DNA of 53,640 nt from Thermoanaerobaculia bacterium (GTDB lineage: Bacteria > Acidobacteriota > Thermoanaerobaculia > Multivoradales > JAHZIX01). Positions 1-53,640 of this stretch are shown here, piece after piece; position 1 is the stretch's first letter; each line of letters starts with the position of its first letter. The position numbers and the translations under genes were made by a program. The notes under the pieces are model-generated. The model was not told the origin of the DNA and ran no database searches. It saw nothing but the letters and a program-made list of their open reading frames with translations. The stretch covers positions 1-53,640 of the forward strand of contig JALXFE010000318.1 in assembly GCA_027069135.1 (NCBI GenBank). The letters are read 5' to 3'.

Positions 1-1
1 G

Positions 2-1850
2 GTCTGGGAGGACCTGAACGGCGACGGCATCCAGGATGCCGGCGAGCCGGGGATCAACGGAGCTTTGGTAGAGCTGCGGGATTCCGGCGGGACGGTGATT
101 GCCACGGCCACGACGGCGGGTGACGGCGGTTACAGCTTCGGGAGCCTCGCGGCGGGTACATATACCGTCACGGTGGTCTCGACGACGTTACCGGCGGGTG
201 TCGCCCCGACCTTCGACTTCGACGGCACGGCCACCCCGCACGTAGCTTCTGTGACCCTGGGCGGTGGCGAGACCAACAACGGTGTCGATTTTGGCTACCG
301 GGGCACGGGCGCGATCGGTGACCGGGTCTGGGAGGACTTGAACGGCGACGGTATCCAGGATGCTGGTGAGCCGGGGATCGGCGGTGTACTCGTCGAGCTT
401 CGAAATTCCGGCGGGGTCGTTGTCGGGAGCGATACGACAGACGGTACCGGCGCCTACGGCTTTACGGGCCTCGGAGCGGGAACCTATAGCGTGAGCATCG
501 TGGTCACGACGCTGCCGACGGGTGTGCTTGAGACGTTCGACTTCGACGGCACGGTGACCCCGCACGTAGCTTCCGTGACCCTGGGCGGTGGCGAGACCAA
601 TAACGGTGTCGACTTCGGCTACCGGGGCACGGGAATGATCGGTGACCTAATCTGGGAAGACCTGAGCGGCGACGGTGTTCAGGACGCCGGTGAGCCGGGT
701 ATCCCGGGGGTCTTGGTCACGCTTCGGGACTCCGGCGGCAACGTGCTAGGGACGGCGACGACGGATCCCAACGGTGGCTACTCCTTCAACAATCTGGGCG
801 CGGACACCTTCACAGTGGAAGTCGATCCGGCAACGCTGCCAGCGGGCTTCTTGCCGACCTTCGATTTCGACGGCGTAGGCACCCCGAATGTGGCGACGGT
901 GCCACTGGCCGGTGGTGAGATGAACGACTTCGTCGATTTCGGTTACCGCGGACCTACAGCCCTGGGCTCGATCGGAGACTTCGTCTGGTTCGACCGCAAT
1001 GGTGACGGGGTACAGGATGCTGACGAACCGGGTCTGCCCTCGGTCGAGATTCAATTGCTCGACGCTGGCGGAACGGTCCTGCAGACGACGACCACCACGG
1101 CGGACGGGCTCTATCTCTTCGCGGATCTGCTGCAGGGTACCTACACGGTTCGTGTCAATCCGGATACCTTGCCGACCTGCTGCGAATGCACCGGTGGTGG
1201 CGATGATGACGACGATGACGACGACGACGACGACGACAGCGATTCCGGCAGCGATTCGGACGGAGACTCCAATAGCGACTCGAACAGCGACTCCAACGAT
1301 GCGTCGAGTCTCTTCGGAGGGCTCTCCTGGACCAACGCAGGAAGCCACGATAGCGAGTCGGATAGCGACAGCGAGTCGGACAGCGAATCGGATAGCGGAT
1401 CGGATAGCGATGCTGATTCCGGTGGAGACGGCGGCGATGGGGAGATCACCTTCTGCATCTTCGGTGACTCGGACGGCGACAGCGATTCCGACGGCGATAG
1501 CGACTCGGACGGCGACTCCGGCTCGGATAGCGACAACGACTCGGACAGCAACAGCGCCCAAGACCGAAGTGGTGGCGGGATCGCCTGGGGCGACGACGGC
1601 GACTCGGACAGTGGTAGCGATTCCGACGACAGCGACTCGGACAGCAGCAGCGATTCCGACGACGACAGCGATTCGGATGGCGACAGCGATTCGGGTGGTA
1701 ACGGCGGAACCTGTGAGGAGTCGACGGATCTGACGGTCGTACCGACCTTCGATCTCGACGGCATCGACACGCCCCACGAGGCGACAGTCACCCTCGTACC
1801 GGGTGCCATGGATCGCCTGGATGTCGACTTCGGCTATCGGTGTGAAAGGG
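2..1850 (+). repeat. Tandem 324-333 bp coding repeats (SdrD-B modules)
   Basis: The V/I-W codon pair that opens each module falls at bases 2, 326, 650 and 983, giving periods of 324, 324 and 333 bp. Modules 1 and 2 share long, nearly identical DNA, for example around [15 protein letters not shown], which suggests recent duplication. Module 4 resumes at about 1741 after the acidic insert. Confidence 0.85.
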
Positions 1851-2413
1851 TAGCCCCGGTCTGTGCTGAGTGCGACGGCAAGGTAACGACCTTGACATTG
1901 CAGTACCTCGGCGCGATCTCCGGTGCCCACATCGAGGTCGTTCAAAAGAAGAACAACACCACGGTCTTTGACGACACCGTCGAACCGGGTGATCTGTTCA
2001 GCTTCGTCGGTCAGGCCAAGAAGGGGACATTGGGTAAAGAGGTCCGGATCTTTATCAACGGCTCGCTAGATACCAAGATTCACACCAGCTGCTCGCAGGC
2101 CATCGGCCCAGGTTTGGTCTCCGGTGACTTCCTGGTAGTCGCCGGCGAGAGCCGCAAAGGCGGTCCGCTGTGTCCCATCGACGATGATGGTGACAGCGAC
2201 AGTGATGACGGTGACAGCGATGACGGCGATAGCGACAGTGATGACGGTGACAGCGATGACGGTGACAGCGATGACGGCGATAGCGACAGTGATGACGGTG
2301 ACAACGATGACGACTCGGATGGCGGCGACGACGCTGGCCCGGGCAGCAACTCGTTGGTAGCTATCGCGGAACCGATGGGGCGGCCAAACGGTCTCGAGAG
2401 CCTCTATTCCTGA
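2..2413 (+). CDS. Partial SdrD-B-like repeat protein with Ser/Asp-rich tracts
   Basis: The reading frame is open from base 2, so the 5' end of the gene lies outside the window and the true start is not visible. The visible part holds four immunoglobulin-like SdrD-B modules of about 108 residues. Each opens with a calcium-binding-like [14 protein letters not shown] loop and ends near VDFGYRG. The fourth module is split by a roughly 190-residue Asp/Ser/Gly insert that includes twelve consecutive Asp and several Cys. A separate Cys-containing domain follows (CAECDGK to GGPLC, about bases 1860-2175; it resembles DUF7467-type domains, from memory), then a second acidic tail. I see no LPXTG, PEP-CTERM or C-terminal membrane anchor. 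Such proteins are normally secreted, calcium-stabilised surface or matrix proteins. The exact role is unknown. Confidence 0.85.
1198..1710 (+). repeat. Low-complexity GAY/AGC tract coding poly-Asp and Ser-Asp
   Basis: Bases 1201-1236 encode twelve consecutive Asp with GAT/GAC codons. Irregular Ser-Asp dipeptides follow, using mixed AGC, TCG, TCC and GAT/GAC codons. The tract is broken by three more ordinary segments (near 1300-1350, 1440-1465 and 1555-1600). It lies inside the fourth SdrD-B module. Its complement opens long spurious Ser-rich frames on the minus strand. Confidence 0.8.
2179..2325 (+). repeat. Second Asp/Ser/Gly tandem tract
   Basis: A more regular tract than the first, built from alternating SDSDDGD and SDDGD units on GAC AGC GAT GAC GG(T/C). 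It lies just before the C-terminus of the repeat protein. Short exact repeats make slippage-driven length variation plausible. Confidence 0.75.
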
Positions 2414-2438
2414 AGCGAGTCATCGACAGAAAAGACAG

Positions 2439-2472
2439 GAGCCCGGCGAGGTCGCAAGACTTCGGCGGGCTC
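2439..2472 (+). terminator. Long hairpin after the repeat-protein gene
   Basis: GAGCCCG (2439-2445) pairs with CGGGCTC (2466-2472). Inside it, CGA pairs with TCG, one G-T wobble follows, GTC pairs with GAC, and GCAA forms a GNRA tetraloop. It begins 26 bases past the stop at 2413. There is no T-run on the plus side, so intrinsic termination is uncertain. The minus-side flank (CTGTCTTTT) would suit a minus-strand transcript better, but no minus-strand gene ends here. Confidence 0.5.
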
Positions 2473-2503
2473 TCGTCGCTTCGACCTCTGGTAGAAGACT
2501 CCT

Positions 2504-4459
2504 ATGAGTGGCTTCTTCTGCATTCACCAGGCGAATAGCCGGCCGGTCAGCTCCCGATGGGTGGAGCGAATGGTCGCGGCAGGCCGCCACCGAGGCCATG
2601 GTGGGGTAGGTGTGCTCCGGGACGGTCGCCGGGCTTTTGCCCAATTCGACCGGTTCTCGAGGCCCAACGCCGCCGCGGCACCTCTGGTCGCCTTGGGCGG
2701 AGCCCTGGTCCTGGTATGTGACGCTCGCTTGGATGAGCGTGACGAGTTGCGAAACCGCCTCGCCCTTCCGACCGAGACGTCCACCGACGCCCAGCTAATC
2801 CTCGGTGCTTACCGGAAGTGGGGTCTCGATTGTCCCCAGCGGTTGCTGGGAGACTTCGCTTTCGTCCTTTGGGACCGAGACCGGAAGCGCTACCTTTGCG
2901 GCCGGGATTGTTTCGGCACCAAGCCTCTCCATTACAGCTGGACGAACGGTACCCTCTGCGTGGCTTCCGAGGCCCAGCAGATCCTCCAGCATCCGTCGGT
3001 CTCGCGCCGTCTGGACGAAGGTGCCTTGGCCCACTACCTGGTGGACGACGAATCGGATGAATCGGCCACCTTCTTCCGGGATGTCCGGAGGCTTCCGCCG
3101 GGGCACATTCTGATTCTTGAAGATGGCCGGTTGGACCTGAAGGCGTCGAATGCCCTGGTGCTTCCCAAGCCCTTGCGGTACCGCAGAGACGAAGAATACT
3201 CGGAGCACTTTCTCGAAGTCTTGGGTCACGCCGTCGAGAGCCGTTTGGAGACTTCCGGATCGAGGGTCGGGATTTTTATGAGCGGAGGGCTCGATTCGAG
3301 CTCCGTCGCGGCGCTGGCTCAAGAGCGACTTCGAGACTCCGGCTCAGGGAATCTGCTGGCTGGAACCTATGCCTTTCCTTCCCTATCGGAGTGTGACGAG
3401 AGCACCTGGAGCGAGTCGACGGCCCGAGATCTGGGGATCGATCTGCGGCCTGTGAATGTCGAAGACCATTGGCTCCTCGGGGATCCTGAGATTTTCGCTC
3501 CGGACCTCGAAACCCCGTTCCAGAGCTGGCGGGGCGCAGATACTGCGATTCTCGAGATCTTCCGCGACGAGGGTGCCGAGGTATTTCTCACCGGCCTCGG
3601 CGGCGATAACGTAACCCAAGGGAGTCACCAGGTCTTCCGTTCCCTCCTGGGAAGAGGCCGGGTTCTCGACGCCTTTCGAGGGTTGGCCTCCCATGGCCGC
3701 CGTCAAGGGATTTCAGCCGCCCGAGCGGCGATGCATTATCTGGTAGCGCCGTCCTTGCCGAAGACTCTCCATCGAACTCTCCGACGGATTCGGGGCCGAG
3801 CCTCTTCGACCAAGGTACCTCCTTGGATTCACCCGGAATGGGCCCGCCGAAATGGTATTCGGGAGGATTCGCGGTACCAAGCGAGAGAGAAGGTTTCGAA
3901 GGATCCGGCGGTGCAAGTTGGGTTTTCCCAATTGGCCACGCTGCGTTCCGTGGCTCGTTCTTGCTATTGGCTCGACCGGCTCGGAGCGCGCTTCTCCATG
4001 GAGGCACGCCACCCATTCCTGGACCGTCGGGTCGCCGACTTTGTTCTTTCGATTCCCCCGGAGCTCATCTTTGATGGTCGGGAGCGGAAGATGCTTCTGC
4101 GCAAGGCGATGGCGGGGCGGCTTCCGGAGAATGTTCGGCGGCGTCGAGGGAAGACCCGATTCGGGCCGTTCATCCATCGAAGCCTCCAAGTCGAGGCGGC
4201 TTCGGTAGTTCGGAATCTCCTTTCTGAGAGCTCCCAGCTCGTCGAGTTGGGCCTCGTCGAGGGTTCGGTCTTGGCCCAAGGTCTCGAGGCGTATTTCCGC
4301 GGAGAAGATCTCCACGGGATAGGAGAGCATCTTTGGTATCTTGTAACCCTGGAAATATGGTTGAAGTCACATTTTGGGGGAGAAGTCTCGAACCTGGAGG
4401 CCGATTCTTGCGCTGTTTTCCCCGATCCGGCGTTCCGGCAAGCGCGGTTGGCGATCTGA
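2504..4459 (+). CDS. Lasso-cyclase-like asparagine synthase homologue
   Basis: The 651-residue protein has the class B asparagine synthetase layout: an N-terminal Ntn glutaminase-like domain (about 1-220) and a C-terminal ATP-pyrophosphatase domain with the PP-loop SGGLDSS at residues 260-266. The protein starts MSGF, not MCG, so the Cys that hydrolyses glutamine is replaced by Ser. Lasso cyclases (McjC type) lack glutaminase activity in the same way. The segment ARHPFLDRR...LLRKAMAGRLPENVRRRRGKT is also typical of that family. Such enzymes adenylate an Asp or Glu side chain and close a macrolactam with the peptide N-terminus. The RiPP precursor begins 37 bases downstream. The main alternative is an EPS-associated amidotransferase of the asparagine-synthase family; the adjacent leader peptide favours the cyclase reading. 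Confidence 0.8.
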   Translation: MSGFFCIHQANSRPVSSRWVERMVAAGRHRGHGGVGVLRDGRRAFAQFDRFSRPNAAAAPLVALGGALVLVCDARLDERDELRNRLALPTETSTDAQLILGAYRKWGLDCPQRLLGDFAFVLWDRDRKRYLCGRDCFGTKPLHYSWTNGTLCVASEAQQILQHPSVSRRLDEGALAHYLVDDESDESATFFRDVRRLPPGHILILEDGRLDLKASNALVLPKPLRYRRDEEYSEHFLEVLGHAVESRLETSGSRVGIFMSGGLDSSSVAALAQERLRDSGSGNLLAGTYAFPSLSECDESTWSESTARDLGIDLRPVNVEDHWLLGDPEIFAPDLETPFQSWRGADTAILEIFRDEGAEVFLTGLGGDNVTQGSHQVFRSLLGRGRVLDAFRGLASHGRRQGISAARAAMHYLVAPSLPKTLHRTLRRIRGRASSTKVPPWIHPEWARRNGIREDSRYQAREKVSKDPAVQVGFSQLATLRSVARSCYWLDRLGARFSMEARHPFLDRRVADFVLSIPPELIFDGRERKMLLRKAMAGRLPENVRRRRGKTRFGPFIHRSLQVEAASVVRNLLSESSQLVELGLVEGSVLAQGLEAYFRGEDLHGIGEHLWYLVTLEIWLKSHFGGEVSNLEADSCAVFPDPAFRQARLAI

Positions 4460-4482
4460 TAGTATGTCAAAGAGCGACTGAT

Positions 4483-4490
4483 GGGAGAGA
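4483..4490 (+). promoter_or_regulatory. Ribosome binding site of the RiPP precursor
   Basis: GGGAGAGA lies 6 bases before the ATG at 4497. It is the main support that this short frame is translated, because the upstream cyclase gene has already stopped at 4459. Confidence 0.7.
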
Positions 4491-4496
4491 GCGACA

Positions 4497-4736
4497 ATGG
4501 AAATCAAATCGAGCCTTGACACCCCGAGCCTTGACACCCCGAGCCTTGAGACCCCGAGCCTTGAGACCCTGGGCCTTGAGACCCAACGGGGAGCTGACGG
4601 AGACCGTCAGGCCAAGAGCGAAAAACGAGCCTACTCGGCTCCCGAGCTCATCCAATGGGGAACCATCTTTGACCTGACGGGTAACATACTCAACGGAACG
4701 CAAGACGGTTTCTTCAGCGGAACCGAGCCCACCTGA
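4497..4736 (+). CDS. Lasso-type RiPP precursor peptide
   Basis: A 79-residue peptide with three parts. Residues 6-29 are a repetitive extension built of SL(D/E)TP units. Residues 46-61 match the lasso leader signature YxxPxLxxxGxxxxLT (Y46, P49, L51, G55, L60, T61), the segment normally bound by the RRE domain. The rest, from G62, is a candidate core ending GTEPT. If cleavage followed T61, G62 to D70 would give a nine-residue ring with tail GFFSGTEPT. Lasso precursors usually place the conserved Thr at -2, which would start the core at Asn63 with D70 at position 8, so the register is unsettled. The leader is longer than the roughly 25-40 residues usual for the family. The peptide sits between the cyclase and RRE genes, as expected for a precursor. 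Confidence 0.75.
   Translation: MEIKSSLDTPSLDTPSLETPSLETLGLETQRGADGDRQAKSEKRAYSAPELIQWGTIFDLTGNILNGTQDGFFSGTEPT
4512..4586 (+). repeat. Five 15-bp tandem repeats in the precursor leader
   Basis: Units at 4512, 4527, 4542, 4557 and 4572 follow AGCCTTGA(C/G)ACCCCG with small changes in the last two. Each encodes SL(D/E)TP or a close variant. Fifteen is a multiple of three, so copy-number change would lengthen the leader without shifting the frame. Confidence 0.9.
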
Positions 4737-4749
4737 CCCCTACCGGGGA

Positions 4750-5958
4750 GTGCGTTTCGCGCGGTCGATTTCAACGGGACACAAGCGAGTGGCAGAGCAA
4801 ACCTGGATCTCCCTTGTAGGTGGTCGACAGGAGATTTCTGCCTATCAGCGAAGCCTGGGGTTTGTCACGCCCGCAGAAGCCTTAGGAGCTCTGGCAGCGG
4901 GGCTCTGCAGGAGCCGTACCTGGAGAAACCTGCCTCCGGCGAAGCTTGTTCTTCGGCATGGGAGCTCTCCCGCGCTGGCCGCTTTCGGATCCTTCTCCTC
5001 TGCTCATCACCCCGTCCTTGCCGGCTGCATTTCCAATCTTCAGCATTCCCTGGCTCATCTGTTGTGGTTGGATTGGGCCGCCGTTCGAGCCGCCTGCGAG
5101 CACCTGGGAGACCGGCTCCGCGAGCACCTGGGAGACGACCTCCCGACGACCCGTTTCGAGGCGATCCCAAGAGGGGGCTTGATCGTTCTCGGTATCTTGG
5201 CGCAAGTTCTGGACCTCACACCCCAGCAGCTATCGACGGAGCCCTCAAGGGAGGGTATCCCCCAAGTCATCGTCGATGATTGCCTGTTGTCCGGCGCTCG
5301 CTTCCTGGAAGTACTGGAACGCCCCTTGACCCATCGTCTGGTCTTCGCCCACCTCGCCTCTCCCGTCGAGGCACGAGAGCGGATCGTAGCCCAGGAGGAC
5401 CGGGTCGAGGCCTGCTTGGCAGCCATCGACCTCGAGGTATCACAGGCCAGTGATCATCGGCCAGAGAGCTATGACTGGGCCCTGCGTTGCGGCCGGCAGC
5501 GGCGTGCGTGGTTGGGCCTGACGGAGCATGTGTGTTTTCCCTGGAATGAGCCGGATCGGCCGGTGTGGGATCCGGTAGCTGGGCGTTCCTTGCCGGGATG
5601 GAAAATCCTTCCGCCGGGTCTTTGTCTCAAGGGTTCCCGGAATAGGGAGGCGGTGGATCTGCAGGTCATCCACGAACCGACCGGGGCCGTTTCCCTGCCA
5701 CCGGGGGTCATGTTCTGGGACGATGGCGATTCCGTCGCTGTGGCCCGTCTCCCGAAAGGAGGCTCGATCCGTCTTCAGGGGACGGCGGCCAGCTTCTGGC
5801 GAGCTCTCCTCGGGGCGGGTTCTCTCGAAGAAGCGGTGAGCCGTCTGCGAGGAGAATACGACGTCGATAGGGAGACATGCCGGCAAGACCTGGAAGGTTG
5901 TCTCACGGCCCTGGGGCATCAGGGGTTTCTCCGCCCCGCATCGGGCGAGCCGGGATGA
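4750..5958 (+). CDS. Phosphoribosyltransferase-like domain fused to PqqD-like RRE domain
   Basis: The 402-residue product reads from GTG 4750, 13 bases after the precursor stop; GTG 4789 is an alternative start. Residues 1-130 are not recognised. A type I phosphoribosyltransferase-like core follows, with an IPRGG loop at 139-143 and a PRPP-binding-type motif VIVDDCLLSGARF at 173-185 carrying the two Asp. Residues about 318-397 look like PqqD: a GTAASFW segment, then EAVSRLRGEYDVD, a Cys/Leu-rich helix and GFLRP. This is the fold of the RiPP recognition element that binds leader peptides. Lasso clusters normally carry the RRE alone (B1) or fused to a B2 protease. No B2-like Cys/His signature is visible here. 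I infer that the RRE delivers the precursor to the PRTase-like domain; the reaction is unknown. Its stop overlaps the kinase start (ATGA). Confidence 0.75.
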   Translation: MRFARSISTGHKRVAEQTWISLVGGRQEISAYQRSLGFVTPAEALGALAAGLCRSRTWRNLPPAKLVLRHGSSPALAAFGSFSSAHHPVLAGCISNLQHSLAHLLWLDWAAVRAACEHLGDRLREHLGDDLPTTRFEAIPRGGLIVLGILAQVLDLTPQQLSTEPSREGIPQVIVDDCLLSGARFLEVLERPLTHRLVFAHLASPVEARERIVAQEDRVEACLAAIDLEVSQASDHRPESYDWALRCGRQRRAWLGLTEHVCFPWNEPDRPVWDPVAGRSLPGWKILPPGLCLKGSRNREAVDLQVIHEPTGAVSLPPGVMFWDDGDSVAVARLPKGGSIRLQGTAASFWRALLGAGSLEEAVSRLRGEYDVDRETCRQDLEGCLTALGHQGFLRPASGEPG

Positions 5959-6926
5959 CCGGGACCTACCGGGTTTTCGGGAGGACCATCGCCAGCGAGT
6001 TTCCCTTCACCTTTCATCTTCCCGCCGGGGCAGGGCCCCCGGATCTGACATTTGAGCTCGGTGAAGAGGCTCTTGGTGAAGAGGCCGGCGCCAGTTCTCC
6101 GGTCTACGAGGGTCCCCCGGCCTACGAGAGTCCGTTTCTCGACGGGGAAGGCCGCTCTGCGCTGACCGTCTTCCAACGAGATTCTGTGGAGATCTTGAAG
6201 TTTCCCGGAGTCGCTGAATTCCAGATCCACGAGGACCGGATCCTTTACCGCTCGGACCTTCCGGAACGGCGGGATCTGATCGAGATCCGTTTTCTGGGCA
6301 CCGTTCTTTCCTTCTTCCTCGAGCGTGCCGGCTTGCCGGTCCTCCATGCTTCAGTGGTCGATGTCCAAGGGGCGGCGGTGGCCTTCCTGGGGACCCACCA
6401 AGGAGGCAAGACGGGGTTGGCGGCCACTTTCTTGCAGGCGGGATATTCCCTGCTCAGCGATGATCTCGCGCCCCTGAAGCTGGGTGGAAACCGAATCATG
6501 GTCCAGCCAGGGTATCCGCAGATGAGGGTTTGGCCGGACCTGGGCCGGCACCTGGTGGGGCCCATCGATGAATTGCCGCGGGTGATCGAGACCCTCGAGA
6601 AGCGTCGAATTCGGGTCGGCAGGCCGGAAGGCTTCGGAGAGTTCTGTACCGAGCCGCGACCCTTGGCGGCGATCTATCTACCGCAAAGGAAAGATTCCTC
6701 GGTTGAAACCCACTTCGAGGCGCTAGGTCGCCGGGATGCCGTCGTAGAGTTGATGCGGATGTCGTTTTTGGCCCGTGTCGTCGATTCCCTGGGCTGGCAG
6801 TCCCATCGAATCGAAGTCCTGGCCCTCATCGCGGCGACGGTGCCCGTGCGCCGCCTGCTCTACCCCTCAGGCTTTGAGAATCTGGCGCGAGTGCGAGGGG
6901 CGATCTTGGAAGATCTCGATCGCTAG
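5955..6926 (+). CDS. HPr-kinase-like (HprK-related) peptide kinase
   Basis: A 323-residue protein starting at the ATG that overlaps the previous stop. The C-terminal half has a P-loop GTHQGGKT at residues 146-153 and the HprK-type segment LLSDDLAP at 166-172. HprK proteins phosphorylate Ser on HPr; homologues in lasso clusters such as paeninodin phosphorylate the C-terminal Ser of the precursor. Here the precursor ends in Thr79, with Thr76 and Ser74 nearby, so a tail hydroxyl is the natural substrate (inference). HprK-related kinase A systems also pair with PqqD-like proteins and NTP_transf_5 nucleotidyltransferases, and one of the latter is encoded at 9803-10981. The stop overlaps the stop of the convergent minus-strand gene by 4 bases, leaving no room for a terminator between them. 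Confidence 0.75.
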   Translation: MTGTYRVFGRTIASEFPFTFHLPAGAGPPDLTFELGEEALGEEAGASSPVYEGPPAYESPFLDGEGRSALTVFQRDSVEILKFPGVAEFQIHEDRILYRSDLPERRDLIEIRFLGTVLSFFLERAGLPVLHASVVDVQGAAVAFLGTHQGGKTGLAATFLQAGYSLLSDDLAPLKLGGNRIMVQPGYPQMRVWPDLGRHLVGPIDELPRVIETLEKRRIRVGRPEGFGEFCTEPRPLAAIYLPQRKDSSVETHFEALGRRDAVVELMRMSFLARVVDSLGWQSHRIEVLALIAATVPVRRLLYPSGFENLARVRGAILEDLDR

Positions 6927-8458
6927 CCTTCCCCCGGCTGGCGGTTCACTTCGACGGAGCCGTCGAGGATCTGGTACAGACCGGGCATGATCCGAGCGGG
7001 TACGGGAATTTTCTGGCAGACCTCGAGGATTCGGCTGATCTCTAACGGTGAGGCCTCGGCGATGGTGATGATCACCTGACGGATCCGGTGAGCTGAAACC
7101 AAGCGTGGTAGATCCTCGGTCCCGCCCAGAACCCGAACGCCCCGGATCACGGATCCTTGTTTGGTCGGGTCGTCATCCACCAGCCCTTTGATCTCTAATT
7201 CTGCTTCGCCACGACTTTGGAGCTCCCGAATGGCGAGAACACCGGCCTGACCGGCTCCCACCAAGAGAACCGGCTTGGCGACGCCGGAGGTCATCTTGGC
7301 CCGGCGAAGGCGGAGGCGTCGTTCATAGGACATACGGCGCAGGACCCGTACGGCCAGGAGTCCCCCGAAGGCGAGGGCAGAATCTATCAAAATGACCGAA
7401 AGCGGAACGCGCCAGCTCTGGAAATCCTCCGCCAATCCCAAGCGCAGAAGCATCAAGGGTAGGGCCGAACCGGTTGCTGCCCGAACGAAGGCTTGAACTT
7501 CAGAAAGGCTGATATAGCGCCAGACGAAGTTGTGAATCCCGGCCAGGAGGAACGCCGCCAGTTGAACAACCAGCACGACGGGCAGCTGCACCAGCATGCG
7601 ACTGCGCTCGGCGGCCGGAATCGAGAAATCGAAGCGCAGCAGGTAGGCGAAGAGAAAGGCACCCGCCAATATGGCGAGATCCAAGAGGAATTGGGCCTGG
7701 CGAAGATGTCGGGCGAAGAAGGAGCCCGTCGCCACCACCTCGGTCGTCGAGGACGGGGTCTCTGCCCCCCAGAGACTTGCCAGCTCATCGGAGGTCGGCG
7801 GTGGGTTGCGCCCGGGAAAGGCGACGCCCAAGAAGGTGTTCCAGAGGACCCAGAGATCGCTTCGCCAGGTGCGGCTGCGCAGGTAGCTGTTATAGCCCCG
7901 GAGCTTGAAGGGCAGCAGATAAAGGCTGTAAAAGAGCTCCGGGTCTCCTTCGAGGGCCCCCAAGAGCTCCTCTTCGTTGCGCAGGCGCAGGGTCACAGGA
8001 TCCGTGAGGCCCGGCCGGGAACGAAGAACCTCGGACCATAGCGGGTCCTCCCGGTCCACGAATCGTGGAACCTCGGGCCTTGGCCCCACCAGACTCAGAT
8101 CTCCCTTGATGACGTTCCACAGCTCCGGGAGCTCGTCCAGTTTGAGCTTGCGGATCACCTTGCCGACGCGAGTAACCCGGGAGTCGCCACTGGCGGTCAA
8201 GGGAAGGCCCCCGGAGTCGACGTGCATCGAGCGAAATTTGTAGAAGGTGAAATCCCGGCCCCCGAGGCCTACCCGCTGTTGGCGAAAGAGGATGGGCCCG
8301 CGCGAGGTCAGGAGGACGGCCAAGGCCGTGAGGAGAAGGATCGGAGACAGGACAAGAAGAGCCGCCACCGCTATTGGGCCTTCTACGTAGCGCGGCAGAC
8401 CGGCCGGCAAGGGGGCTGACCTCACGGGTAGCGGGAGGGTGGGTTCCTTGTGCAGCAC
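6923..8458 (-). CDS. Phosphoglycosyl transferase fused to a CapD-type membrane/Rossmann half
   Basis: The 511-residue product starts at GTG 8458, preceded by AAGGGGTGAG; GTG 8491 is possible but overlaps the upstream gene more. Residues about 20-215 form a monotopic phosphoglycosyl transferase: one membrane segment, FYKFRSM, then KLDELPELWNV and LSLVGPRPEVP. It should move a sugar-1-phosphate to undecaprenyl phosphate and so start repeat-unit synthesis. Residues about 250-370 hold four hydrophobic segments. Residues about 390-505 are a Rossmann-like domain (VLLVGAGQAG) matching the N-terminal half of CapD/FlaA1/PglF proteins. It ends where their dehydratase domain would begin. Large WbaP-type enzymes have the reverse order, so the domain order here is permuted. 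Confidence 0.85.
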   Translation of the reverse strand: MLHKEPTLPLPVRSAPLPAGLPRYVEGPIAVAALLVLSPILLLTALAVLLTSRGPILFRQQRVGLGGRDFTFYKFRSMHVDSGGLPLTASGDSRVTRVGKVIRKLKLDELPELWNVIKGDLSLVGPRPEVPRFVDREDPLWSEVLRSRPGLTDPVTLRLRNEEELLGALEGDPELFYSLYLLPFKLRGYNSYLRSRTWRSDLWVLWNTFLGVAFPGRNPPPTSDELASLWGAETPSSTTEVVATGSFFARHLRQAQFLLDLAILAGAFLFAYLLRFDFSIPAAERSRMLVQLPVVLVVQLAAFLLAGIHNFVWRYISLSEVQAFVRAATGSALPLMLLRLGLAEDFQSWRVPLSVILIDSALAFGGLLAVRVLRRMSYERRLRLRRAKMTSGVAKPVLLVGAGQAGVLAIRELQSRGEAELEIKGLVDDDPTKQGSVIRGVRVLGGTEDLPRLVSAHRIRQVIITIAEASPLEISRILEVCQKIPVPARIMPGLYQILDGSVEVNRQPGEG

Positions 8459-8465
8459 GGAGTTC

Positions 8466-9686
8466 TCACCCCTTCTTGCAGTGTTTCGCACAGATGTCTC
8501 GCAGGCCTTCGACGACGGTCGTCAGCTCGTCGCGACTCATGGTCGGAAACAGGGGAAGGGTCAGGATACGGGGCCAGACGGAGCTGGCGACGGGGAGGTG
8601 GTCCTCCCTCCAGGAGAAGGTTTTGGCATAGTAGGGATGCCGGTGTAAGGGTCTCCAATGCACGGAGTGTCCGATCCCGCGTTGCCGCAGCTCTTCCGAG
8701 AAGGCTTTTCGATCGATGGAGAGTCTCTCCAGCCGAAGCTTGATGAGGAAGAGGTGCCAGGAGTGGATGCGGTTGTCATCATCCGGCGGTAGCTCGATCT
8801 CCTCGACCGAGGCTAAGGCCTCCATGTACTCCTCGACTCGCGCCTGGCGGGCACGGCGCATCTCTTCGGCTCGAGCCAGTTGGTGAATGCCGATGGCCGC
8901 CGCGATATCCGTGAGGTTGTATTTGTAGCCGGGAGCGATGATTCGGTAGTCCCAGCTCGCTTTGGCCCCGAATCTTCCCCAGGCATCCGCGGAAAGTCCG
9001 TGCAGGGAGAGCAGCCGCATCCGCTTCGCGAGCTCTTCATCGCCGGTCGTCGCCATCCCTCCCTCGCCGGTGGTGATGGTCTTGTTGGCGTAGAAGGAAA
9101 AGCAGGATACCGCGCTGGTGTTTTCCCCACACCGACGCCAGGGGCTCTCGGCGTTTCGGCGCCAGGCCGCCGGAAAGGCGTGAGCGGCGTCCTCTACCAC
9201 CCAGAGGTCGTGGCGTTGGGCAAAGGCTTGCAAGCGATCCAAGTCCATCATCAGGCCACCGACGTGAACGGGGAGGATGCCCACCGGCTCGAGGTTCCGG
9301 CCAAGGCTCTCCGGCAGTCGACCGGCGGCCAGATCTTCGAGCTTGCGTTCGGCGTCGTCGAGGTCGAGGTTCAGCGTATCCGGTTCGCAATCCACCAACA
9401 CCGGCACGGCACCCAGATAACGGACCACCTCAGCGGTGGCGGCCATGGTCATGGTCGGCACGAGGACCGCCTGACCCGGACCCAGGCCGAGACTCGCTAT
9501 CGCCAGATGGAGGGCCGCAGTGCAGGAATTGAGGCCGACGGCATGGTCGGCACCGACCGCCGCCGCAAATCCCTCCTCGAAACGGCGAACTTTCGGCCCC
9601 GTGGTCAACCATCCGGACCGCAAGGTCTGGGCAACTTCCTCGATCTCAGCTTCCGTCAAATCTGGACGGAAGAACGGTACATTCAT
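8466..9686 (-). CDS. DegT/DnrJ/EryC1/StrS sugar aminotransferase
   Basis: A 406-residue PLP enzyme of usual family length. VPFFRPDLTEAEIEEV opens the protein, LNSCTAALHLAI forms the cofactor pocket, VEDAAHAF carries the PLP-ring Asp, and Lys in SFYANKTITTGEGGM is the Schiff-base lysine. The end HSVHWRPLHRHPYY is typical of the family. It transfers an amino group to a keto-sugar nucleotide. The likely substrate is a 4-keto sugar from the dehydratase encoded at 39177-40217 (inference). The stop lies 7 bases before the chosen start of the phosphoglycosyl transferase. A 116-base gap upstream (9687-9802) holds no clear promoter or terminator. Confidence 0.9.
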   Translation of the reverse strand: MNVPFFRPDLTEAEIEEVAQTLRSGWLTTGPKVRRFEEGFAAAVGADHAVGLNSCTAALHLAIASLGLGPGQAVLVPTMTMAATAEVVRYLGAVPVLVDCEPDTLNLDLDDAERKLEDLAAGRLPESLGRNLEPVGILPVHVGGLMMDLDRLQAFAQRHDLWVVEDAAHAFPAAWRRNAESPWRRCGENTSAVSCFSFYANKTITTGEGGMATTGDEELAKRMRLLSLHGLSADAWGRFGAKASWDYRIIAPGYKYNLTDIAAAIGIHQLARAEEMRRARQARVEEYMEALASVEEIELPPDDDNRIHSWHLFLIKLRLERLSIDRKAFSEELRQRGIGHSVHWRPLHRHPYYAKTFSWREDHLPVASSVWPRILTLPLFPTMSRDELTTVVEGLRDICAKHCKKG

Positions 9687-9802
9687 CTTGTGGGCATTCC
9701 TGGGGGAGCGCTTGTTGTGGGGAAATACGGAAGTGCGGACCCGCGCAAAGCGCTGGTTTCCCGCGACAAACTCTCGACAGCAGATCCCTTTCCCCGTCTA
9801 GA

Positions 9803-10981
9803 TCATACACCGCCAAAGCGGGATTCCAGCCAACCGGCTGCACGAGACCAACCCTCCCGTTTGGCCAGATAGAAGACTCGCCGGGCCATCCAGGGCCAGG
9901 CTTCGGGGGTTTCTCTCTCGACCACGCCGGGATGGGCCCAAATTCGTCGCCAGACCGCCCTTACGCCGCTTCTGCTGGGGCGGCGGGCGAGAAGGCGGGC
10001 CAGGGTCAAGGAGCCGAGCGTGATCCGGTTCGTGCCTTGCCGGAGGGCCTTTCGGACCACCTGCCGTTCCGTGGCTCTCAGCTGGGCTCGGAGAGACGCG
10101 GCGATCTTATGGTGGGGGCCGTCGGGCCAGAGCTCGCCGGCGTGCGCCGCAGCGAGAAGAACCGGCAACTGGAGCTGCCAGCGAAGAGCCCGCCCCGCGA
10201 CCTCTTCCCCCAGCCGATCGGACGGGCAGAGGCCGGAGATTCGTTCCAGATCCCACCAGGAGAGCAGCGGCCGTGGGGGAGGATCCATCCAGGTGTGGAC
10301 CGCCGCCAGGAGGTAGGCATCCGCGGGGTGACAGCGATAGGCCGTGCTACCCAGATTTGGGTCCTCCGTCGCCGCATCGAAGAGCGTCGCCGGGTACCCC
10401 GTGGGCACCATACCCCACAGCCGGAAATGAACCTCGAGCTCGGTACCGTCCTTGTTTCGCCCTTGCCAGCAATAGCCCTCGTCTTCGAGAAAGCTCTCGA
10501 AACGCCGGCCGTGAGCGCGGGACACCCATCCGAGATCGGCTAAGACCTCCCGAGCCCTGGCTAGCGACGAGGGATCGACGAAAATATCGATATCCCCCGC
10601 CGGCCGCTCTTCCGCCGCATCATAGGCTCGGCTGCCGAGGTCGAAGCCCTTGATGGGGAGCCAGCGGATCTCTGCTTTTCCCAGGGCTTCTCCGACGGCT
10701 GAGAGGTGGTGCTCGAGGAGCATCTTGCGGCCGATGGCGAGGCGCAGCCGTCGGTTCCAGGCGTCGCTCAGGGCCAGACCGAGAGCCTTTCCCCGGAGGG
10801 CCAGAGCTGGCCCGAGACGGTGTTTCATGACGGCGGGTGCATACGAATCCGAGAGGAGCTCTTCGAGGGCCTGGGGATCCCCGGCGAGGCCCCGGACGAG
10901 ATGGCGTTCCGATTCCGCCACGAAGAAGCTCTCGATCCTGCCCCTCAGGGAGGCTGGGGAGGCCGGGGAGGTCAGGCTCAT
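9803..10981 (-). CDS. NTP_transf_5-type nucleotidyltransferase family protein
   Basis: A 392-residue protein. The ATG at 10981 overlaps the stop of the upstream methyltransferase (ATGA) and is preferred over an earlier in-frame start at 11041. The core has LPIKGFDLGSRAY followed by RPAGDIDIFVDP, the GDIDI/V nucleotidyltransferase pattern with paired acidic residues, then LEVHFRL. Proteins of this family (PF14907 type) have no settled substrate. They recur in lasso-peptide clusters and beside HprK-related kinase A and PqqD-like genes. Here the gene lies in the polysaccharide operon, under 3 kb from the RiPP cassette but on the other strand. It may serve either system. Confidence 0.75.
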   Translation of the reverse strand: MSLTSPASPASLRGRIESFFVAESERHLVRGLAGDPQALEELLSDSYAPAVMKHRLGPALALRGKALGLALSDAWNRRLRLAIGRKMLLEHHLSAVGEALGKAEIRWLPIKGFDLGSRAYDAAEERPAGDIDIFVDPSSLARAREVLADLGWVSRAHGRRFESFLEDEGYCWQGRNKDGTELEVHFRLWGMVPTGYPATLFDAATEDPNLGSTAYRCHPADAYLLAAVHTWMDPPPRPLLSWWDLERISGLCPSDRLGEEVAGRALRWQLQLPVLLAAAHAGELWPDGPHHKIAASLRAQLRATERQVVRKALRQGTNRITLGSLTLARLLARRPSRSGVRAVWRRIWAHPGVVERETPEAWPWMARRVFYLAKREGWSRAAGWLESRFGGV

Positions 10982-11697
10982 GGCTCTTGGGACGTCGGAG
11001 GGCTTGCCGCCTGAAAGATCATGAGGTTCTTCTCGAGCCACCAGACGCAGCTCCTGGCGGCGAGAGTCCCGCGCAGCCTCTCGGTGCGTTCTCCCTCAAG
11101 GCTGTAGCCCTGCTTGGCAAACTGTCGAACCCAAAAGGCCGGAACTTGCTCGTTGACATGATCGGTGCCCCCTTGACCCGGTTGAGCGGCGGAAAACGCG
11201 ATCGTCGACCCGAGGCCGCAGATATTCTCGACGATCTTTTCGGAGTGCTCCTCGGCAAGGTGTTCAGCGACCTCAAAGCAGAGGACGAGATCGAAGGCGC
11301 GGGACTTGGGTAGGGGCTCTCGCAGGTCCCGCTGACAAATCTTGGCCCGGTCAATATGGGCTCGGTCGATCGCTGCCGAGCTCCATTCGAAACCCCGGAC
11401 CTCGAGACCGCGTCGCTCCAAGGCTGCGAGGTAGACCGCTGTGCCGCAACCCACGTCCGCGACCGAAGCCGGCTGGAATTCTAAGAGGAGGCACTCCGCC
11501 ACCGCGTCCGCGGAGTCGAGAGTCATCTCTTCTTCGACGTCGAAGTATGGATCGCCGTAGATCGCGTCGGCTTCGCTGCGCCCACGCAGCCGATAGTAGG
11601 CCTTGAGGACCCCGAACCAGGCGTTGGCCATGAGATTCACCGGCCTCATCAGGCCGAGCTTTCGAACCGTGGCGAAGAATTGCTGCCGTAGGCTCAA
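10978..11697 (-). CDS. Class I SAM-dependent methyltransferase
   Basis: A 239-residue protein with the SAM-binding motif VADVGCGTAVYL and an acidic end of strand two (RGFEWS). LVLCFEVAEHL corresponds to motif II/post-I of Methyltransf_11/23 types. The substrate is unknown. Its position between a GT2 and the nucleotidyltransferase suggests O- or N-methylation of a glycan intermediate. Both ends overlap neighbours by 4 bases, indicating translational coupling. Confidence 0.8.
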   Translation of the reverse strand: MSLRQQFFATVRKLGLMRPVNLMANAWFGVLKAYYRLRGRSEADAIYGDPYFDVEEEMTLDSADAVAECLLLEFQPASVADVGCGTAVYLAALERRGLEVRGFEWSSAAIDRAHIDRAKICQRDLREPLPKSRAFDLVLCFEVAEHLAEEHSEKIVENICGLGSTIAFSAAQPGQGGTDHVNEQVPAFWVRQFAKQGYSLEGERTERLRGTLAARSCVWWLEKNLMIFQAASPPTSQEP

Positions 11698-12647
11698 GGC
11701 GCGTCCCGGTCCGAAGATCGAACGATCCGTTCGACAATGTAATGGGGCCGGCGTTTGACCTCCTCGTAGACGCGTCCCAGGTATTCCCCGATAACCCCCA
11801 GAAAGAGCAGCTGAACTCCGGAGAGAAAGACGACCAAGATCACGATACCGGTGAAACCTTGGGGAGAGATATCGAGAACGAACTTTACATAGAGGGCATG
11901 GGTCGCATAGGCCAGAGCTACAGTAATGGCGATCAGACCCGTGAGGCCAGCGACCCGTAGGGGCACCAAGGAGAAGGCGAAAATGCCGTCGAGAGCTAGC
12001 TTCAACAACGCCAAGGTGCCGTATTTCGGTTTGCCGGCGAAGCGCTCCGCCCGTTCGATCGGCAAACCGACCTGGCGCAGGCCGACCCAGGCCCGTATGC
12101 CCCGCAGATAGCGGCTGTGCTCGGTGACGGTCCGCATATGGTCCACGACGCGGCGGGAAAGAAGGGCGAAATCACCGGAATCGAGGGGGAGCGAGATATT
12201 CGAGAGGGCGGAGCTCAGTCGATAGAAGAGGGCGTAGGAGAGTCGCAGCCACCAAGACTCCTTGCGATCCTTGCGCACGGCGTAGACGACATCGTAACCC
12301 TCCCGCATCTTCTCGAGGAACCTCGGAATTTCCTCCGGGGGATCCTGCAGGTCGCCGTCGAGGACCGCCACCAGGTCCCCGGTGACATGGTCCAGGGCAG
12401 CGCTCAAGGCGACTTGATGGCCGAAGTTCCGAGATAGATGAACGACCACGAAGCGAGAGTCCCGGGCGGAGGCTTCATCGAGAAGCTCCCGGCTTCGATC
12501 CCAGCTCCCGTCGTTGACGAAAACGACCTCGTGGGGTCCGCCGTCGAGGTCGTCCAAGACCGCCTGGAGCCGGTGCAATAACTCCGGTAGGACTTCTTCT
12601 TCGTTGTAGATCGGTATCGCCAACGAGAGCTTCGGTGCACTCTTCAT
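11694..12647 (-). CDS. GT2 polyprenyl-phosphate glycosyltransferase (GtrB/DPM1-like)
   Basis: A 317-residue protein. The ATG at 12647 is chosen because GGAGAGG lies 5 bases upstream and it overlaps the previous stop. Family marks are LAIPIYNEEEVLPEL, VFVNDGSWD, AVLDGDLQDPPEEIP (the DxD-type metal site) and two C-terminal membrane helices (about 230-300). Enzymes of this kind make polyprenyl-phosphate-linked sugars that serve as donors for GT-C enzymes outside the membrane. The adjacent gene at 12644-14041 encodes a GT-C-like membrane protein, a matching donor-acceptor pair. Confidence 0.88.
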   Translation of the reverse strand: MKSAPKLSLAIPIYNEEEVLPELLHRLQAVLDDLDGGPHEVVFVNDGSWDRSRELLDEASARDSRFVVVHLSRNFGHQVALSAALDHVTGDLVAVLDGDLQDPPEEIPRFLEKMREGYDVVYAVRKDRKESWWLRLSYALFYRLSSALSNISLPLDSGDFALLSRRVVDHMRTVTEHSRYLRGIRAWVGLRQVGLPIERAERFAGKPKYGTLALLKLALDGIFAFSLVPLRVAGLTGLIAITVALAYATHALYVKFVLDISPQGFTGIVILVVFLSGVQLLFLGVIGEYLGRVYEEVKRRPHYIVERIVRSSDRDAP

Positions 12648-14041
12648 GCTCGCCTCTCCACAGCCAATCGCTTCCACAAGACGGCGCCCAGGGCGACCAT
12701 CAGAACGATCAGCAGGTCTGTCGGGTTTCGATACCTGGCCTCTCCATGATGGAGACCACAGGAGATCGCCATAGTGTAGAAAACGATGGCGCCGGCCAGC
12801 AAGAACGGGGACGCTTCAGGAAAGGGTAGCAAAGCATCTAGGGATCGCAGGCCCGATCGATTACCTCGCCCCGTGAGCTCCAAGAGCACGCCGCCGCAGA
12901 TTACGATGCACTGCAGGAAAAAGATGCCTACGAGAAGAAAGTGAAGGGCCGTCCAGGCGACTTTCAAGAGCGGGGAGCCGAAGCTGCTCAGAGGCCCGGC
13001 GGTGGGAAACCAGTAGGTGGGGAGGGCCCGCAACGATTCCCACAGATAGTGCAGCGGGGCGGCTCGCACAAGGAGCAGGTTGAGGTGGAGGATGTGATCC
13101 TCGAGCTCCAGACCCCGCAAGCCGGTAGCTTCCTCGAGGGCCGGCTTGGTACCGGGCAGGAATTGCTCGCCGGTGTGAGAGCTCCCGCGCTCGATGAGGT
13201 TCGCGTCGCGCCCGGCGATGAGAATCTCCCGCTCAGCGGCGTACTCCTCTGGAAGGCGCTCCAACACTTTGGAGGTCTTGGTGCTCAAAGAGTAGCCGAG
13301 GGTTCCCGGAGCAAGCCCGAAGAAGTCGAAGCGGACCCAACTCCACGTGGCGTAGCCGCCGACCACGGCGACGCAGGTAACCCCGAGGAGCACCGCTGCG
13401 CGGAGCTGTTTGGAGGAGGCCTTGAGAGCCTCGCCGGTGAGCCATCCGCTCCCGAGGACCGCCAAGGCCAGAGCCGGACCGATGGCCTGAAAGGTCGGCC
13501 GAACGATGGCGGCGACACCGAAGAGAAGGCCTGAGACGAAGACGAGGCGCAGCCGGGGCCCACCGAGTCCAAGAAGCAGGAAGGAGAAGGCGGCGAGCAA
13601 GAGCAACTGAGAGAGGGTTTCCGTGAGGACCATCGCCGCCGGCTCTACGAAAGGAGGCAGCGCAACCAAGCAGGCCAACGCGGCGACGGTCCGGTTCTTG
13701 AGCCCGCAACGCACCAGGACCTGAGCAAAGATCCAGATAGCGAGAAAGTGTGCGACCAGCGAGGCGACGAAGAGGGTCCTCGAAGGCTCCAGACCCGAGC
13801 CCGTCAGCCGCAGGAACAAGGGATAACCGATGGTTCGCAGGGTGAGAGCGTCGAGGTGGAAATCCTTCAGATCCTCGGCGACCTTCAGATAGGTGCGAGA
13901 ATCCGACGCCAGAAGCGGTGCCTCGGGCCAGGCCAGGCTGTAGCCGATGATCCCGACGAGACTCAACGTCAGAAGAAAGGCCGCCAAGCGCACGGGCAGC
14001 CCCGCTAGCGTGGTGTTGGGTTTCATGGAGGTTTCACTCAT
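12644..14041 (-). CDS. GT-C type integral-membrane glycosyltransferase (PMT/ArnT-like)
   Basis: A 465-residue protein with about ten hydrophobic segments. An early periplasmic loop carries ASDSRTYLKVAEDL, which supplies the acidic residue expected in GT-C loop 1, and RTIGYPLFLRL follows. Such enzymes take sugars from polyprenyl-phosphate carriers. The preceding-numbered GT2 gene could supply that donor. The start overlaps the stop of the upstream methyltransferase (ATGA); Met6 is an alternative start. Confidence 0.75.
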   Translation of the reverse strand: MSETSMKPNTTLAGLPVRLAAFLLTLSLVGIIGYSLAWPEAPLLASDSRTYLKVAEDLKDFHLDALTLRTIGYPLFLRLTGSGLEPSRTLFVASLVAHFLAIWIFAQVLVRCGLKNRTVAALACLVALPPFVEPAAMVLTETLSQLLLLAAFSFLLLGLGGPRLRLVFVSGLLFGVAAIVRPTFQAIGPALALAVLGSGWLTGEALKASSKQLRAAVLLGVTCVAVVGGYATWSWVRFDFFGLAPGTLGYSLSTKTSKVLERLPEEYAAEREILIAGRDANLIERGSSHTGEQFLPGTKPALEEATGLRGLELEDHILHLNLLLVRAAPLHYLWESLRALPTYWFPTAGPLSSFGSPLLKVAWTALHFLLVGIFFLQCIVICGGVLLELTGRGNRSGLRSLDALLPFPEASPFLLAGAIVFYTMAISCGLHHGEARYRNPTDLLIVLMVALGAVLWKRLAVERRA

Positions 14042-14772
14042 CGACCGGGAGGTCCCTTCCGGTCTTCGTCTTCTCGAGGTTTTCTGAGCACTGCCACAAG
14101 ATGACTGCGCAAGGGGGGGATCGCCTCGAGAGCAGCGGTGAGAAGTACACTCCAGAGCAGCGTTCGTCGGGCCAGGGGCGGCAGAAGGCTGGCAGAGCGG
14201 ATCTTGCCCTCGAGCCTCGGGAAGAGCTCTCGGAGCTCGGTTGAGGAGATGGCCCGGACCTGACGGTTGCGCGGATTCCGGTAGCGGAAGTCATACCATA
14301 AGAGCGCTCCGCCGGGAGCCAAAGTCCTCTCGATTTCAGCGGCGATGCGGCGGCGGAGGTCGTCGTCCAGGATGGAAGAAAAGACCGTCGAGGCGACGAC
14401 GAGCTGAAAGGTGCCGTCCTCCCAGGGAAGCTCGGCGGCGTCGCCGATCCGCAGGTCCGCCGCCGGTAGGGCTCGGCGGGCCGCCTGTCCCCGGTGTTCG
14501 TCCAGCTCGATGCCGTGGAGGTCCGCGGTGCGCAATCCCCAGCCGAGGAGCTCGCCGAGCCAGCCGATGCGGCCGTAACCCACCTCCAACACCGGCTCGC
14601 CGGCAACCGGAAACACCCCGGCGCGGCGCAGGAGGGAAATCGCCACCCGTCGCCTCCCGGCTCGCAGAAAATCCTCGGCCGGGTTCCAGGGGGCGTAGAG
14701 GTCCGCGTCCACTTCTTGCTCCCGTCGGCGGTACTCCCGGAGGATCCGCTGTTGTTCCTCTGAATGGCTCAT
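14038..14772 (-). CDS. SAM-dependent methyltransferase
   Basis: A 244-residue protein. The ATG at 14772 overlaps the stop of the upstream GT2; an in-frame upstream extension to 14883 lies wholly inside that gene and is rejected. The motif PVLEVGYGRIGWLGELL is a variant SAM loop with Tyr at the usual Cys position. LVVASTVFSSI and ALLWYDFRYRNPRN follow, matching Methyltransf_11/25. The substrate is probably a glycan intermediate or lipid carrier. Confidence 0.78.
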   Translation of the reverse strand: MSHSEEQQRILREYRRREQEVDADLYAPWNPAEDFLRAGRRRVAISLLRRAGVFPVAGEPVLEVGYGRIGWLGELLGWGLRTADLHGIELDEHRGQAARRALPAADLRIGDAAELPWEDGTFQLVVASTVFSSILDDDLRRRIAAEIERTLAPGGALLWYDFRYRNPRNRQVRAISSTELRELFPRLEGKIRSASLLPPLARRTLLWSVLLTAALEAIPPLRSHLVAVLRKPREDEDRKGPPGR

Positions 14773-15791
14773 CTGGGCGATCCCCAACGATGGGCGAAGC
14801 GAAGAAGTCCCAAGAGGAAGCCCGTGCCGTAGCCGAGATGAAGGGCGCCATAGAGGATGGGCAGAAGGGGGAGGAATCGCCATTCGGTGCGGGCCGCGGT
14901 GAGGACCGAGGCCGTCAGATTAGCGACGATGTAAAGCCCTGCGATGCCGAGAAAGGAAAGTCGAGCCGCCGGCTGCAAGGGTCCTCCCACGAGGGCGAGC
15001 AGGGCGCACGCGAGAAGGGTGCCGACGAAGAGGGGGGGGGCAAACTGCCGGGCCCGCATCTGGCGCGGATGTTTCTGCAGGACTCGGACCTTCCAGAACC
15101 CATATTGGCGGTATTGGCGCCAGAGGGAGCGTACCGTCGCGCGGCTGAAATAGCGGGAGCGCACATCCGGAGCCAAGAGCAGTCGATGCCCGGCTTTGCG
15201 CAGGCGGTAGTTGTACTCGTCGTCCTGGTTGCGGACGAGCTCCTCGTCGTAGGGACCGGCTGCTTCCAGGATGGACCGGGGGTAGGCGGGGAAAGCGACG
15301 CTGTCGACGAAGCTCGCCTCGGTCCGGCCGGTACGAAACGCGGACCCGCCGACCCCGAAGTTGGAGCTCATGGCGGCGGCGATGGCCCGGGAGCGATAGG
15401 ACTCTCCGACGGTTTCGATGGCGCCCCCCACTCCGGCCACCGTCCCGGCCTCCAAGTGCTCGACACAGCGCCGGACGTACTCCGGTGCGATCTCGCAATG
15501 GCCGTCGATCCGCACGATGATTACCCCTCGAGCCTCCTTGAGGGCGATGTTGAGACCGGTGGCGACGATCCGGCCCGGGTTGTCGAGGATACGGATCGGA
15601 GTCGATCCCGTATCGAGGCTTCGAATCAGATCTCGGGTCTCGTCGGTGGACATGCCGTCGGCGATGAGGATCTCCAGGCGATCCTTGGGGTAATCCTGAG
15701 CCAGGACCGCCCCGAGGCTCTTCTCGATGAAATCCGCCTCGTTGCGGACCGGCATGATGACCGTGACCCACGGCCGGGAGGCGTCCTTCAT
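14769..15791 (-). CDS. GT2 glycosyltransferase (ExoA-like, membrane-bound)
   Basis: A 340-residue protein starting at ATG 15791, which overlaps the upstream stop. It has VTVIMPVRNEADFIEKSL, LIADGMSTDETRD, IIVRIDGHCEIAP (DxD-type site) and NQDDEYNYRLRKAG, the catalytic acidic/acceptor region of ExoA-like succinoglycan glycosyltransferases. Three hydrophobic helices close the protein. It would extend the lipid-linked repeat unit at the inner face of the membrane. Confidence 0.88.
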   Translation of the reverse strand: MKDASRPWVTVIMPVRNEADFIEKSLGAVLAQDYPKDRLEILIADGMSTDETRDLIRSLDTGSTPIRILDNPGRIVATGLNIALKEARGVIIVRIDGHCEIAPEYVRRCVEHLEAGTVAGVGGAIETVGESYRSRAIAAAMSSNFGVGGSAFRTGRTEASFVDSVAFPAYPRSILEAAGPYDEELVRNQDDEYNYRLRKAGHRLLLAPDVRSRYFSRATVRSLWRQYRQYGFWKVRVLQKHPRQMRARQFAPPLFVGTLLACALLALVGGPLQPAARLSFLGIAGLYIVANLTASVLTAARTEWRFLPLLPILYGALHLGYGTGFLLGLLRFAHRWGSPR

Positions 15792-17179
15792 GAGGGTTGG
15801 ATCCGCGAGACCACGGCTCGTAGTTTTCCGGCTCGATTCTTCGGTAGGCTGTCCACGACTTTCACCGAGACGGCCATGCCGGGGCCGAGGCGTTCCGACA
15901 GGCGCTGCCGCAGGGCCTCCTTGTGATCCTCTCCGAACCCCTTGCCGGCCACGATGGCGAGGATGACCCGCCGGAGGCTGACCTGGGTGATCTGGGCCTC
16001 CCGAATGGGAAAGCGGCCCTTGAAGATCGGGTCCAGGCGACCGATTCTCCGCCCTTCCGGGGTGACGATGACGTCGTCGAGGCGTCCTTCCAAGGAAGCG
16101 AGCCGAGGGAGCTTCCGACCGCAAGGGCAGGGGTCCTGCTCCGTCGGTGCCATGGCCCGGTCCCCGACTTCGTAGCGGATGAGCGGCATGTCTTGGTTCA
16201 GAAGACCGGTGGCGATGATGCGCCCCGGGGTTCCGGTGACGACTTCCTCGCTATCGTCCCTGAGGATCTCCAGAATTCCCACCTCCGGCCACAGGTGCAG
16301 GCTGCCATCCCTGCATTCGCTGGCGGCGCAGGCGAGCTCCGCCATGCCGTAGCTATCCCGAACCGGACAGTCGAAGACCTCTTCGATATCCCGCCGCTGG
16401 TGCTCGAAGAGGGGTTCGGCATTGCTCAGCACCGCTCGCAGCTTCGGTCCCTTGCATCCCTCATCGAGAGCCATTCGTGCCAGCGCGGCCATACCCGAGG
16501 GGTAGCCCAGGAGATGCTCGACGCCGTGGGATTTCAGGGCTCGAAGATAGGCGTCGGTGGTCTTGGGGGCGAGATGGTACGCGGAAAGGTAGAGCTGCTT
16601 CTGAGGGCTATTCCAGACCCAAAAAGGAGGCTCCTGTTGCCGGGCGGAGGCCACCAGCTGACCGCCCAACAGGGCCCAGGGCCGACGGCGGCTCAAGTCG
16701 TGCCAGTGGCGCAGGCGAGCTTCCACCAGGGCATACCAGCGGCGGGCGGTGTGGCGACTCCACCACAGCTCCAGCGGCGAGCCGGTAGAGCCGCTGGTGT
16801 GCTCCGGGTACATCTTGCGAGGATCGCAGTCCTCGGCCAGAAACGCTTCCGGTTGCCTACGGACGGTCTCCTTCTGAAGCACCGGCCATCGGGCCAGGTC
16901 GGTCCAAGGCCGGCGGTCTCCTCTCGCTCTCCTTCGGCTCCAGAAATCGCGGTAGTAGGGCACCTGCGTCGCCGCCCGGTGGAGCAGGCGTTGGAGCTCG
17001 TCTTGCTGCCAATCCTTCCAGGCCTCAGCGGACCAGGATTCTCGATCGAGGGCCTCCTCGATGAGGCGCGGGGATTGAGCCGAGTAACGCCAGCGCTCCA
17101 AAGACCGCCCACGAAGGCCGGCGGCAAAACAACGAGCCCTATAGGGTAAGCGGTGGTAGGCACCCAGGAGAAGGCTCAT
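15788..17179 (-). CDS. CapK/PaaK-like adenylate-forming enzyme
   Basis: A 463-residue protein of the phenylacetate-CoA ligase superfamily. It has EHTSGSTGSPLELWWS (phosphate-binding loop), DSYGMAELACAAS (adenylate motif), RYEVGDRA and CPCGRKLPRL with a Cys pair, and a C-terminal AMP-binding lid ending KNRAGKLRAVVS with the late Lys. CapK-type members occur in capsule loci but their substrate is not known. An acyl or amino-acyl group used to decorate the polysaccharide is plausible. The ATG at 17179 overlaps the upstream stop. Confidence 0.82.
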   Translation of the reverse strand: MSLLLGAYHRLPYRARCFAAGLRGRSLERWRYSAQSPRLIEEALDRESWSAEAWKDWQQDELQRLLHRAATQVPYYRDFWSRRRARGDRRPWTDLARWPVLQKETVRRQPEAFLAEDCDPRKMYPEHTSGSTGSPLELWWSRHTARRWYALVEARLRHWHDLSRRRPWALLGGQLVASARQQEPPFWVWNSPQKQLYLSAYHLAPKTTDAYLRALKSHGVEHLLGYPSGMAALARMALDEGCKGPKLRAVLSNAEPLFEHQRRDIEEVFDCPVRDSYGMAELACAASECRDGSLHLWPEVGILEILRDDSEEVVTGTPGRIIATGLLNQDMPLIRYEVGDRAMAPTEQDPCPCGRKLPRLASLEGRLDDVIVTPEGRRIGRLDPIFKGRFPIREAQITQVSLRRVILAIVAGKGFGEDHKEALRQRLSERLGPGMAVSVKVVDSLPKNRAGKLRAVVSRIQPS

Positions 17180-19455
17180 CGAAGGTCTCCCGTCCCGGCC
17201 GCCTGACGCAGGAGACTCTGCCATCGCGGCAGAACATGATCCCAATCAAAGGCTGCTACTTTCGCCCTCGCCGCCTGGGCCAGGGCGGCGGCTTTGTCCG
17301 GCTTTCTCAGCACGAGGGCGACGGCCTCAGCCATGGCGTCCGGGTCCTGGGGGGGGACGAGAAGGGCGTCTGCGTCATGGTCCAACAAGAACCTCAAGCC
17401 TCCCACGTCGGTGGTGATGACGGGCAACCCGGAGGCCATGGCTTCCATGACGCTCACCGGAGTGTTGTCGGCGTTGGTGGTGTTGAGAAAGATATCGCCT
17501 TGGTCGAGGTAGTGGGGTACCTCTTTCTTGTCGATTCCTCCGAGAATCTCCAGATTGCCGTCGACACCGAGTTGTCGGGCTCTTTGGCGGGTGGCTTGAA
17601 GGCTTCCATCCCCCTTGTCCGGGCCGATCATTTTCAGGCGAATCTCGGGAAATCTATCGCGCAAGCGAGCGATGACCTCGACCGCAAGAAGTGGATTGTA
17701 GGTGTGGTGAAACGCCCGCAACCACATCAGGTGGGGAGATAGAGGGTTCCGCTGGCGGAATGAATACCGGCGTAGGTCCAGGGGATTGGGGAGGAGGCAT
17801 AGATCTTCTCGGTGGCAGGCCAGCTCGGTTTCGAGGTAGGCCGATGGCGTCGTTACGACCGCAGCGGAGCCAAGCAAGCGTCGGAGGCGCCGAGGCCACC
17901 GGCGGCTGAACTCCGGGAGCAGCCCACCGTGGAGGGTGAGGATGAAAGGCTTGCCGAGGCGCTGCAAGCTCCAGGCGGCGGCCTCCGCCCAAAAAAAGGC
18001 CGAGCCGCTGAACACATCCACCTGGGCGACGTCGAATCGATCCCGAAACCGCCAGATACTGCGCTGCATACCCATCAGACGTGGCAGCCGGGCCGGACGG
18101 TCGGAGGTGCGCAGGACGCTCCAACCTTCGTGCGAAAGACGATCCGCCAATTCCTCGCAGACGGCTCGGGTCGAGATCTGCCGGGAAAGAAAGTTACCGA
18201 TCATCAAGACCCTCGGTGGGCTCTCCTCCTCCGGGGTCTGCGGATTCCCCGGCGTCGTTATCTTGGCGGCCCCTCCCCGACGGCTCCAACGACCCCCGGC
18301 CCACCGCCAGAGCATCCCCACATGGTGGGGGCGGAACCGTCGGGCGCCCTCGAAGAGCACTCCCAGATTTCCCTGGGCCAGCTTCCGTCCCAGGGTCTCG
18401 AGGGTCTGGCCGGTATTTCTTTGCGCCCGCTGTCGCCAGAACTTTTTCTCGAAACTGCCGTCGGAGAAGTGGCTGATCCTTTCGAGGCGGTCCAGGATTC
18501 GCCGCCCCGCCGTTCCTTCGGCCCATTGAAGGTGTAGGCCATCGTCCACGCGGATGGGTAGAGCGAAGGCCTGGGCGACGCCGTCGGTATCCAAATCGAA
18601 TCCGAAGAGGGCCCCGGAGCGTTGAGGTTCCACCGGTTGGCGGCTGGGCACTTCCCCCTCCGTCCAGTCGAAGAGGAGGTTTCCGAGGTTGTGGCAGATC
18701 ACAGTCCCGGACGCCGTCACCTCGACCCCTTGAAGGACGTGGGCGTGGTGGCACAACACCAGGGCGGCGCCGGCCTCGGCGAGATCTAAGGCGAGCTTTC
18801 GGTGGTCCGGGTGGGGATAGTCCACGAACATATAACCCAGATGAATGGACACAGCGAGTCCGTCGACCTTCGGCGCCGTCTCGCGGACCGCTTCGAGGAG
18901 CTCCTCCGGCTGGTACTCCCAAAACACCGGTCCCGGCGCCGGTTGAGTCTGGAGGGTACGCCCGCAGCCGAGCCAGGCCATCTTCAAGCCCTGAAGCTCG
19001 AGAATCACCGGCGCCTTCGCGGTCTTCTCATCGCTGCCCGCGCCAAGACCCCGGAGTCCGGCGGCCTCCAGGCATTCCCGGGTCGCGGCGAGGCCGGCGC
19101 CGCCGAAGTCCCGGATGTGATTGTTGGCCAGGTGCAAGAGGTCGAACCCTGCCGCCGCCAAGCGCGAGGCGGCGTCCGGCGGCGCTGAAAAGAGGTCGCC
19201 GGGCAATCGATCCGGTACGAGAGGAGTCTCGAGATTGGCGAAGGCCAGGTCTCCCTCCCGCAGGGTGGGGGCGAGGGTCTCCAAAGGGCCGCTACTTTCG
19301 AGCGAGGCGTGGGGTGCCAGCTTTCCCGAAAACCCGAGGTCTCCCCCCGCCCAGACTCGAATCGTGGGGCCTCGGGAGGCTCGGTGGCAGATCACCAAAG
19401 CCTCGAGCTCCGGAGGCAAGGTCGGGCTTAGGGGGTGGGCGGGTCGACGGTTCAT
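17176..19455 (-). CDS. CapA-like metallophosphatase fused to GT4 glycosyltransferase
   Basis: A 759-residue two-domain protein. Residues about 25-330 match CapA/PgsA (PGA_cap): GGDLGFSG, FANLETPL, LANNHIRDFGGAG and LCHHAHVLQGVE supply the Asp/Asn/His metal ligands. Residues about 400-750 are a GT-B GT4 enzyme with LTLHGGLLPEF, LLPNPLDLRRY and the donor-site segment TPVSVMEAMASGLPV. No signal peptide precedes the CapA part, so it seems cytoplasmic, unlike typical membrane-anchored CapA. ATG 19455 is chosen; TTG 19491, with a GAGGGCGAGG sequence upstream, is an alternative that overlaps the polymerase gene. Confidence 0.85.
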   Translation of the reverse strand: MNRRPAHPLSPTLPPELEALVICHRASRGPTIRVWAGGDLGFSGKLAPHASLESSGPLETLAPTLREGDLAFANLETPLVPDRLPGDLFSAPPDAASRLAAAGFDLLHLANNHIRDFGGAGLAATRECLEAAGLRGLGAGSDEKTAKAPVILELQGLKMAWLGCGRTLQTQPAPGPVFWEYQPEELLEAVRETAPKVDGLAVSIHLGYMFVDYPHPDHRKLALDLAEAGAALVLCHHAHVLQGVEVTASGTVICHNLGNLLFDWTEGEVPSRQPVEPQRSGALFGFDLDTDGVAQAFALPIRVDDGLHLQWAEGTAGRRILDRLERISHFSDGSFEKKFWRQRAQRNTGQTLETLGRKLAQGNLGVLFEGARRFRPHHVGMLWRWAGGRWSRRGGAAKITTPGNPQTPEEESPPRVLMIGNFLSRQISTRAVCEELADRLSHEGWSVLRTSDRPARLPRLMGMQRSIWRFRDRFDVAQVDVFSGSAFFWAEAAAWSLQRLGKPFILTLHGGLLPEFSRRWPRRLRRLLGSAAVVTTPSAYLETELACHREDLCLLPNPLDLRRYSFRQRNPLSPHLMWLRAFHHTYNPLLAVEVIARLRDRFPEIRLKMIGPDKGDGSLQATRQRARQLGVDGNLEILGGIDKKEVPHYLDQGDIFLNTTNADNTPVSVMEAMASGLPVITTDVGGLRFLLDHDADALLVPPQDPDAMAEAVALVLRKPDKAAALAQAARAKVAAFDWDHVLPRWQSLLRQAAGTGDLR

Positions 19456-19477
19456 GGTGGGTATTTCAAGTCCGGTC

Positions 19478-20983
19478 TCAGGGCCGGTCAAGCCTCGCCC
19501 TCGCCACGGTGGGTTGAGGTAGGGCCGGATCAGAGGTCAGGGGTTTCTGCCAGGTTCCCCCGGGGCCCGGGACGAAGCCGGGCTGAATCGGGCCCCGGGC
19601 CGGCCGCCTAAAAAGGAGTGGTTCTTCGAGGAATAAAAGAACTCCCCCCAGCCCGAATAAGAAGGCCGGAGCCGACAGACGCATGGCGGAGTGGAGCATG
19701 TAGAGCAGCGCCCAGGTCGTCATCGCTGCGGCGAAGGCTTTGCTCTCCGGCGGGGCTCGGCGTAGGGCCCTTCCGGCGCTGATTCCGAAGAGGATGAGCA
19801 GGGCCAGGAGACCGGCGCTCCCGTGCTCGGCCAGAACCCGGCTGTATTCCGTATGGGCACTCGAAGCGCGGAATACCAGCGCATGGTAAGGCCTCGATCC
19901 TCCCGGCCCCGTGCCCAACAGGGGATTTTCCTGAAATGCCAGCAGATCACCCTGGATGATCTTGTCCCGTCCGGTGAGGTGTGTGCTGGAGAACCGATCC
20001 GCCATGGCACCGCCCGTGAAAGCGTTGAGCGCCGGAAAGAGAAGGTAGATGATGAACAGGGCGGCGAATGCGCTGCGGATCACCATCGCGCCTCGGGAGC
20101 GCCGGTCCTGGAGCAGGAAGAAGCTCCCCGCCGCGATGGCTCCGAAGAAGGTCATCAGGCCGCCCCGGGAGAAGGTGAGGGCGCTTTGTGCGCCGAGCCA
20201 AAGGCCCGCTCCCAGGAGGAGCCAGCGCAGCCACTTGTGGCGCCGATCCACCATCAGATAGAAGAATGCCAGGAGGGCCCCGAGGCCCAGGGCGGCGGAG
20301 GCCTGGTTGGGGCCGATGCCGGCGGACGTCACGCGGCTGGAGGCTCCGAATTGGATATTGGCGGTGGTCACGGTAGAGAACGTCGCCAGGCCGGCAAGAC
20401 CGATGAGGGGGGCCAAGGTGCTGAGCAGCAGCCGTTTGAATAGGGCGCCGTCCAGACGTCGGGTACTCAGGAAGGCAGTGGTCAGGGCCAGGGCGACGGG
20501 CCCGCTGAGATTGAAGGAGATGAGCTGGCGGTCGAAGCTGGGCATTACGAGGATCGAGGGGGTCAGCAAGAGAAAGTACACCAAGGGTGCTTTGCTCGCG
20601 GAGCGCAGAAGAGAGAAACGAACCAAGGCGACCAGGGCGAGGGCGCAGAGCGAGTACTTTGCGAACTCCCAGGGAATCCGGGCGCCGGTACCCCTCCAGA
20701 GAATCTCCGAGCCGACGATATATCCCATGAGAGGAATCACCCGATCCGGATTCTTTCCCCGCAGGAGCCAGTACATCCCCAATGCGAAGGTCCCAAACGC
20801 GTGGGCGGTGGGGATCAGGGGGCTGATCCTCATGGCAGCAGCTAGAAGGGGGTGGGCCAAAAGAAAAAGGATCACCTGTCGGCCGTAGGCTTTCTCCATG
20901 CGCTCCATCTTTCGTTTCGCATAGAGCGCGCGGAGCCCTTCGGCCGCAGCTTGGCCGTGGGAATGGCTATCGAGGTTCGTCAT
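19478..20983 (-). CDS. O-antigen polymerase/ligase family membrane protein (Wzy/WaaL-like)
   Basis: About 500 residues with ten or more hydrophobic segments and the Wzy_C-type loop: TFSRGGLMTF, a large periplasmic stretch with TGRDKIIQGDLLAF and NPLLGTGPGG, then HTEYSRVLAEHGSAG. These residues are shared by Wzy polymerases and WaaL ligases and cannot tell the two apart. ATG 20983 is preferred because GGGAGA lies 9 bases upstream inside the previous gene; GTG 20989 is possible. It would join lipid-linked repeat units, or pass them to an acceptor, on the periplasmic side. Confidence 0.85.
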   Translation of the reverse strand: MTNLDSHSHGQAAAEGLRALYAKRKMERMEKAYGRQVILFLLAHPLLAAAMRISPLIPTAHAFGTFALGMYWLLRGKNPDRVIPLMGYIVGSEILWRGTGARIPWEFAKYSLCALALVALVRFSLLRSASKAPLVYFLLLTPSILVMPSFDRQLISFNLSGPVALALTTAFLSTRRLDGALFKRLLLSTLAPLIGLAGLATFSTVTTANIQFGASSRVTSAGIGPNQASAALGLGALLAFFYLMVDRRHKWLRWLLLGAGLWLGAQSALTFSRGGLMTFFGAIAAGSFFLLQDRRSRGAMVIRSAFAALFIIYLLFPALNAFTGGAMADRFSSTHLTGRDKIIQGDLLAFQENPLLGTGPGGSRPYHALVFRASSAHTEYSRVLAEHGSAGLLALLILFGISAGRALRRAPPESKAFAAAMTTWALLYMLHSAMRLSAPAFLFGLGGVLLFLEEPLLFRRPARGPIQPGFVPGPGGTWQKPLTSDPALPQPTVARARLDRP

Positions 20984-22001
20984 TGTCACTATCTCCCAGG
21001 CACCAATGGAAAGGGCCTTGGGCTATCGCCTCCATTATCGCTCTATCGGCACTCCACCAGCAAAAGCGGCCCGTCGAGCTGAGGAAGAAACCCCGCCGTC
21101 GCAGGGCTGCTGAGAGGGTCGCGGAGGCGGCCAGGGCGACCACCTGAGTGGCGCCGCCTCCGGCGCATTCGGCGATGGCGAGTTTCAGGAGGTCGTCCAA
21201 GGCGCCTCCATCGTCCAAGCTCCCGAAGATATCGAGCACGCGGGCCGTCCCTCCCGGGAGCTGACGGAGAACCAGGGCGAGGCGGGGGCGGGAAGGGTCA
21301 CCCGCAAAGAAGAAACGCAGCTCCCGGCGGTAGGGGCACTCGAGATAGCGCCAGCGCAGGTCCTCCGTTCCACGGCTTGAGGTCACGGTGCCTTTGGGTC
21401 CGAGCTGGGCCACCGCCCGGAGCTCTTCCGCTGTGGGCTGCACAGCTTCCCAAGCTTTCCCCGGGGACCGGCTACCGAGCCAGCGACGCCAGAGGGCGGC
21501 GGCCGGCGTGAGCGCTGCCGCACCGGTCCGCAGCGCAGCTCCCCGGGCTCCTGAGGCTCTTTGAACGGCACCTATCGCCCGGGGGTCCAGGGGAAGAAGC
21601 CGGGCTCGCAGGTCCTCCCGGACCCCCCAGCCGTGGTTTCGGTGGATCTTTGCAGCCAGCTCGTTGGGGAATCCTAAGAGGAGGCGCGCCCGGCTCCGCA
21701 CGTCTTCGTCCAGCAGGCTTTGGAGTCGGCGGCCCCGGAACTCCGGAGCGATGACCAGGTCCATCCACCACACCGCATCGATCGTCTCTCCGGCGACCTC
21801 ACAGCGGGTGGGGATGACGGCGTTGTAGCCGGCGATTTCGCCGTCGACCTCGAGGACGATGCGGTTCTCCGGACCCCGATGCCACCAATCTCCATGGCGA
21901 TCGAGAAAGTCGGCCTTGGTCGGCCCGAAGAAGCGTTCGAGGAAGTGGTGAAGAGCCTGCCGGTCCACCTGCCCGGCGCTCAGGGCTCGCGGCTCGCTCA
22001 T
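20967..22001 (-). CDS. GNAT-family acetyltransferase
   Basis: A 344-residue protein, longer than a single GNAT domain. The N-terminal part has LEVDGEIAGYNAVIP and MDLVIAPEFRGRRLQSLL, the acetyl-CoA pyrophosphate-binding stretch (R/Q-x-x-G-x-G/R type). A second half of similar fold (ARVLDIFG, CAGGGATQVVALAAS) suggests a duplicated GNAT. Similar proteins modify sugars or amino groups in polysaccharide loci. The 3' end overlaps the next gene by 17 bases and the start overlaps the upstream stop by 4. Confidence 0.75.
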   Translation of the reverse strand: MSEPRALSAGQVDRQALHHFLERFFGPTKADFLDRHGDWWHRGPENRIVLEVDGEIAGYNAVIPTRCEVAGETIDAVWWMDLVIAPEFRGRRLQSLLDEDVRSRARLLLGFPNELAAKIHRNHGWGVREDLRARLLPLDPRAIGAVQRASGARGAALRTGAAALTPAAALWRRWLGSRSPGKAWEAVQPTAEELRAVAQLGPKGTVTSSRGTEDLRWRYLECPYRRELRFFFAGDPSRPRLALVLRQLPGGTARVLDIFGSLDDGGALDDLLKLAIAECAGGGATQVVALAASATLSAALRRRGFFLSSTGRFCWWSADRAIMEAIAQGPFHWCLGDSDNDEPR

Positions 22002-23164
22002 GGCGAAGATCCCCCGAGAGCCCGTAGGTAGAGCCCGTCGAGAGTCGTGGCGGCCACCGAGCGGCTATGGGTCGTCTCTGCCTTGCGGCGGGCAGCGGCG
22101 CCCATCTCCAGGGCGAGATCCGCGTCGCCGAGGAGCCGCCCCACGGCCTCGGCCATGCCTCGATCATCTCCCGGGGAGACGAGAAAGCCCGTGACACCGT
22201 CCTCCACGAGCTCCGGAACCCCTCCCACCCGCACCGCCACCACGGGTCTGGCGGCGGCCATGGCCTCGAGAACGGCGTTGGGCATGCCTTCGCTGTGAGA
22301 GGTCAGACAGAGGACCCTGAGGCGGGAGAGGATATTCGGCACGTCGGCTCTGAAGCCGGTGAGCTGCAGGCCTTGCTCGATTCCCCGATCCTCGATGCGC
22401 CGAGCCAGCTCACCGGGGTAGCTCTTCTCGCTCTCCAGGGGTTGGCCGACGATGAGGGCTCGGGCCTCCGGGCGCTGCTCAAGCACCCGGGCCATGGCGT
22501 CGATGAACATCTCATGATGCTTGATCCGGCGCAGGTTGCCGAGGGTTCCGACGACCGGCTGGGAGGTCTCGATGCCGAGGTCCGCCAGGTCCGCGGGGGG
22601 CGCCTCCCGGGAGGGGAGCTCGACACAGTTGGGGAGGAGGGCGATCTGTTCCGCACCCAGCCCCGCCGCCTCGAGCTCCTGGCCCAGGGCCTGGCAGTTG
22701 ACGACGATGCGCTCGACACCCCGGAGGATCAGCTTTCGATAGAGACCGGGAAGCTTCTGCAGCCCGGGTGTCGAGAGGGTTCCTCGCAGGGAGCCCCAAC
22801 GGACGGGGACGCCCGCCAAACGACCCGCCACCGCCGCGTAGGCGTTGTCATGGACGGTCCAGGAGTGAACGATCCGGGGGCGCACGCGGCGCAGCCAGCG
22901 GCTCAGGTACACGGTTCGCCGGAAAGTCCCCCGGCAGGTCTCCGGAAGGGAGCTGACGGAGATACCCAAGGCCCGGAGAGGTTCGTCGTAGACTAGGTTC
23001 CGGCTGGGGTTGAAGACCAGGACGTGGTGCTCCCAGGGCCCTTGGGCCATGGCGGAGAGCACCAGGAAGAGCTGCCGCTCGGTTCCCCCCCGACCCAGGT
23101 GGTTGATCAGGTGGACGACCCGGGGTCGCCGGCTAGCCTCGGGGGCCGGTCGTTGAGGATTCAC
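21998..23164 (-). CDS. GT4 glycosyltransferase
   Basis: A 388-residue GT-B enzyme. The GTG at 23164 overlaps the upstream stop (GTGA) and gives the expected N-terminus VVHLINHLGRGGTERQ with its donor-side glycine loop. PNCVELPS, VGTLGNLRRIKHHEMF, LCLTSHSEGMPNAVLEAM (the E-x7-E donor site) and GVPELVEDGVTGFLV complete the family pattern. A frame extension up to 23557 lies inside the neighbouring hydrolase gene and is rejected. Confidence 0.9.
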   Translation of the reverse strand: MNPQRPAPEASRRPRVVHLINHLGRGGTERQLFLVLSAMAQGPWEHHVLVFNPSRNLVYDEPLRALGISVSSLPETCRGTFRRTVYLSRWLRRVRPRIVHSWTVHDNAYAAVAGRLAGVPVRWGSLRGTLSTPGLQKLPGLYRKLILRGVERIVVNCQALGQELEAAGLGAEQIALLPNCVELPSREAPPADLADLGIETSQPVVGTLGNLRRIKHHEMFIDAMARVLEQRPEARALIVGQPLESEKSYPGELARRIEDRGIEQGLQLTGFRADVPNILSRLRVLCLTSHSEGMPNAVLEAMAAARPVVAVRVGGVPELVEDGVTGFLVSPGDDRGMAEAVGRLLGDADLALEMGAAARRKAETTHSRSVAATTLDGLYLRALGGSSP

Positions 23165-24330
23165 GGCGAACCCTGCCCGGGGCGCACCGACGTCTCCTGG
23201 AACTCGATGAGGGCCGCCACCTGGGGTGCGACATAGGTCGCGATGGCCTCGTGCCCCTGGGCGTTGAGGTGGGTGTCGGCACGGCCGTAGAGCGCCTCCC
23301 CACGGCGGGTGGCGCGTTGCAAGGTCGGCGTCGGATCCGAGGCCACCAGGCCGTGGAGGCGCAAGGCGAGGAGCAGCCGATCGTTGGCGAAGCGGAAATT
23401 GATCGCCTCCTTTGCCAGCCCGGAGCTGCGCAGGAAGCGTTCCCCTTCCACCGGATCGACTTGGTAGACCCCCGGGAGAAGGACGAAGAGGCTTCCCGCA
23501 CCGGCGTCCTGGGCCACGTCGGCGATGGCGCGGCACAGATGCGCCGTGACCTCCCAACGCTGGGCTTCAGGATCCGTTTCCAGAAATACCGGCGGCAGCT
23601 GCGAGGCGCTCAAGCCCATCTTCATCAGCGGGGAGCGCAAAGCCCGGCGGCTGGCGACGTAGAGATGGGATCTGCGCTCCAATGCATCGTTGATGGGATA
23701 GGCCAGGGCATCGACCCACTCGTCCCACGAGACCCGTCGAGGCCAGCGGAGGGAGCGGTGGGGGAAGGGAGCTTGCGGGGAGATCGAGGGTCGGACTTCC
23801 TCCAACGTGTCGTTGCCGACGAAGAGAAATACCACGACAAAATCGTAGGAAGCCCTCGCCAGCTCTCTCCTGGCGACCTCCAGGTATTGCTCCGGCCCCC
23901 AGCCTGAGACCGCGGTGTTGACCACCGTCACCGGCTTCCCGAGGCGCTCGGACAATCGGCTGCCGAGGCCCTCCGTGAGACTCTGCGGCGCTTCGACCTG
24001 GAGGCCGGCGACGAAGGAATCGCCCAGGGCTAGGATACGGTACCGGGGTGGGCTGCTCTCGGCGGCGGCGATTCGATGTCCTTGATCGTCCGTCCGCAAG
24101 CGCACGTCTCCGGCACCGGTGTTGACGACGGTATCGAGATTCCCGGCCCGCTTCCAACCCAACCCCTCTTCGGGCACCCAGATATCCGGCCGCAGGCGCA
24201 CCAGCGGTTGGGGAGCCAGCCCCCGAAGACCCAGCTCTGCCAGGAGAAGCCCGGCCCCGGCGGCCAGGGCCACGAGGGCCAGACGCCTGGCCCATTTGTG
24301 ACCCCTGGCCCACCGGCGGCGCCTACTCAT
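23161..24330 (-). CDS. Membrane-anchored SGNH/GDSL hydrolase-like protein
   Basis: A 389-residue protein. ATG 24330 has an excellent GGAGGGAGCG before it and is chosen over an in-frame Met at 24354. One N-terminal membrane helix (RRLALVALAAGAGLLLAEL) should anchor it with the domain in the periplasm. The catalytic Ser is in ILALGDSFVAG, the oxyanion Asn in FLFVGNDTLEE, and the Asp/His pair in ADTHLNAQGHEA. Relatives act as esterases or O-acetyltransferase partners on polysaccharides. It overlaps the upstream deacetylase gene by 8 bases. Confidence 0.82.
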   Translation of the reverse strand: MSRRRRWARGHKWARRLALVALAAGAGLLLAELGLRGLAPQPLVRLRPDIWVPEEGLGWKRAGNLDTVVNTGAGDVRLRTDDQGHRIAAAESSPPRYRILALGDSFVAGLQVEAPQSLTEGLGSRLSERLGKPVTVVNTAVSGWGPEQYLEVARRELARASYDFVVVFLFVGNDTLEEVRPSISPQAPFPHRSLRWPRRVSWDEWVDALAYPINDALERRSHLYVASRRALRSPLMKMGLSASQLPPVFLETDPEAQRWEVTAHLCRAIADVAQDAGAGSLFVLLPGVYQVDPVEGERFLRSSGLAKEAINFRFANDRLLLALRLHGLVASDPTPTLQRATRRGEALYGRADTHLNAQGHEAIATYVAPQVAALIEFQETSVRPGQGSP

Positions 24331-25171
24331 CGCTCCCTCCTGCCGCGGCGTCAAGGCCCCCCCAGGGACGGCGATGGAAGCCGCTGAGCTTCAAGGCCAG
24401 ATAGCTGGGCTCGGAAGAATAGAGACCGACGCGGGGAATTTCGAAGGCCGGCAGGCCGACCTGCCGAGAGTCTTCGACGAAGGCGGCTCGATAGCCGGCA
24501 TCCCGGACGGCCTCGGCGACCCGTCGGTCGTAGTCGCCGTAAGGGTAGGCGAAAAATTTCACCGGTTGGCCGCCGAGTTCCTCCAGGCGAAGGCAGGAAC
24601 CCTCGAGCTCTCGGCCCAGGACCGGATCCTCACATTCGCTCAGCCGAGGGTGATGGAGGGTGTGACTGCCGATGGAAATCAGGGGATGAGCGACGCAGAG
24701 GCGCAGCTGGTCCTCGTTCATACCGTCGAAGAGATCTTGCCGAATTTCCTCCGGCCACTCCTGCTCCGAGCCTTCGAGCTGCCGGCGCACCGACGGCAGC
24801 CAATTCCCGGAGTCCTCCAAATGCTGCAGGGTGACGAAGAAAATCGCCGGCGCACCGAAGCGTTCCAGCAGCGGAAGAGCCTCCTTCACGTTGTTGGCGA
24901 AGCCGTCGTCAAAGGTCAAGAGAACCCCTCTAGCTCCCGGCTCAAAGGCCTGATCCGGGGTGAGAAAAGCGAACCGCTCCGCCAGCCATCCGAGAACCCG
25001 TTCGAGGTCCCCAGCCGTAAAGTCCGGCCGGATCGCCGAAGGCAGCTCCGGATACCGACGGCTCGGAGTGCCGTGAAACTCCAAGACGAAAACCCCTGTC
25101 CGCCCAAGCACCCTCCGACCCACCGCCGCCACCCCGCTCGCCACCAAAGCCTTCCGTACCCAACCCTTCAT
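24323..25171 (-). CDS. NodB-type polysaccharide deacetylase
   Basis: A 282-residue protein. VLEFHGTP opens the domain, GVLLTFDDGFANN gives the Asp-Asp pair, SIGSHTLHHPRLS the metal-binding His-x3-His, and FAYPYGDYDRRV the Arg/Pro motif. These match carbohydrate esterase 4 deacetylases, which remove N- or O-acetyl groups from glycans. Its start codon lies inside the first copy of an 82-bp direct repeat, so its leader and initiation region are duplicated upstream. Confidence 0.88.
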   Translation of the reverse strand: MKGWVRKALVASGVAAVGRRVLGRTGVFVLEFHGTPSRRYPELPSAIRPDFTAGDLERVLGWLAERFAFLTPDQAFEPGARGVLLTFDDGFANNVKEALPLLERFGAPAIFFVTLQHLEDSGNWLPSVRRQLEGSEQEWPEEIRQDLFDGMNEDQLRLCVAHPLISIGSHTLHHPRLSECEDPVLGRELEGSCLRLEELGGQPVKFFAYPYGDYDRRVAEAVRDAGYRAAFVEDSRQVGLPAFEIPRVGLYSSEPSYLALKLSGFHRRPWGGLDAAAGGSDE

Positions 25172-25329
25172 AAAGCCTTTTCCCCTTAGGCCGCCTTCAG
25201 GCAGGCTCGAACCCAGCCCGGGGCTTCAGCCCCGGCGCCCCATGCCGCCCAACCCTTCATAAAGCCGTTTCCCCTTAGGCCGCCTTCAGGCGGGCTCGAA
25301 CCCAGCCCGGGGCTTGGGCCCCGGCGCCC
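25159..25329 (-). repeat. 82-bp direct duplication upstream of the deacetylase gene
   Basis: Copy 1 (25159-25240) and copy 2 (25248-25329) differ at four positions (25178/25267, 25203/25292, 25227/25316 and 25228/25317), with a period of 89 bp. Each carries the ATGAAGGGTTGG start region, a GGGGAAA purine stretch and a 7-bp GC stem (CCGGGGC/GCCCCGG; 25218-25235 and 25307-25324). The stems are identical while two of the mismatches fall in the 4-base loops. The repeat fills nearly all of the 165-base gap between two genes. Confidence 0.9.
25186..25260 (-). other. Short 24-codon frame created by the duplication
   Basis: The upstream repeat copy carries a second ATGAAGGGTTGG. From ATG 25260 the frame runs MKGWAAWGAGAEAPGW and on to a TAA at 25188-25186, 14 bases before the real deacetylase start. 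The purine-rich region before each ATG is almost the same. It could act as a short upstream reading frame or be an inert by-product; there is no evidence for a functional peptide. Confidence 0.3.
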
Positions 25330-25336
25330 TCCGCCC

Positions 25337-26530
25337 TCACGAACCCGACTCCGAGGGTTCCAAGACACATCCCCAGGCCCTCTCCAAATGACTCCGGATC
25401 CATTCCTGCCATGCCTCGAGAGTGTACTCCCGGGCGGTATCCCGGGCCGCGGCACCCCGCCTTGCAAGCTCTTCCGGATTCTCCAAAGCAGCGACCACGG
25501 CCTGGGCCACGGCCCGCCCATCGGTGGCCTCGGCGTGGGTACCCTTGAGCAACCAGCCGCCTCCCCGGGAGATGAGCTTGGGCAGGACCGATACCGGCGG
25601 AACGATCACCGGCAGGCCGCAGGCCATCGCCTCGATCACCGCCTTCGGAAAGCCCTCTGCGACTCGGGTGGGGAATAGAAAGAGGTGGGCTCGGCGCAGG
25701 ACCTCGAGAACTCTCTCGTGGCGGAGGTTGCCGTGGAGGGTCACGGCGTCTTCGAGGCCGAGATCGGCGACCTGGGCTTCGATGTCCCCGAGCCGTGGGC
25801 CTTCTCCAACCACGTCCAGGTGGGCTCCCGGAAACCGCTCCCGGAGAATCGCCAGAGCGGCGACGGCGGCCCGGGTATTCTTACCGTGGCTCAGGCGGCC
25901 GACGGTCACCAGGCGAAGGTCCTCGCCAGGCTTCCAGGCTCGTGCCGGGGGCAGAGCCTCGAGCTCGCCTCGGCTAAGGGTCGTCGAGAAGATCCATGCG
26001 ACCGCCGGATTCGCAGCACAGGGCGGAACCTCCGAACCACCGGTCGCCATCACGACGGTGCGGCCTCCGGCGACCTTGGGAAGAAGCCAGGAGAGGAAGC
26101 GGTCCGCCTGGGTCTGCCGATGGTTCCAGGTGCCGCAATGGCGCACAAAGAGGGGCTTGCGCTGGATCAGGGCGATCAAGAGACCCAAGGTTCCCAAATC
26201 CCCAGGGACCAGAGCGTGAACCGCATCCGCCGCGGAGATCCTTCGCCACAAGGTCAGGAGGTAGCGCGGGAACCAGAGAAGTAGGGCGAGCTTGCGTCGC
26301 AGATCCGTGCCTGTCGGCTCCGGTAGAGGGCGGGTCGAAAGATTCCGACCGGTCAGGGGGACACAGCCCGGGGGCAGCGGTGGTTTTCTCTCCAACAAGA
26401 GCAGCTCCGTGCTCGAAAATAGCTGGGAGAGGGCTGCCATCTGAAATGGGAATCCCGCGTAGGAGACGAATCCGCCCGGGGAGGAGGGGTCGGCCCAGCA
26501 GACCTTGTAGGAGACGACCAGGAGGTTCAC
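25337..26530 (-). CDS. GT4 glycosyltransferase
   Basis: A 397-residue GT-B enzyme: GGFVSYAGFPFQ near the N-terminus, LVTVGRLSHGKNT at the start of the second Rossmann domain, LFLFPTRVAEGFPKAVIEAMACGLPV (donor-site E-x7-E) and VLPKLISRGGGWL. It overlaps the next gene by 4 bases and is followed by the duplicated hairpin region; the nearer stem-loop starts 13 bases past its stop. Sugar specificity cannot be read. Confidence 0.88.
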   Translation of the reverse strand: MNLLVVSYKVCWADPSSPGGFVSYAGFPFQMAALSQLFSSTELLLLERKPPLPPGCVPLTGRNLSTRPLPEPTGTDLRRKLALLLWFPRYLLTLWRRISAADAVHALVPGDLGTLGLLIALIQRKPLFVRHCGTWNHRQTQADRFLSWLLPKVAGGRTVVMATGGSEVPPCAANPAVAWIFSTTLSRGELEALPPARAWKPGEDLRLVTVGRLSHGKNTRAAVAALAILRERFPGAHLDVVGEGPRLGDIEAQVADLGLEDAVTLHGNLRHERVLEVLRRAHLFLFPTRVAEGFPKAVIEAMACGLPVIVPPVSVLPKLISRGGGWLLKGTHAEATDGRAVAQAVVAALENPEELARRGAAARDTAREYTLEAWQEWIRSHLERAWGCVLEPSESGS

Positions 26531-27168
26531 GGGCTCTCCGGGTCTTCCTGCTGCCGGGCCTCGAGGGCCGCCCGGCGCTGGGGGTCATCCTCCATTCCCC
26601 GGTAGCGCACCAGCTTGAAGCTGCCACGCCGGGACACCCGCCGGGCGGGGTTGCCGGCGACGACCCCCCGCGGCGCAACGTCTTCGAGGAGGACGGAGCC
26701 CGCGCCGATTGCGGCGTCGTCGCCGATCTCGATGGAGCCGATGATCACAGTGTTGGGACCGACATAGACTCGATTTCCCAATCGCGGCACACCGGCTTTG
26801 GGACCGTCGTGGCGCATCCCCAAAGTCGTGCTCTGGGAAAGATTGCAATTCTCGCCGAGGACAGCCTTGGGGTGAAGGATGATCGGGCCGAAATGGCCGA
26901 TGTAGAGACCGGGACCGATCCGGCATTCCGCCGGGATGGCGATCCCGGTCAATACCTCGATGCCCTTGCTGGCGAGGATCAGCACGGTGCGCAGAGGGTA
27001 CCTCAGGACCCGCCCAGGAATCCCGGTGTGGACGGCGTGAGCCAGACGGTAGACCGTGCTCGCCCAAAAACCCTGCGTCAGGAGTACGACGCCGAGGCGG
27101 CTCCCCTGGCCTTCGCCGACGGCCCGGTAGCGCTCGAAATCGCTGCGGATCAGATCGAGGAGGGTCAT
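26527..27168 (-). CDS. Serine acetyltransferase-like (CysE/left-handed beta-helix) protein
   Basis: A 213-residue protein with hexapeptide repeats (CRIGPGLYIGHFGPIILHP, LGENCNLSQSTTLG, RLGNRVYVGPNTVIIG, IGDDAAIGAGSVLLEDV) and the CysE-like end GVVAGNPARRV. It lacks the long N-terminal helical domain of housekeeping CysE. The catalytic-type His are in GHFGP and GMRHDG. In EPS loci such proteins usually O-acetylate a sugar. Overlaps of 4 bases occur on both sides. Confidence 0.85.
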   Translation of the reverse strand: MTLLDLIRSDFERYRAVGEGQGSRLGVVLLTQGFWASTVYRLAHAVHTGIPGRVLRYPLRTVLILASKGIEVLTGIAIPAECRIGPGLYIGHFGPIILHPKAVLGENCNLSQSTTLGMRHDGPKAGVPRLGNRVYVGPNTVIIGSIEIGDDAAIGAGSVLLEDVAPRGVVAGNPARRVSRRGSFKLVRYRGMEDDPQRRAALEARQQEDPESP

Positions 27169-28985
27169 GCCGAGGCCACCGGGGGGTTGCGGGAAGTGAG
27201 AGGGGCGGCGTCGGGCTTGTGGCCGATGAGCAGCGGGCGGCTATAGCCTTGGGGCGCCACGCGCTCGATCTCTGAGAATCCCCCAAGACGCAAGAGCCTC
27301 TCCAGAAACTCCGGGGAAGATTTCAGGGCCTTGTTGTCCGCGGCCTGGGAACGGGTATCGCTCTTCGCCTGCAACACGAGAACCGGCGCCAGCTCGGCGG
27401 CGCGGCGGACGATTTGTTCCATCTCTTCAGCTTCCAAGTAGTAGAGGGAGCAAAAGGCGGTCACCACGTCGAAAGTACCCAAGTCTCGATCGAGGATCGA
27501 CAGCATGTCGGAGCAGTGGACGGAAAGGGCGTAGGGCCTTAGATCCCTCCACTCGAAGAGGCGTTGAAGCTCCTGAGCCGCCCGAGCCGCCTCGGGGGAA
27601 TACTCGACCGCGACGACCTCCCGGGCGCCGGCCTGCAGCATGCAGAGGGGAAGGATACCGTTGTGGCAGCCCAGATCCAGAATCCTCCGGCCCTCGATAT
27701 GCCCTCGAAGAGCCTTCCCGTTGAGGTACTCCCAGCGTCCGCTGCCGCTGTCCACCGACCAGAAGCCCCGGGTTGCCAAACCGCCGCCCAGATCCACCGG
27801 CGAGTAGGCGCTGGGGACGGCTCGAGCCAGGGCAGCGGCGGCATTGCCCCGGGTGATACCTTCGAGGCCATAGATCTGGTGCAGCTTGCGGCGATCTCGG
27901 TCCCGCTCGAGCTCAAAGGCGAAACTCTTCGTCGAGGGGTGGATGAGAGAGCCGTCGAAATCAAAGAGCCAGGGGATCCCGTCAGAACCTTGAGTCGGAG
28001 TCACCATGACGTTGCCGAAGGTGAGACTCAGGCCCGTCACCCCCCGGGCGTGGATCCGGTCGACGAGGGTCTCGAGGCGGGCGAGGAATTCCTGGCTGAC
28101 GACCTGGCTGAGGCGCGCCGTTCCCCGGGCCAGCACGGCATCCAGACGAGCCTTGCCTTCGAGCTGGGCCAGCTCGGGATCCTCCGCTGTCTGGGCCAGG
28201 CGAAGCACGGCCCCGGAACGCACCAGAAGATCGTTAACGGTATCTCCGGGAAGAAAGCTTCGGCTCAACCGGCAGGCTCCTTCGTCGACGGCGAGGACGG
28301 CAGGAACCTCGGCGGCACCGGCCAGATGGGAGAGCACGAGCCACTCCCGGAGGAAGGCCTGGCGATCCCCCCGATACTCCTTGCGGACGGCCAATCGGTC
28401 CCCGGCAAGGACCAGGTCCAGGTCGTAGCGGGTGCGAGGCAGGAAGGTCTCTTCGTCGACGGCGTCGAAACCCGGGAACTCCCCGAAGGAGCTCAGCAAT
28501 CGACCGTCGGCATCGATGCGGCCCAGGACGAGCTCTTTCGACCCGTCGTGCTGGGCCCCGTCGCGCTGGGCCTCGACGGCGGCTCGAACCTCAGCATTGA
28601 CGGGCCATTGGCTCCACCCCGGTAGCTGGGCCGCAAGGCCTTCGTTCCCACCCTCAGCAAGGTGCCGGCGGGCCGCTGCCAGGTAGGAGCGCTGCCTCGA
28701 AGCACGTTTGAGATAGGGGATCCCGGCGGCCAGTAGGCCCAGCAGGGCTGCCACCCAAGGGGCTCTTGGACCGCCGAGGAGACCCCCGGTGAGACCCACA
28801 GCAAAACCGAAGACGCTGCCGCCGACGGCCCAGCCGAGAGCTTCGAGGGCTTCGATACGCCGCCGGCTGAGGCGGGAAGAGAACCGATGGCGCAGCCGAG
28901 GCCAGAAATAACCTACGACGAGGTAGATCCCGTACCCGGGGCCCCGGCGTCGCAGTACCTCGAAGAGTTGACCAAGGCGATTCAT
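27165..28985 (-). CDS. Kinase-fold (probably inactive) domain fused to SAM methyltransferase
   Basis: A 606-residue protein starting at ATG 28985, which overlaps the upstream stop. Residues about 45-90 hold two hydrophobic helices. Residues about 170-370 look like a lipopolysaccharide-kinase/aminoglycoside-kinase fold: LAVRKEY (ATP Lys), HARGVTGLSLTFGN where HGDL would be expected, and WLFDFDGS (metal Asp). The catalytic Asp appears replaced by Ser. Residues about 430-590 form a methyltransferase with RILDLGCHNGILPL and VAVEYSPEAARAA. WbdD-type O-antigen chain terminators combine a methyltransferase and a kinase in one protein, which makes a chain-end role attractive beside Wzm/Wzt. The domain order differs, so this is inference. 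Confidence 0.75.
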   Translation of the reverse strand: MNRLGQLFEVLRRRGPGYGIYLVVGYFWPRLRHRFSSRLSRRRIEALEALGWAVGGSVFGFAVGLTGGLLGGPRAPWVAALLGLLAAGIPYLKRASRQRSYLAAARRHLAEGGNEGLAAQLPGWSQWPVNAEVRAAVEAQRDGAQHDGSKELVLGRIDADGRLLSSFGEFPGFDAVDEETFLPRTRYDLDLVLAGDRLAVRKEYRGDRQAFLREWLVLSHLAGAAEVPAVLAVDEGACRLSRSFLPGDTVNDLLVRSGAVLRLAQTAEDPELAQLEGKARLDAVLARGTARLSQVVSQEFLARLETLVDRIHARGVTGLSLTFGNVMVTPTQGSDGIPWLFDFDGSLIHPSTKSFAFELERDRDRRKLHQIYGLEGITRGNAAAALARAVPSAYSPVDLGGGLATRGFWSVDSGSGRWEYLNGKALRGHIEGRRILDLGCHNGILPLCMLQAGAREVVAVEYSPEAARAAQELQRLFEWRDLRPYALSVHCSDMLSILDRDLGTFDVVTAFCSLYYLEAEEMEQIVRRAAELAPVLVLQAKSDTRSQAADNKALKSSPEFLERLLRLGGFSEIERVAPQGYSRPLLIGHKPDAAPLTSRNPPVASA

Positions 28986-30016
28986 GGCTTCACGTTCCCC
29001 CGGTAGGCGGCGCCGCTGGCCACGGCCCAAAATCCCTGCAATCGGCCCCACACGTCTTTGAGGTCTCCGAGGCGCCGCCGCCGCACCGACGACGCCATGA
29101 GGCGCAGCAGCTCAAAGCATTGGAAGCGCCAGAAACGGAATCTTTGTCCGAAGCTCAAGGGGCCCTGGGTGTCCCTGAAGACGTAGTAGTAGTTGGTGAC
29201 ACATTTGTAGCCCACCTGGCGGCGGTTTTCTCGACCGCCGGGGGCTGAAAGCTCTTGGCAATGGGCGTCTCCGCACAGCAGGAGCTTCCAGCTCTGCGCC
29301 GCTCGCAGGGAAAAATGAGCGTCCTCGAGCACGCCATAGTCCCGAAAGAAGGGATCGAACTCGAGCCCGGCATCGAAGACCTGCCGTCGCCAGACGGCAC
29401 AGGCGGTGGTCATGAAGTCGACCTCTTTGGTTCCGGAAAACGGCGGTTGCATGAAGACGTTGATGGGGTAGCCACACTCGAAATCATAGCGCCCGGGCTC
29501 GAAGTTCCGCAGCAGCCGGAGTCGACGAAACCAGCGCCACCGACCGACGGATTCGGGGTGGAAGTAGCGATTCCCTCGGTAGCCCACAACGCCGCCCAAG
29601 GGTCGTTCGTCACCTTCCGGTGCATCCACCGCGAAGAGGCGAGCCACCACCTCCAAGAAGTCCGGAGCGAGGCGAACGTCATCGTCGAGGAGGGTGATCA
29701 GATCCCCCTGAGCTCGCTCAATGCCGGCATTTCGTTGGATGGAAGTACCGTTGGGATGGCGGAAATAATGGCAGGGAAACGGTAGCTGGGCAATACGTCG
29801 GGCGACGACCTCCTCCGTGGCCCGTTCTTGGGCCGGCGCGCCGTCTACCAGGATCACCTCCATGGGGAGGAGGGTCTGCTGGCAGAGGTTCTCCAGCAGG
29901 TCCGCTACTTCCCGGGGCCGCCGCAGAGTCGGGGTGACGACGGAGATTTTCAGGGCCTGGGCCTGGGCCGGGGCCTGAGTCGAGGTCGAGGTCGAGGCCT
30001 TCTCCGGACGACTCAT
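28982..30016 (-). CDS. GT2 glycosyltransferase
   Basis: A 344-residue GT-A enzyme. ATG 30016 overlaps the upstream stop; the frame above it is inside the neighbouring gene. After a Ser/Thr/Gln/Ala-rich start come ISVVTPTLRRPREV, VILVDGAPAQ, SIQRNAGIERAQGDLITLLDDDV (DxD-type metal site) and DFMTTACAVWRRQVF with EDAHFSLRA. The sugar is unknown. Confidence 0.87.
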   Translation of the reverse strand: MSRPEKASTSTSTQAPAQAQALKISVVTPTLRRPREVADLLENLCQQTLLPMEVILVDGAPAQERATEEVVARRIAQLPFPCHYFRHPNGTSIQRNAGIERAQGDLITLLDDDVRLAPDFLEVVARLFAVDAPEGDERPLGGVVGYRGNRYFHPESVGRWRWFRRLRLLRNFEPGRYDFECGYPINVFMQPPFSGTKEVDFMTTACAVWRRQVFDAGLEFDPFFRDYGVLEDAHFSLRAAQSWKLLLCGDAHCQELSAPGGRENRRQVGYKCVTNYYYVFRDTQGPLSFGQRFRFWRFQCFELLRLMASSVRRRRLGDLKDVWGRLQGFWAVASGAAYRGNVKP

Positions 30017-31443
30017 GGGTGCTTTCCACGGGCGAGGGAGAGGAGGGCCTGGGCCACTCGGCGACCGCACCGGCCGTCCAGGGTAGAGCCGAAGGTCTGC
30101 TCCAGGTACTTCCGCCGGGCTTCCCGGAGTTCCTCCGGGCGGGTCAGGCCCCGGCGGAGCATGGCGCGCATGTCCTCGTCGGAGCGGGCCACCATCACGG
30201 CGCCGCTTTGAGCGACGGGCCAATAGTGGTCGAAGTGGATATGCCGGGAGTAGCCCATGCACCAGGGCAGGTCGCTGCCGGGAGGGTCGAAGTCCAGATT
30301 GATCACCGGCTTATCGAAGAGGAGGAGCTCCAGGGATACCGTGGAGGCGGCGTTGATCCCCACCGCCGCATGGCGCAGGAGGTTGCTGTAGATCTTCAGA
30401 TCCTCAAAGAGGGGGGTCTGCCACTTCGGATCCCAGAGCACGGGAGGAAAGACCACGCCGGGCGTTTCTCGGCGGGAAAGAGCTTGCATCTCCGGGCTGG
30501 TGCCTTTGACGTAGGTGCGCACCACCAGTTGGGGCTCAGGATCGAGAGCCAACTCGTCCAGATGTCGGATCACCGCCTCTACGTGGAGATGCTCCTCGTA
30601 GAAATGGTTGGAGATTCCCGTCGTGTAGAGCACATAGGGACGCTCTGGGTCGATGCCGATCTGCTGGCAAAGCTCTTGGCGAGAGACTTCGAGATCCCCT
30701 CGCAGGTGGAAATCAAATTGGGGCGTGCCGGTGACATGGACATGGGGTTCCCCCACCTGAGGATAGATCCCCAGGAGCTGCTCCTTCATCCCTTCGTGCC
30801 AGACCAGATAGTCGTCGTAGGGGACGAAGATGCGACTCCTCGAGGTGAGGTTATCCCAGGAGAAGACGAATCCCGCGGTGGGGATCCCTTGGGCATGGGC
30901 CACCCGCAGCGGCAGCTCACCGGCCATGCCGTGGATATGAGAGCCGTTGAAGACGAGGTCCGGCCGGATCTCGGCGAAGAGCTGGTCGAAGTCGTCCGTC
31001 GGCCGCAGCCGGTAGGTGAGACTCTGCTCGAGAGCCGTCAGGGCCCGGAGGGTCGGCCGGTTACCGAGGACCCGGGCCAGGACCTTGGTGAGGCGTCGGC
31101 GGCCCATATGGCCCCGCTCGGCGGCCCGCCGATCCCGCAGCTCCCAGTTGTTCTTGGCGACCTCGCTCCACAACCAGCGATCGTGAGCGTTCTCCGTCAA
31201 GGTCCGGAGCCGGGAGACGAAGGGCCTTTGGGGAAGATCCTGCAGGGGCAAGAAGCGCTCGGTCCGATCCTCGAAGCGCTCGGCGAAGGATGGGTCGTCA
31301 ACGACGCTCAGGACGGTGAGGCGGGCCTCCCGATGGAGGGCGTCCAAGGTCTCCGAGTAGAGGAAGTTACGGGCCGCCTCCCCCCGGGGAATGACCAGGA
31401 CGATATGCGGCCTCCCCGCTTCGTCGGAAGATCCCGTCCCCAT
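30013..31443 (-). CDS. GT-B-like surface-carbohydrate transferase
   Basis: A 476-residue protein whose general shape resembles CDP-glycerol/capsule (KpsC/KpsS-like) or UDP-sugar GT-B proteins. Marks include VFNGSHIHGMAGELPLRVAHAQG, FSWDNLTSRSRIF, HVTGTPQFDFH, YVLYTTGISNHFYEEH and NAASTVSLELLLFDKPVINLDFDP, which is the late donor-binding region. The family could not be fixed by eye. It ends with a 4-base overlap into a GT2 gene and lies next to the nonulosonate genes, so transfer of that acidic sugar is one possibility. Confidence 0.6.
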   Translation of the reverse strand: MGTGSSDEAGRPHIVLVIPRGEAARNFLYSETLDALHREARLTVLSVVDDPSFAERFEDRTERFLPLQDLPQRPFVSRLRTLTENAHDRWLWSEVAKNNWELRDRRAAERGHMGRRRLTKVLARVLGNRPTLRALTALEQSLTYRLRPTDDFDQLFAEIRPDLVFNGSHIHGMAGELPLRVAHAQGIPTAGFVFSWDNLTSRSRIFVPYDDYLVWHEGMKEQLLGIYPQVGEPHVHVTGTPQFDFHLRGDLEVSRQELCQQIGIDPERPYVLYTTGISNHFYEEHLHVEAVIRHLDELALDPEPQLVVRTYVKGTSPEMQALSRRETPGVVFPPVLWDPKWQTPLFEDLKIYSNLLRHAAVGINAASTVSLELLLFDKPVINLDFDPPGSDLPWCMGYSRHIHFDHYWPVAQSGAVMVARSDEDMRAMLRRGLTRPEELREARRKYLEQTFGSTLDGRCGRRVAQALLSLARGKHP

Positions 31444-31447
31444 CGCC

Positions 31448-32323
31448 TCAGGCGTCCTGCCGCCGCAGCTTGCGCAGCGCCGGGAGCTCGCTGTCGTAGA
31501 CCTTCTTGACGCCGTCTCCCAAAGCCTTTTCGATGGTGCGGATGTCCCGCACCAGGCGCATGAGGCCCCAAGGCTCGACGGAGGCGGCCTGATCGCTCCC
31601 CCACATGGCCCTATCGAGGGTTATGTGGCGTTCGACGAAAGTGGCTCCCAGGACGACCGCGGCGAGGGTCGTCTGCAGCCCTACCTCGTGGCCGGAGTAA
31701 CCGATGGGGCAGTCGAATTCTTCTTGGAGGGTTTGGACCATGCGCAGATTCAACTCCTCCGGTTTGCAGGGGTAGGTACTGGTGCTGTGGGCCAGGAGGA
31801 GCTTGTCGAGCCCCAGTCGGGAGACCGTGGCGCGGATTTGCTCCGCCGTCGACATTCCGGTGGAGAGGATCAGGGGCCGGCCGGTGCTTTGGAGGCGTGA
31901 CAACAAGACCTCGTCGGTGAGGCTCGCCGAGGCGATCTTGTAGCATACGGGCTCAAAGCCCTCGATGAAGTCCACGGATTTTTCGTCCCAGCAGGAGGCG
32001 AACCAGGCGATGTCCTTCTCGGCGCAGTAGCGGTCGATCTCGGCGTATTCCTCCTGGCCGAACTCGGTCCGGTAGCGGTACTCCATATAGGTCATCACCC
32101 CCCAGGGCGTTTCCCGGGGAATCTCCCGCTGCTCCGGGGGCACGCAGAGCTCCGGGGTCCGCTTCTGGAATTTCACCGCGTCACAGCCGGCGAGGCTCGC
32201 GGCGTCGATGAGCTTCTTGGCGACCTCGAGGTCACCGTTGTGGTTGATGCCGATCTCTGCGATCACATAGGTGGGGTGGCCTTTTCCCACCAAACGGTCG
32301 CCGATCCGGATCGCCTTGGGCAT
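31448..32323 (-). CDS. NeuB-family nonulosonate synthase lacking a SAF domain
   Basis: A 291-residue protein. ATG 32323 is chosen because GAGGAG lies 6 bases upstream; ATG 32350 overlaps the previous stop but has no ribosome site. The TIM barrel shows YVIAEIGINHNGDL, AVKFQKRTPE, YKIASASLTD, ILSTGMSTAEQ, HSTSTYPC and GYSGHE...VERHITLD, as in sialic, legionaminic and pseudaminic acid synthases, which condense PEP with a six-carbon amino sugar. Those are usually about 335-350 residues with a C-terminal antifreeze-like SAF domain; here the frame ends right after the barrel. The NeuA-type gene just upstream in the operon fits the pathway. Confidence 0.85.
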   Translation of the reverse strand: MPKAIRIGDRLVGKGHPTYVIAEIGINHNGDLEVAKKLIDAASLAGCDAVKFQKRTPELCVPPEQREIPRETPWGVMTYMEYRYRTEFGQEEYAEIDRYCAEKDIAWFASCWDEKSVDFIEGFEPVCYKIASASLTDEVLLSRLQSTGRPLILSTGMSTAEQIRATVSRLGLDKLLLAHSTSTYPCKPEELNLRMVQTLQEEFDCPIGYSGHEVGLQTTLAAVVLGATFVERHITLDRAMWGSDQAASVEPWGLMRLVRDIRTIEKALGDGVKKVYDSELPALRKLRRQDA

Positions 32324-32346
32324 GAGATTCTCCTCGTCCTGATGGT

Positions 32347-33420
32347 TCATGAGGCGGACGCCGATGGCTCCGCCGTCGTATTTGTCGATACCTGCATGGG
32401 ATCCCCGAGAAGCCTCTCCTCGATCGGTACCAGGGTATCCTCCACCTCGCCTCGGATCCGAGCCTGCTCCGCCGGTTCCAGGCACCCGGCGACCGTGTCC
32501 GCGGCAGCCTCCAACCGACCCAGGACTCCGATCCTCGACTCATCCCCGACGGAGCGACCGGCGAGGTGCGCCAGACGGTGGGCCGTAACCAAAGCCCGGA
32601 AGGCCTTAGTGCGACGAATGGGAAGATCAGCAATCTGGGCCAGGCGCCTCGGGGGGTGTTTTTGGGCTTTCAGGATCCAGGCGCTGACCGCCTCCAAGGG
32701 TACCAGGCCGCGGCGGATTTCCGGCGGAGCGATCTCGATCTGGAAGCCCCGATCCAGGAGCTCGACGTTGGCCCGGTCGCAGGTGTCGAAGAACCAATCC
32801 TCGCCCCGGGGATCCGGAGCCATGCGGAAGGAGCAACCCTCCCGCTGCCAGATGGATCTTCGGATGAGGAGGCAGGAGGATCCCATGGGTTCTTCCACCC
32901 TACCTTCAAGAGCGCTCGAAATCAGGGTCCGCGGGGCCAATGAGACCACCGCCAGAGTCGGATCCTGGGCAAAGCGCTCGAGAGCCCAGGTCAGAGGTTC
33001 GTCCCGGAGCCAAAAAATGTCGTCGTCGCAGACCATCACCAGCTCTGAGGAACAGACCTTGGAGACGAAGAGATCCAACTTCTCCCCGTGGTGATGATTG
33101 AGGCAGGGCAGGACCCGGATCGGTCCCCGGTCGACGAAGGGCAGCCAGCCGCCGCGAAAGCCGCCGGAACAATCACCGACCAACAATCGGTGGCCCTTGG
33201 CCGAAAGAGCAGCCTGCAGGGACCGACCCCAGAGGGCGGTCAACCAGGGCACGACGGAGAAGGTCAGGACTTCGATGCCGCCGATAGAGTCGCTAGGGCC
33301 GGCGGGAACCCTTCTCTCGAGGGCCCGCTGACCTCGCCAGCAGCGAAACAATGAGCCGAGGCCCCCTTGGTATTTATGGTTCTTGCCCCAATTCTCGCGG
33401 GCAGCTCGCAGATGTCTCAA
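32347..33420 (-). CDS. GT-A-fold glycosyltransferase-like protein
   Basis: A 357-residue protein read from TTG 33420, which overlaps the upstream stop (TTGA) with GGAGG about 11 bases before it. Features are EVLTFSVVPWLTALWGRSL, LLVGDCSGG, SSELVMVCDDDIFWL (DxD-like metal site) and GSSCLLIRRSIW. It resembles small GT2-like enzymes, but the family is not certain. The frame extending to 33561 lies in the neighbouring gene and is rejected. It sits between NeuA- and NeuB-type genes, so it may transfer the nonulosonate. Confidence 0.65.
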   Translation of the reverse strand: MRHLRAARENWGKNHKYQGGLGSLFRCWRGQRALERRVPAGPSDSIGGIEVLTFSVVPWLTALWGRSLQAALSAKGHRLLVGDCSGGFRGGWLPFVDRGPIRVLPCLNHHHGEKLDLFVSKVCSSELVMVCDDDIFWLRDEPLTWALERFAQDPTLAVVSLAPRTLISSALEGRVEEPMGSSCLLIRRSIWQREGCSFRMAPDPRGEDWFFDTCDRANVELLDRGFQIEIAPPEIRRGLVPLEAVSAWILKAQKHPPRRLAQIADLPIRRTKAFRALVTAHRLAHLAGRSVGDESRIGVLGRLEAAADTVAGCLEPAEQARIRGEVEDTLVPIEERLLGDPMQVSTNTTAEPSASAS

Positions 33421-34634
33421 GACCCGCCGGACCTCCGGCACCGCTGGCGCAGAATCCGTTCGCAAACCTCTCGGACCGCCCCGCGGCCGCCGACTTGACG
33501 GGTCACCCGGTCCACAGATTCCACAACCTCCGGCCGGGCGTCGGCGACGGCGAAGGGCCAACCGACCCAGGAGAGGCAGGGAAGATCGTTGACGTCGTTG
33601 CCCACGTAGGCAATCTGGCCGGCGGTGAGCCCTCGCTCTTGGGCGAGCTCTCGCAGCTTCGGCAATTTGGTGTCGTAGCCTTGATGGCAGAGGATCCCGA
33701 GCTTCCTGCAGCGAGCGGCGACGACGGGGTTCTTCTCCTTGGAGAGCACCGCCACCTCGACTCCGGCCTGGCGGAGCCTCTCGATGCCGAGGCCGTCTCC
33801 CCGATGGCAGAAGACCGCCTCTTTTCCGTCCTGGTCGACGAGAACCCGGTCGTCGGTCAAGACGCCGTCGAAATCGAGCACCAGAAGCTCCACGTCGCCT
33901 AGGCCCTCTTCGGTTTCCAGGATCTGGGCCGGGGTCCCGCCTCTCAGGGCCAGGAGTCTTTCCATCAAGTCGAGATCTTCCGGTTCATCGACCTGAAAAG
34001 AGTCCAGCGGATCCATCCGGTGGACCGCCACCTTGCCCCCTAAGCGATTGTCGAAGCGCTCCAGGATTTCGGGTTTGAAGATGTAGATGGAGCCGTTCTC
34101 GAGCAGGTCTTCGCCGATGTCCTGGCGCCGTGGCCGCTGGCGGTGATCGTAGGTGAGAGCTCTTAAATCCGTGCCCTGGCGACGCCATACGAAGCCGTGG
34201 ACGCTAGAGGCGGAAAACAGGGAGTCTGCCCCCTCCTGCTCCAGGGTCTCAAGGGCCCTTTGGATCTCGTCCGGTCCGCGTAGCGGCGAGGTGGCCTGAA
34301 GGAAGACCACCAGGCTCGGAACGTAATTCTCTCGGCAACGAAGCTCGTCCAGGGCATGGCGAAGGGCCGATTCGGAGCTGGCACTATCCCCCGAGATCTC
34401 CGCTGGCCGCTCGATCACCTCGGCCCCTTCTTTGCGGGCCAACTCGGCGATGGCGGGCGAGTCGGTGGAGACCACGATCCGGGTCACCGCCGTCGTCGCC
34501 GCAGCCTGACGCAGGCTCCAGGCCAAGAGAGGAATCCCCCCCAGGAGCTTCAGGTTCTTACCCGGGATCCCCTTGGAACCGCCCCGAGCAGGGATCAGGA
34601 CGAGGATCTCTTGCCGGTCTTCGATCTCGCTCAT
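33417..34634 (-). CDS. CMP-nonulosonate synthetase fused to KdsC-like phosphatase
   Basis: A 405-residue two-domain protein; ATG 34634 overlaps the upstream stop. Residues about 8-235 are a NeuA-type cytidylyltransferase: LIPARGGSKGIPGKNL, VVSTDSPAIAE, FLQATSPLRGPDEI and VDEPEDLDLMERLL. Residues about 245-400 are a KdsC-type HAD phosphatase: LDFDGVLTDDRV (motif I), CHRGDGLGIERL and YVGNDVNDLPCLS (motif IV). NeuA activates the acid to a CMP sugar; the phosphatase would dephosphorylate the 9-phosphate (or 8-phosphate) intermediate. Such fusions are known for some sialic- and legionaminic-type pathways. Confidence 0.9.
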   Translation of the reverse strand: MSEIEDRQEILVLIPARGGSKGIPGKNLKLLGGIPLLAWSLRQAAATTAVTRIVVSTDSPAIAELARKEGAEVIERPAEISGDSASSESALRHALDELRCRENYVPSLVVFLQATSPLRGPDEIQRALETLEQEGADSLFSASSVHGFVWRRQGTDLRALTYDHRQRPRRQDIGEDLLENGSIYIFKPEILERFDNRLGGKVAVHRMDPLDSFQVDEPEDLDLMERLLALRGGTPAQILETEEGLGDVELLVLDFDGVLTDDRVLVDQDGKEAVFCHRGDGLGIERLRQAGVEVAVLSKEKNPVVAARCRKLGILCHQGYDTKLPKLRELAQERGLTAGQIAYVGNDVNDLPCLSWVGWPFAVADARPEVVESVDRVTRQVGGRGAVREVCERILRQRCRRSGGS

Positions 34635-35332
34635 CCTTTTCCCCGGCTCAGAAGTCGTTGGATTCTTATTGAGGTGCGGTTGATCCTTCGAACCGCCGGG
34701 TAGACCCAACGGTCTCGTAGGGAAGGCTCGAAGACCAGGAGGTGGTAGGGCTTGTTCTCGCAGGCGACGCCCTCGACCTCTTGAGAGCGCAGGGTCTTCT
34801 TCAGGGATTGGCTCTTGAAGGTCAGATGGGGCCGGTGACCGTACCATTCCTCGAGGAGTCGGCGCTGAAAGATTCGACCCCCTTCGACCAGGACCACGGC
34901 ACCGGTCTCGAGGCTACCGGACACATCCTGGATCCCGAGATCGTTCCCAAGATCGCCCCCTCCGTCGACCACCAGCAGATCGAAAGTTTCCCCCCGGGCG
35001 CGCAGCTCCTCGGTATTGGGAACCACCCGGTAGGCCCCGTCGAAGTCGGCCAGATTCTTGGATAGCTGCTCCAGGCAGAAGGGGTGGCTCTCGACGGTTA
35101 CCAGGGAGAACCCCGGTACCGCCGTCAAGCCATTGCGCCGGGCGGTGCAGAGGATCGTATAAGTGAGGGTGCCGATGCCGCCCCCCAACTCCAGGATGCG
35201 CCGAGGGCGATACCGTCCCAGGACCTCTATGAGGCCGGCGATGGCGTGCTCTGAGGCGATGCCGACCACCCCGTCGAGGGAGGCGCCGGGAAGGGCCGCG
35301 AAACGTTGCCAGATCCGGCGAGCTTCTTTCAT
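34631..35332 (-). CDS. Class I SAM methyltransferase-like protein
   Basis: A 233-residue protein from ATG 35332, which overlaps the upstream stop. It has RRILELGGGIGTLTYTIL as SAM loop, LVTVESHPFCLEQL as the acidic strand-two end and FDLLVVDGGGDLGNDL in the active-site region, the VDGG form seen in Methyltransf_24/O-methyltransferase-like proteins. The basic C-terminus (RRINRTSIRIQRLL) could touch the membrane. The glycan target is unknown. Confidence 0.7.
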   Translation of the reverse strand: MKEARRIWQRFAALPGASLDGVVGIASEHAIAGLIEVLGRYRPRRILELGGGIGTLTYTILCTARRNGLTAVPGFSLVTVESHPFCLEQLSKNLADFDGAYRVVPNTEELRARGETFDLLVVDGGGDLGNDLGIQDVSGSLETGAVVLVEGGRIFQRRLLEEWYGHRPHLTFKSQSLKKTLRSQEVEGVACENKPYHLLVFEPSLRDRWVYPAVRRINRTSIRIQRLLSRGKG

Positions 35333-36399
35333 GGTCCCAGGGCTCCTGGCGGTGAGTCGGTGGAGATCTTGGAGGCCCATCCGAAAGCCTCGAGCCATTG
35401 ACGCCAATAGCCCCGGTTCCTCAGCAGACTGGGCTGAACCCGAAGGGCCCTGAGGAGGGGGCTCGTGGCCTTCAACGACGCTCCCTGAGCCTGCGCCAAC
35501 TTCAGGTATCCCCGAGCTTGCCAGTAGCGGGCGTATCGCTGACGCCGTCGCTGTGTTTCGGCATCCTCTTCGGGGGAGCTTCCCATTCTATGAAGATCTG
35601 CCATCTCCCGGCAGAAGGGTAGGATCACAGACACGCTTTTTGAGTCCTCATGGCGTCTGAAGAGAGCGTAAGTTTGAGCCGAGGTGATGATTGGAAACTC
35701 CCGGCAGACCCGGTAGAGAAGCTCCCGGTCCATGACGTAGACCAACTCCCGGCGCACCGACCGCCCGACTGTATCCAAGGCCCGTCGATCATAGAAGGTG
35801 GCGACCTGGTGGAGCCGCCAAGACGAGGGGTGGGCCAAGGCCAGATCCGTCGGGGTCGCCGCCGGCGAGCGTGCTGGGATCGCTTGAGAGGCGGGCCGGG
35901 AAAGTTCGTCCAGGAAGCGGAAGGCACCGACCACGGCGCCACAGCCGGGATTTTCCAACCAGCGGCGGGCCGCGTCGAAGAAGGTGCCGGGAAGGTAGAC
36001 GTCGTCACTGCCAAAGAAGGTGAGGAGATCCCCCGTGGCCCGATCGAATCCCTTGTTGATGGCGTCGCTCTGGCCCTCGTCCTTCTCGCTGACCCAGAAA
36101 TCGATCTCGTGGTCGTAGCGATTCAAGATGTCGACGGATGCATCGCTGCTGCCGCCGTCGATGACGAGAAGCTCCAGGTTGGGATACCCCTGGAGAAGAA
36201 TCGAACGCAGGGTCTCCTCCAAGAAGCCCCCCTGGTTGAAACTGGGCACGACGACGCTGATTCGCGGCCACGCCCCGCCGGGAGGCCGTGCCGGCGGCTC
36301 TTGTGGATCGAAGTCCCAAGGCCAGCCCAAGTCGGTGTCTTGGGCGGGATCCGAAGGGAGAGCCGGGATCCCGGAGGTGGGAGGGGATTCGCCGCTCAC
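35329..36399 (-). CDS. GT2 glycosyltransferase
   Basis: A 356-residue GT-A enzyme from GTG 36399, which overlaps the upstream stop (GTGA). ISVVVPSFNQGGFLEETL, LLVIDGGSSDASVDIL, KDEGQSDAINKGFDRATGDL and FFGSDDVYLPGTF (DD metal site) are classic GT2 motifs. The frame can be extended to 36912 but that stretch is inside the preceding gene and is rejected. Confidence 0.88.
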   Translation of the reverse strand: MSGESPPTSGIPALPSDPAQDTDLGWPWDFDPQEPPARPPGGAWPRISVVVPSFNQGGFLEETLRSILLQGYPNLELLVIDGGSSDASVDILNRYDHEIDFWVSEKDEGQSDAINKGFDRATGDLLTFFGSDDVYLPGTFFDAARRWLENPGCGAVVGAFRFLDELSRPASQAIPARSPAATPTDLALAHPSSWRLHQVATFYDRRALDTVGRSVRRELVYVMDRELLYRVCREFPIITSAQTYALFRRHEDSKSVSVILPFCREMADLHRMGSSPEEDAETQRRRQRYARYWQARGYLKLAQAQGASLKATSPLLRALRVQPSLLRNRGYWRQWLEAFGWASKISTDSPPGALGP

Positions 36400-37247
36400 G
36401 CCGAGCCTCCCGTGGCGGAGGAATGGGTTGGTGGAAGGAGATGAGGCTCCCAAAACCGGCGGTCGTAGCGCCACCAGCCATGGCAGCCGAAGGGCAGCGC
36501 GGAGCCGTTGCGTAGAAAGCACTCGCTCGGGGCTACCTCGAAGGAAAAGCCCAGGGCTTCCCGTGGTGAGGCGATGCGGAATCCCGGATCGAAGAGGGAC
36601 GCCCGATCCGCCCAGAAATGGTCTTCGCCGAGGGAGTAATGAGCGCCGTACCATCGGACTCCTCGGCGGGCTTCCCCATGAATCCGAACCCGGCGCCGCC
36701 AGCGTCGCAGGGTCGGGAGGTCCTCGAGATCCGGCGGTGGAGACTTCAAGGCATCGAGCCAGGAAGGTCGACGAGGGGTGGTCAGGACCGACAGGAAGCG
36801 CGCCACCCGCCGCAAGGAGAGGCCACCGTTGCCGACCCGACTGAAGCCCAGCTCGGGCCGCTCCTGGTCCCGCCACCAGGGGGCCCCGAGATAGTCGAAG
36901 CCGGCGGCGCACCAGGGGGCGATGTGGTGAGAGAACACCAGGGCATCCAACTGGTAGATGAGGAGAAACTCCCAGGCCTCGAAACGCCGGTAGAAGGCTT
37001 CACTCAGGAGCAGGCGGCTGTAGGTGTCCACACTCTCGAAGAACTCATCCGGAAATCGTTCCGTCGGCACTTCCGGCAGGGGGTTGTCAAGACTCTCCGG
37101 CAGAAAGAGGCGAATCTCGAGACGGCCCAGGAAATGTTGCAGGTGCTGCCAGGAGATGAGCTCTTCCGCAGCGAGTCGGGACCGGTAGACGGGAACTGCG
37201 ATGACGACGGAAGGGGCGGTGGCCGCCTCCGCCGGCTCGCCGGTCAT
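36396..37247 (-). CDS. DUF5672-like putative glycosyltransferase
   Basis: A 283-residue protein. LLIYQLDALVFSH, FDYLGAPWW and SRVGNGGLSLRRVARF, followed by EDHFWAD and SFEVAPSECF, match DUF5672 proteins, which are predicted glycosyltransferases. The invariant-looking acidic residues are in QLDAL and GEDHF. ATG 37247 (GGGAG 9 bases upstream) is chosen; ATG 37256 is close and possible, and 37337 would overlap the previous gene by 65 bases. No function is proven for the family. Confidence 0.7.
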   Translation of the reverse strand: MTGEPAEAATAPSVVIAVPVYRSRLAAEELISWQHLQHFLGRLEIRLFLPESLDNPLPEVPTERFPDEFFESVDTYSRLLLSEAFYRRFEAWEFLLIYQLDALVFSHHIAPWCAAGFDYLGAPWWRDQERPELGFSRVGNGGLSLRRVARFLSVLTTPRRPSWLDALKSPPPDLEDLPTLRRWRRRVRIHGEARRGVRWYGAHYSLGEDHFWADRASLFDPGFRIASPREALGFSFEVAPSECFLRNGSALPFGCHGWWRYDRRFWEPHLLPPTHSSATGGSA

Positions 37248-37272
37248 CGATCCCATCTCCCGGGAGGCCGGC

Positions 37273-38298
37273 TCATGGAGACACCGCTCTTTGCTCCGGT
37301 GCCCCTTGTCCCGGTGCAGAGGTTTCGATCTGGCCATGCTCGATCTCGTGTATCAGTTCGAGATCCGAGACCACGTATTGGGATCGGCCCCTAAAACGCT
37401 TGATCAGAGCTTGGGGCAGCCGTGCCAGGCTCATGAAGATTCCATCGGCGGTGGCGCGGTTTCCGCTGAGGAAAGCCCGCAGCCAGCGTACCGGGAGCAG
37501 GAAGAGAAACCCCAATAGCTGCGCGAAAGAACCCGTATCTTTGAGGTTGAAGAGAACCTGATTGCGGCTGATGATCTTCGCCCAACGATCCTTAGAGCCT
37601 TGTTTGCTGAGGGTCGCCGCCCGCCGGTGGATCATCACACTGGCGGGTTCGTAGATGACCTTCCAGCCGCGTTTCCAGGCCCGGTAGGAGAGATCCACCT
37701 CCTCGTAGTACGCCGGCCGGAAGAGGGGATCGAAACCCTCCAGATCCAGAAACATCGAGCGGCGAAAGGCGGCGGCACCGCCCGCGGCGTAGAACGTGTA
37801 GCAGGGCTTCGGGTCGTCGAAAGTGCGGTGTAGAGAAGACCACAGATTCTTGAGCACCAGCCGGGATCGAGCCGTGATCACGGTTTCCCGATCCCAATCG
37901 AAGACCCGGGCGGTCACAGCAAAGACTTCCGGTCGGTCGAAGTACTTGAGGAGGGGAGCGATAAAGTCTTCGTCGAAAGTCATGTCGTTGTTGAGGATGA
38001 CGACCACTTCCTCGGACCGTTTGGCAACCTCCGCGTTGAGCGAGAAGAGGTAGTCGTTGCGCTCGGCCAGCACCGCCTCGACCTCCGGGAAATCTTGCTG
38101 GAGGTACTCGAGGTCGGCTTCTGTGCTCTGGTTGTCGACCACAACGACCGGACAGGGAACTCCCAGGGCCTTGGCTGCGGCGAGGGCAGAAGGCACGCTC
38201 TCTTCGAGAAGCTCCTGACCGTTGTAATTCAGAATCATTAAACAGCAGGAGGGGAGACTTCCCGCCGGGGACGGGGGAGAGGAGGGCGCGGAGGTCAT
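37273..38298 (-). CDS. GT2 rhamnosyltransferase-like glycosyltransferase
   Basis: A 341-residue protein. CCLMILNYNGQELLEES, VVVVDNQSTEADLEYL, VVVILNNDMTFDEDFI (NND metal site), FYAAGGAAAFRRSMF and GFDPLFRPAYYEEVDLSYRAWKRGW follow the WcaA/rhamnosyltransferase-like order. It ends in a mildly hydrophobic, basic region that may sit at the membrane. It overlaps the upstream SDR gene by 4 bases. Confidence 0.9.
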   Translation of the reverse strand: MTSAPSSPPSPAGSLPSCCLMILNYNGQELLEESVPSALAAAKALGVPCPVVVVDNQSTEADLEYLQQDFPEVEAVLAERNDYLFSLNAEVAKRSEEVVVILNNDMTFDEDFIAPLLKYFDRPEVFAVTARVFDWDRETVITARSRLVLKNLWSSLHRTFDDPKPCYTFYAAGGAAAFRRSMFLDLEGFDPLFRPAYYEEVDLSYRAWKRGWKVIYEPASVMIHRRAATLSKQGSKDRWAKIISRNQVLFNLKDTGSFAQLLGFLFLLPVRWLRAFLSGNRATADGIFMSLARLPQALIKRFRGRSQYVVSDLELIHEIEHGQIETSAPGQGAPEQRAVSP

Positions 38299-39170
38299 GA
38301 TTTCCGGTTCGCCTCTCGCGTCGCCTCATGCTCGGCCTGCCAGCGGCGCAGACCCACGAGCATCTCCCGAACCGGCGGCACGATGACGCCGGCCTCCCGA
38401 AGCTTGCTCCCGTCGAGGCTGCGGTCGATGCGGGGCTCATCCATCGCCTCGATGGTGACGTCTCGCTTTTCGAAGATCTCTGCGATCCACCGCAGCAGAG
38501 TGTCTTTGTCCACAGCCTCGCCGGAGCCGTGAAGGAGACCCGTAACGTCCCGCCGCAGTGCCAGGTCGTTGAGGACGATGGCCAGCCGATCCGCTGTCAG
38601 TCCGGACCAAATGGCCCGCCGGAAGCCTCCCACGGAGCCCTTCTGGGCCAGAAACCAGGCCAGCAGGCCGCGCTCAGTCCTGGGCTCGAAGCCGATAAAC
38701 GAGGTGCGGACCGTCAGGTGGGGATCGGTGACGACTTCCCCGAGGAGCTTGCTGCGACCGTAGAGATCCTCCGGGTCCGCTAGATCCGTCTCCCGGTACT
38801 TTCCCCGGCGGCCGGAAAATACGCAATCCGTGCTGACCTGGAGGAGGCGCCCCTCGTGCTCCCCGAGGGTCTCGGCCAGAAAGTGGGGCAGCGCCGCGTT
38901 GACGGTGATGGCCTCGAGAGGGTCATGGCAGACGCTCTTGACGATCCCTGCGCAGTTGATGACGGTCTCTGGCCGTAGCTCTTCCAGCAGACTCTTGGTG
39001 GCGGAGAAGTCCCTCAGATCTAGGCGGTGGAGGCCGTCCATCCCTTCGAGGGCCGAAGGCAGGGTGCGGTAGGTGCCGCGAACACTCTCGCTATGGCGTC
39101 GTCGGGCCTCCAAGAAGGTCGGGTAGCCCAACAATCCGCTGGCTCCCAGGACGAGGATCCGAGTCGTCAT
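38295..39170 (-). CDS. RmlD-like SDR sugar-nucleotide reductase
   Basis: A 291-residue short-chain dehydrogenase: NAD(P) loop RILVLGASGLLGYP, INCAGIVKSV, LLQVSTDCVFSGRRGKY and YGRSKLLGE (Y-x3-K catalytic pair). It matches dTDP-4-dehydrorhamnose reductase (RmlD) and the WbjC/FnlB class of keto-sugar reductases, but lacks the C-terminal cupin of full-length WbjC. The dehydratase gene lies 6 bases upstream, so the two probably act in sequence. Confidence 0.85.
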   Translation of the reverse strand: MTTRILVLGASGLLGYPTFLEARRRHSESVRGTYRTLPSALEGMDGLHRLDLRDFSATKSLLEELRPETVINCAGIVKSVCHDPLEAITVNAALPHFLAETLGEHEGRLLQVSTDCVFSGRRGKYRETDLADPEDLYGRSKLLGEVVTDPHLTVRTSFIGFEPRTERGLLAWFLAQKGSVGGFRRAIWSGLTADRLAIVLNDLALRRDVTGLLHGSGEAVDKDTLLRWIAEIFEKRDVTIEAMDEPRIDRSLDGSKLREAGVIVPPVREMLVGLRRWQAEHEATREANRKS

Positions 39171-39176
39171 GGAGCT

Positions 39177-40217
39177 TTATTCTCCCCTCGCGGATGTGGG
39201 CTCCGCCGGAGGAAGACAGTCCTCTTTTCGGAGTAAGTCGAGGATTTCGTCTTTGCTCAGCGGGCGAGCGCCGTCACTGGCCAAGCTCTCTTCCGCTTGG
39301 GCGGGGGCGAAGAGCTCCTGGCCGGAAACGTAGCGGCGAATCGTCCAGAAGCCTTCGTCCCGTGTGGACCGCCGAATCTCCTCGCTGGAGATCAACGTCT
39401 CGTGGAGCTTCTCGCCGGGGCGGATGCCGATTTCTTCGACCGTGACCGCCTCCCCGGCGGCCTCGGCCATCACCTGCGCCACCTGCCAGATCTTGAAGGC
39501 TGGTAGATCGAGAACGAAGGTTTCCCCTTCCCTGCTATGAGCGAAGGCGTGCATGACCAGGTCGACGGAATCGTCCAGAGTCAGCACGAAGCGGGTCATC
39601 CGCCGATCCGTGACTGGAAGGCTCTTGGCGCCGGCTTCAAGGAGTTGGCGAAAATACGGCACGACGGACCCTTTCGAAGCCAGGACGTTGCCGTAGCGAA
39701 CGATGCCGACGCGCATCCCCTTGCCGGCGAAGGATCCCACCACCCGTTCGTGAAGGGCCTTGCTCATACCCATGACATTGACCGGCTCCACGGCCTTATC
39801 CGTGGACAGGGAGATCAGGGCCTTTACACCGCACTCCAGTGCCGCCTGGCAGACCCGATGGGTGCCGACGACGTTGGTGTTGACGGCCTCCATGGGATGT
39901 TCTTCCGAGAAGTGCACGTGTTTGATGGCGGCGGCATTGAAGACGAAGTCGACGTCCCTCAAGACGACCCGGAGGCGGTCCAAATCCCGCACGTCCCCGA
40001 GGATGCACCTCAGGCGGGGGTCGGAGATCTCCCGTTGCAGAGCGACGTGTTTTTGTTCATCACGGCTATAGACCTGGACCTGGGCCGCTTCGGTATTCCC
40101 CAGGCAGGTGCGAACGAAGGTGCGTCCAAAGGAGCCGGTACCTCCCGTGATCAATAACTTCTTGCCTTCGACGAGCTGTCGAAATGCGCTCAGACTCTCG
40201 GTTCTCGAGTCGGTCAT
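39177..40217 (-). CDS. CapE/WbjB-like UDP-sugar 4,6-dehydratase (SDR)
   Basis: A 346-residue SDR: KKLLITGGTGSFGRTFV, YSRDEQKHVALQ, LGDVRDLDRL, FNAAAIKHVHFSEEHPMEAVNTNV and ISLSTDKAVEPVNVMGMSKALHE with the M-x3-K form of the catalytic pair used by FlaA1/WbjB enzymes in place of Y-x3-K. The likely reaction is 4,6-dehydration (perhaps with 5-epimerisation) of UDP-GlcNAc to a keto sugar for the reductase next to it and the aminotransferase at 8466-9686. It lacks the membrane half present in CapD; that half is found fused to the phosphoglycosyl transferase at 6923-8458. Confidence 0.88.
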   Translation of the reverse strand: MTDSRTESLSAFRQLVEGKKLLITGGTGSFGRTFVRTCLGNTEAAQVQVYSRDEQKHVALQREISDPRLRCILGDVRDLDRLRVVLRDVDFVFNAAAIKHVHFSEEHPMEAVNTNVVGTHRVCQAALECGVKALISLSTDKAVEPVNVMGMSKALHERVVGSFAGKGMRVGIVRYGNVLASKGSVVPYFRQLLEAGAKSLPVTDRRMTRFVLTLDDSVDLVMHAFAHSREGETFVLDLPAFKIWQVAQVMAEAAGEAVTVEEIGIRPGEKLHETLISSEEIRRSTRDEGFWTIRRYVSGQELFAPAQAEESLASDGARPLSKDEILDLLRKEDCLPPAEPTSARGE

Positions 40218-40283
40218 GTAGGTCTCTTGTGGAGGGTGGATGCTTTGTCGGTAAGATCCAAACTATCACGGACGCTTCCGGGC

Positions 40284-41609
40284 TCACTGTTCATCGATGC
40301 CTCCCTTCGAGGTTCGCTGAAGGACCTCGACCATCCGCCGGCTCCAACTTTGGGGCGTGGGCAGATCCGGCAGTCGGTCACGCCAGCGGGACACGGTCGC
40401 CGGATCTCGAGCCGTCTCTTCGAGGATCTTCGCCAAGGGGTCGGCGGAACCGCTGGGGAAGATCCGCCCGTTCACTCCGTCCTCGATCAGGTAGGCGTTG
40501 CCGACGGAATGAGAGGCGATGACGGGGATCCCCTGCTCCATCGCTTCCAAGGCCGCTCGCGATGCCAGATCTTCGCATCGGGAAGGCACGACACAGAGGT
40601 CCGTGCGGGCCAGAAGGCGGGAAGTCTCTGCCCCCCCGAAGCCGGCGAAGAGGCGGATCCGTTTCCCGGAGCTCGGGTGGACGGGAGGCAGCCGTACGTA
40701 CTCCGGGTTGGAAACGATCCACCACAACTCGGTACCCGGCGGAAGGTCTGCCGCCAAGAAGGCCTGAGATAGCAGATCGGCACCTTTTTCCCGGGACCAC
40801 CGGCCGAGGAAGCAGATGCGCAGCGGTCTTTCACCCGATCCGGTCCGGTTCCGAGGCGGGATTTGTTTCTCCGGAGCGAGGCTTTGGAACACGAGCTCGA
40901 TGCGTTCTTCCTCGACGCCGACCCGGCGCAGAATCTGCTGGGTCCGGGGTGTTTGGGCCACCAGGAAGCGGGCTCCGTCGACGAGAGCCGTCATGTGGTG
41001 GCGGGCCTGACGCACCGTGGCCGCAACGGTGAGGTGATCGCTGGGGGCTCGCCCCAGGGCGCCGGCGATGGTCGATCCGACCCCCGGGAGGCCGCAGAGG
41101 CCATGCCTCAAACGGCCCCGCCAGCCCTGGGAGCGCTCCAGGCAACGAACGCATTTGCCGACCCCTTCCGGACCCGAACAGAGCTGACCCTCAGCATCGA
41201 GGAGCCAGCCCTGCAAACAGAGGATCGAGTAGTCGTGGAGAAAAAGCACGTAGGGGATCTCTTCGTCCTGAGCGGCCAGGGCCACGTCCGAGAGGCCGCG
41301 CCAAGCACTCAGGACGATCACTTCCGGCCGCAGTCGGGCAAGCTCCTGACGGGCGAAGGCTCGCAACTCGGGGTTGGGCCGCCAGTCGGCGAGCCATCGG
41401 CGATCCTTCGCGGTGGGGACTCGGACCACCGACAGGGGCCGTCCGTCCGGCAAGGCGAAAGCCGGGGCCGATGCCGGGGCGGTAACACCGGTCCAGACGG
41501 TGACCTCTCGGCCCGCCTGGGCCAGAGCCTGGGTGAGGGTTCGGGTGAATTGAGCCGGTGCGTTGGCCAGCCGGGGATCCCCGAAAAAGGAAGCGATGAG
41601 CACTCCCAT
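40284..41609 (-). CDS. GT4 glycosyltransferase
   Basis: A 441-residue GT-B enzyme. ATG 41609 has AAGGA 7 bases upstream and is preferred over TTG 41615. GVLIASFFGDPRLANAPAQF, LFLHDYSILCLQGWL, a four-Cys segment (residues about 130-165) that is common in this sub-group, RICFLGRWSREKGADLL and VVPSRCEDLASRAALEAMEQGIPV are visible. Two of the Cys form C-x2-C in GKCVRCLE, suggesting a structural metal site. It is separated from the downstream dehydratase gene by 66 bases with nothing notable. Confidence 0.88.
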   Translation of the reverse strand: MGVLIASFFGDPRLANAPAQFTRTLTQALAQAGREVTVWTGVTAPASAPAFALPDGRPLSVVRVPTAKDRRWLADWRPNPELRAFARQELARLRPEVIVLSAWRGLSDVALAAQDEEIPYVLFLHDYSILCLQGWLLDAEGQLCSGPEGVGKCVRCLERSQGWRGRLRHGLCGLPGVGSTIAGALGRAPSDHLTVAATVRQARHHMTALVDGARFLVAQTPRTQQILRRVGVEEERIELVFQSLAPEKQIPPRNRTGSGERPLRICFLGRWSREKGADLLSQAFLAADLPPGTELWWIVSNPEYVRLPPVHPSSGKRIRLFAGFGGAETSRLLARTDLCVVPSRCEDLASRAALEAMEQGIPVIASHSVGNAYLIEDGVNGRIFPSGSADPLAKILEETARDPATVSRWRDRLPDLPTPQSWSRRMVEVLQRTSKGGIDEQ

Positions 41610-41611
41610 GG

Positions 41612-42376
41612 TCAATTTCCTTGACGATTTGGGCTGCCTTCGAGGACCAGGCGGGCATAGGGTCGGGCTCCCCGAGACGTCTCGAGCTTCGAAGGGAGAG
41701 CTTCTTGCCAGAGACGGAGGATCTCCTGCTCTTCGGGTCTCCGGGCATCATCGAGAAAGATCTCGGCGTCGTCGGCCAGAGCCGGTGCCAGGATCGGGAG
41801 GGCCGGCAGTCGAGCCATCGGACCAGAGACCCCCGGAGGGCCGTCCACCAGCAGCAGGTCGATGGAGTCTAACCCTAAATCCGCGGGGGATCCGAGGTCA
41901 TACCAACGCACTCGGTGCCCCAGGACTTGGTGTTCCACCAAGGGCCGGTAGAGCACCGTGACGACATCGCTCAAGCCTTCTTCTTTCACCAATCGCTGGA
42001 TGGCCCGGGCCCAGACCTCGTCGTCCTCAAGAGCCACGAGGCGGCCGCCATCAGCAGCCAGAAAGCGGCCGATGTGAAGAGTGGAGATCCCCGCACCACA
42101 CTCCACCACCGTTCGAATCGGACGTTTTGCGAAGGAGTCCCGAATCCTCAGGAGGCAACCGGCGGAGAGGGTCCAGGAGGTCCAGGGCAGCGGCCGAGAG
42201 AAGACCGGTTCCTGGAGCGTGACGAGAGAGGAGAGCTCTCCCAGTCGCGCTTCGATGCGCTTGAGCCTTCTCTCGAGCTGACGTTTCGAGTAGCGGCCAT
42301 AAGCCAGGGTCGCCACCGTGGCAGCGGCCATGGCAGCGAGTACGACCGCGAGAGCGACGAGGGTTTCACCACTCAT
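41612..42376 (-). CDS. Membrane-anchored methyltransferase-like protein
   Basis: A 254-residue protein from ATG 42376, which overlaps the upstream stop. An N-terminal membrane helix (LVALAVVLAAMAAATVATLAYG) is followed by a short coiled-coil-like stretch (KRQLERRLKRIEARLGEL). Then comes a class I methyltransferase-like fold: TVVECGAGISTLHIGRFL, LVALEDDEVWARAIQRL, SIDLLLVDGPPGVSGPM and ADDAEIFLDDARRPEE. It belongs to the FkbM/Methyltransf_24-like set by eye. The substrate is unknown. Confidence 0.7.
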   Translation of the reverse strand: MSGETLVALAVVLAAMAAATVATLAYGRYSKRQLERRLKRIEARLGELSSLVTLQEPVFSRPLPWTSWTLSAGCLLRIRDSFAKRPIRTVVECGAGISTLHIGRFLAADGGRLVALEDDEVWARAIQRLVKEEGLSDVVTVLYRPLVEHQVLGHRVRWYDLGSPADLGLDSIDLLLVDGPPGVSGPMARLPALPILAPALADDAEIFLDDARRPEEQEILRLWQEALPSKLETSRGARPYARLVLEGSPNRQGN

Positions 42377-43707
42377 GGCTCGGCGGTTTCCAGGGTCGGG
42401 GCCGTCGGGGAGGGGACCTCGAGAGCCCATTGAGCGTTGGCCAGGACGATTCCCTGGCTGAAGGTCTGGGGCAGGCTTCCGGAGCCCCAGAGGTCTCCCG
42501 GAGTGATTTCGAAAGCCGGGAGATCATCGTAGATCTCATAATCCGTCTTGCCGTCTCCGACGCTGATTTTCAAGAGGTAGCGACCCGGCATCAGCAGTAG
42601 CGAGCTCAGGGAGCATGAGACCTGAACGTCTCCCGCCTCGACACTGCCCAAAGGGGTCGCCGACCAGCGGGGAGCGATCGTGCAAACCCGGGCTCCAAGC
42701 TCGTTCTTGATTCCGACACCGATCTGCAGATCCAGGAACGGCCTATCCAATTTCAGATGGAAGGTGAAGGTCAGGGACTCTCCCACCGGGAAGGCGGTGC
42801 CGACCCGGTCGAGCCGATCCTTGATCTCCAAGCGACGAAGAAGTTGGAACTTTCCTCCCTTACCCGGAGGGGGGAACACCCCGTCGAAAAGCTCTTCCGA
42901 GCCCTGTTGGGAGAGGTAGTCATGGATGGCCGTGGCGGCATCACCGTCGAAGAGGAGACGTCCTTTGTCCAGGACCACGGCACGGGAGCACAGGGATTCA
43001 ATGGCGGCCATATTGTGGCTGACGAACATCACCGTCCGGCCCTCCCGGGCCACCCCGCTCATCTTCCCCAAGCATTTGCGCTGAAAATTCGCATCGCCGA
43101 CGGCCAGGACCTCGTCGACGAGCAGGATCTCGGTATCGAGGTGGGCAGCGACCGCGAAAGCCAGGCGCAGGTACATGCCGCTCGAATAATGCTTGACGGC
43201 GGTATCGAGGAAACGTTCGACCTCCGCGAAGGCGACGATCTCGTCCAGCTTCTGAGCGATCTCGGTGCGCCCCATGCCGAGGATCGCGCCGTTGAGAAAA
43301 ATATTCTCTCGACCGCTGAGCTCCGGATGAAATCCGGTTCCGACCTCCAGCAGGGAGCCCACCCGGCCCCGAATTTCGGCAAAGCCCCGGCTCGGTTCGG
43401 TGATCCTCGACAAGAGCTTTAGCAGGGTGCTCTTGCCGGCGCCGTTACGGCCGATGATTCCGACCACCTCCCCCTTCCGGATCTCCAGGGATAGATCCTC
43501 GAGGGCCCAAAAGGTCTCCTTGAGATCCCCGACGGCGGCCCGACCCTTGAAGAGATTGCCGATCCGGAGAAAAGGGGCCAAGGCCGTATCCGTGATCGCC
43601 TGGCGAAGGGTCCGGTACCGTTCCTGGCGCGCACCGATGGTGTAGCTCTTGGAGAGGTTCACCATGCGCAACGCCAGGTCCGAGGAAGGTGAGGGTCTAG
43701 ACGACAT
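42373..43707 (-). CDS. wzt: Polysaccharide ABC transporter ATPase with C-terminal glycan-binding domain (Wzt-like)
   Basis: A 444-residue protein. The ABC domain has Walker A GRNGAGKS at 86-93, HYSSGMYLRLAFA as a variant signature, ILLVDEVLAVGD (Walker B) and VMFVSHNMAAI with the switch His. After residue about 285 comes a beta-rich extra domain like Wzt_C, which in O-antigen exporters recognises the modified non-reducing chain end. It overlaps the permease gene by 11 bases. It powers export of a completed lipid-linked glycan. Confidence 0.92.
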   Translation of the reverse strand: MSSRPSPSSDLALRMVNLSKSYTIGARQERYRTLRQAITDTALAPFLRIGNLFKGRAAVGDLKETFWALEDLSLEIRKGEVVGIIGRNGAGKSTLLKLLSRITEPSRGFAEIRGRVGSLLEVGTGFHPELSGRENIFLNGAILGMGRTEIAQKLDEIVAFAEVERFLDTAVKHYSSGMYLRLAFAVAAHLDTEILLVDEVLAVGDANFQRKCLGKMSGVAREGRTVMFVSHNMAAIESLCSRAVVLDKGRLLFDGDAATAIHDYLSQQGSEELFDGVFPPPGKGGKFQLLRRLEIKDRLDRVGTAFPVGESLTFTFHLKLDRPFLDLQIGVGIKNELGARVCTIAPRWSATPLGSVEAGDVQVSCSLSSLLLMPGRYLLKISVGDGKTDYEIYDDLPAFEITPGDLWGSGSLPQTFSQGIVLANAQWALEVPSPTAPTLETAEP

Positions 43708-44554
43708 CGGCGAAGGTTTTCTCCATGCGCCTAAAGTAGAACAGGCCGCTGACCAGAAAGAGGCAGCAGGCGGTAGAGGACGCGAGGATCATCGGTCCCG
43801 GCCGGGTCTCGGTACCGAGCAGCGCCCAGCGGAAACCTTCCACCACACCGACCATAGGGTTGAGGGCGTACAAGGTACGCCAAGGTTCGCTGAGCAGGGA
43901 GCTTGGGTAGGCCACCGGTGTCGCGAAGAGCCAGAGCTGGGTGAGGAACGGAACAATGTAGCGGACATCCCGGAACTGGACGTTCATCGCAGAGAGCCAC
44001 AGCGCCACTCCCAACGCCGTCGCCAGAGCCATGAGAGTAAAGGCCGGCAACCACAGCAAATTCCAGGTCAGGGATACAGGAAAGAAGAACATCAAGCCGA
44101 AGAGCACCGTCAGCGACAGGGCGAAGTCCACCGTGCCTCCCAGGACCGAAGCGATGGGGATGATCAAGCGGGGGAAGTAGACCTTCTTGATGAGATTCTG
44201 GCTTCCCACGAGACTGTTGGCACCCTGGCTCAGGCCGAAGGCGAAGAGAGTCCACGGAACCAAGGCCGAATAGCTGAAGATCGGGTAGGGCACTCCATCC
44301 GAGGGGATCCTCGCCAACTTCCCGAAGAACAGGCTGAAGACCACCATGGTCATCACCGGTTGAATGATGGCCCAGGCAGCGCCGAGCACCGTCTGCTTGT
44401 AGCGGACCTTCACATCTCGCCACACCAGGAAATAGAGGAGCTCACGGTACTTCCAGATCTCCCCGAGCCGCAATGAGACCCAACCCTTGCTGGGACGGAT
44501 GACGGTGGTCGCGATCGAGGCATCTGTCGCGGACGGCGTGGGCTCGGAGGTCAT
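43697..44554 (-). CDS. wzm: Polysaccharide ABC-2 transporter permease (Wzm-like)
   Basis: A 285-residue protein with six hydrophobic segments and the ABC-2 start LLYFLVWRDVKVRYKQTVLG. AIIQPVMTMVVFSLFFGK, PYPIFSYSALVPWTLFAFG and a late LNPMVGVVEGFRWALLG are typical of Wzm/KpsM-type permeases. It forms the membrane channel for the ATPase encoded next to it. Overlaps of 11 bases and 4 bases join it to its neighbours. Confidence 0.92.
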   Translation of the reverse strand: MTSEPTPSATDASIATTVIRPSKGWVSLRLGEIWKYRELLYFLVWRDVKVRYKQTVLGAAWAIIQPVMTMVVFSLFFGKLARIPSDGVPYPIFSYSALVPWTLFAFGLSQGANSLVGSQNLIKKVYFPRLIIPIASVLGGTVDFALSLTVLFGLMFFFPVSLTWNLLWLPAFTLMALATALGVALWLSAMNVQFRDVRYIVPFLTQLWLFATPVAYPSSLLSEPWRTLYALNPMVGVVEGFRWALLGTETRPGPMILASSTACCLFLVSGLFYFRRMEKTFADVV

Positions 44555-45507
44555 GCGCTCTCTCGGGCCGGCTCAAGGGCTTTCTGGAAGCCGGCGTAGG
44601 TGTCCTCGATGCCATCCCGTAGAGGGATCCTCGGAGCCCAGCCCATCTGGCGCAGGCGGGTGATATCCAAGAGCTTGCGGGGGGTTCCATCCGGTTTCGA
44701 TGTGTCGAAAACCAGTCTTCCTTCCGGGAAGACGATGTCCCGGATCATCTCCGCCAGCTCTCGAATGGAGAGGTCTTCTCCACAACCGACATTGATATGG
44801 GCTTCGTCTCCGTAGCTGCCCATGAGAAAAAGGCAAGCGTCGGCCAGGTCGTCGACGTGGAGAAATTCTCGACGGGGGGATCCGGAGCCCCAGATCGTGA
44901 CGTCTTTTCGGCCTTGGACCTTGGCCTCGTGGAACTTCCGGATCAAAGCCGGAAGGACGTGGCTGGACTCTAGGTCGAAGTTGTCGTTCGGTCCGTAGAG
45001 GTTCGTCGGCATGGCCGAAATGAAATTGCATCCATATTGGCGCCGGTAGCTCTGGCAGAGCTTGATACCGGCGATTTTCGCCAAAGCGTAGGATTCGTTG
45101 GTCGGCTCGAGGGGGCCCGTTAAGAGATGCTCTTCACGCATCGGCTGCGGACAATCCCGAGGGTAGATGCAGGAACTTCCCAGGTAGAGAAGCTTGTTGA
45201 CGCCGAAGAGGTGAGCGGCATGGACCACCGTAGCGTGGATCATCATGTTGTCGTAGAGGAACTCCGCCGGGCGGGTCGAGTTGGCCAAGATGCCGCCCAC
45301 CGTTCCGGCGACGAGGTAGACCTGGTCGGGGCGATTCGCCTGGAACCAATAGTTGACCGCGGCCTGATCCCGCAGGTCCAATTGCTCGCGGGTGGCGACG
45401 AGCAGATTCTTGAATCCCTCCCCCTCGAGGCGTCGCAGGATGGAGGAGCCGACAAGGCCTCGGTGCCCTGCAACATAGATCCGGGAGTCGTGGGTGGTCT
45501 CCTGCAA
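44551..45507 (-). CDS. fcl: GDP-L-fucose synthase-like SDR
   Basis: A 318-residue protein of normal family length when read from TTG 45507, which has GAGGAG 7 bases upstream. The long frame above it to 45765 runs into another gene and is rejected. RIYVAGHRGLVGSSILRRL, YLVAGTVGGI, LLYLGSSCIYP, ESYALAKIAGIKLC (Y-x3-K) and NLYGPNDNFD are characteristic of Fcl/WcaG, which turns GDP-4-keto-6-deoxymannose into GDP-L-fucose. The partner dehydratase Gmd is not in the window. Confidence 0.9.
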   Translation of the reverse strand: MQETTHDSRIYVAGHRGLVGSSILRRLEGEGFKNLLVATREQLDLRDQAAVNYWFQANRPDQVYLVAGTVGGILANSTRPAEFLYDNMMIHATVVHAAHLFGVNKLLYLGSSCIYPRDCPQPMREEHLLTGPLEPTNESYALAKIAGIKLCQSYRRQYGCNFISAMPTNLYGPNDNFDLESSHVLPALIRKFHEAKVQGRKDVTIWGSGSPRREFLHVDDLADACLFLMGSYGDEAHINVGCGEDLSIRELAEMIRDIVFPEGRLVFDTSKPDGTPRKLLDITRLRQMGWAPRIPLRDGIEDTYAGFQKALEPARESA

Positions 45508-45594
45508 AGGAATACTCCTCAATTTGAGATCGAGGCCTCGGTAGCGCCGCGGTGTCAGAGAAGTCTCCGCGAAGTCTCCGCCAAAGACACGAAC

Positions 45595-45621
45595 GCCGGC
45601 CTGGGAACCTCCCGGGCCGGC
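45595..45621 (-). terminator. Hairpin after the secreted-protein gene
   Basis: GCCGGCC pairs with GGCCGGC, extended by a T-G wobble and GGG/CCC around a 5-base loop, an 11-bp stem. It begins 20 bases past the stop at 45642. The downstream minus sequence is GTTCGTGTCTTTGG, with few T, so termination is probably partial. It may attenuate entry into the large operon. The rest of the 45508-45641 gap holds an 11-base direct repeat (GGAGACTTC-type) but no clear promoter. Confidence 0.45.
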
Positions 45622-45641
45622 GGGGTCTGGCTTTGGATTCC

Positions 45642-46511
45642 TCAGGGTCCGGAGGGAGAAACCGGCGGATCGTCTCGGGTGGAGATGACGATCGTCGGGG
45701 GGATGATGATCGCCGGGATGAGGATTTCCTTCTTCTGCCACCAGGCGATGATACATGCACGGCACCGCCCATCGGAGCGGAGAACGCGGAACGGATCGAT
45801 ACGGGTCACGACCCCGTCACAGAGCCAGTGGAAGACCCGCTCCCCTTTTTCCCATTCGGCGGTTTCGCCGACGGTGAGATTCTCAGCTTCGCCGGCCTGC
45901 TGCTCTGTCAATTCAATCTCACAGCTCTCTCGGACCTCTGCGACTTTCATGTCGGATCTTGCGATCCGATTGCCTTCCATGTCGTGAATCGTAGCGAAGT
46001 ATTCGGTGGGCTCGTTTTCCAGAGTCTCCAACCATTCCTGGAGAGCCGCGTCGTCCAACGCTTCCATCCAATCCCGCCGCTCGCTTCGACCTCGGGAGGC
46101 CCGCTCGCGGATAATATCTTCGTCCAGGTCGTCGTTGGGATCCCGGTCGTCGGTCGAGACCTTCTCACGCCACCATTCGGCCCAACCGTCTTCCGGGGCA
46201 TCGTTGCCGTCCCTTTCGAATTGGCGGGGCTCGAGCTCTTCGTCTTCGGCCTCCGGTAGGACAGCCCAATAGCTTTCCGGTCCAGCTGGACGGGCAACCA
46301 CGTAATAGAAGTCTTCCACTTCCTCGTGGAGGCGGCGGAAGTAGACGCGGACCTCACTGCCTCCGGGCTGGTGGGTGACGCTCGTGGTCACCAAGCCGTT
46401 TTCTTCGATCGGTAGACATTCTGCCTGGTCAACGGAAACCGTCGGCGCCTGTGCGTTCAATGATGACGCTAGACCAAAGGTCAGCAAGTAGACTGGTATT
46501 TGTCGAAACAC
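45642..46511 (-). CDS. Secreted protein of unknown function
   Basis: A 289-residue protein from GTG 46511 with GGAGAGGGGG just upstream. A signal peptide (IPVYLLTFGLASSLNAQA) leads a highly acidic mature part rich in Glu/Asp/Trp; Cys occurs near the N-terminus, in ESCEIEL, in WLCDGV and as C-x2-C in RCRACI. The C-terminus carries a hydrophobic, proline-containing stretch (ILIPAIIIPPTIVIS) that could insert in a membrane. No family was recognised. It has its own promoter-like sequence and a terminator-like hairpin, so it may be a separate unit between the two EPS blocks. Confidence 0.7.
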   Translation of the reverse strand: MFRQIPVYLLTFGLASSLNAQAPTVSVDQAECLPIEENGLVTTSVTHQPGGSEVRVYFRRLHEEVEDFYYVVARPAGPESYWAVLPEAEDEELEPRQFERDGNDAPEDGWAEWWREKVSTDDRDPNDDLDEDIIRERASRGRSERRDWMEALDDAALQEWLETLENEPTEYFATIHDMEGNRIARSDMKVAEVRESCEIELTEQQAGEAENLTVGETAEWEKGERVFHWLCDGVVTRIDPFRVLRSDGRCRACIIAWWQKKEILIPAIIIPPTIVISTRDDPPVSPSGP

Positions 46512-46543
46512 GGGAGTCCCCCTCTCCTATACAAGTACGGAGT

Positions 46544-46573
46544 ATGGTACGAGCGGAGGTAAAGGCATGTCAA
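46544..46573 (-). promoter_or_regulatory. Sigma-70-type promoter candidate
   Basis: On the minus strand TTGACA (46573-46568) is followed after 18 bases by TACCAT (46549-46544), which matches 4 of 6 positions of TATAAT. It lies 33 bases before the GTG at 46511. The -35 box is perfect, which stands out in such GC-rich DNA. A start site just downstream would leave a short leader carrying the GGAGAGGGGG ribosome site. Confidence 0.55.
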
Positions 46574-46608
46574 GTCAGAAGGTTACAAGAATTCCGTAGT
46601 ATAGCTTA

Positions 46609-48117
46609 CTATCTCTTGTCGTTCAAGATTTTCCCCACGTAGCCGGATACAAAGGGCGTTTTTTGGAGCTGTGGCAAGCATCTCTCGAGAACCGACCGAG
46701 CAGCGCCCAGGTCCCCGTTCTCGAAGTACGAAACCGCCATGAAGAAAAGAAGGTTCGGGCGTCCGTCTCCCGGGTCACCGCCGCGGCGAAAATATCGGGC
46801 GGCCTCCTTCCACCGAGACCCCCGATAGGCGATCTCCGCGGCCAGATGTTGGGCATTCGAGTACTCCGGGTAGCGATCTGCGATCTCTTTCGCGAGGTCG
46901 AAAGCTCCTTGAAGGTCTGAGGCGAGGCGCGCTTTGGCTAGCTGCCGCCGAGCCTCTTCGAGCCGGGCGAGATCTTTCTTGGACGGAGTCGTGGGTGGGG
47001 GCGGCGACGAGAGGAGCTTCTTTGGGGGGATCGGAGCCTGGGTCCGCACGGTATTCTGTGCATGAGTGTCTTGCGCATCGGGGTCTTGGGTATCGGGGTC
47101 TTGGGTATCGGGGCTGCCGACGGTTCGCTCGGTCGTGGGTTTCCGAGGAGTGACCGTAGGGGCAGGAATCGGCATTGGTTGCGCCAAAGGCGGTGACACA
47201 GCCTCCACGAGCTCGACGGACGCCTGCTCGGCTTCCTCGGCCTGGAGCTCTAGGAACTGGCGTAGGCCTTTTTTGATGCGTCGACCGACGCGGGCGATCG
47301 AGCGTTGGGAGGCTACGGTCGGGTCCAGGCGCTGAAAGAAGGCGTCCGCTGGGATCCACTGGACATCCGCGACGTAGCAATTCAGCAGGGACGTGGCCAG
47401 ATTCGGGTCCGCCGGGGCTCGCGAGCAGCCTTCGAGGCTGGGGATCGCTCGTTCGCAATCCCCAGCCAGGGAATGGGCTTGGCCGAGGAGGCATTGGATT
47501 TCGTTGTTTTGAGGCTGTAACCGCGAGAGCGACTCCAGGACCCCCGCGGCGGCGGCACCGTCGCCGGCTTGTAGCTCCATTTCCGCCAACATCATCGACA
47601 CTTCCGCATCCGACGGATCCTGGGTAAGAAGCTCTTCTAGGGCCGTGCGGCGTTCGCTTTTCGGCAGAGTCTCAATTCGATGCAGGGCGATCCGCCGGGC
47701 CAGGGGCTTGAAGGCCTCGATGGAGAGGAGCGTTTGCTCGGGAATTCGGCTGGCAGCGACGCCCTCGAACCGTTCCCTCATTTCGGTTCCCAAGCGCGCT
47801 TGGGAATACGCGCCGAAGCGCTCCTCGATCTCGAGGAGGCGGGAGAAAGTCTTGCGGAAGCTCTCTTCCTGGCTGCCTTCGGCTTCGGCGACGGCGAGTT
47901 GGACCAGGCTCTCGGCCAGGCTCGTGGGCTCACTTAAGAATCCGAAGCTCGCCAGGCGGAGAAGCTCTTGGGCCTCGGCGTAGTCCTTCTGAGCGAGGGC
48001 GGTTGATCCCTCCCGCAATAGCCGCTGATAGAAAGGGTGGGCTGCCTCGAGAGGAGTCGAGAAAGCGATGGCGAAGAGGAACCCACACGTTCCTAGGATC
48101 CTTGAAAGAAAGGGCAT
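46609..48117 (-). CDS. Secreted TPR-like protein
   Basis: A 502-residue protein from ATG 48117, which gives a signal peptide (FLSRILGTCGFLFAIAFSTPLEA). Helical repeats of TPR type occur in both halves: ALAQKDYAEAQELLRLA, AEMELQAGDGAAAAGVLESL, LGQAHSLAGDCERAI, then GSRWKEAARYFRRGGD and SYFENGDLGAARSVLERCL. A Pro/Thr linker in the middle contains three to four DTQDP-like repeats. A periplasmic scaffolding role in polysaccharide export is possible by context only. The 166-base gap upstream (48118-48283) shows no convincing promoter or terminator. Confidence 0.72.
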   Translation of the reverse strand: MPFLSRILGTCGFLFAIAFSTPLEAAHPFYQRLLREGSTALAQKDYAEAQELLRLASFGFLSEPTSLAESLVQLAVAEAEGSQEESFRKTFSRLLEIEERFGAYSQARLGTEMRERFEGVAASRIPEQTLLSIEAFKPLARRIALHRIETLPKSERRTALEELLTQDPSDAEVSMMLAEMELQAGDGAAAAGVLESLSRLQPQNNEIQCLLGQAHSLAGDCERAIPSLEGCSRAPADPNLATSLLNCYVADVQWIPADAFFQRLDPTVASQRSIARVGRRIKKGLRQFLELQAEEAEQASVELVEAVSPPLAQPMPIPAPTVTPRKPTTERTVGSPDTQDPDTQDPDAQDTHAQNTVRTQAPIPPKKLLSSPPPPTTPSKKDLARLEEARRQLAKARLASDLQGAFDLAKEIADRYPEYSNAQHLAAEIAYRGSRWKEAARYFRRGGDPGDGRPNLLFFMAVSYFENGDLGAARSVLERCLPQLQKTPFVSGYVGKILNDKR

Positions 48118-48283
48118 ATTCAGGGTTTCTTTCCGCGGAGAGGCTCCTTGGATACCGGGAACTCTGAGCCTGTCCAGCGTCGAATTTTCTGAGCTTGAGG
48201 GCGAGAGTACGATATTTCGCTGCCTACCCCCAAACTCTCCTATTATTCCTAGCAAGATTCATACCTGCCGGCGGCTCAAAGCC

Positions 48284-49009
48284 TCAGGCGTCCACCGGGC
48301 GGTTCTCGACGACAGCCGTTGGGTTTTCCCGAGTCAGCCGATGGGCGGTCTCGTGGCCCCAGCGTGCGGCGATGTGCTCGAAGGCGCTTTTCAGGCCGGG
48401 GGGGCGACGGTTCAGCCCGTGACAATCGCTGGCGACGAAGTGCGCAAGGCCTTCGTCTACGAGGGTCCGCGCCGCTTCTCGAGGGGACTTTCCAAAGTCG
48501 CCGGTGAAGCTCATGGCGGTGAGTTGGAGGCGGCCTCCCAGGCTCACCATCCGTTCCAGCTTCGGCAGGTCGTCCGCCAACCACGGGATGAGCTCCGGAT
48601 GGGCGATGACCGGGAACCAGCCGTCGACGACCAGCTCATGGACTGTTTCTTCCGGGTTGGATAGAGCGTCGCGGCGGGGGAACTCGACCAGGATGTGTCT
48701 GCCCTCGGCCAAAGGGAGGATACCGTCACGGTCACCGCTCTCGATGGAGTCCAGGAACTCGGAATCCACCCGGACTTCACCTCCGGAATAGATTTTCAAG
48801 GTGTCGCCAACGGCTTCTTCGAGTTCCCGCCGCAACCGGTCGAGGGCCTCCGTGTCGTTGTTCCACCATCGCGGGTGGCGTTGATGGGGAGTCGCTACGA
48901 TGCCACGGCACCCTTCTCGGGCGGCTTTGAAGCACATGGCAACGGCTTCCTCGAAGGTGTCGGCTCCGTCATCTATCCCGGGCAGGATATGGGCATGGAG
49001 ATCGATCAT
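48284..49009 (-). CDS. CpsB/YwqE-type protein-tyrosine phosphatase (PHP family)
   Basis: A 241-residue protein with the PHP metal-binding pattern: MIDLHAHILPGIDDGA, GIVATPHQRH, GGEVRVD, FPVIAHPEL and VASDCHGLNRRPP. Its usual partner is a bacterial tyrosine kinase, which it dephosphorylates to cycle polysaccharide assembly. Its ATG shares one base with the stop of the kinase gene (TGATG), a strong sign of co-expression. CpsB-type manganese phosphatases are commoner in Gram-positives but occur in other phyla. Confidence 0.9.
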   Translation of the reverse strand: MIDLHAHILPGIDDGADTFEEAVAMCFKAAREGCRGIVATPHQRHPRWWNNDTEALDRLRRELEEAVGDTLKIYSGGEVRVDSEFLDSIESGDRDGILPLAEGRHILVEFPRRDALSNPEETVHELVVDGWFPVIAHPELIPWLADDLPKLERMVSLGGRLQLTAMSFTGDFGKSPREAARTLVDEGLAHFVASDCHGLNRRPPGLKSAFEHIAARWGHETAHRLTRENPTAVVENRPVDA

Positions 49010-51297
49010 CAGGCGGCCGAGTCCGCCTGGCTTGATGGGGAAATCTCTTCGGCCTCATAGCTCTGATAGTAGCGATTGCCACGCCCGTAGACGGAAGATC
49101 CGCCGGCGGGCCGGTATCCGTTGAGCACGGTTCCCAAGGTCTTCACGCCGGAGAAGATCAACCGATCCCGACAATCCTTGGCCTCGTCCCTCTGAAGTCG
49201 GCCGGCACGGCAGCAGAGCACCACGCCATCGGTGATGGCGCCCACGAGGGTCGAGTCGGTCACCGCCAAGGTCGGTGGGCTATCGACGACGGCGAAATCG
49301 TAATGCTCGAGGGCGAGCGCGAGAAAGTCTTTCATTCGAGCCGAAGATAGCAATTCCGAAGGGTTCGGCGGGGAGGGGCCCGACGGGCAGATAGAGAGAT
49401 TAGGGACGTGGGTCGGGGCGACGATAGAGGTGAGATCCGCCGTGCCCGTGAGGAAATTCACCAACCCCAATCGGTTGGAGATCTTGAATAATTGGTGTTG
49501 TCGGGGCTTGCGTAAATCGGCGTCGACGACGAGGACGCTTTTCCCGAGTTGGGCCATGACTACGGCCAGATTAGAGGCGGTTGCGGTTTTTCCCTCGCCA
49601 GCCACGGCGGATGTGACCGTGATGACTCGCAGCTCGTTGGCACTGGAAAGCAAGAGTGCCGTTCGAAGCCCGCGGTAGGCTTCCGCCACGGCCAATCGAG
49701 GCCGTTCGTGAGGAATCAGCTCGATCTGGCTCGGTTGATCTTTCTTGCGTTTCTCCAGCCAACGCCGGGAGCGCTTCTCCTGTCCCTCCTGGGCAGCACC
49801 GTAGCCATATACGCCGTAGCCGTAAGGGCGTCCCTGGTCAAAAATATCCGGAATGACGGCCAGGGTCGGCAAGCGGAGAAGGGCTTCGAGCTCCTCACCG
49901 TTCTTGATCGTCCGATCCAAGAACTCCCGCAGCATCGACAAACCGATTCCGAAGCCTAAGCCTAAGAGGAGCCCCAGGCTCAGGTCCCGGCGCAGGGAGG
50001 GACGGTAGGGGTGGCCGGGGACCAAGGCCGAATCGATAATCCGGACGTTCGAGGCTCGCGTGTCCTTGAGACGAACGGTGGCTTCGGTTTCAGATTGCCG
50101 CTGCCGGAGTTGGGTGAGAAGCTCACGTCGGGTGGCGACTTCATCTTCGAGATTCAGGAATTCCAAGCGACTCGATTTTTGGTCGATGGATTGGCCCTTG
50201 AGAGTCTCGATTTCTTGGGCGAGGGCTCGTTCCTGCCGTGCTGCCGCCTGGTACTCGGTGCGGGCCGCCTCCCGTGCTTTGGTGACGTTTTCCCGGATGG
50301 TGTCGGCCAAGGTCTTCTGAGCTGCATCCGCCCTCGCCCGGAGCTCGACCATGTCCGGGTAATCCGGCTTGTAAGTGGAAAGTTGGGAGCTGTATTCCTG
50401 TTCCAGTTTTAGGGCGCTGGCGCGGAGCTGGCCGATCTCACCGTTGGAGTAGGAATCTGCGACGCTCTCCGCCGGAGCGGAGAGAAGCTCCCGGTACCGG
50501 GCTTGCTTTTGGATCCGTTCGTTCTGGGTTTCGCTGAGATCCTGGTTCAGAGCCCTGAGGCGTTGGAGCGTAACGTTGGAGGCCGGGTCTAAGTCGACGA
50601 TTTCGTGACGGCGGCCGAGGTCCTGGAGAAGCTCTTCCTTTTCGGAAATTTCCCGTTGCAGGGTAACGATTTCGGTGCTGAGGATGCCGGAAGCCTGGTC
50701 CGCGTTGGCAAAACGGTTTTCGATACCCATGTCGATGAAGGCCTGGGCGAAGCCGTTAGCGAGCCGCGCCGCCTTCGTGCCGGTGTCCGAGCGATAGGTG
50801 ATTTCCACCAATTGGGTCGCTCGGACCCGACGAACTCCCAAACCGCCAAGGATCCCCTGAGCCAAGCGCGAAACGGCTGCTTCGTCCGCGGCTGCAGAGG
50901 CCTCTTCGGAGGCAGCCCGAGGGGAACCTCCGAAGTCCGGATCCGTCAGCAAGTGGAGGTTGCTCACGACCTGCTCCGCCAAACCGCGGCTCTGAAGGAG
51001 TCGCTCCTGGGTCGGGTAGAACTCGATATTCCAGAAATTCTCGAGCCAGGGATTCTGGGAGCCGACCAGAGGAGCCAGGCTGCGGCGTTCGATCTGCAGA
51101 ATCGCTTTCGCCTGATAGGCCTTGGGTGTGATGAAGAACTTCACACCGGCCCCGGCCAGACACAGAGCCGTTACGACAGTGATCAAACGCCAGTGGCGAA
51201 GGATCCGAAAGAGATACTCCTTGACGTCGAAGTCGGCTCCGGCCTCTTCGGCGAAGGGATCGAGGTCGGGAGGAAAGGCGGGCAGCGACTGGCTCAA
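49009..51297 (-). CDS. wzc: Wzc-like polysaccharide co-polymerase with BY-kinase domain
   Basis: A 762-residue protein from TTG 51297, with AAGGAG 8 bases upstream and a 4-base overlap with the export gene. The Wzz domain is flanked by two helices (LITVVTALCLAGAGVKFF and LSLGLLLGLGFGIGLSM), with long coiled coils between. The kinase part from about residue 520 has SAVAGEGKTATASNL (Walker A), VLVVDADLRKPRQH (A') and FAVVDSPPTLAVTD (Walker B). The C-terminus carries a Tyr cluster (VYGRGNRYYQSYEAEE) for autophosphorylation. It controls chain length and export with the Wza-type protein. Confidence 0.92.
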   Translation of the reverse strand: MSQSLPAFPPDLDPFAEEAGADFDVKEYLFRILRHWRLITVVTALCLAGAGVKFFITPKAYQAKAILQIERRSLAPLVGSQNPWLENFWNIEFYPTQERLLQSRGLAEQVVSNLHLLTDPDFGGSPRAASEEASAAADEAAVSRLAQGILGGLGVRRVRATQLVEITYRSDTGTKAARLANGFAQAFIDMGIENRFANADQASGILSTEIVTLQREISEKEELLQDLGRRHEIVDLDPASNVTLQRLRALNQDLSETQNERIQKQARYRELLSAPAESVADSYSNGEIGQLRASALKLEQEYSSQLSTYKPDYPDMVELRARADAAQKTLADTIRENVTKAREAARTEYQAAARQERALAQEIETLKGQSIDQKSSRLEFLNLEDEVATRRELLTQLRQRQSETEATVRLKDTRASNVRIIDSALVPGHPYRPSLRRDLSLGLLLGLGFGIGLSMLREFLDRTIKNGEELEALLRLPTLAVIPDIFDQGRPYGYGVYGYGAAQEGQEKRSRRWLEKRKKDQPSQIELIPHERPRLAVAEAYRGLRTALLLSSANELRVITVTSAVAGEGKTATASNLAVVMAQLGKSVLVVDADLRKPRQHQLFKISNRLGLVNFLTGTADLTSIVAPTHVPNLSICPSGPSPPNPSELLSSARMKDFLALALEHYDFAVVDSPPTLAVTDSTLVGAITDGVVLCCRAGRLQRDEAKDCRDRLIFSGVKTLGTVLNGYRPAGGSSVYGRGNRYYQSYEAEEISPSSQADSAA

Positions 51298-52136
51298 AAG
51301 AAGGACTCCTTGACCACCACGATATCGCCTTCCTGCAGCGGCAAGTCCTGTTCCTGGCCCGAGAGGATGCGCTTGTAGTCGACGGTTTTCTCCAGGCCCT
51401 TTCCCCCCTCCGGGCCGGCCCGTTTGACGAGGATTTTCATCGAGGCTCGATCCGTCAATCCTCCGGCACTGGCGATGGTGGAAAGCAAGGTCAGTCGTTC
51501 GGTGCTCTTGAAGGTGAGCGCACCGGGATGCGCAACCTCACCCAGGCAGTAGACGGTCAGCTCGACGGTGGTCGAGACGTTGATCAGGTCGTTGGCAAAA
51601 AGCGGGATGTTGTAGCGTGGGTCGGCGTGAACCATGAGGTCCCGAATGGGGACTTCGATCTGGGCCGAAAGGCCGTTTTCTGCTCGCCGCAGGATGTAGA
51701 TGACGGCGCCATGGTTTTCCGCCAGACCCCCGGCGGAGGTGATGGCTTCCAAGAGGGTCAGGCTGCTGGTAATGCCTAAGTCTTTGGGCTGTTTGACCGC
51801 ACCGATCACCGAAATAGGCCTGGAAAGGAGCTCCAGAATCTCGACCTTGACGGTCGCTCGCTGGAGGTATCGCTCTTCCAGCTGGCTCTTGATTTCAGCG
51901 GCGAGCTCGGCGGAGGTGCGGCCGGCGGCCCTCACTTCTCCCAACGGAGCGAAGGTGATCAGACCGTCGGTGGAAACCCGGCGCTGGTCGTCGAGATCCG
52001 AGGCCTCGAAGACCTGAATTTCCAGAAGGTCTCGAACGCCGATGCGGTAGCCGTCCTGCTCCTGGCCGAGAAGAGGTACGGCTCCCAGGGCCAGGCAGAA
52101 AAGGAAGGCTCGAGAAATGCGCGAAATCATCCTCAT
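51294..52136 (-). CDS. wza: Wza-like polysaccharide export protein
   Basis: A 280-residue protein. A signal peptide (AFLFCLALGAVPLLGQ) precedes the Poly_export domain (YRIGVRDLLEIQVFEASDL, RVSTDGLITFAPLGEV) and two SLBB-type repeats (ISVIGAVKQPKDLGI and VYCLGEVAHPGALTF with LLEAITSAGGL and LLSTIASAGGL). No lipobox Cys follows the signal, so unlike E. coli Wza it is not evidently a lipoprotein, and it is shorter. The first two codon options are ATG 52136 and 52130. The gap 52137-52238 has only weak promoter-like matches. Confidence 0.9.
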   Translation of the reverse strand: MRMISRISRAFLFCLALGAVPLLGQEQDGYRIGVRDLLEIQVFEASDLDDQRRVSTDGLITFAPLGEVRAAGRTSAELAAEIKSQLEERYLQRATVKVEILELLSRPISVIGAVKQPKDLGITSSLTLLEAITSAGGLAENHGAVIYILRRAENGLSAQIEVPIRDLMVHADPRYNIPLFANDLINVSTTVELTVYCLGEVAHPGALTFKSTERLTLLSTIASAGGLTDRASMKILVKRAGPEGGKGLEKTVDYKRILSGQEQDLPLQEGDIVVVKESFF

Positions 52137-52238
52137 CGTGGCAGATTATTGCACATGAACGCCTTGGCCAGGATGTATTGGCGGACCTCAATGGGTTGAA
52201 AACCAAAGGTTTGGTGGTCGTCGCCCGCCGCGGTCTCC

Positions 52239-53537
52239 TCAAGGCCAGGAAGACTCCCCGAAGCTGATGCCGCTTGTAATCTGGGTCACGGAGCGGTCAA
52301 AACCGGGCAGATTGGAATCGTATTGGGTATCGGTGATGCCGAGCTTGAGATCCGCTTTGCGGCCCAGACCCCATTTGATCTGTACTCGCCAACCGTCGTA
52401 GTCATCGAGCCTCGGAGCGATGGAGGCACCAACGGTGTAGTCCACCTCGCCGGTTTCGGCGGCCAGGAGCAGCTGGGTCCGCCGCCCGAGGGCCCATTCC
52501 GCCGCCAAGCCCACGCGATCGTCCAGGGCGAAGGTAAATCCTTCGGAGATGGAATAGGTGAGATTGCGGCCCGCGGTCGCCCGCAGGGTCAGGCGGGAAC
52601 GGGCCTTGAGGGCGATTTCGATTCGGCCGGTAGCCTCGTCGAATTCTTGGAAGTTGGAGTCCCCGTCTGCCTCCAGGGAACGCAAGGCAGCGTTTGCGAT
52701 GATCTGCCAGGGTTCGCTTTGGAGTCTCACGCCGAGGGTCGGAGACGTGCCGGAATTCGAGAGATTGTTCCGGGAGTTCCTGAACGCCGCTTCCGATCTC
52801 TCGAAACCGAGGTCTACCGACCATCCGCCGCGAAGTTTGGCCCGAAGACCGGCTCGCAGAATGTCCTCGTCGCGATCCAGGAGATCGAAGGGAGCGATGC
52901 GCGGATCTTCCCGCTCCGCATCGTCGACCAGGAAGCGTAACTCGGAGCTCGAAGCGCCGACGAAGAAGGCGAGGTTGCGCCTAAAGAGGATCTCCACATC
53001 GGCGGTGACGACATCTCTGCGATCCGTGACCTGCTGCTCGATCTCCGATGTGGCGAAGCTCAGGCTCTCGTCGCTACTCCCCGTGAGCTCCAAGCTCAAA
53101 CGATTGAAGTAGGCGAAAATACCGACTCCGTAGGACTCATTGATGCGTCGGCGATCCTTCTGGTCTTGCCACCAGACATAGCTCGGAAGCACGTAGGCGG
53201 CGATCGTGGTCTTGGAGCCGGCCGGGAGATAAAAGTGGAGGCCGGCGGCCACCGAGGCCGTGACATCGCTGACGTCCGCCTCACCGCTGCCGACGAAGAC
53301 GTCATCGACGAAGGCCAGGTTTCGAAGGGAGAGCTCCGGTTGGATTCTCATGGCCCCGAGATGCCAACGAGCATTCTTGACGTCGCTTTCGATTCCTTCC
53401 CGACGACTGGTGGCTGCGTCCTGCAGATCTCCGGGGGGCGTATACTGCTGGAATTGGGCAGTGGCCGGGCCGCTCAGGATTCCGATTGCAAGAACGCTCG
53501 AAAGAATGGCCGCCGGCCAAGGGGTGGATGATCGCAT
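52239..53537 (-). CDS. Putative outer-membrane beta-barrel protein
   Basis: A 432-residue protein from ATG 53537, which has GGAGG 4 bases upstream and opens with a signal peptide (ILSSVLAIGILSGPATAQ). The rest alternates short amphipathic strands (for example LSLELTGSSDESLSF, LRAGLRAKLRGGWSVDLGFE, LTLRATAGRNLTYSI) and ends in Phe-Gly-Glu-Ser-Ser-Trp-Pro. Barrels of this kind occur beside Wza/Wzc genes in EPS loci and may help the polymer cross the outer membrane. An upstream in-frame Met at 53621 would put the signal sequence internally and is rejected. Confidence 0.75.
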   Translation of the reverse strand: MRSSTPWPAAILSSVLAIGILSGPATAQFQQYTPPGDLQDAATSRREGIESDVKNARWHLGAMRIQPELSLRNLAFVDDVFVGSGEADVSDVTASVAAGLHFYLPAGSKTTIAAYVLPSYVWWQDQKDRRRINESYGVGIFAYFNRLSLELTGSSDESLSFATSEIEQQVTDRRDVVTADVEILFRRNLAFFVGASSSELRFLVDDAEREDPRIAPFDLLDRDEDILRAGLRAKLRGGWSVDLGFERSEAAFRNSRNNLSNSGTSPTLGVRLQSEPWQIIANAALRSLEADGDSNFQEFDEATGRIEIALKARSRLTLRATAGRNLTYSISEGFTFALDDRVGLAAEWALGRRTQLLLAAETGEVDYTVGASIAPRLDDYDGWRVQIKWGLGRKADLKLGITDTQYDSNLPGFDRSVTQITSGISFGESSWP

Positions 53538-53640
53538 CGCGCCTCCGGGTGAGAAACTTTGAGTAAATTCGAGAACGCCCCGCCGGGTGGGAGCTGGTTG
53601 GCATGATACGGCATCTTTCATGGATTCTCGTCATCCTGAT

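Follow-up and report, generated by a model that had tools for sequence, protein, structure and literature searches.

An RRE-fused phosphoribosyltransferase-like protein as a candidate tailoring enzyme in a widespread group of lasso peptide clusters

Near the start of a 53,640-nt stretch of DNA from a Thermoanaerobaculia bacterium (the window, meaning the whole stretch analysed), four genes resemble a lasso peptide cluster that lacks a B2 leader peptidase. The locus raises the question of how the leader of its precursor is removed, and of what a phosphoribosyltransferase (PRTase)-like domain fused to an RRE contributes. A sequence-only reading of the window had offered two answers: either the leader is removed by a protein encoded elsewhere, or the cassette yields something other than a classical lasso, with the PRTase-like domain taking over the protease step. 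In the most likely reading, the PRTase-RRE adds a modification to the peptide and does not stand in for the leader-cutting protease. On balance we consider it probable that the cassette belongs to a branch of lasso tailoring not yet described, where an RRE-guided PRTase would transfer phosphoribose from PRPP and act together with a kinase (K) and a nucleotidyltransferase (N).

The four ORFs of the cassette, encoding a cyclase (C), the precursor (A), the PRTase-RRE and K, all run in one direction, and profile and fold matches bear out their reading as a lasso-type cassette. The order C-A-PRTase-K is also the commonest among PRTase-RRE loci. The cassette, precursor included, is found again in a genome of the same genus (G386) and in about 50 other genomes, and it is therefore not a chance arrangement. 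Its features, with the nearby N gene, are:

2504-4459, + strand: C, McjC-type lasso macrolactam synthetase with Ser2 and no glutaminase Cys (NF033535, PF00733)
4497-4736, + strand: A, precursor gene of 79 aa with the leader motif YxxPxL(4)G(5)T
4510-4584, + strand: 15-bp tandem repeat, five copies, encoding SL[DE]TP in an N-terminal leader extension
4632-4682, + strand: conserved leader segment YSAPELIQWGTIFDLTG with Thr at -2, from comparison with related precursors
4683-4733, + strand: predicted core NILNGTQD-GFFSGTEPT, its tail with the conserved Gly-Thr, from the conservation of Asp 8/9 and Gly-Ser/Thr
4750-5958, + strand: PRTase-like domain with C-terminal PqqD/RRE; GTG start at 4750, homology from about 4801
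5152-5178, + strand: PRTase pyrophosphate loop RFEAIPRGG (PRGG in 44/44)
5266-5304, + strand: PRPP-binding motif VIVDDCLLSGARF (DD and Gly 44/44, Arg 43/44, Cys 40/44)
5536-5553, + strand: family-specific FxWxEP motif (Trp, Glu and Pro 44/44)
5641-5955, + strand: PqqD/RRE domain, nearest solved relative TbiB1 (PF05402 at 6.4e-12, TbiB1 profile, Foldseek)
5955-6926, + strand: K, HprK-like kinase, its ATG overlapping the PRTase stop codon (ATGA)
9803-11041, - strand: N, NTP_transf_5 of the PadeN/PsmN/BsfN type (PF14907 at 1.8e-24)

The window starts at base 1 of the contig, and the cassette begins 2.5 kb in, behind a repeat-rich surface-protein gene (65-2413, with SdrD-like repeats and DSDSDG tracts) that runs off the contig end. 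A similar gene in G386 is likewise cut at its contig start. On the other side, the cassette lies at the edge of a large minus-strand polysaccharide cluster (6923-40217) with genes for a sugar transferase, glycosyltransferases, a Wzy-like ligase, a deacetylase and NeuB. In G386 and in G238, a genome of the same order, the cassette likewise has sugar-transferase and DegT genes at its flanks.

C is the ATP-dependent macrolactam synthetase expected of a lasso cluster. It matches the lasso cyclase profile NF033535 at 2.9e-99, yet with a score below the family cut-off, which the other matches in both genomes miss as well, and Asn_synthase PF00733 at 7.9e-47. The sequence-only reading had pointed to a missing Cys2; residue 2 is indeed Ser, but this family of cyclases ordinarily has Ser2 (MSGICGI), so the lack of Cys2 is nothing unusual. 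Several relatives carry two lasso-type cyclase genes per cluster, adjacent at L089:3811-7639, L095:303-4411 and L101:5537-9423, and also at L076 and L113.

The precursor is predicted to be cleaved between ...YSAPELIQWGTIFDLTG and NILNGTQDGFFSGTEPT. Relatives of A adjoin about 35 of the PRTase loci, so a precursor with a lasso leader is a conserved part of the arrangement, as had been proposed. We compared 38 precursors, that of the window and 37 further ones; six more that fit the leader motif were left out, being secondary or not adjacent. A lasso precursor is expected to combine the YxxPxL leader with Thr(-2) and an Asp or Glu at core positions 7-9, and the set agrees with this: Thr(-2), counted from the leader motif, is found in 37 of the 38 precursors beside PRTase-RRE genes, and every one of the 38 has Asp as residue 8 or 9 of the core (shuffled cores: mean 4.8, maximum 13). 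Judged from its sequence, the window core has ordinary lasso macrolactam geometry, with a ring that would comprise residues 1-8 (Asn1-Asp8). This speaks against the suggestion that the product is no classical lasso. The core of G386, GTFNGTQD-GFLSGTIGS, is similar to that of the window, and its precursor lacks the SLDTP/SLETP repeat extension.

The tail of the core holds a second conserved feature. A Gly-Ser/Thr occurs there in 35 of the 38 PRTase-adjacent precursors, against 17.9 in shuffles, and still in 24/26 once similar cores are collapsed. Among lasso precursors from PRTase-less clusters, a small control set from one phylum, the motif occurs in only 5/21 (Fisher p=1.3e-7), and in 4/13 of those from clusters having K (p=3.9e-5). 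The motif could alternatively be a feature of threading or of recognition by K. We rejected a C-terminal Ser/Thr as a universal kinase site, because the last residue of many cores is Gly, Pro, Arg or Asn. Halomonas clusters contain an extra precursor with a normal leader (L080:13632-13805, L085:13513-13812, L119:11137-11358) that lacks the usual setting of the ring Asp, yet has the Gly-Ser motif (e.g. DPGSTVPDITPV); it is possibly a non-lasso substrate of the same tailoring enzymes.

The third gene is, as modelled, a type-I PRTase domain fused to an RRE. Its C-terminal domain, assigned to PqqD by profile, matches TbiB1 at 1.9e-14 by profile and with a TMt of 0.83-0.86 in Foldseek, and is the RRE (B1) component of the cassette, present in the form of a PRTase fusion. 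The middle part falls below the Pfam PRTase cut-off (PF00156, Pribosyltran: 11.4 bits against 26.3, E 0.2). An AlphaFold2 model built from 44 relatives (pLDDT 91.3, pTM 0.89) nevertheless places it in the type-I PRTase fold: the top Foldseek matches of this part are the purine PRTase 1vdm, HGPRT and XGPRT, at a moderate TMt of 0.4-0.6, and those of the C-terminal part are to the lasso RRE protein TbiB1. The pyrophosphate loop and the DD PRPP loop are both in place, the latter with the consensus DDC(A/L)LSGxR across 44 sequences from many phyla. The fusion that had been read from the letters is thus supported by profile for one half and by AlphaFold2 and Foldseek for the other. On the complete chromosome of Halomonas socia CKY01, a frameshift splits the gene into two overlapping ORFs (L119:9914-11124), which may reflect a sequencing error, a pseudogene or a programmed event.

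K matches its family profile weakly (TIGR04352, 2.5e-5), and its assignment as an HprK-like kinase is confirmed by an HprK/PEPCK fold and by invariant His131, Gly151-Lys152 and Asp169-Asp170. Lasso peptide kinases such as PadeK and BsfK are described as having this same set of His, Lys and Asp-Asp (PMC10368454, PMC9266682). In the pseudomycoidin system PsmK phosphorylates a Ser and PsmN extends the phosphorylated Ser, and BsfK phosphorylates its own precursor, aided by an RRE protein (PMC9266682, PMC10368454). The N gene of the window lies 3 kb from the cassette, at the edge of the polysaccharide cluster, and is a probable partner of the cassette.

As the sequence-only reading had noted, none of the genes in the 53,640-nt window encodes a B2. 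In the whole assembly, the sole match to Transglut_core3/NF033537 is a 511-aa transglutaminase-like protein on another contig (C617, L001), which we rejected as the missing B2 because it is a generic protein below the NF033537 cut-off. A separate B1 was not found in this assembly either, the only PqqD domain there being that of the PRTase fusion. Loss and an assembly gap fit this absence alike, the cassette being so close to the contig end. In G386, a B1-B2 pair stands by itself on a different contig, and the 19 kb examined there contain no cyclase; the search of the window's own genome for this region gave no match to the B2-adjacent phosphatase and one of only 34% to the sigma-factor neighbour. 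A leader-removing protein encoded elsewhere, as had been suggested, would fit this same-genus genome. In G386 the B1-B2 pair is directly followed by a HAD/acid-phosphatase-like gene (L053:7870-9982), whose product might remove phosphate from a phosphorylated or phosphoribosylated peptide.

In three genomes of the same order (G238, G427 and G439), B1, B2, C, PRTase-RRE and K share one cluster, and a separate B1 and B2 stand beside the PRTase-RRE in many further loci. Because B2 and PRTase-RRE coexist, we discarded the replacement of B2 by the PRTase; the PRTase is most likely an accessory enzyme, and the absence of B2 here is probably local or due to the assembly. At the genome level, a B2 above the cut-off is present in 39 of 52 PRTase-RRE genomes (31/43, plus 8/9 order members, the sole exception being the window's genome), against 58/297 genomes in the phylum at large. 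The remaining 13/52, the window's genome included, have no B2 above the cut-off, though most of the records are draft assemblies or MAGs. On the complete Halomonas socia chromosome, the distance between B2 and the PRTase gene is about 26 kb.

Besides G386 and other members of the order, 51 PRTase-RRE loci turned up when GTDB contigs were scanned. Their record labels cover Acidobacteriota, Gammaproteobacteria (Halomonas, Billgrantia, Litchfieldella), Cyanobacteria, Gemmatimonadota, Spirochaetes, Verrucomicrobia, Chloroflexota, Rhodothermia, Deinococcota and Actinomycetota, where single phylum labels may be binning errors because many records are MAGs. Among the 20 loci flanked by 6 kb or more on both sides, C is present in 20/20, K in 19/20, N (counted within 10 kb) in 12/20, a separate B1 in 10/20 and B2 in 8/20.

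We propose the following pathway. The leader would be cut behind Thr(-2)-x(-1), a step that in most relatives would fall to a B1/B2 pair, whether close by or at another locus, and C would then form the macrolactam by linking the first core residue to Asp8 (Asp9 in others). The PRTase-RRE would dock on the YxxPxL leader through its own RRE, and by analogy with PsmK/PsmN and BsfK its PRTase domain may move 5-phosphoribose from PRPP onto the core. The most likely target would be the hydroxyl of the tail Gly-Ser/Thr, or a group that K has added there. Butirosin biosynthesis (BtrL) offers a precedent for O-phosphoribosylation of a hydroxyl. K would phosphorylate the precursor and N extend the phosphate, as described for PsmK/PsmN. 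The order of these steps is provisional, and the window's genome would use a B1/B2 encoded in trans or in unassembled DNA. A more tentative extension, plausible but somewhat doubtful, is a widespread lasso class phosphoribosylated on the conserved tail Gly-Ser/Thr, possibly as a handle for polysaccharide attachment; the handle is considered because of the neighbourhood of the cassette.

Other roles for the PRTase-like domain can be weighed against this pathway. The domain may no longer transfer anything and instead sense a nucleotide or PRPP, gating delivery of the precursor as a regulatory RRE. Such a role would suit the change of the canonical TGxT to (S/T)GxR and the weak match to catalytic families, and regulatory type-I PRTase homologues exist in PyrR and PurR. 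However, 44 sequences from many phyla all keep the pyrophosphate loop and the two PRPP-binding Asp, and the peptide motif co-occurs with the PRTase-RRE, so we think a sensor unlikely. The large polysaccharide/NeuB cluster that borders the cassette, together with an N near 12/20 loci, could instead mean that the PRTase makes a small ribosylated donor for N or for the polysaccharide genes, the peptide itself never being phosphoribosylated. We hold this to be highly improbable, since the RRE fusion implies action on a leader-bearing precursor and 8/20 well-flanked loci have no N within 10 kb.

It is also conceivable that the PRTase-RRE took the place of B1/B2 in this lineage, with the leader kept, removed by new chemistry or a housekeeping peptidase, and no classical lasso formed. 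An assembly without B2, in which the fusion holds the sole PqqD domain, is what this would predict, and pseudomycoidin is reported, according to the title of a work cited in PMC9266682, to form without leader and leader peptidase. The same protein family nonetheless stands beside B1 and B2 in many loci, G386, whose cassette is the same and whose core is similar, keeps a B1-B2 pair elsewhere, the geometry of the core is that of an ordinary lasso, the PRTase fold has no peptidase machinery and the window begins at a contig end. Replacement of B1/B2 is accordingly quite improbable in our view, and tailoring of the peptide by an RRE-guided PRTase remains our preferred reading.

We know of no described phosphoribosylation of any RiPP, and phosphoribosylation of these peptides, if true, would be a new RiPP modification. 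A literature search with most subscription journals outside its range returned only incidental matches for a PRTase in a lasso or RiPP context. The PRTase has its own RRE and an intact PRPP site and co-occurs with a peptide motif across about 50 genomes of many phyla, among them culturable Halomonadaceae, which makes the proposed modification directly testable. A false lead is also removed, the cassette being no evidence for a protease-free lasso pathway.

We rate the cassette as a variant of kinase/nucleotidyltransferase lasso clusters with an added PRTase-RRE. Like it, the clusters for paeninodin (PadeK/N), pseudomycoidin (PsmK/N) and Bradymonas bsf (BsfK/N) contain A, C and an NTP_transf_5 N, and they share the HprK-like K with His-Lys-Asp-Asp, Thr(-2) and the Asp at 8/9. 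The split B1/B2 is common to them and to the relatives of the cassette; the cassette itself adds the PRTase-RRE, and no B1/B2 was found beside it here. Its tail motif is an internal Gly-Ser/Thr, whereas PadeA has a strict C-terminal Ser and BsfA the ring Ser3. The C-terminal ~100 residues of the fusion share the RRE fold of the lasso B1 proteins TbiB1 and TfuB1, but the RRE is here fused to a PRTase, often alongside a separate B1. With type-I PRTases such as the archaeal purine PRTase 1vdm, HGPRT and XGPRT, the fusion shares the fold, the PRGG loop and the DD PRPP motif; it differs from them in the RRE fusion, the FxWxEP motif, a score below the Pfam threshold and a presumed peptide acceptor.
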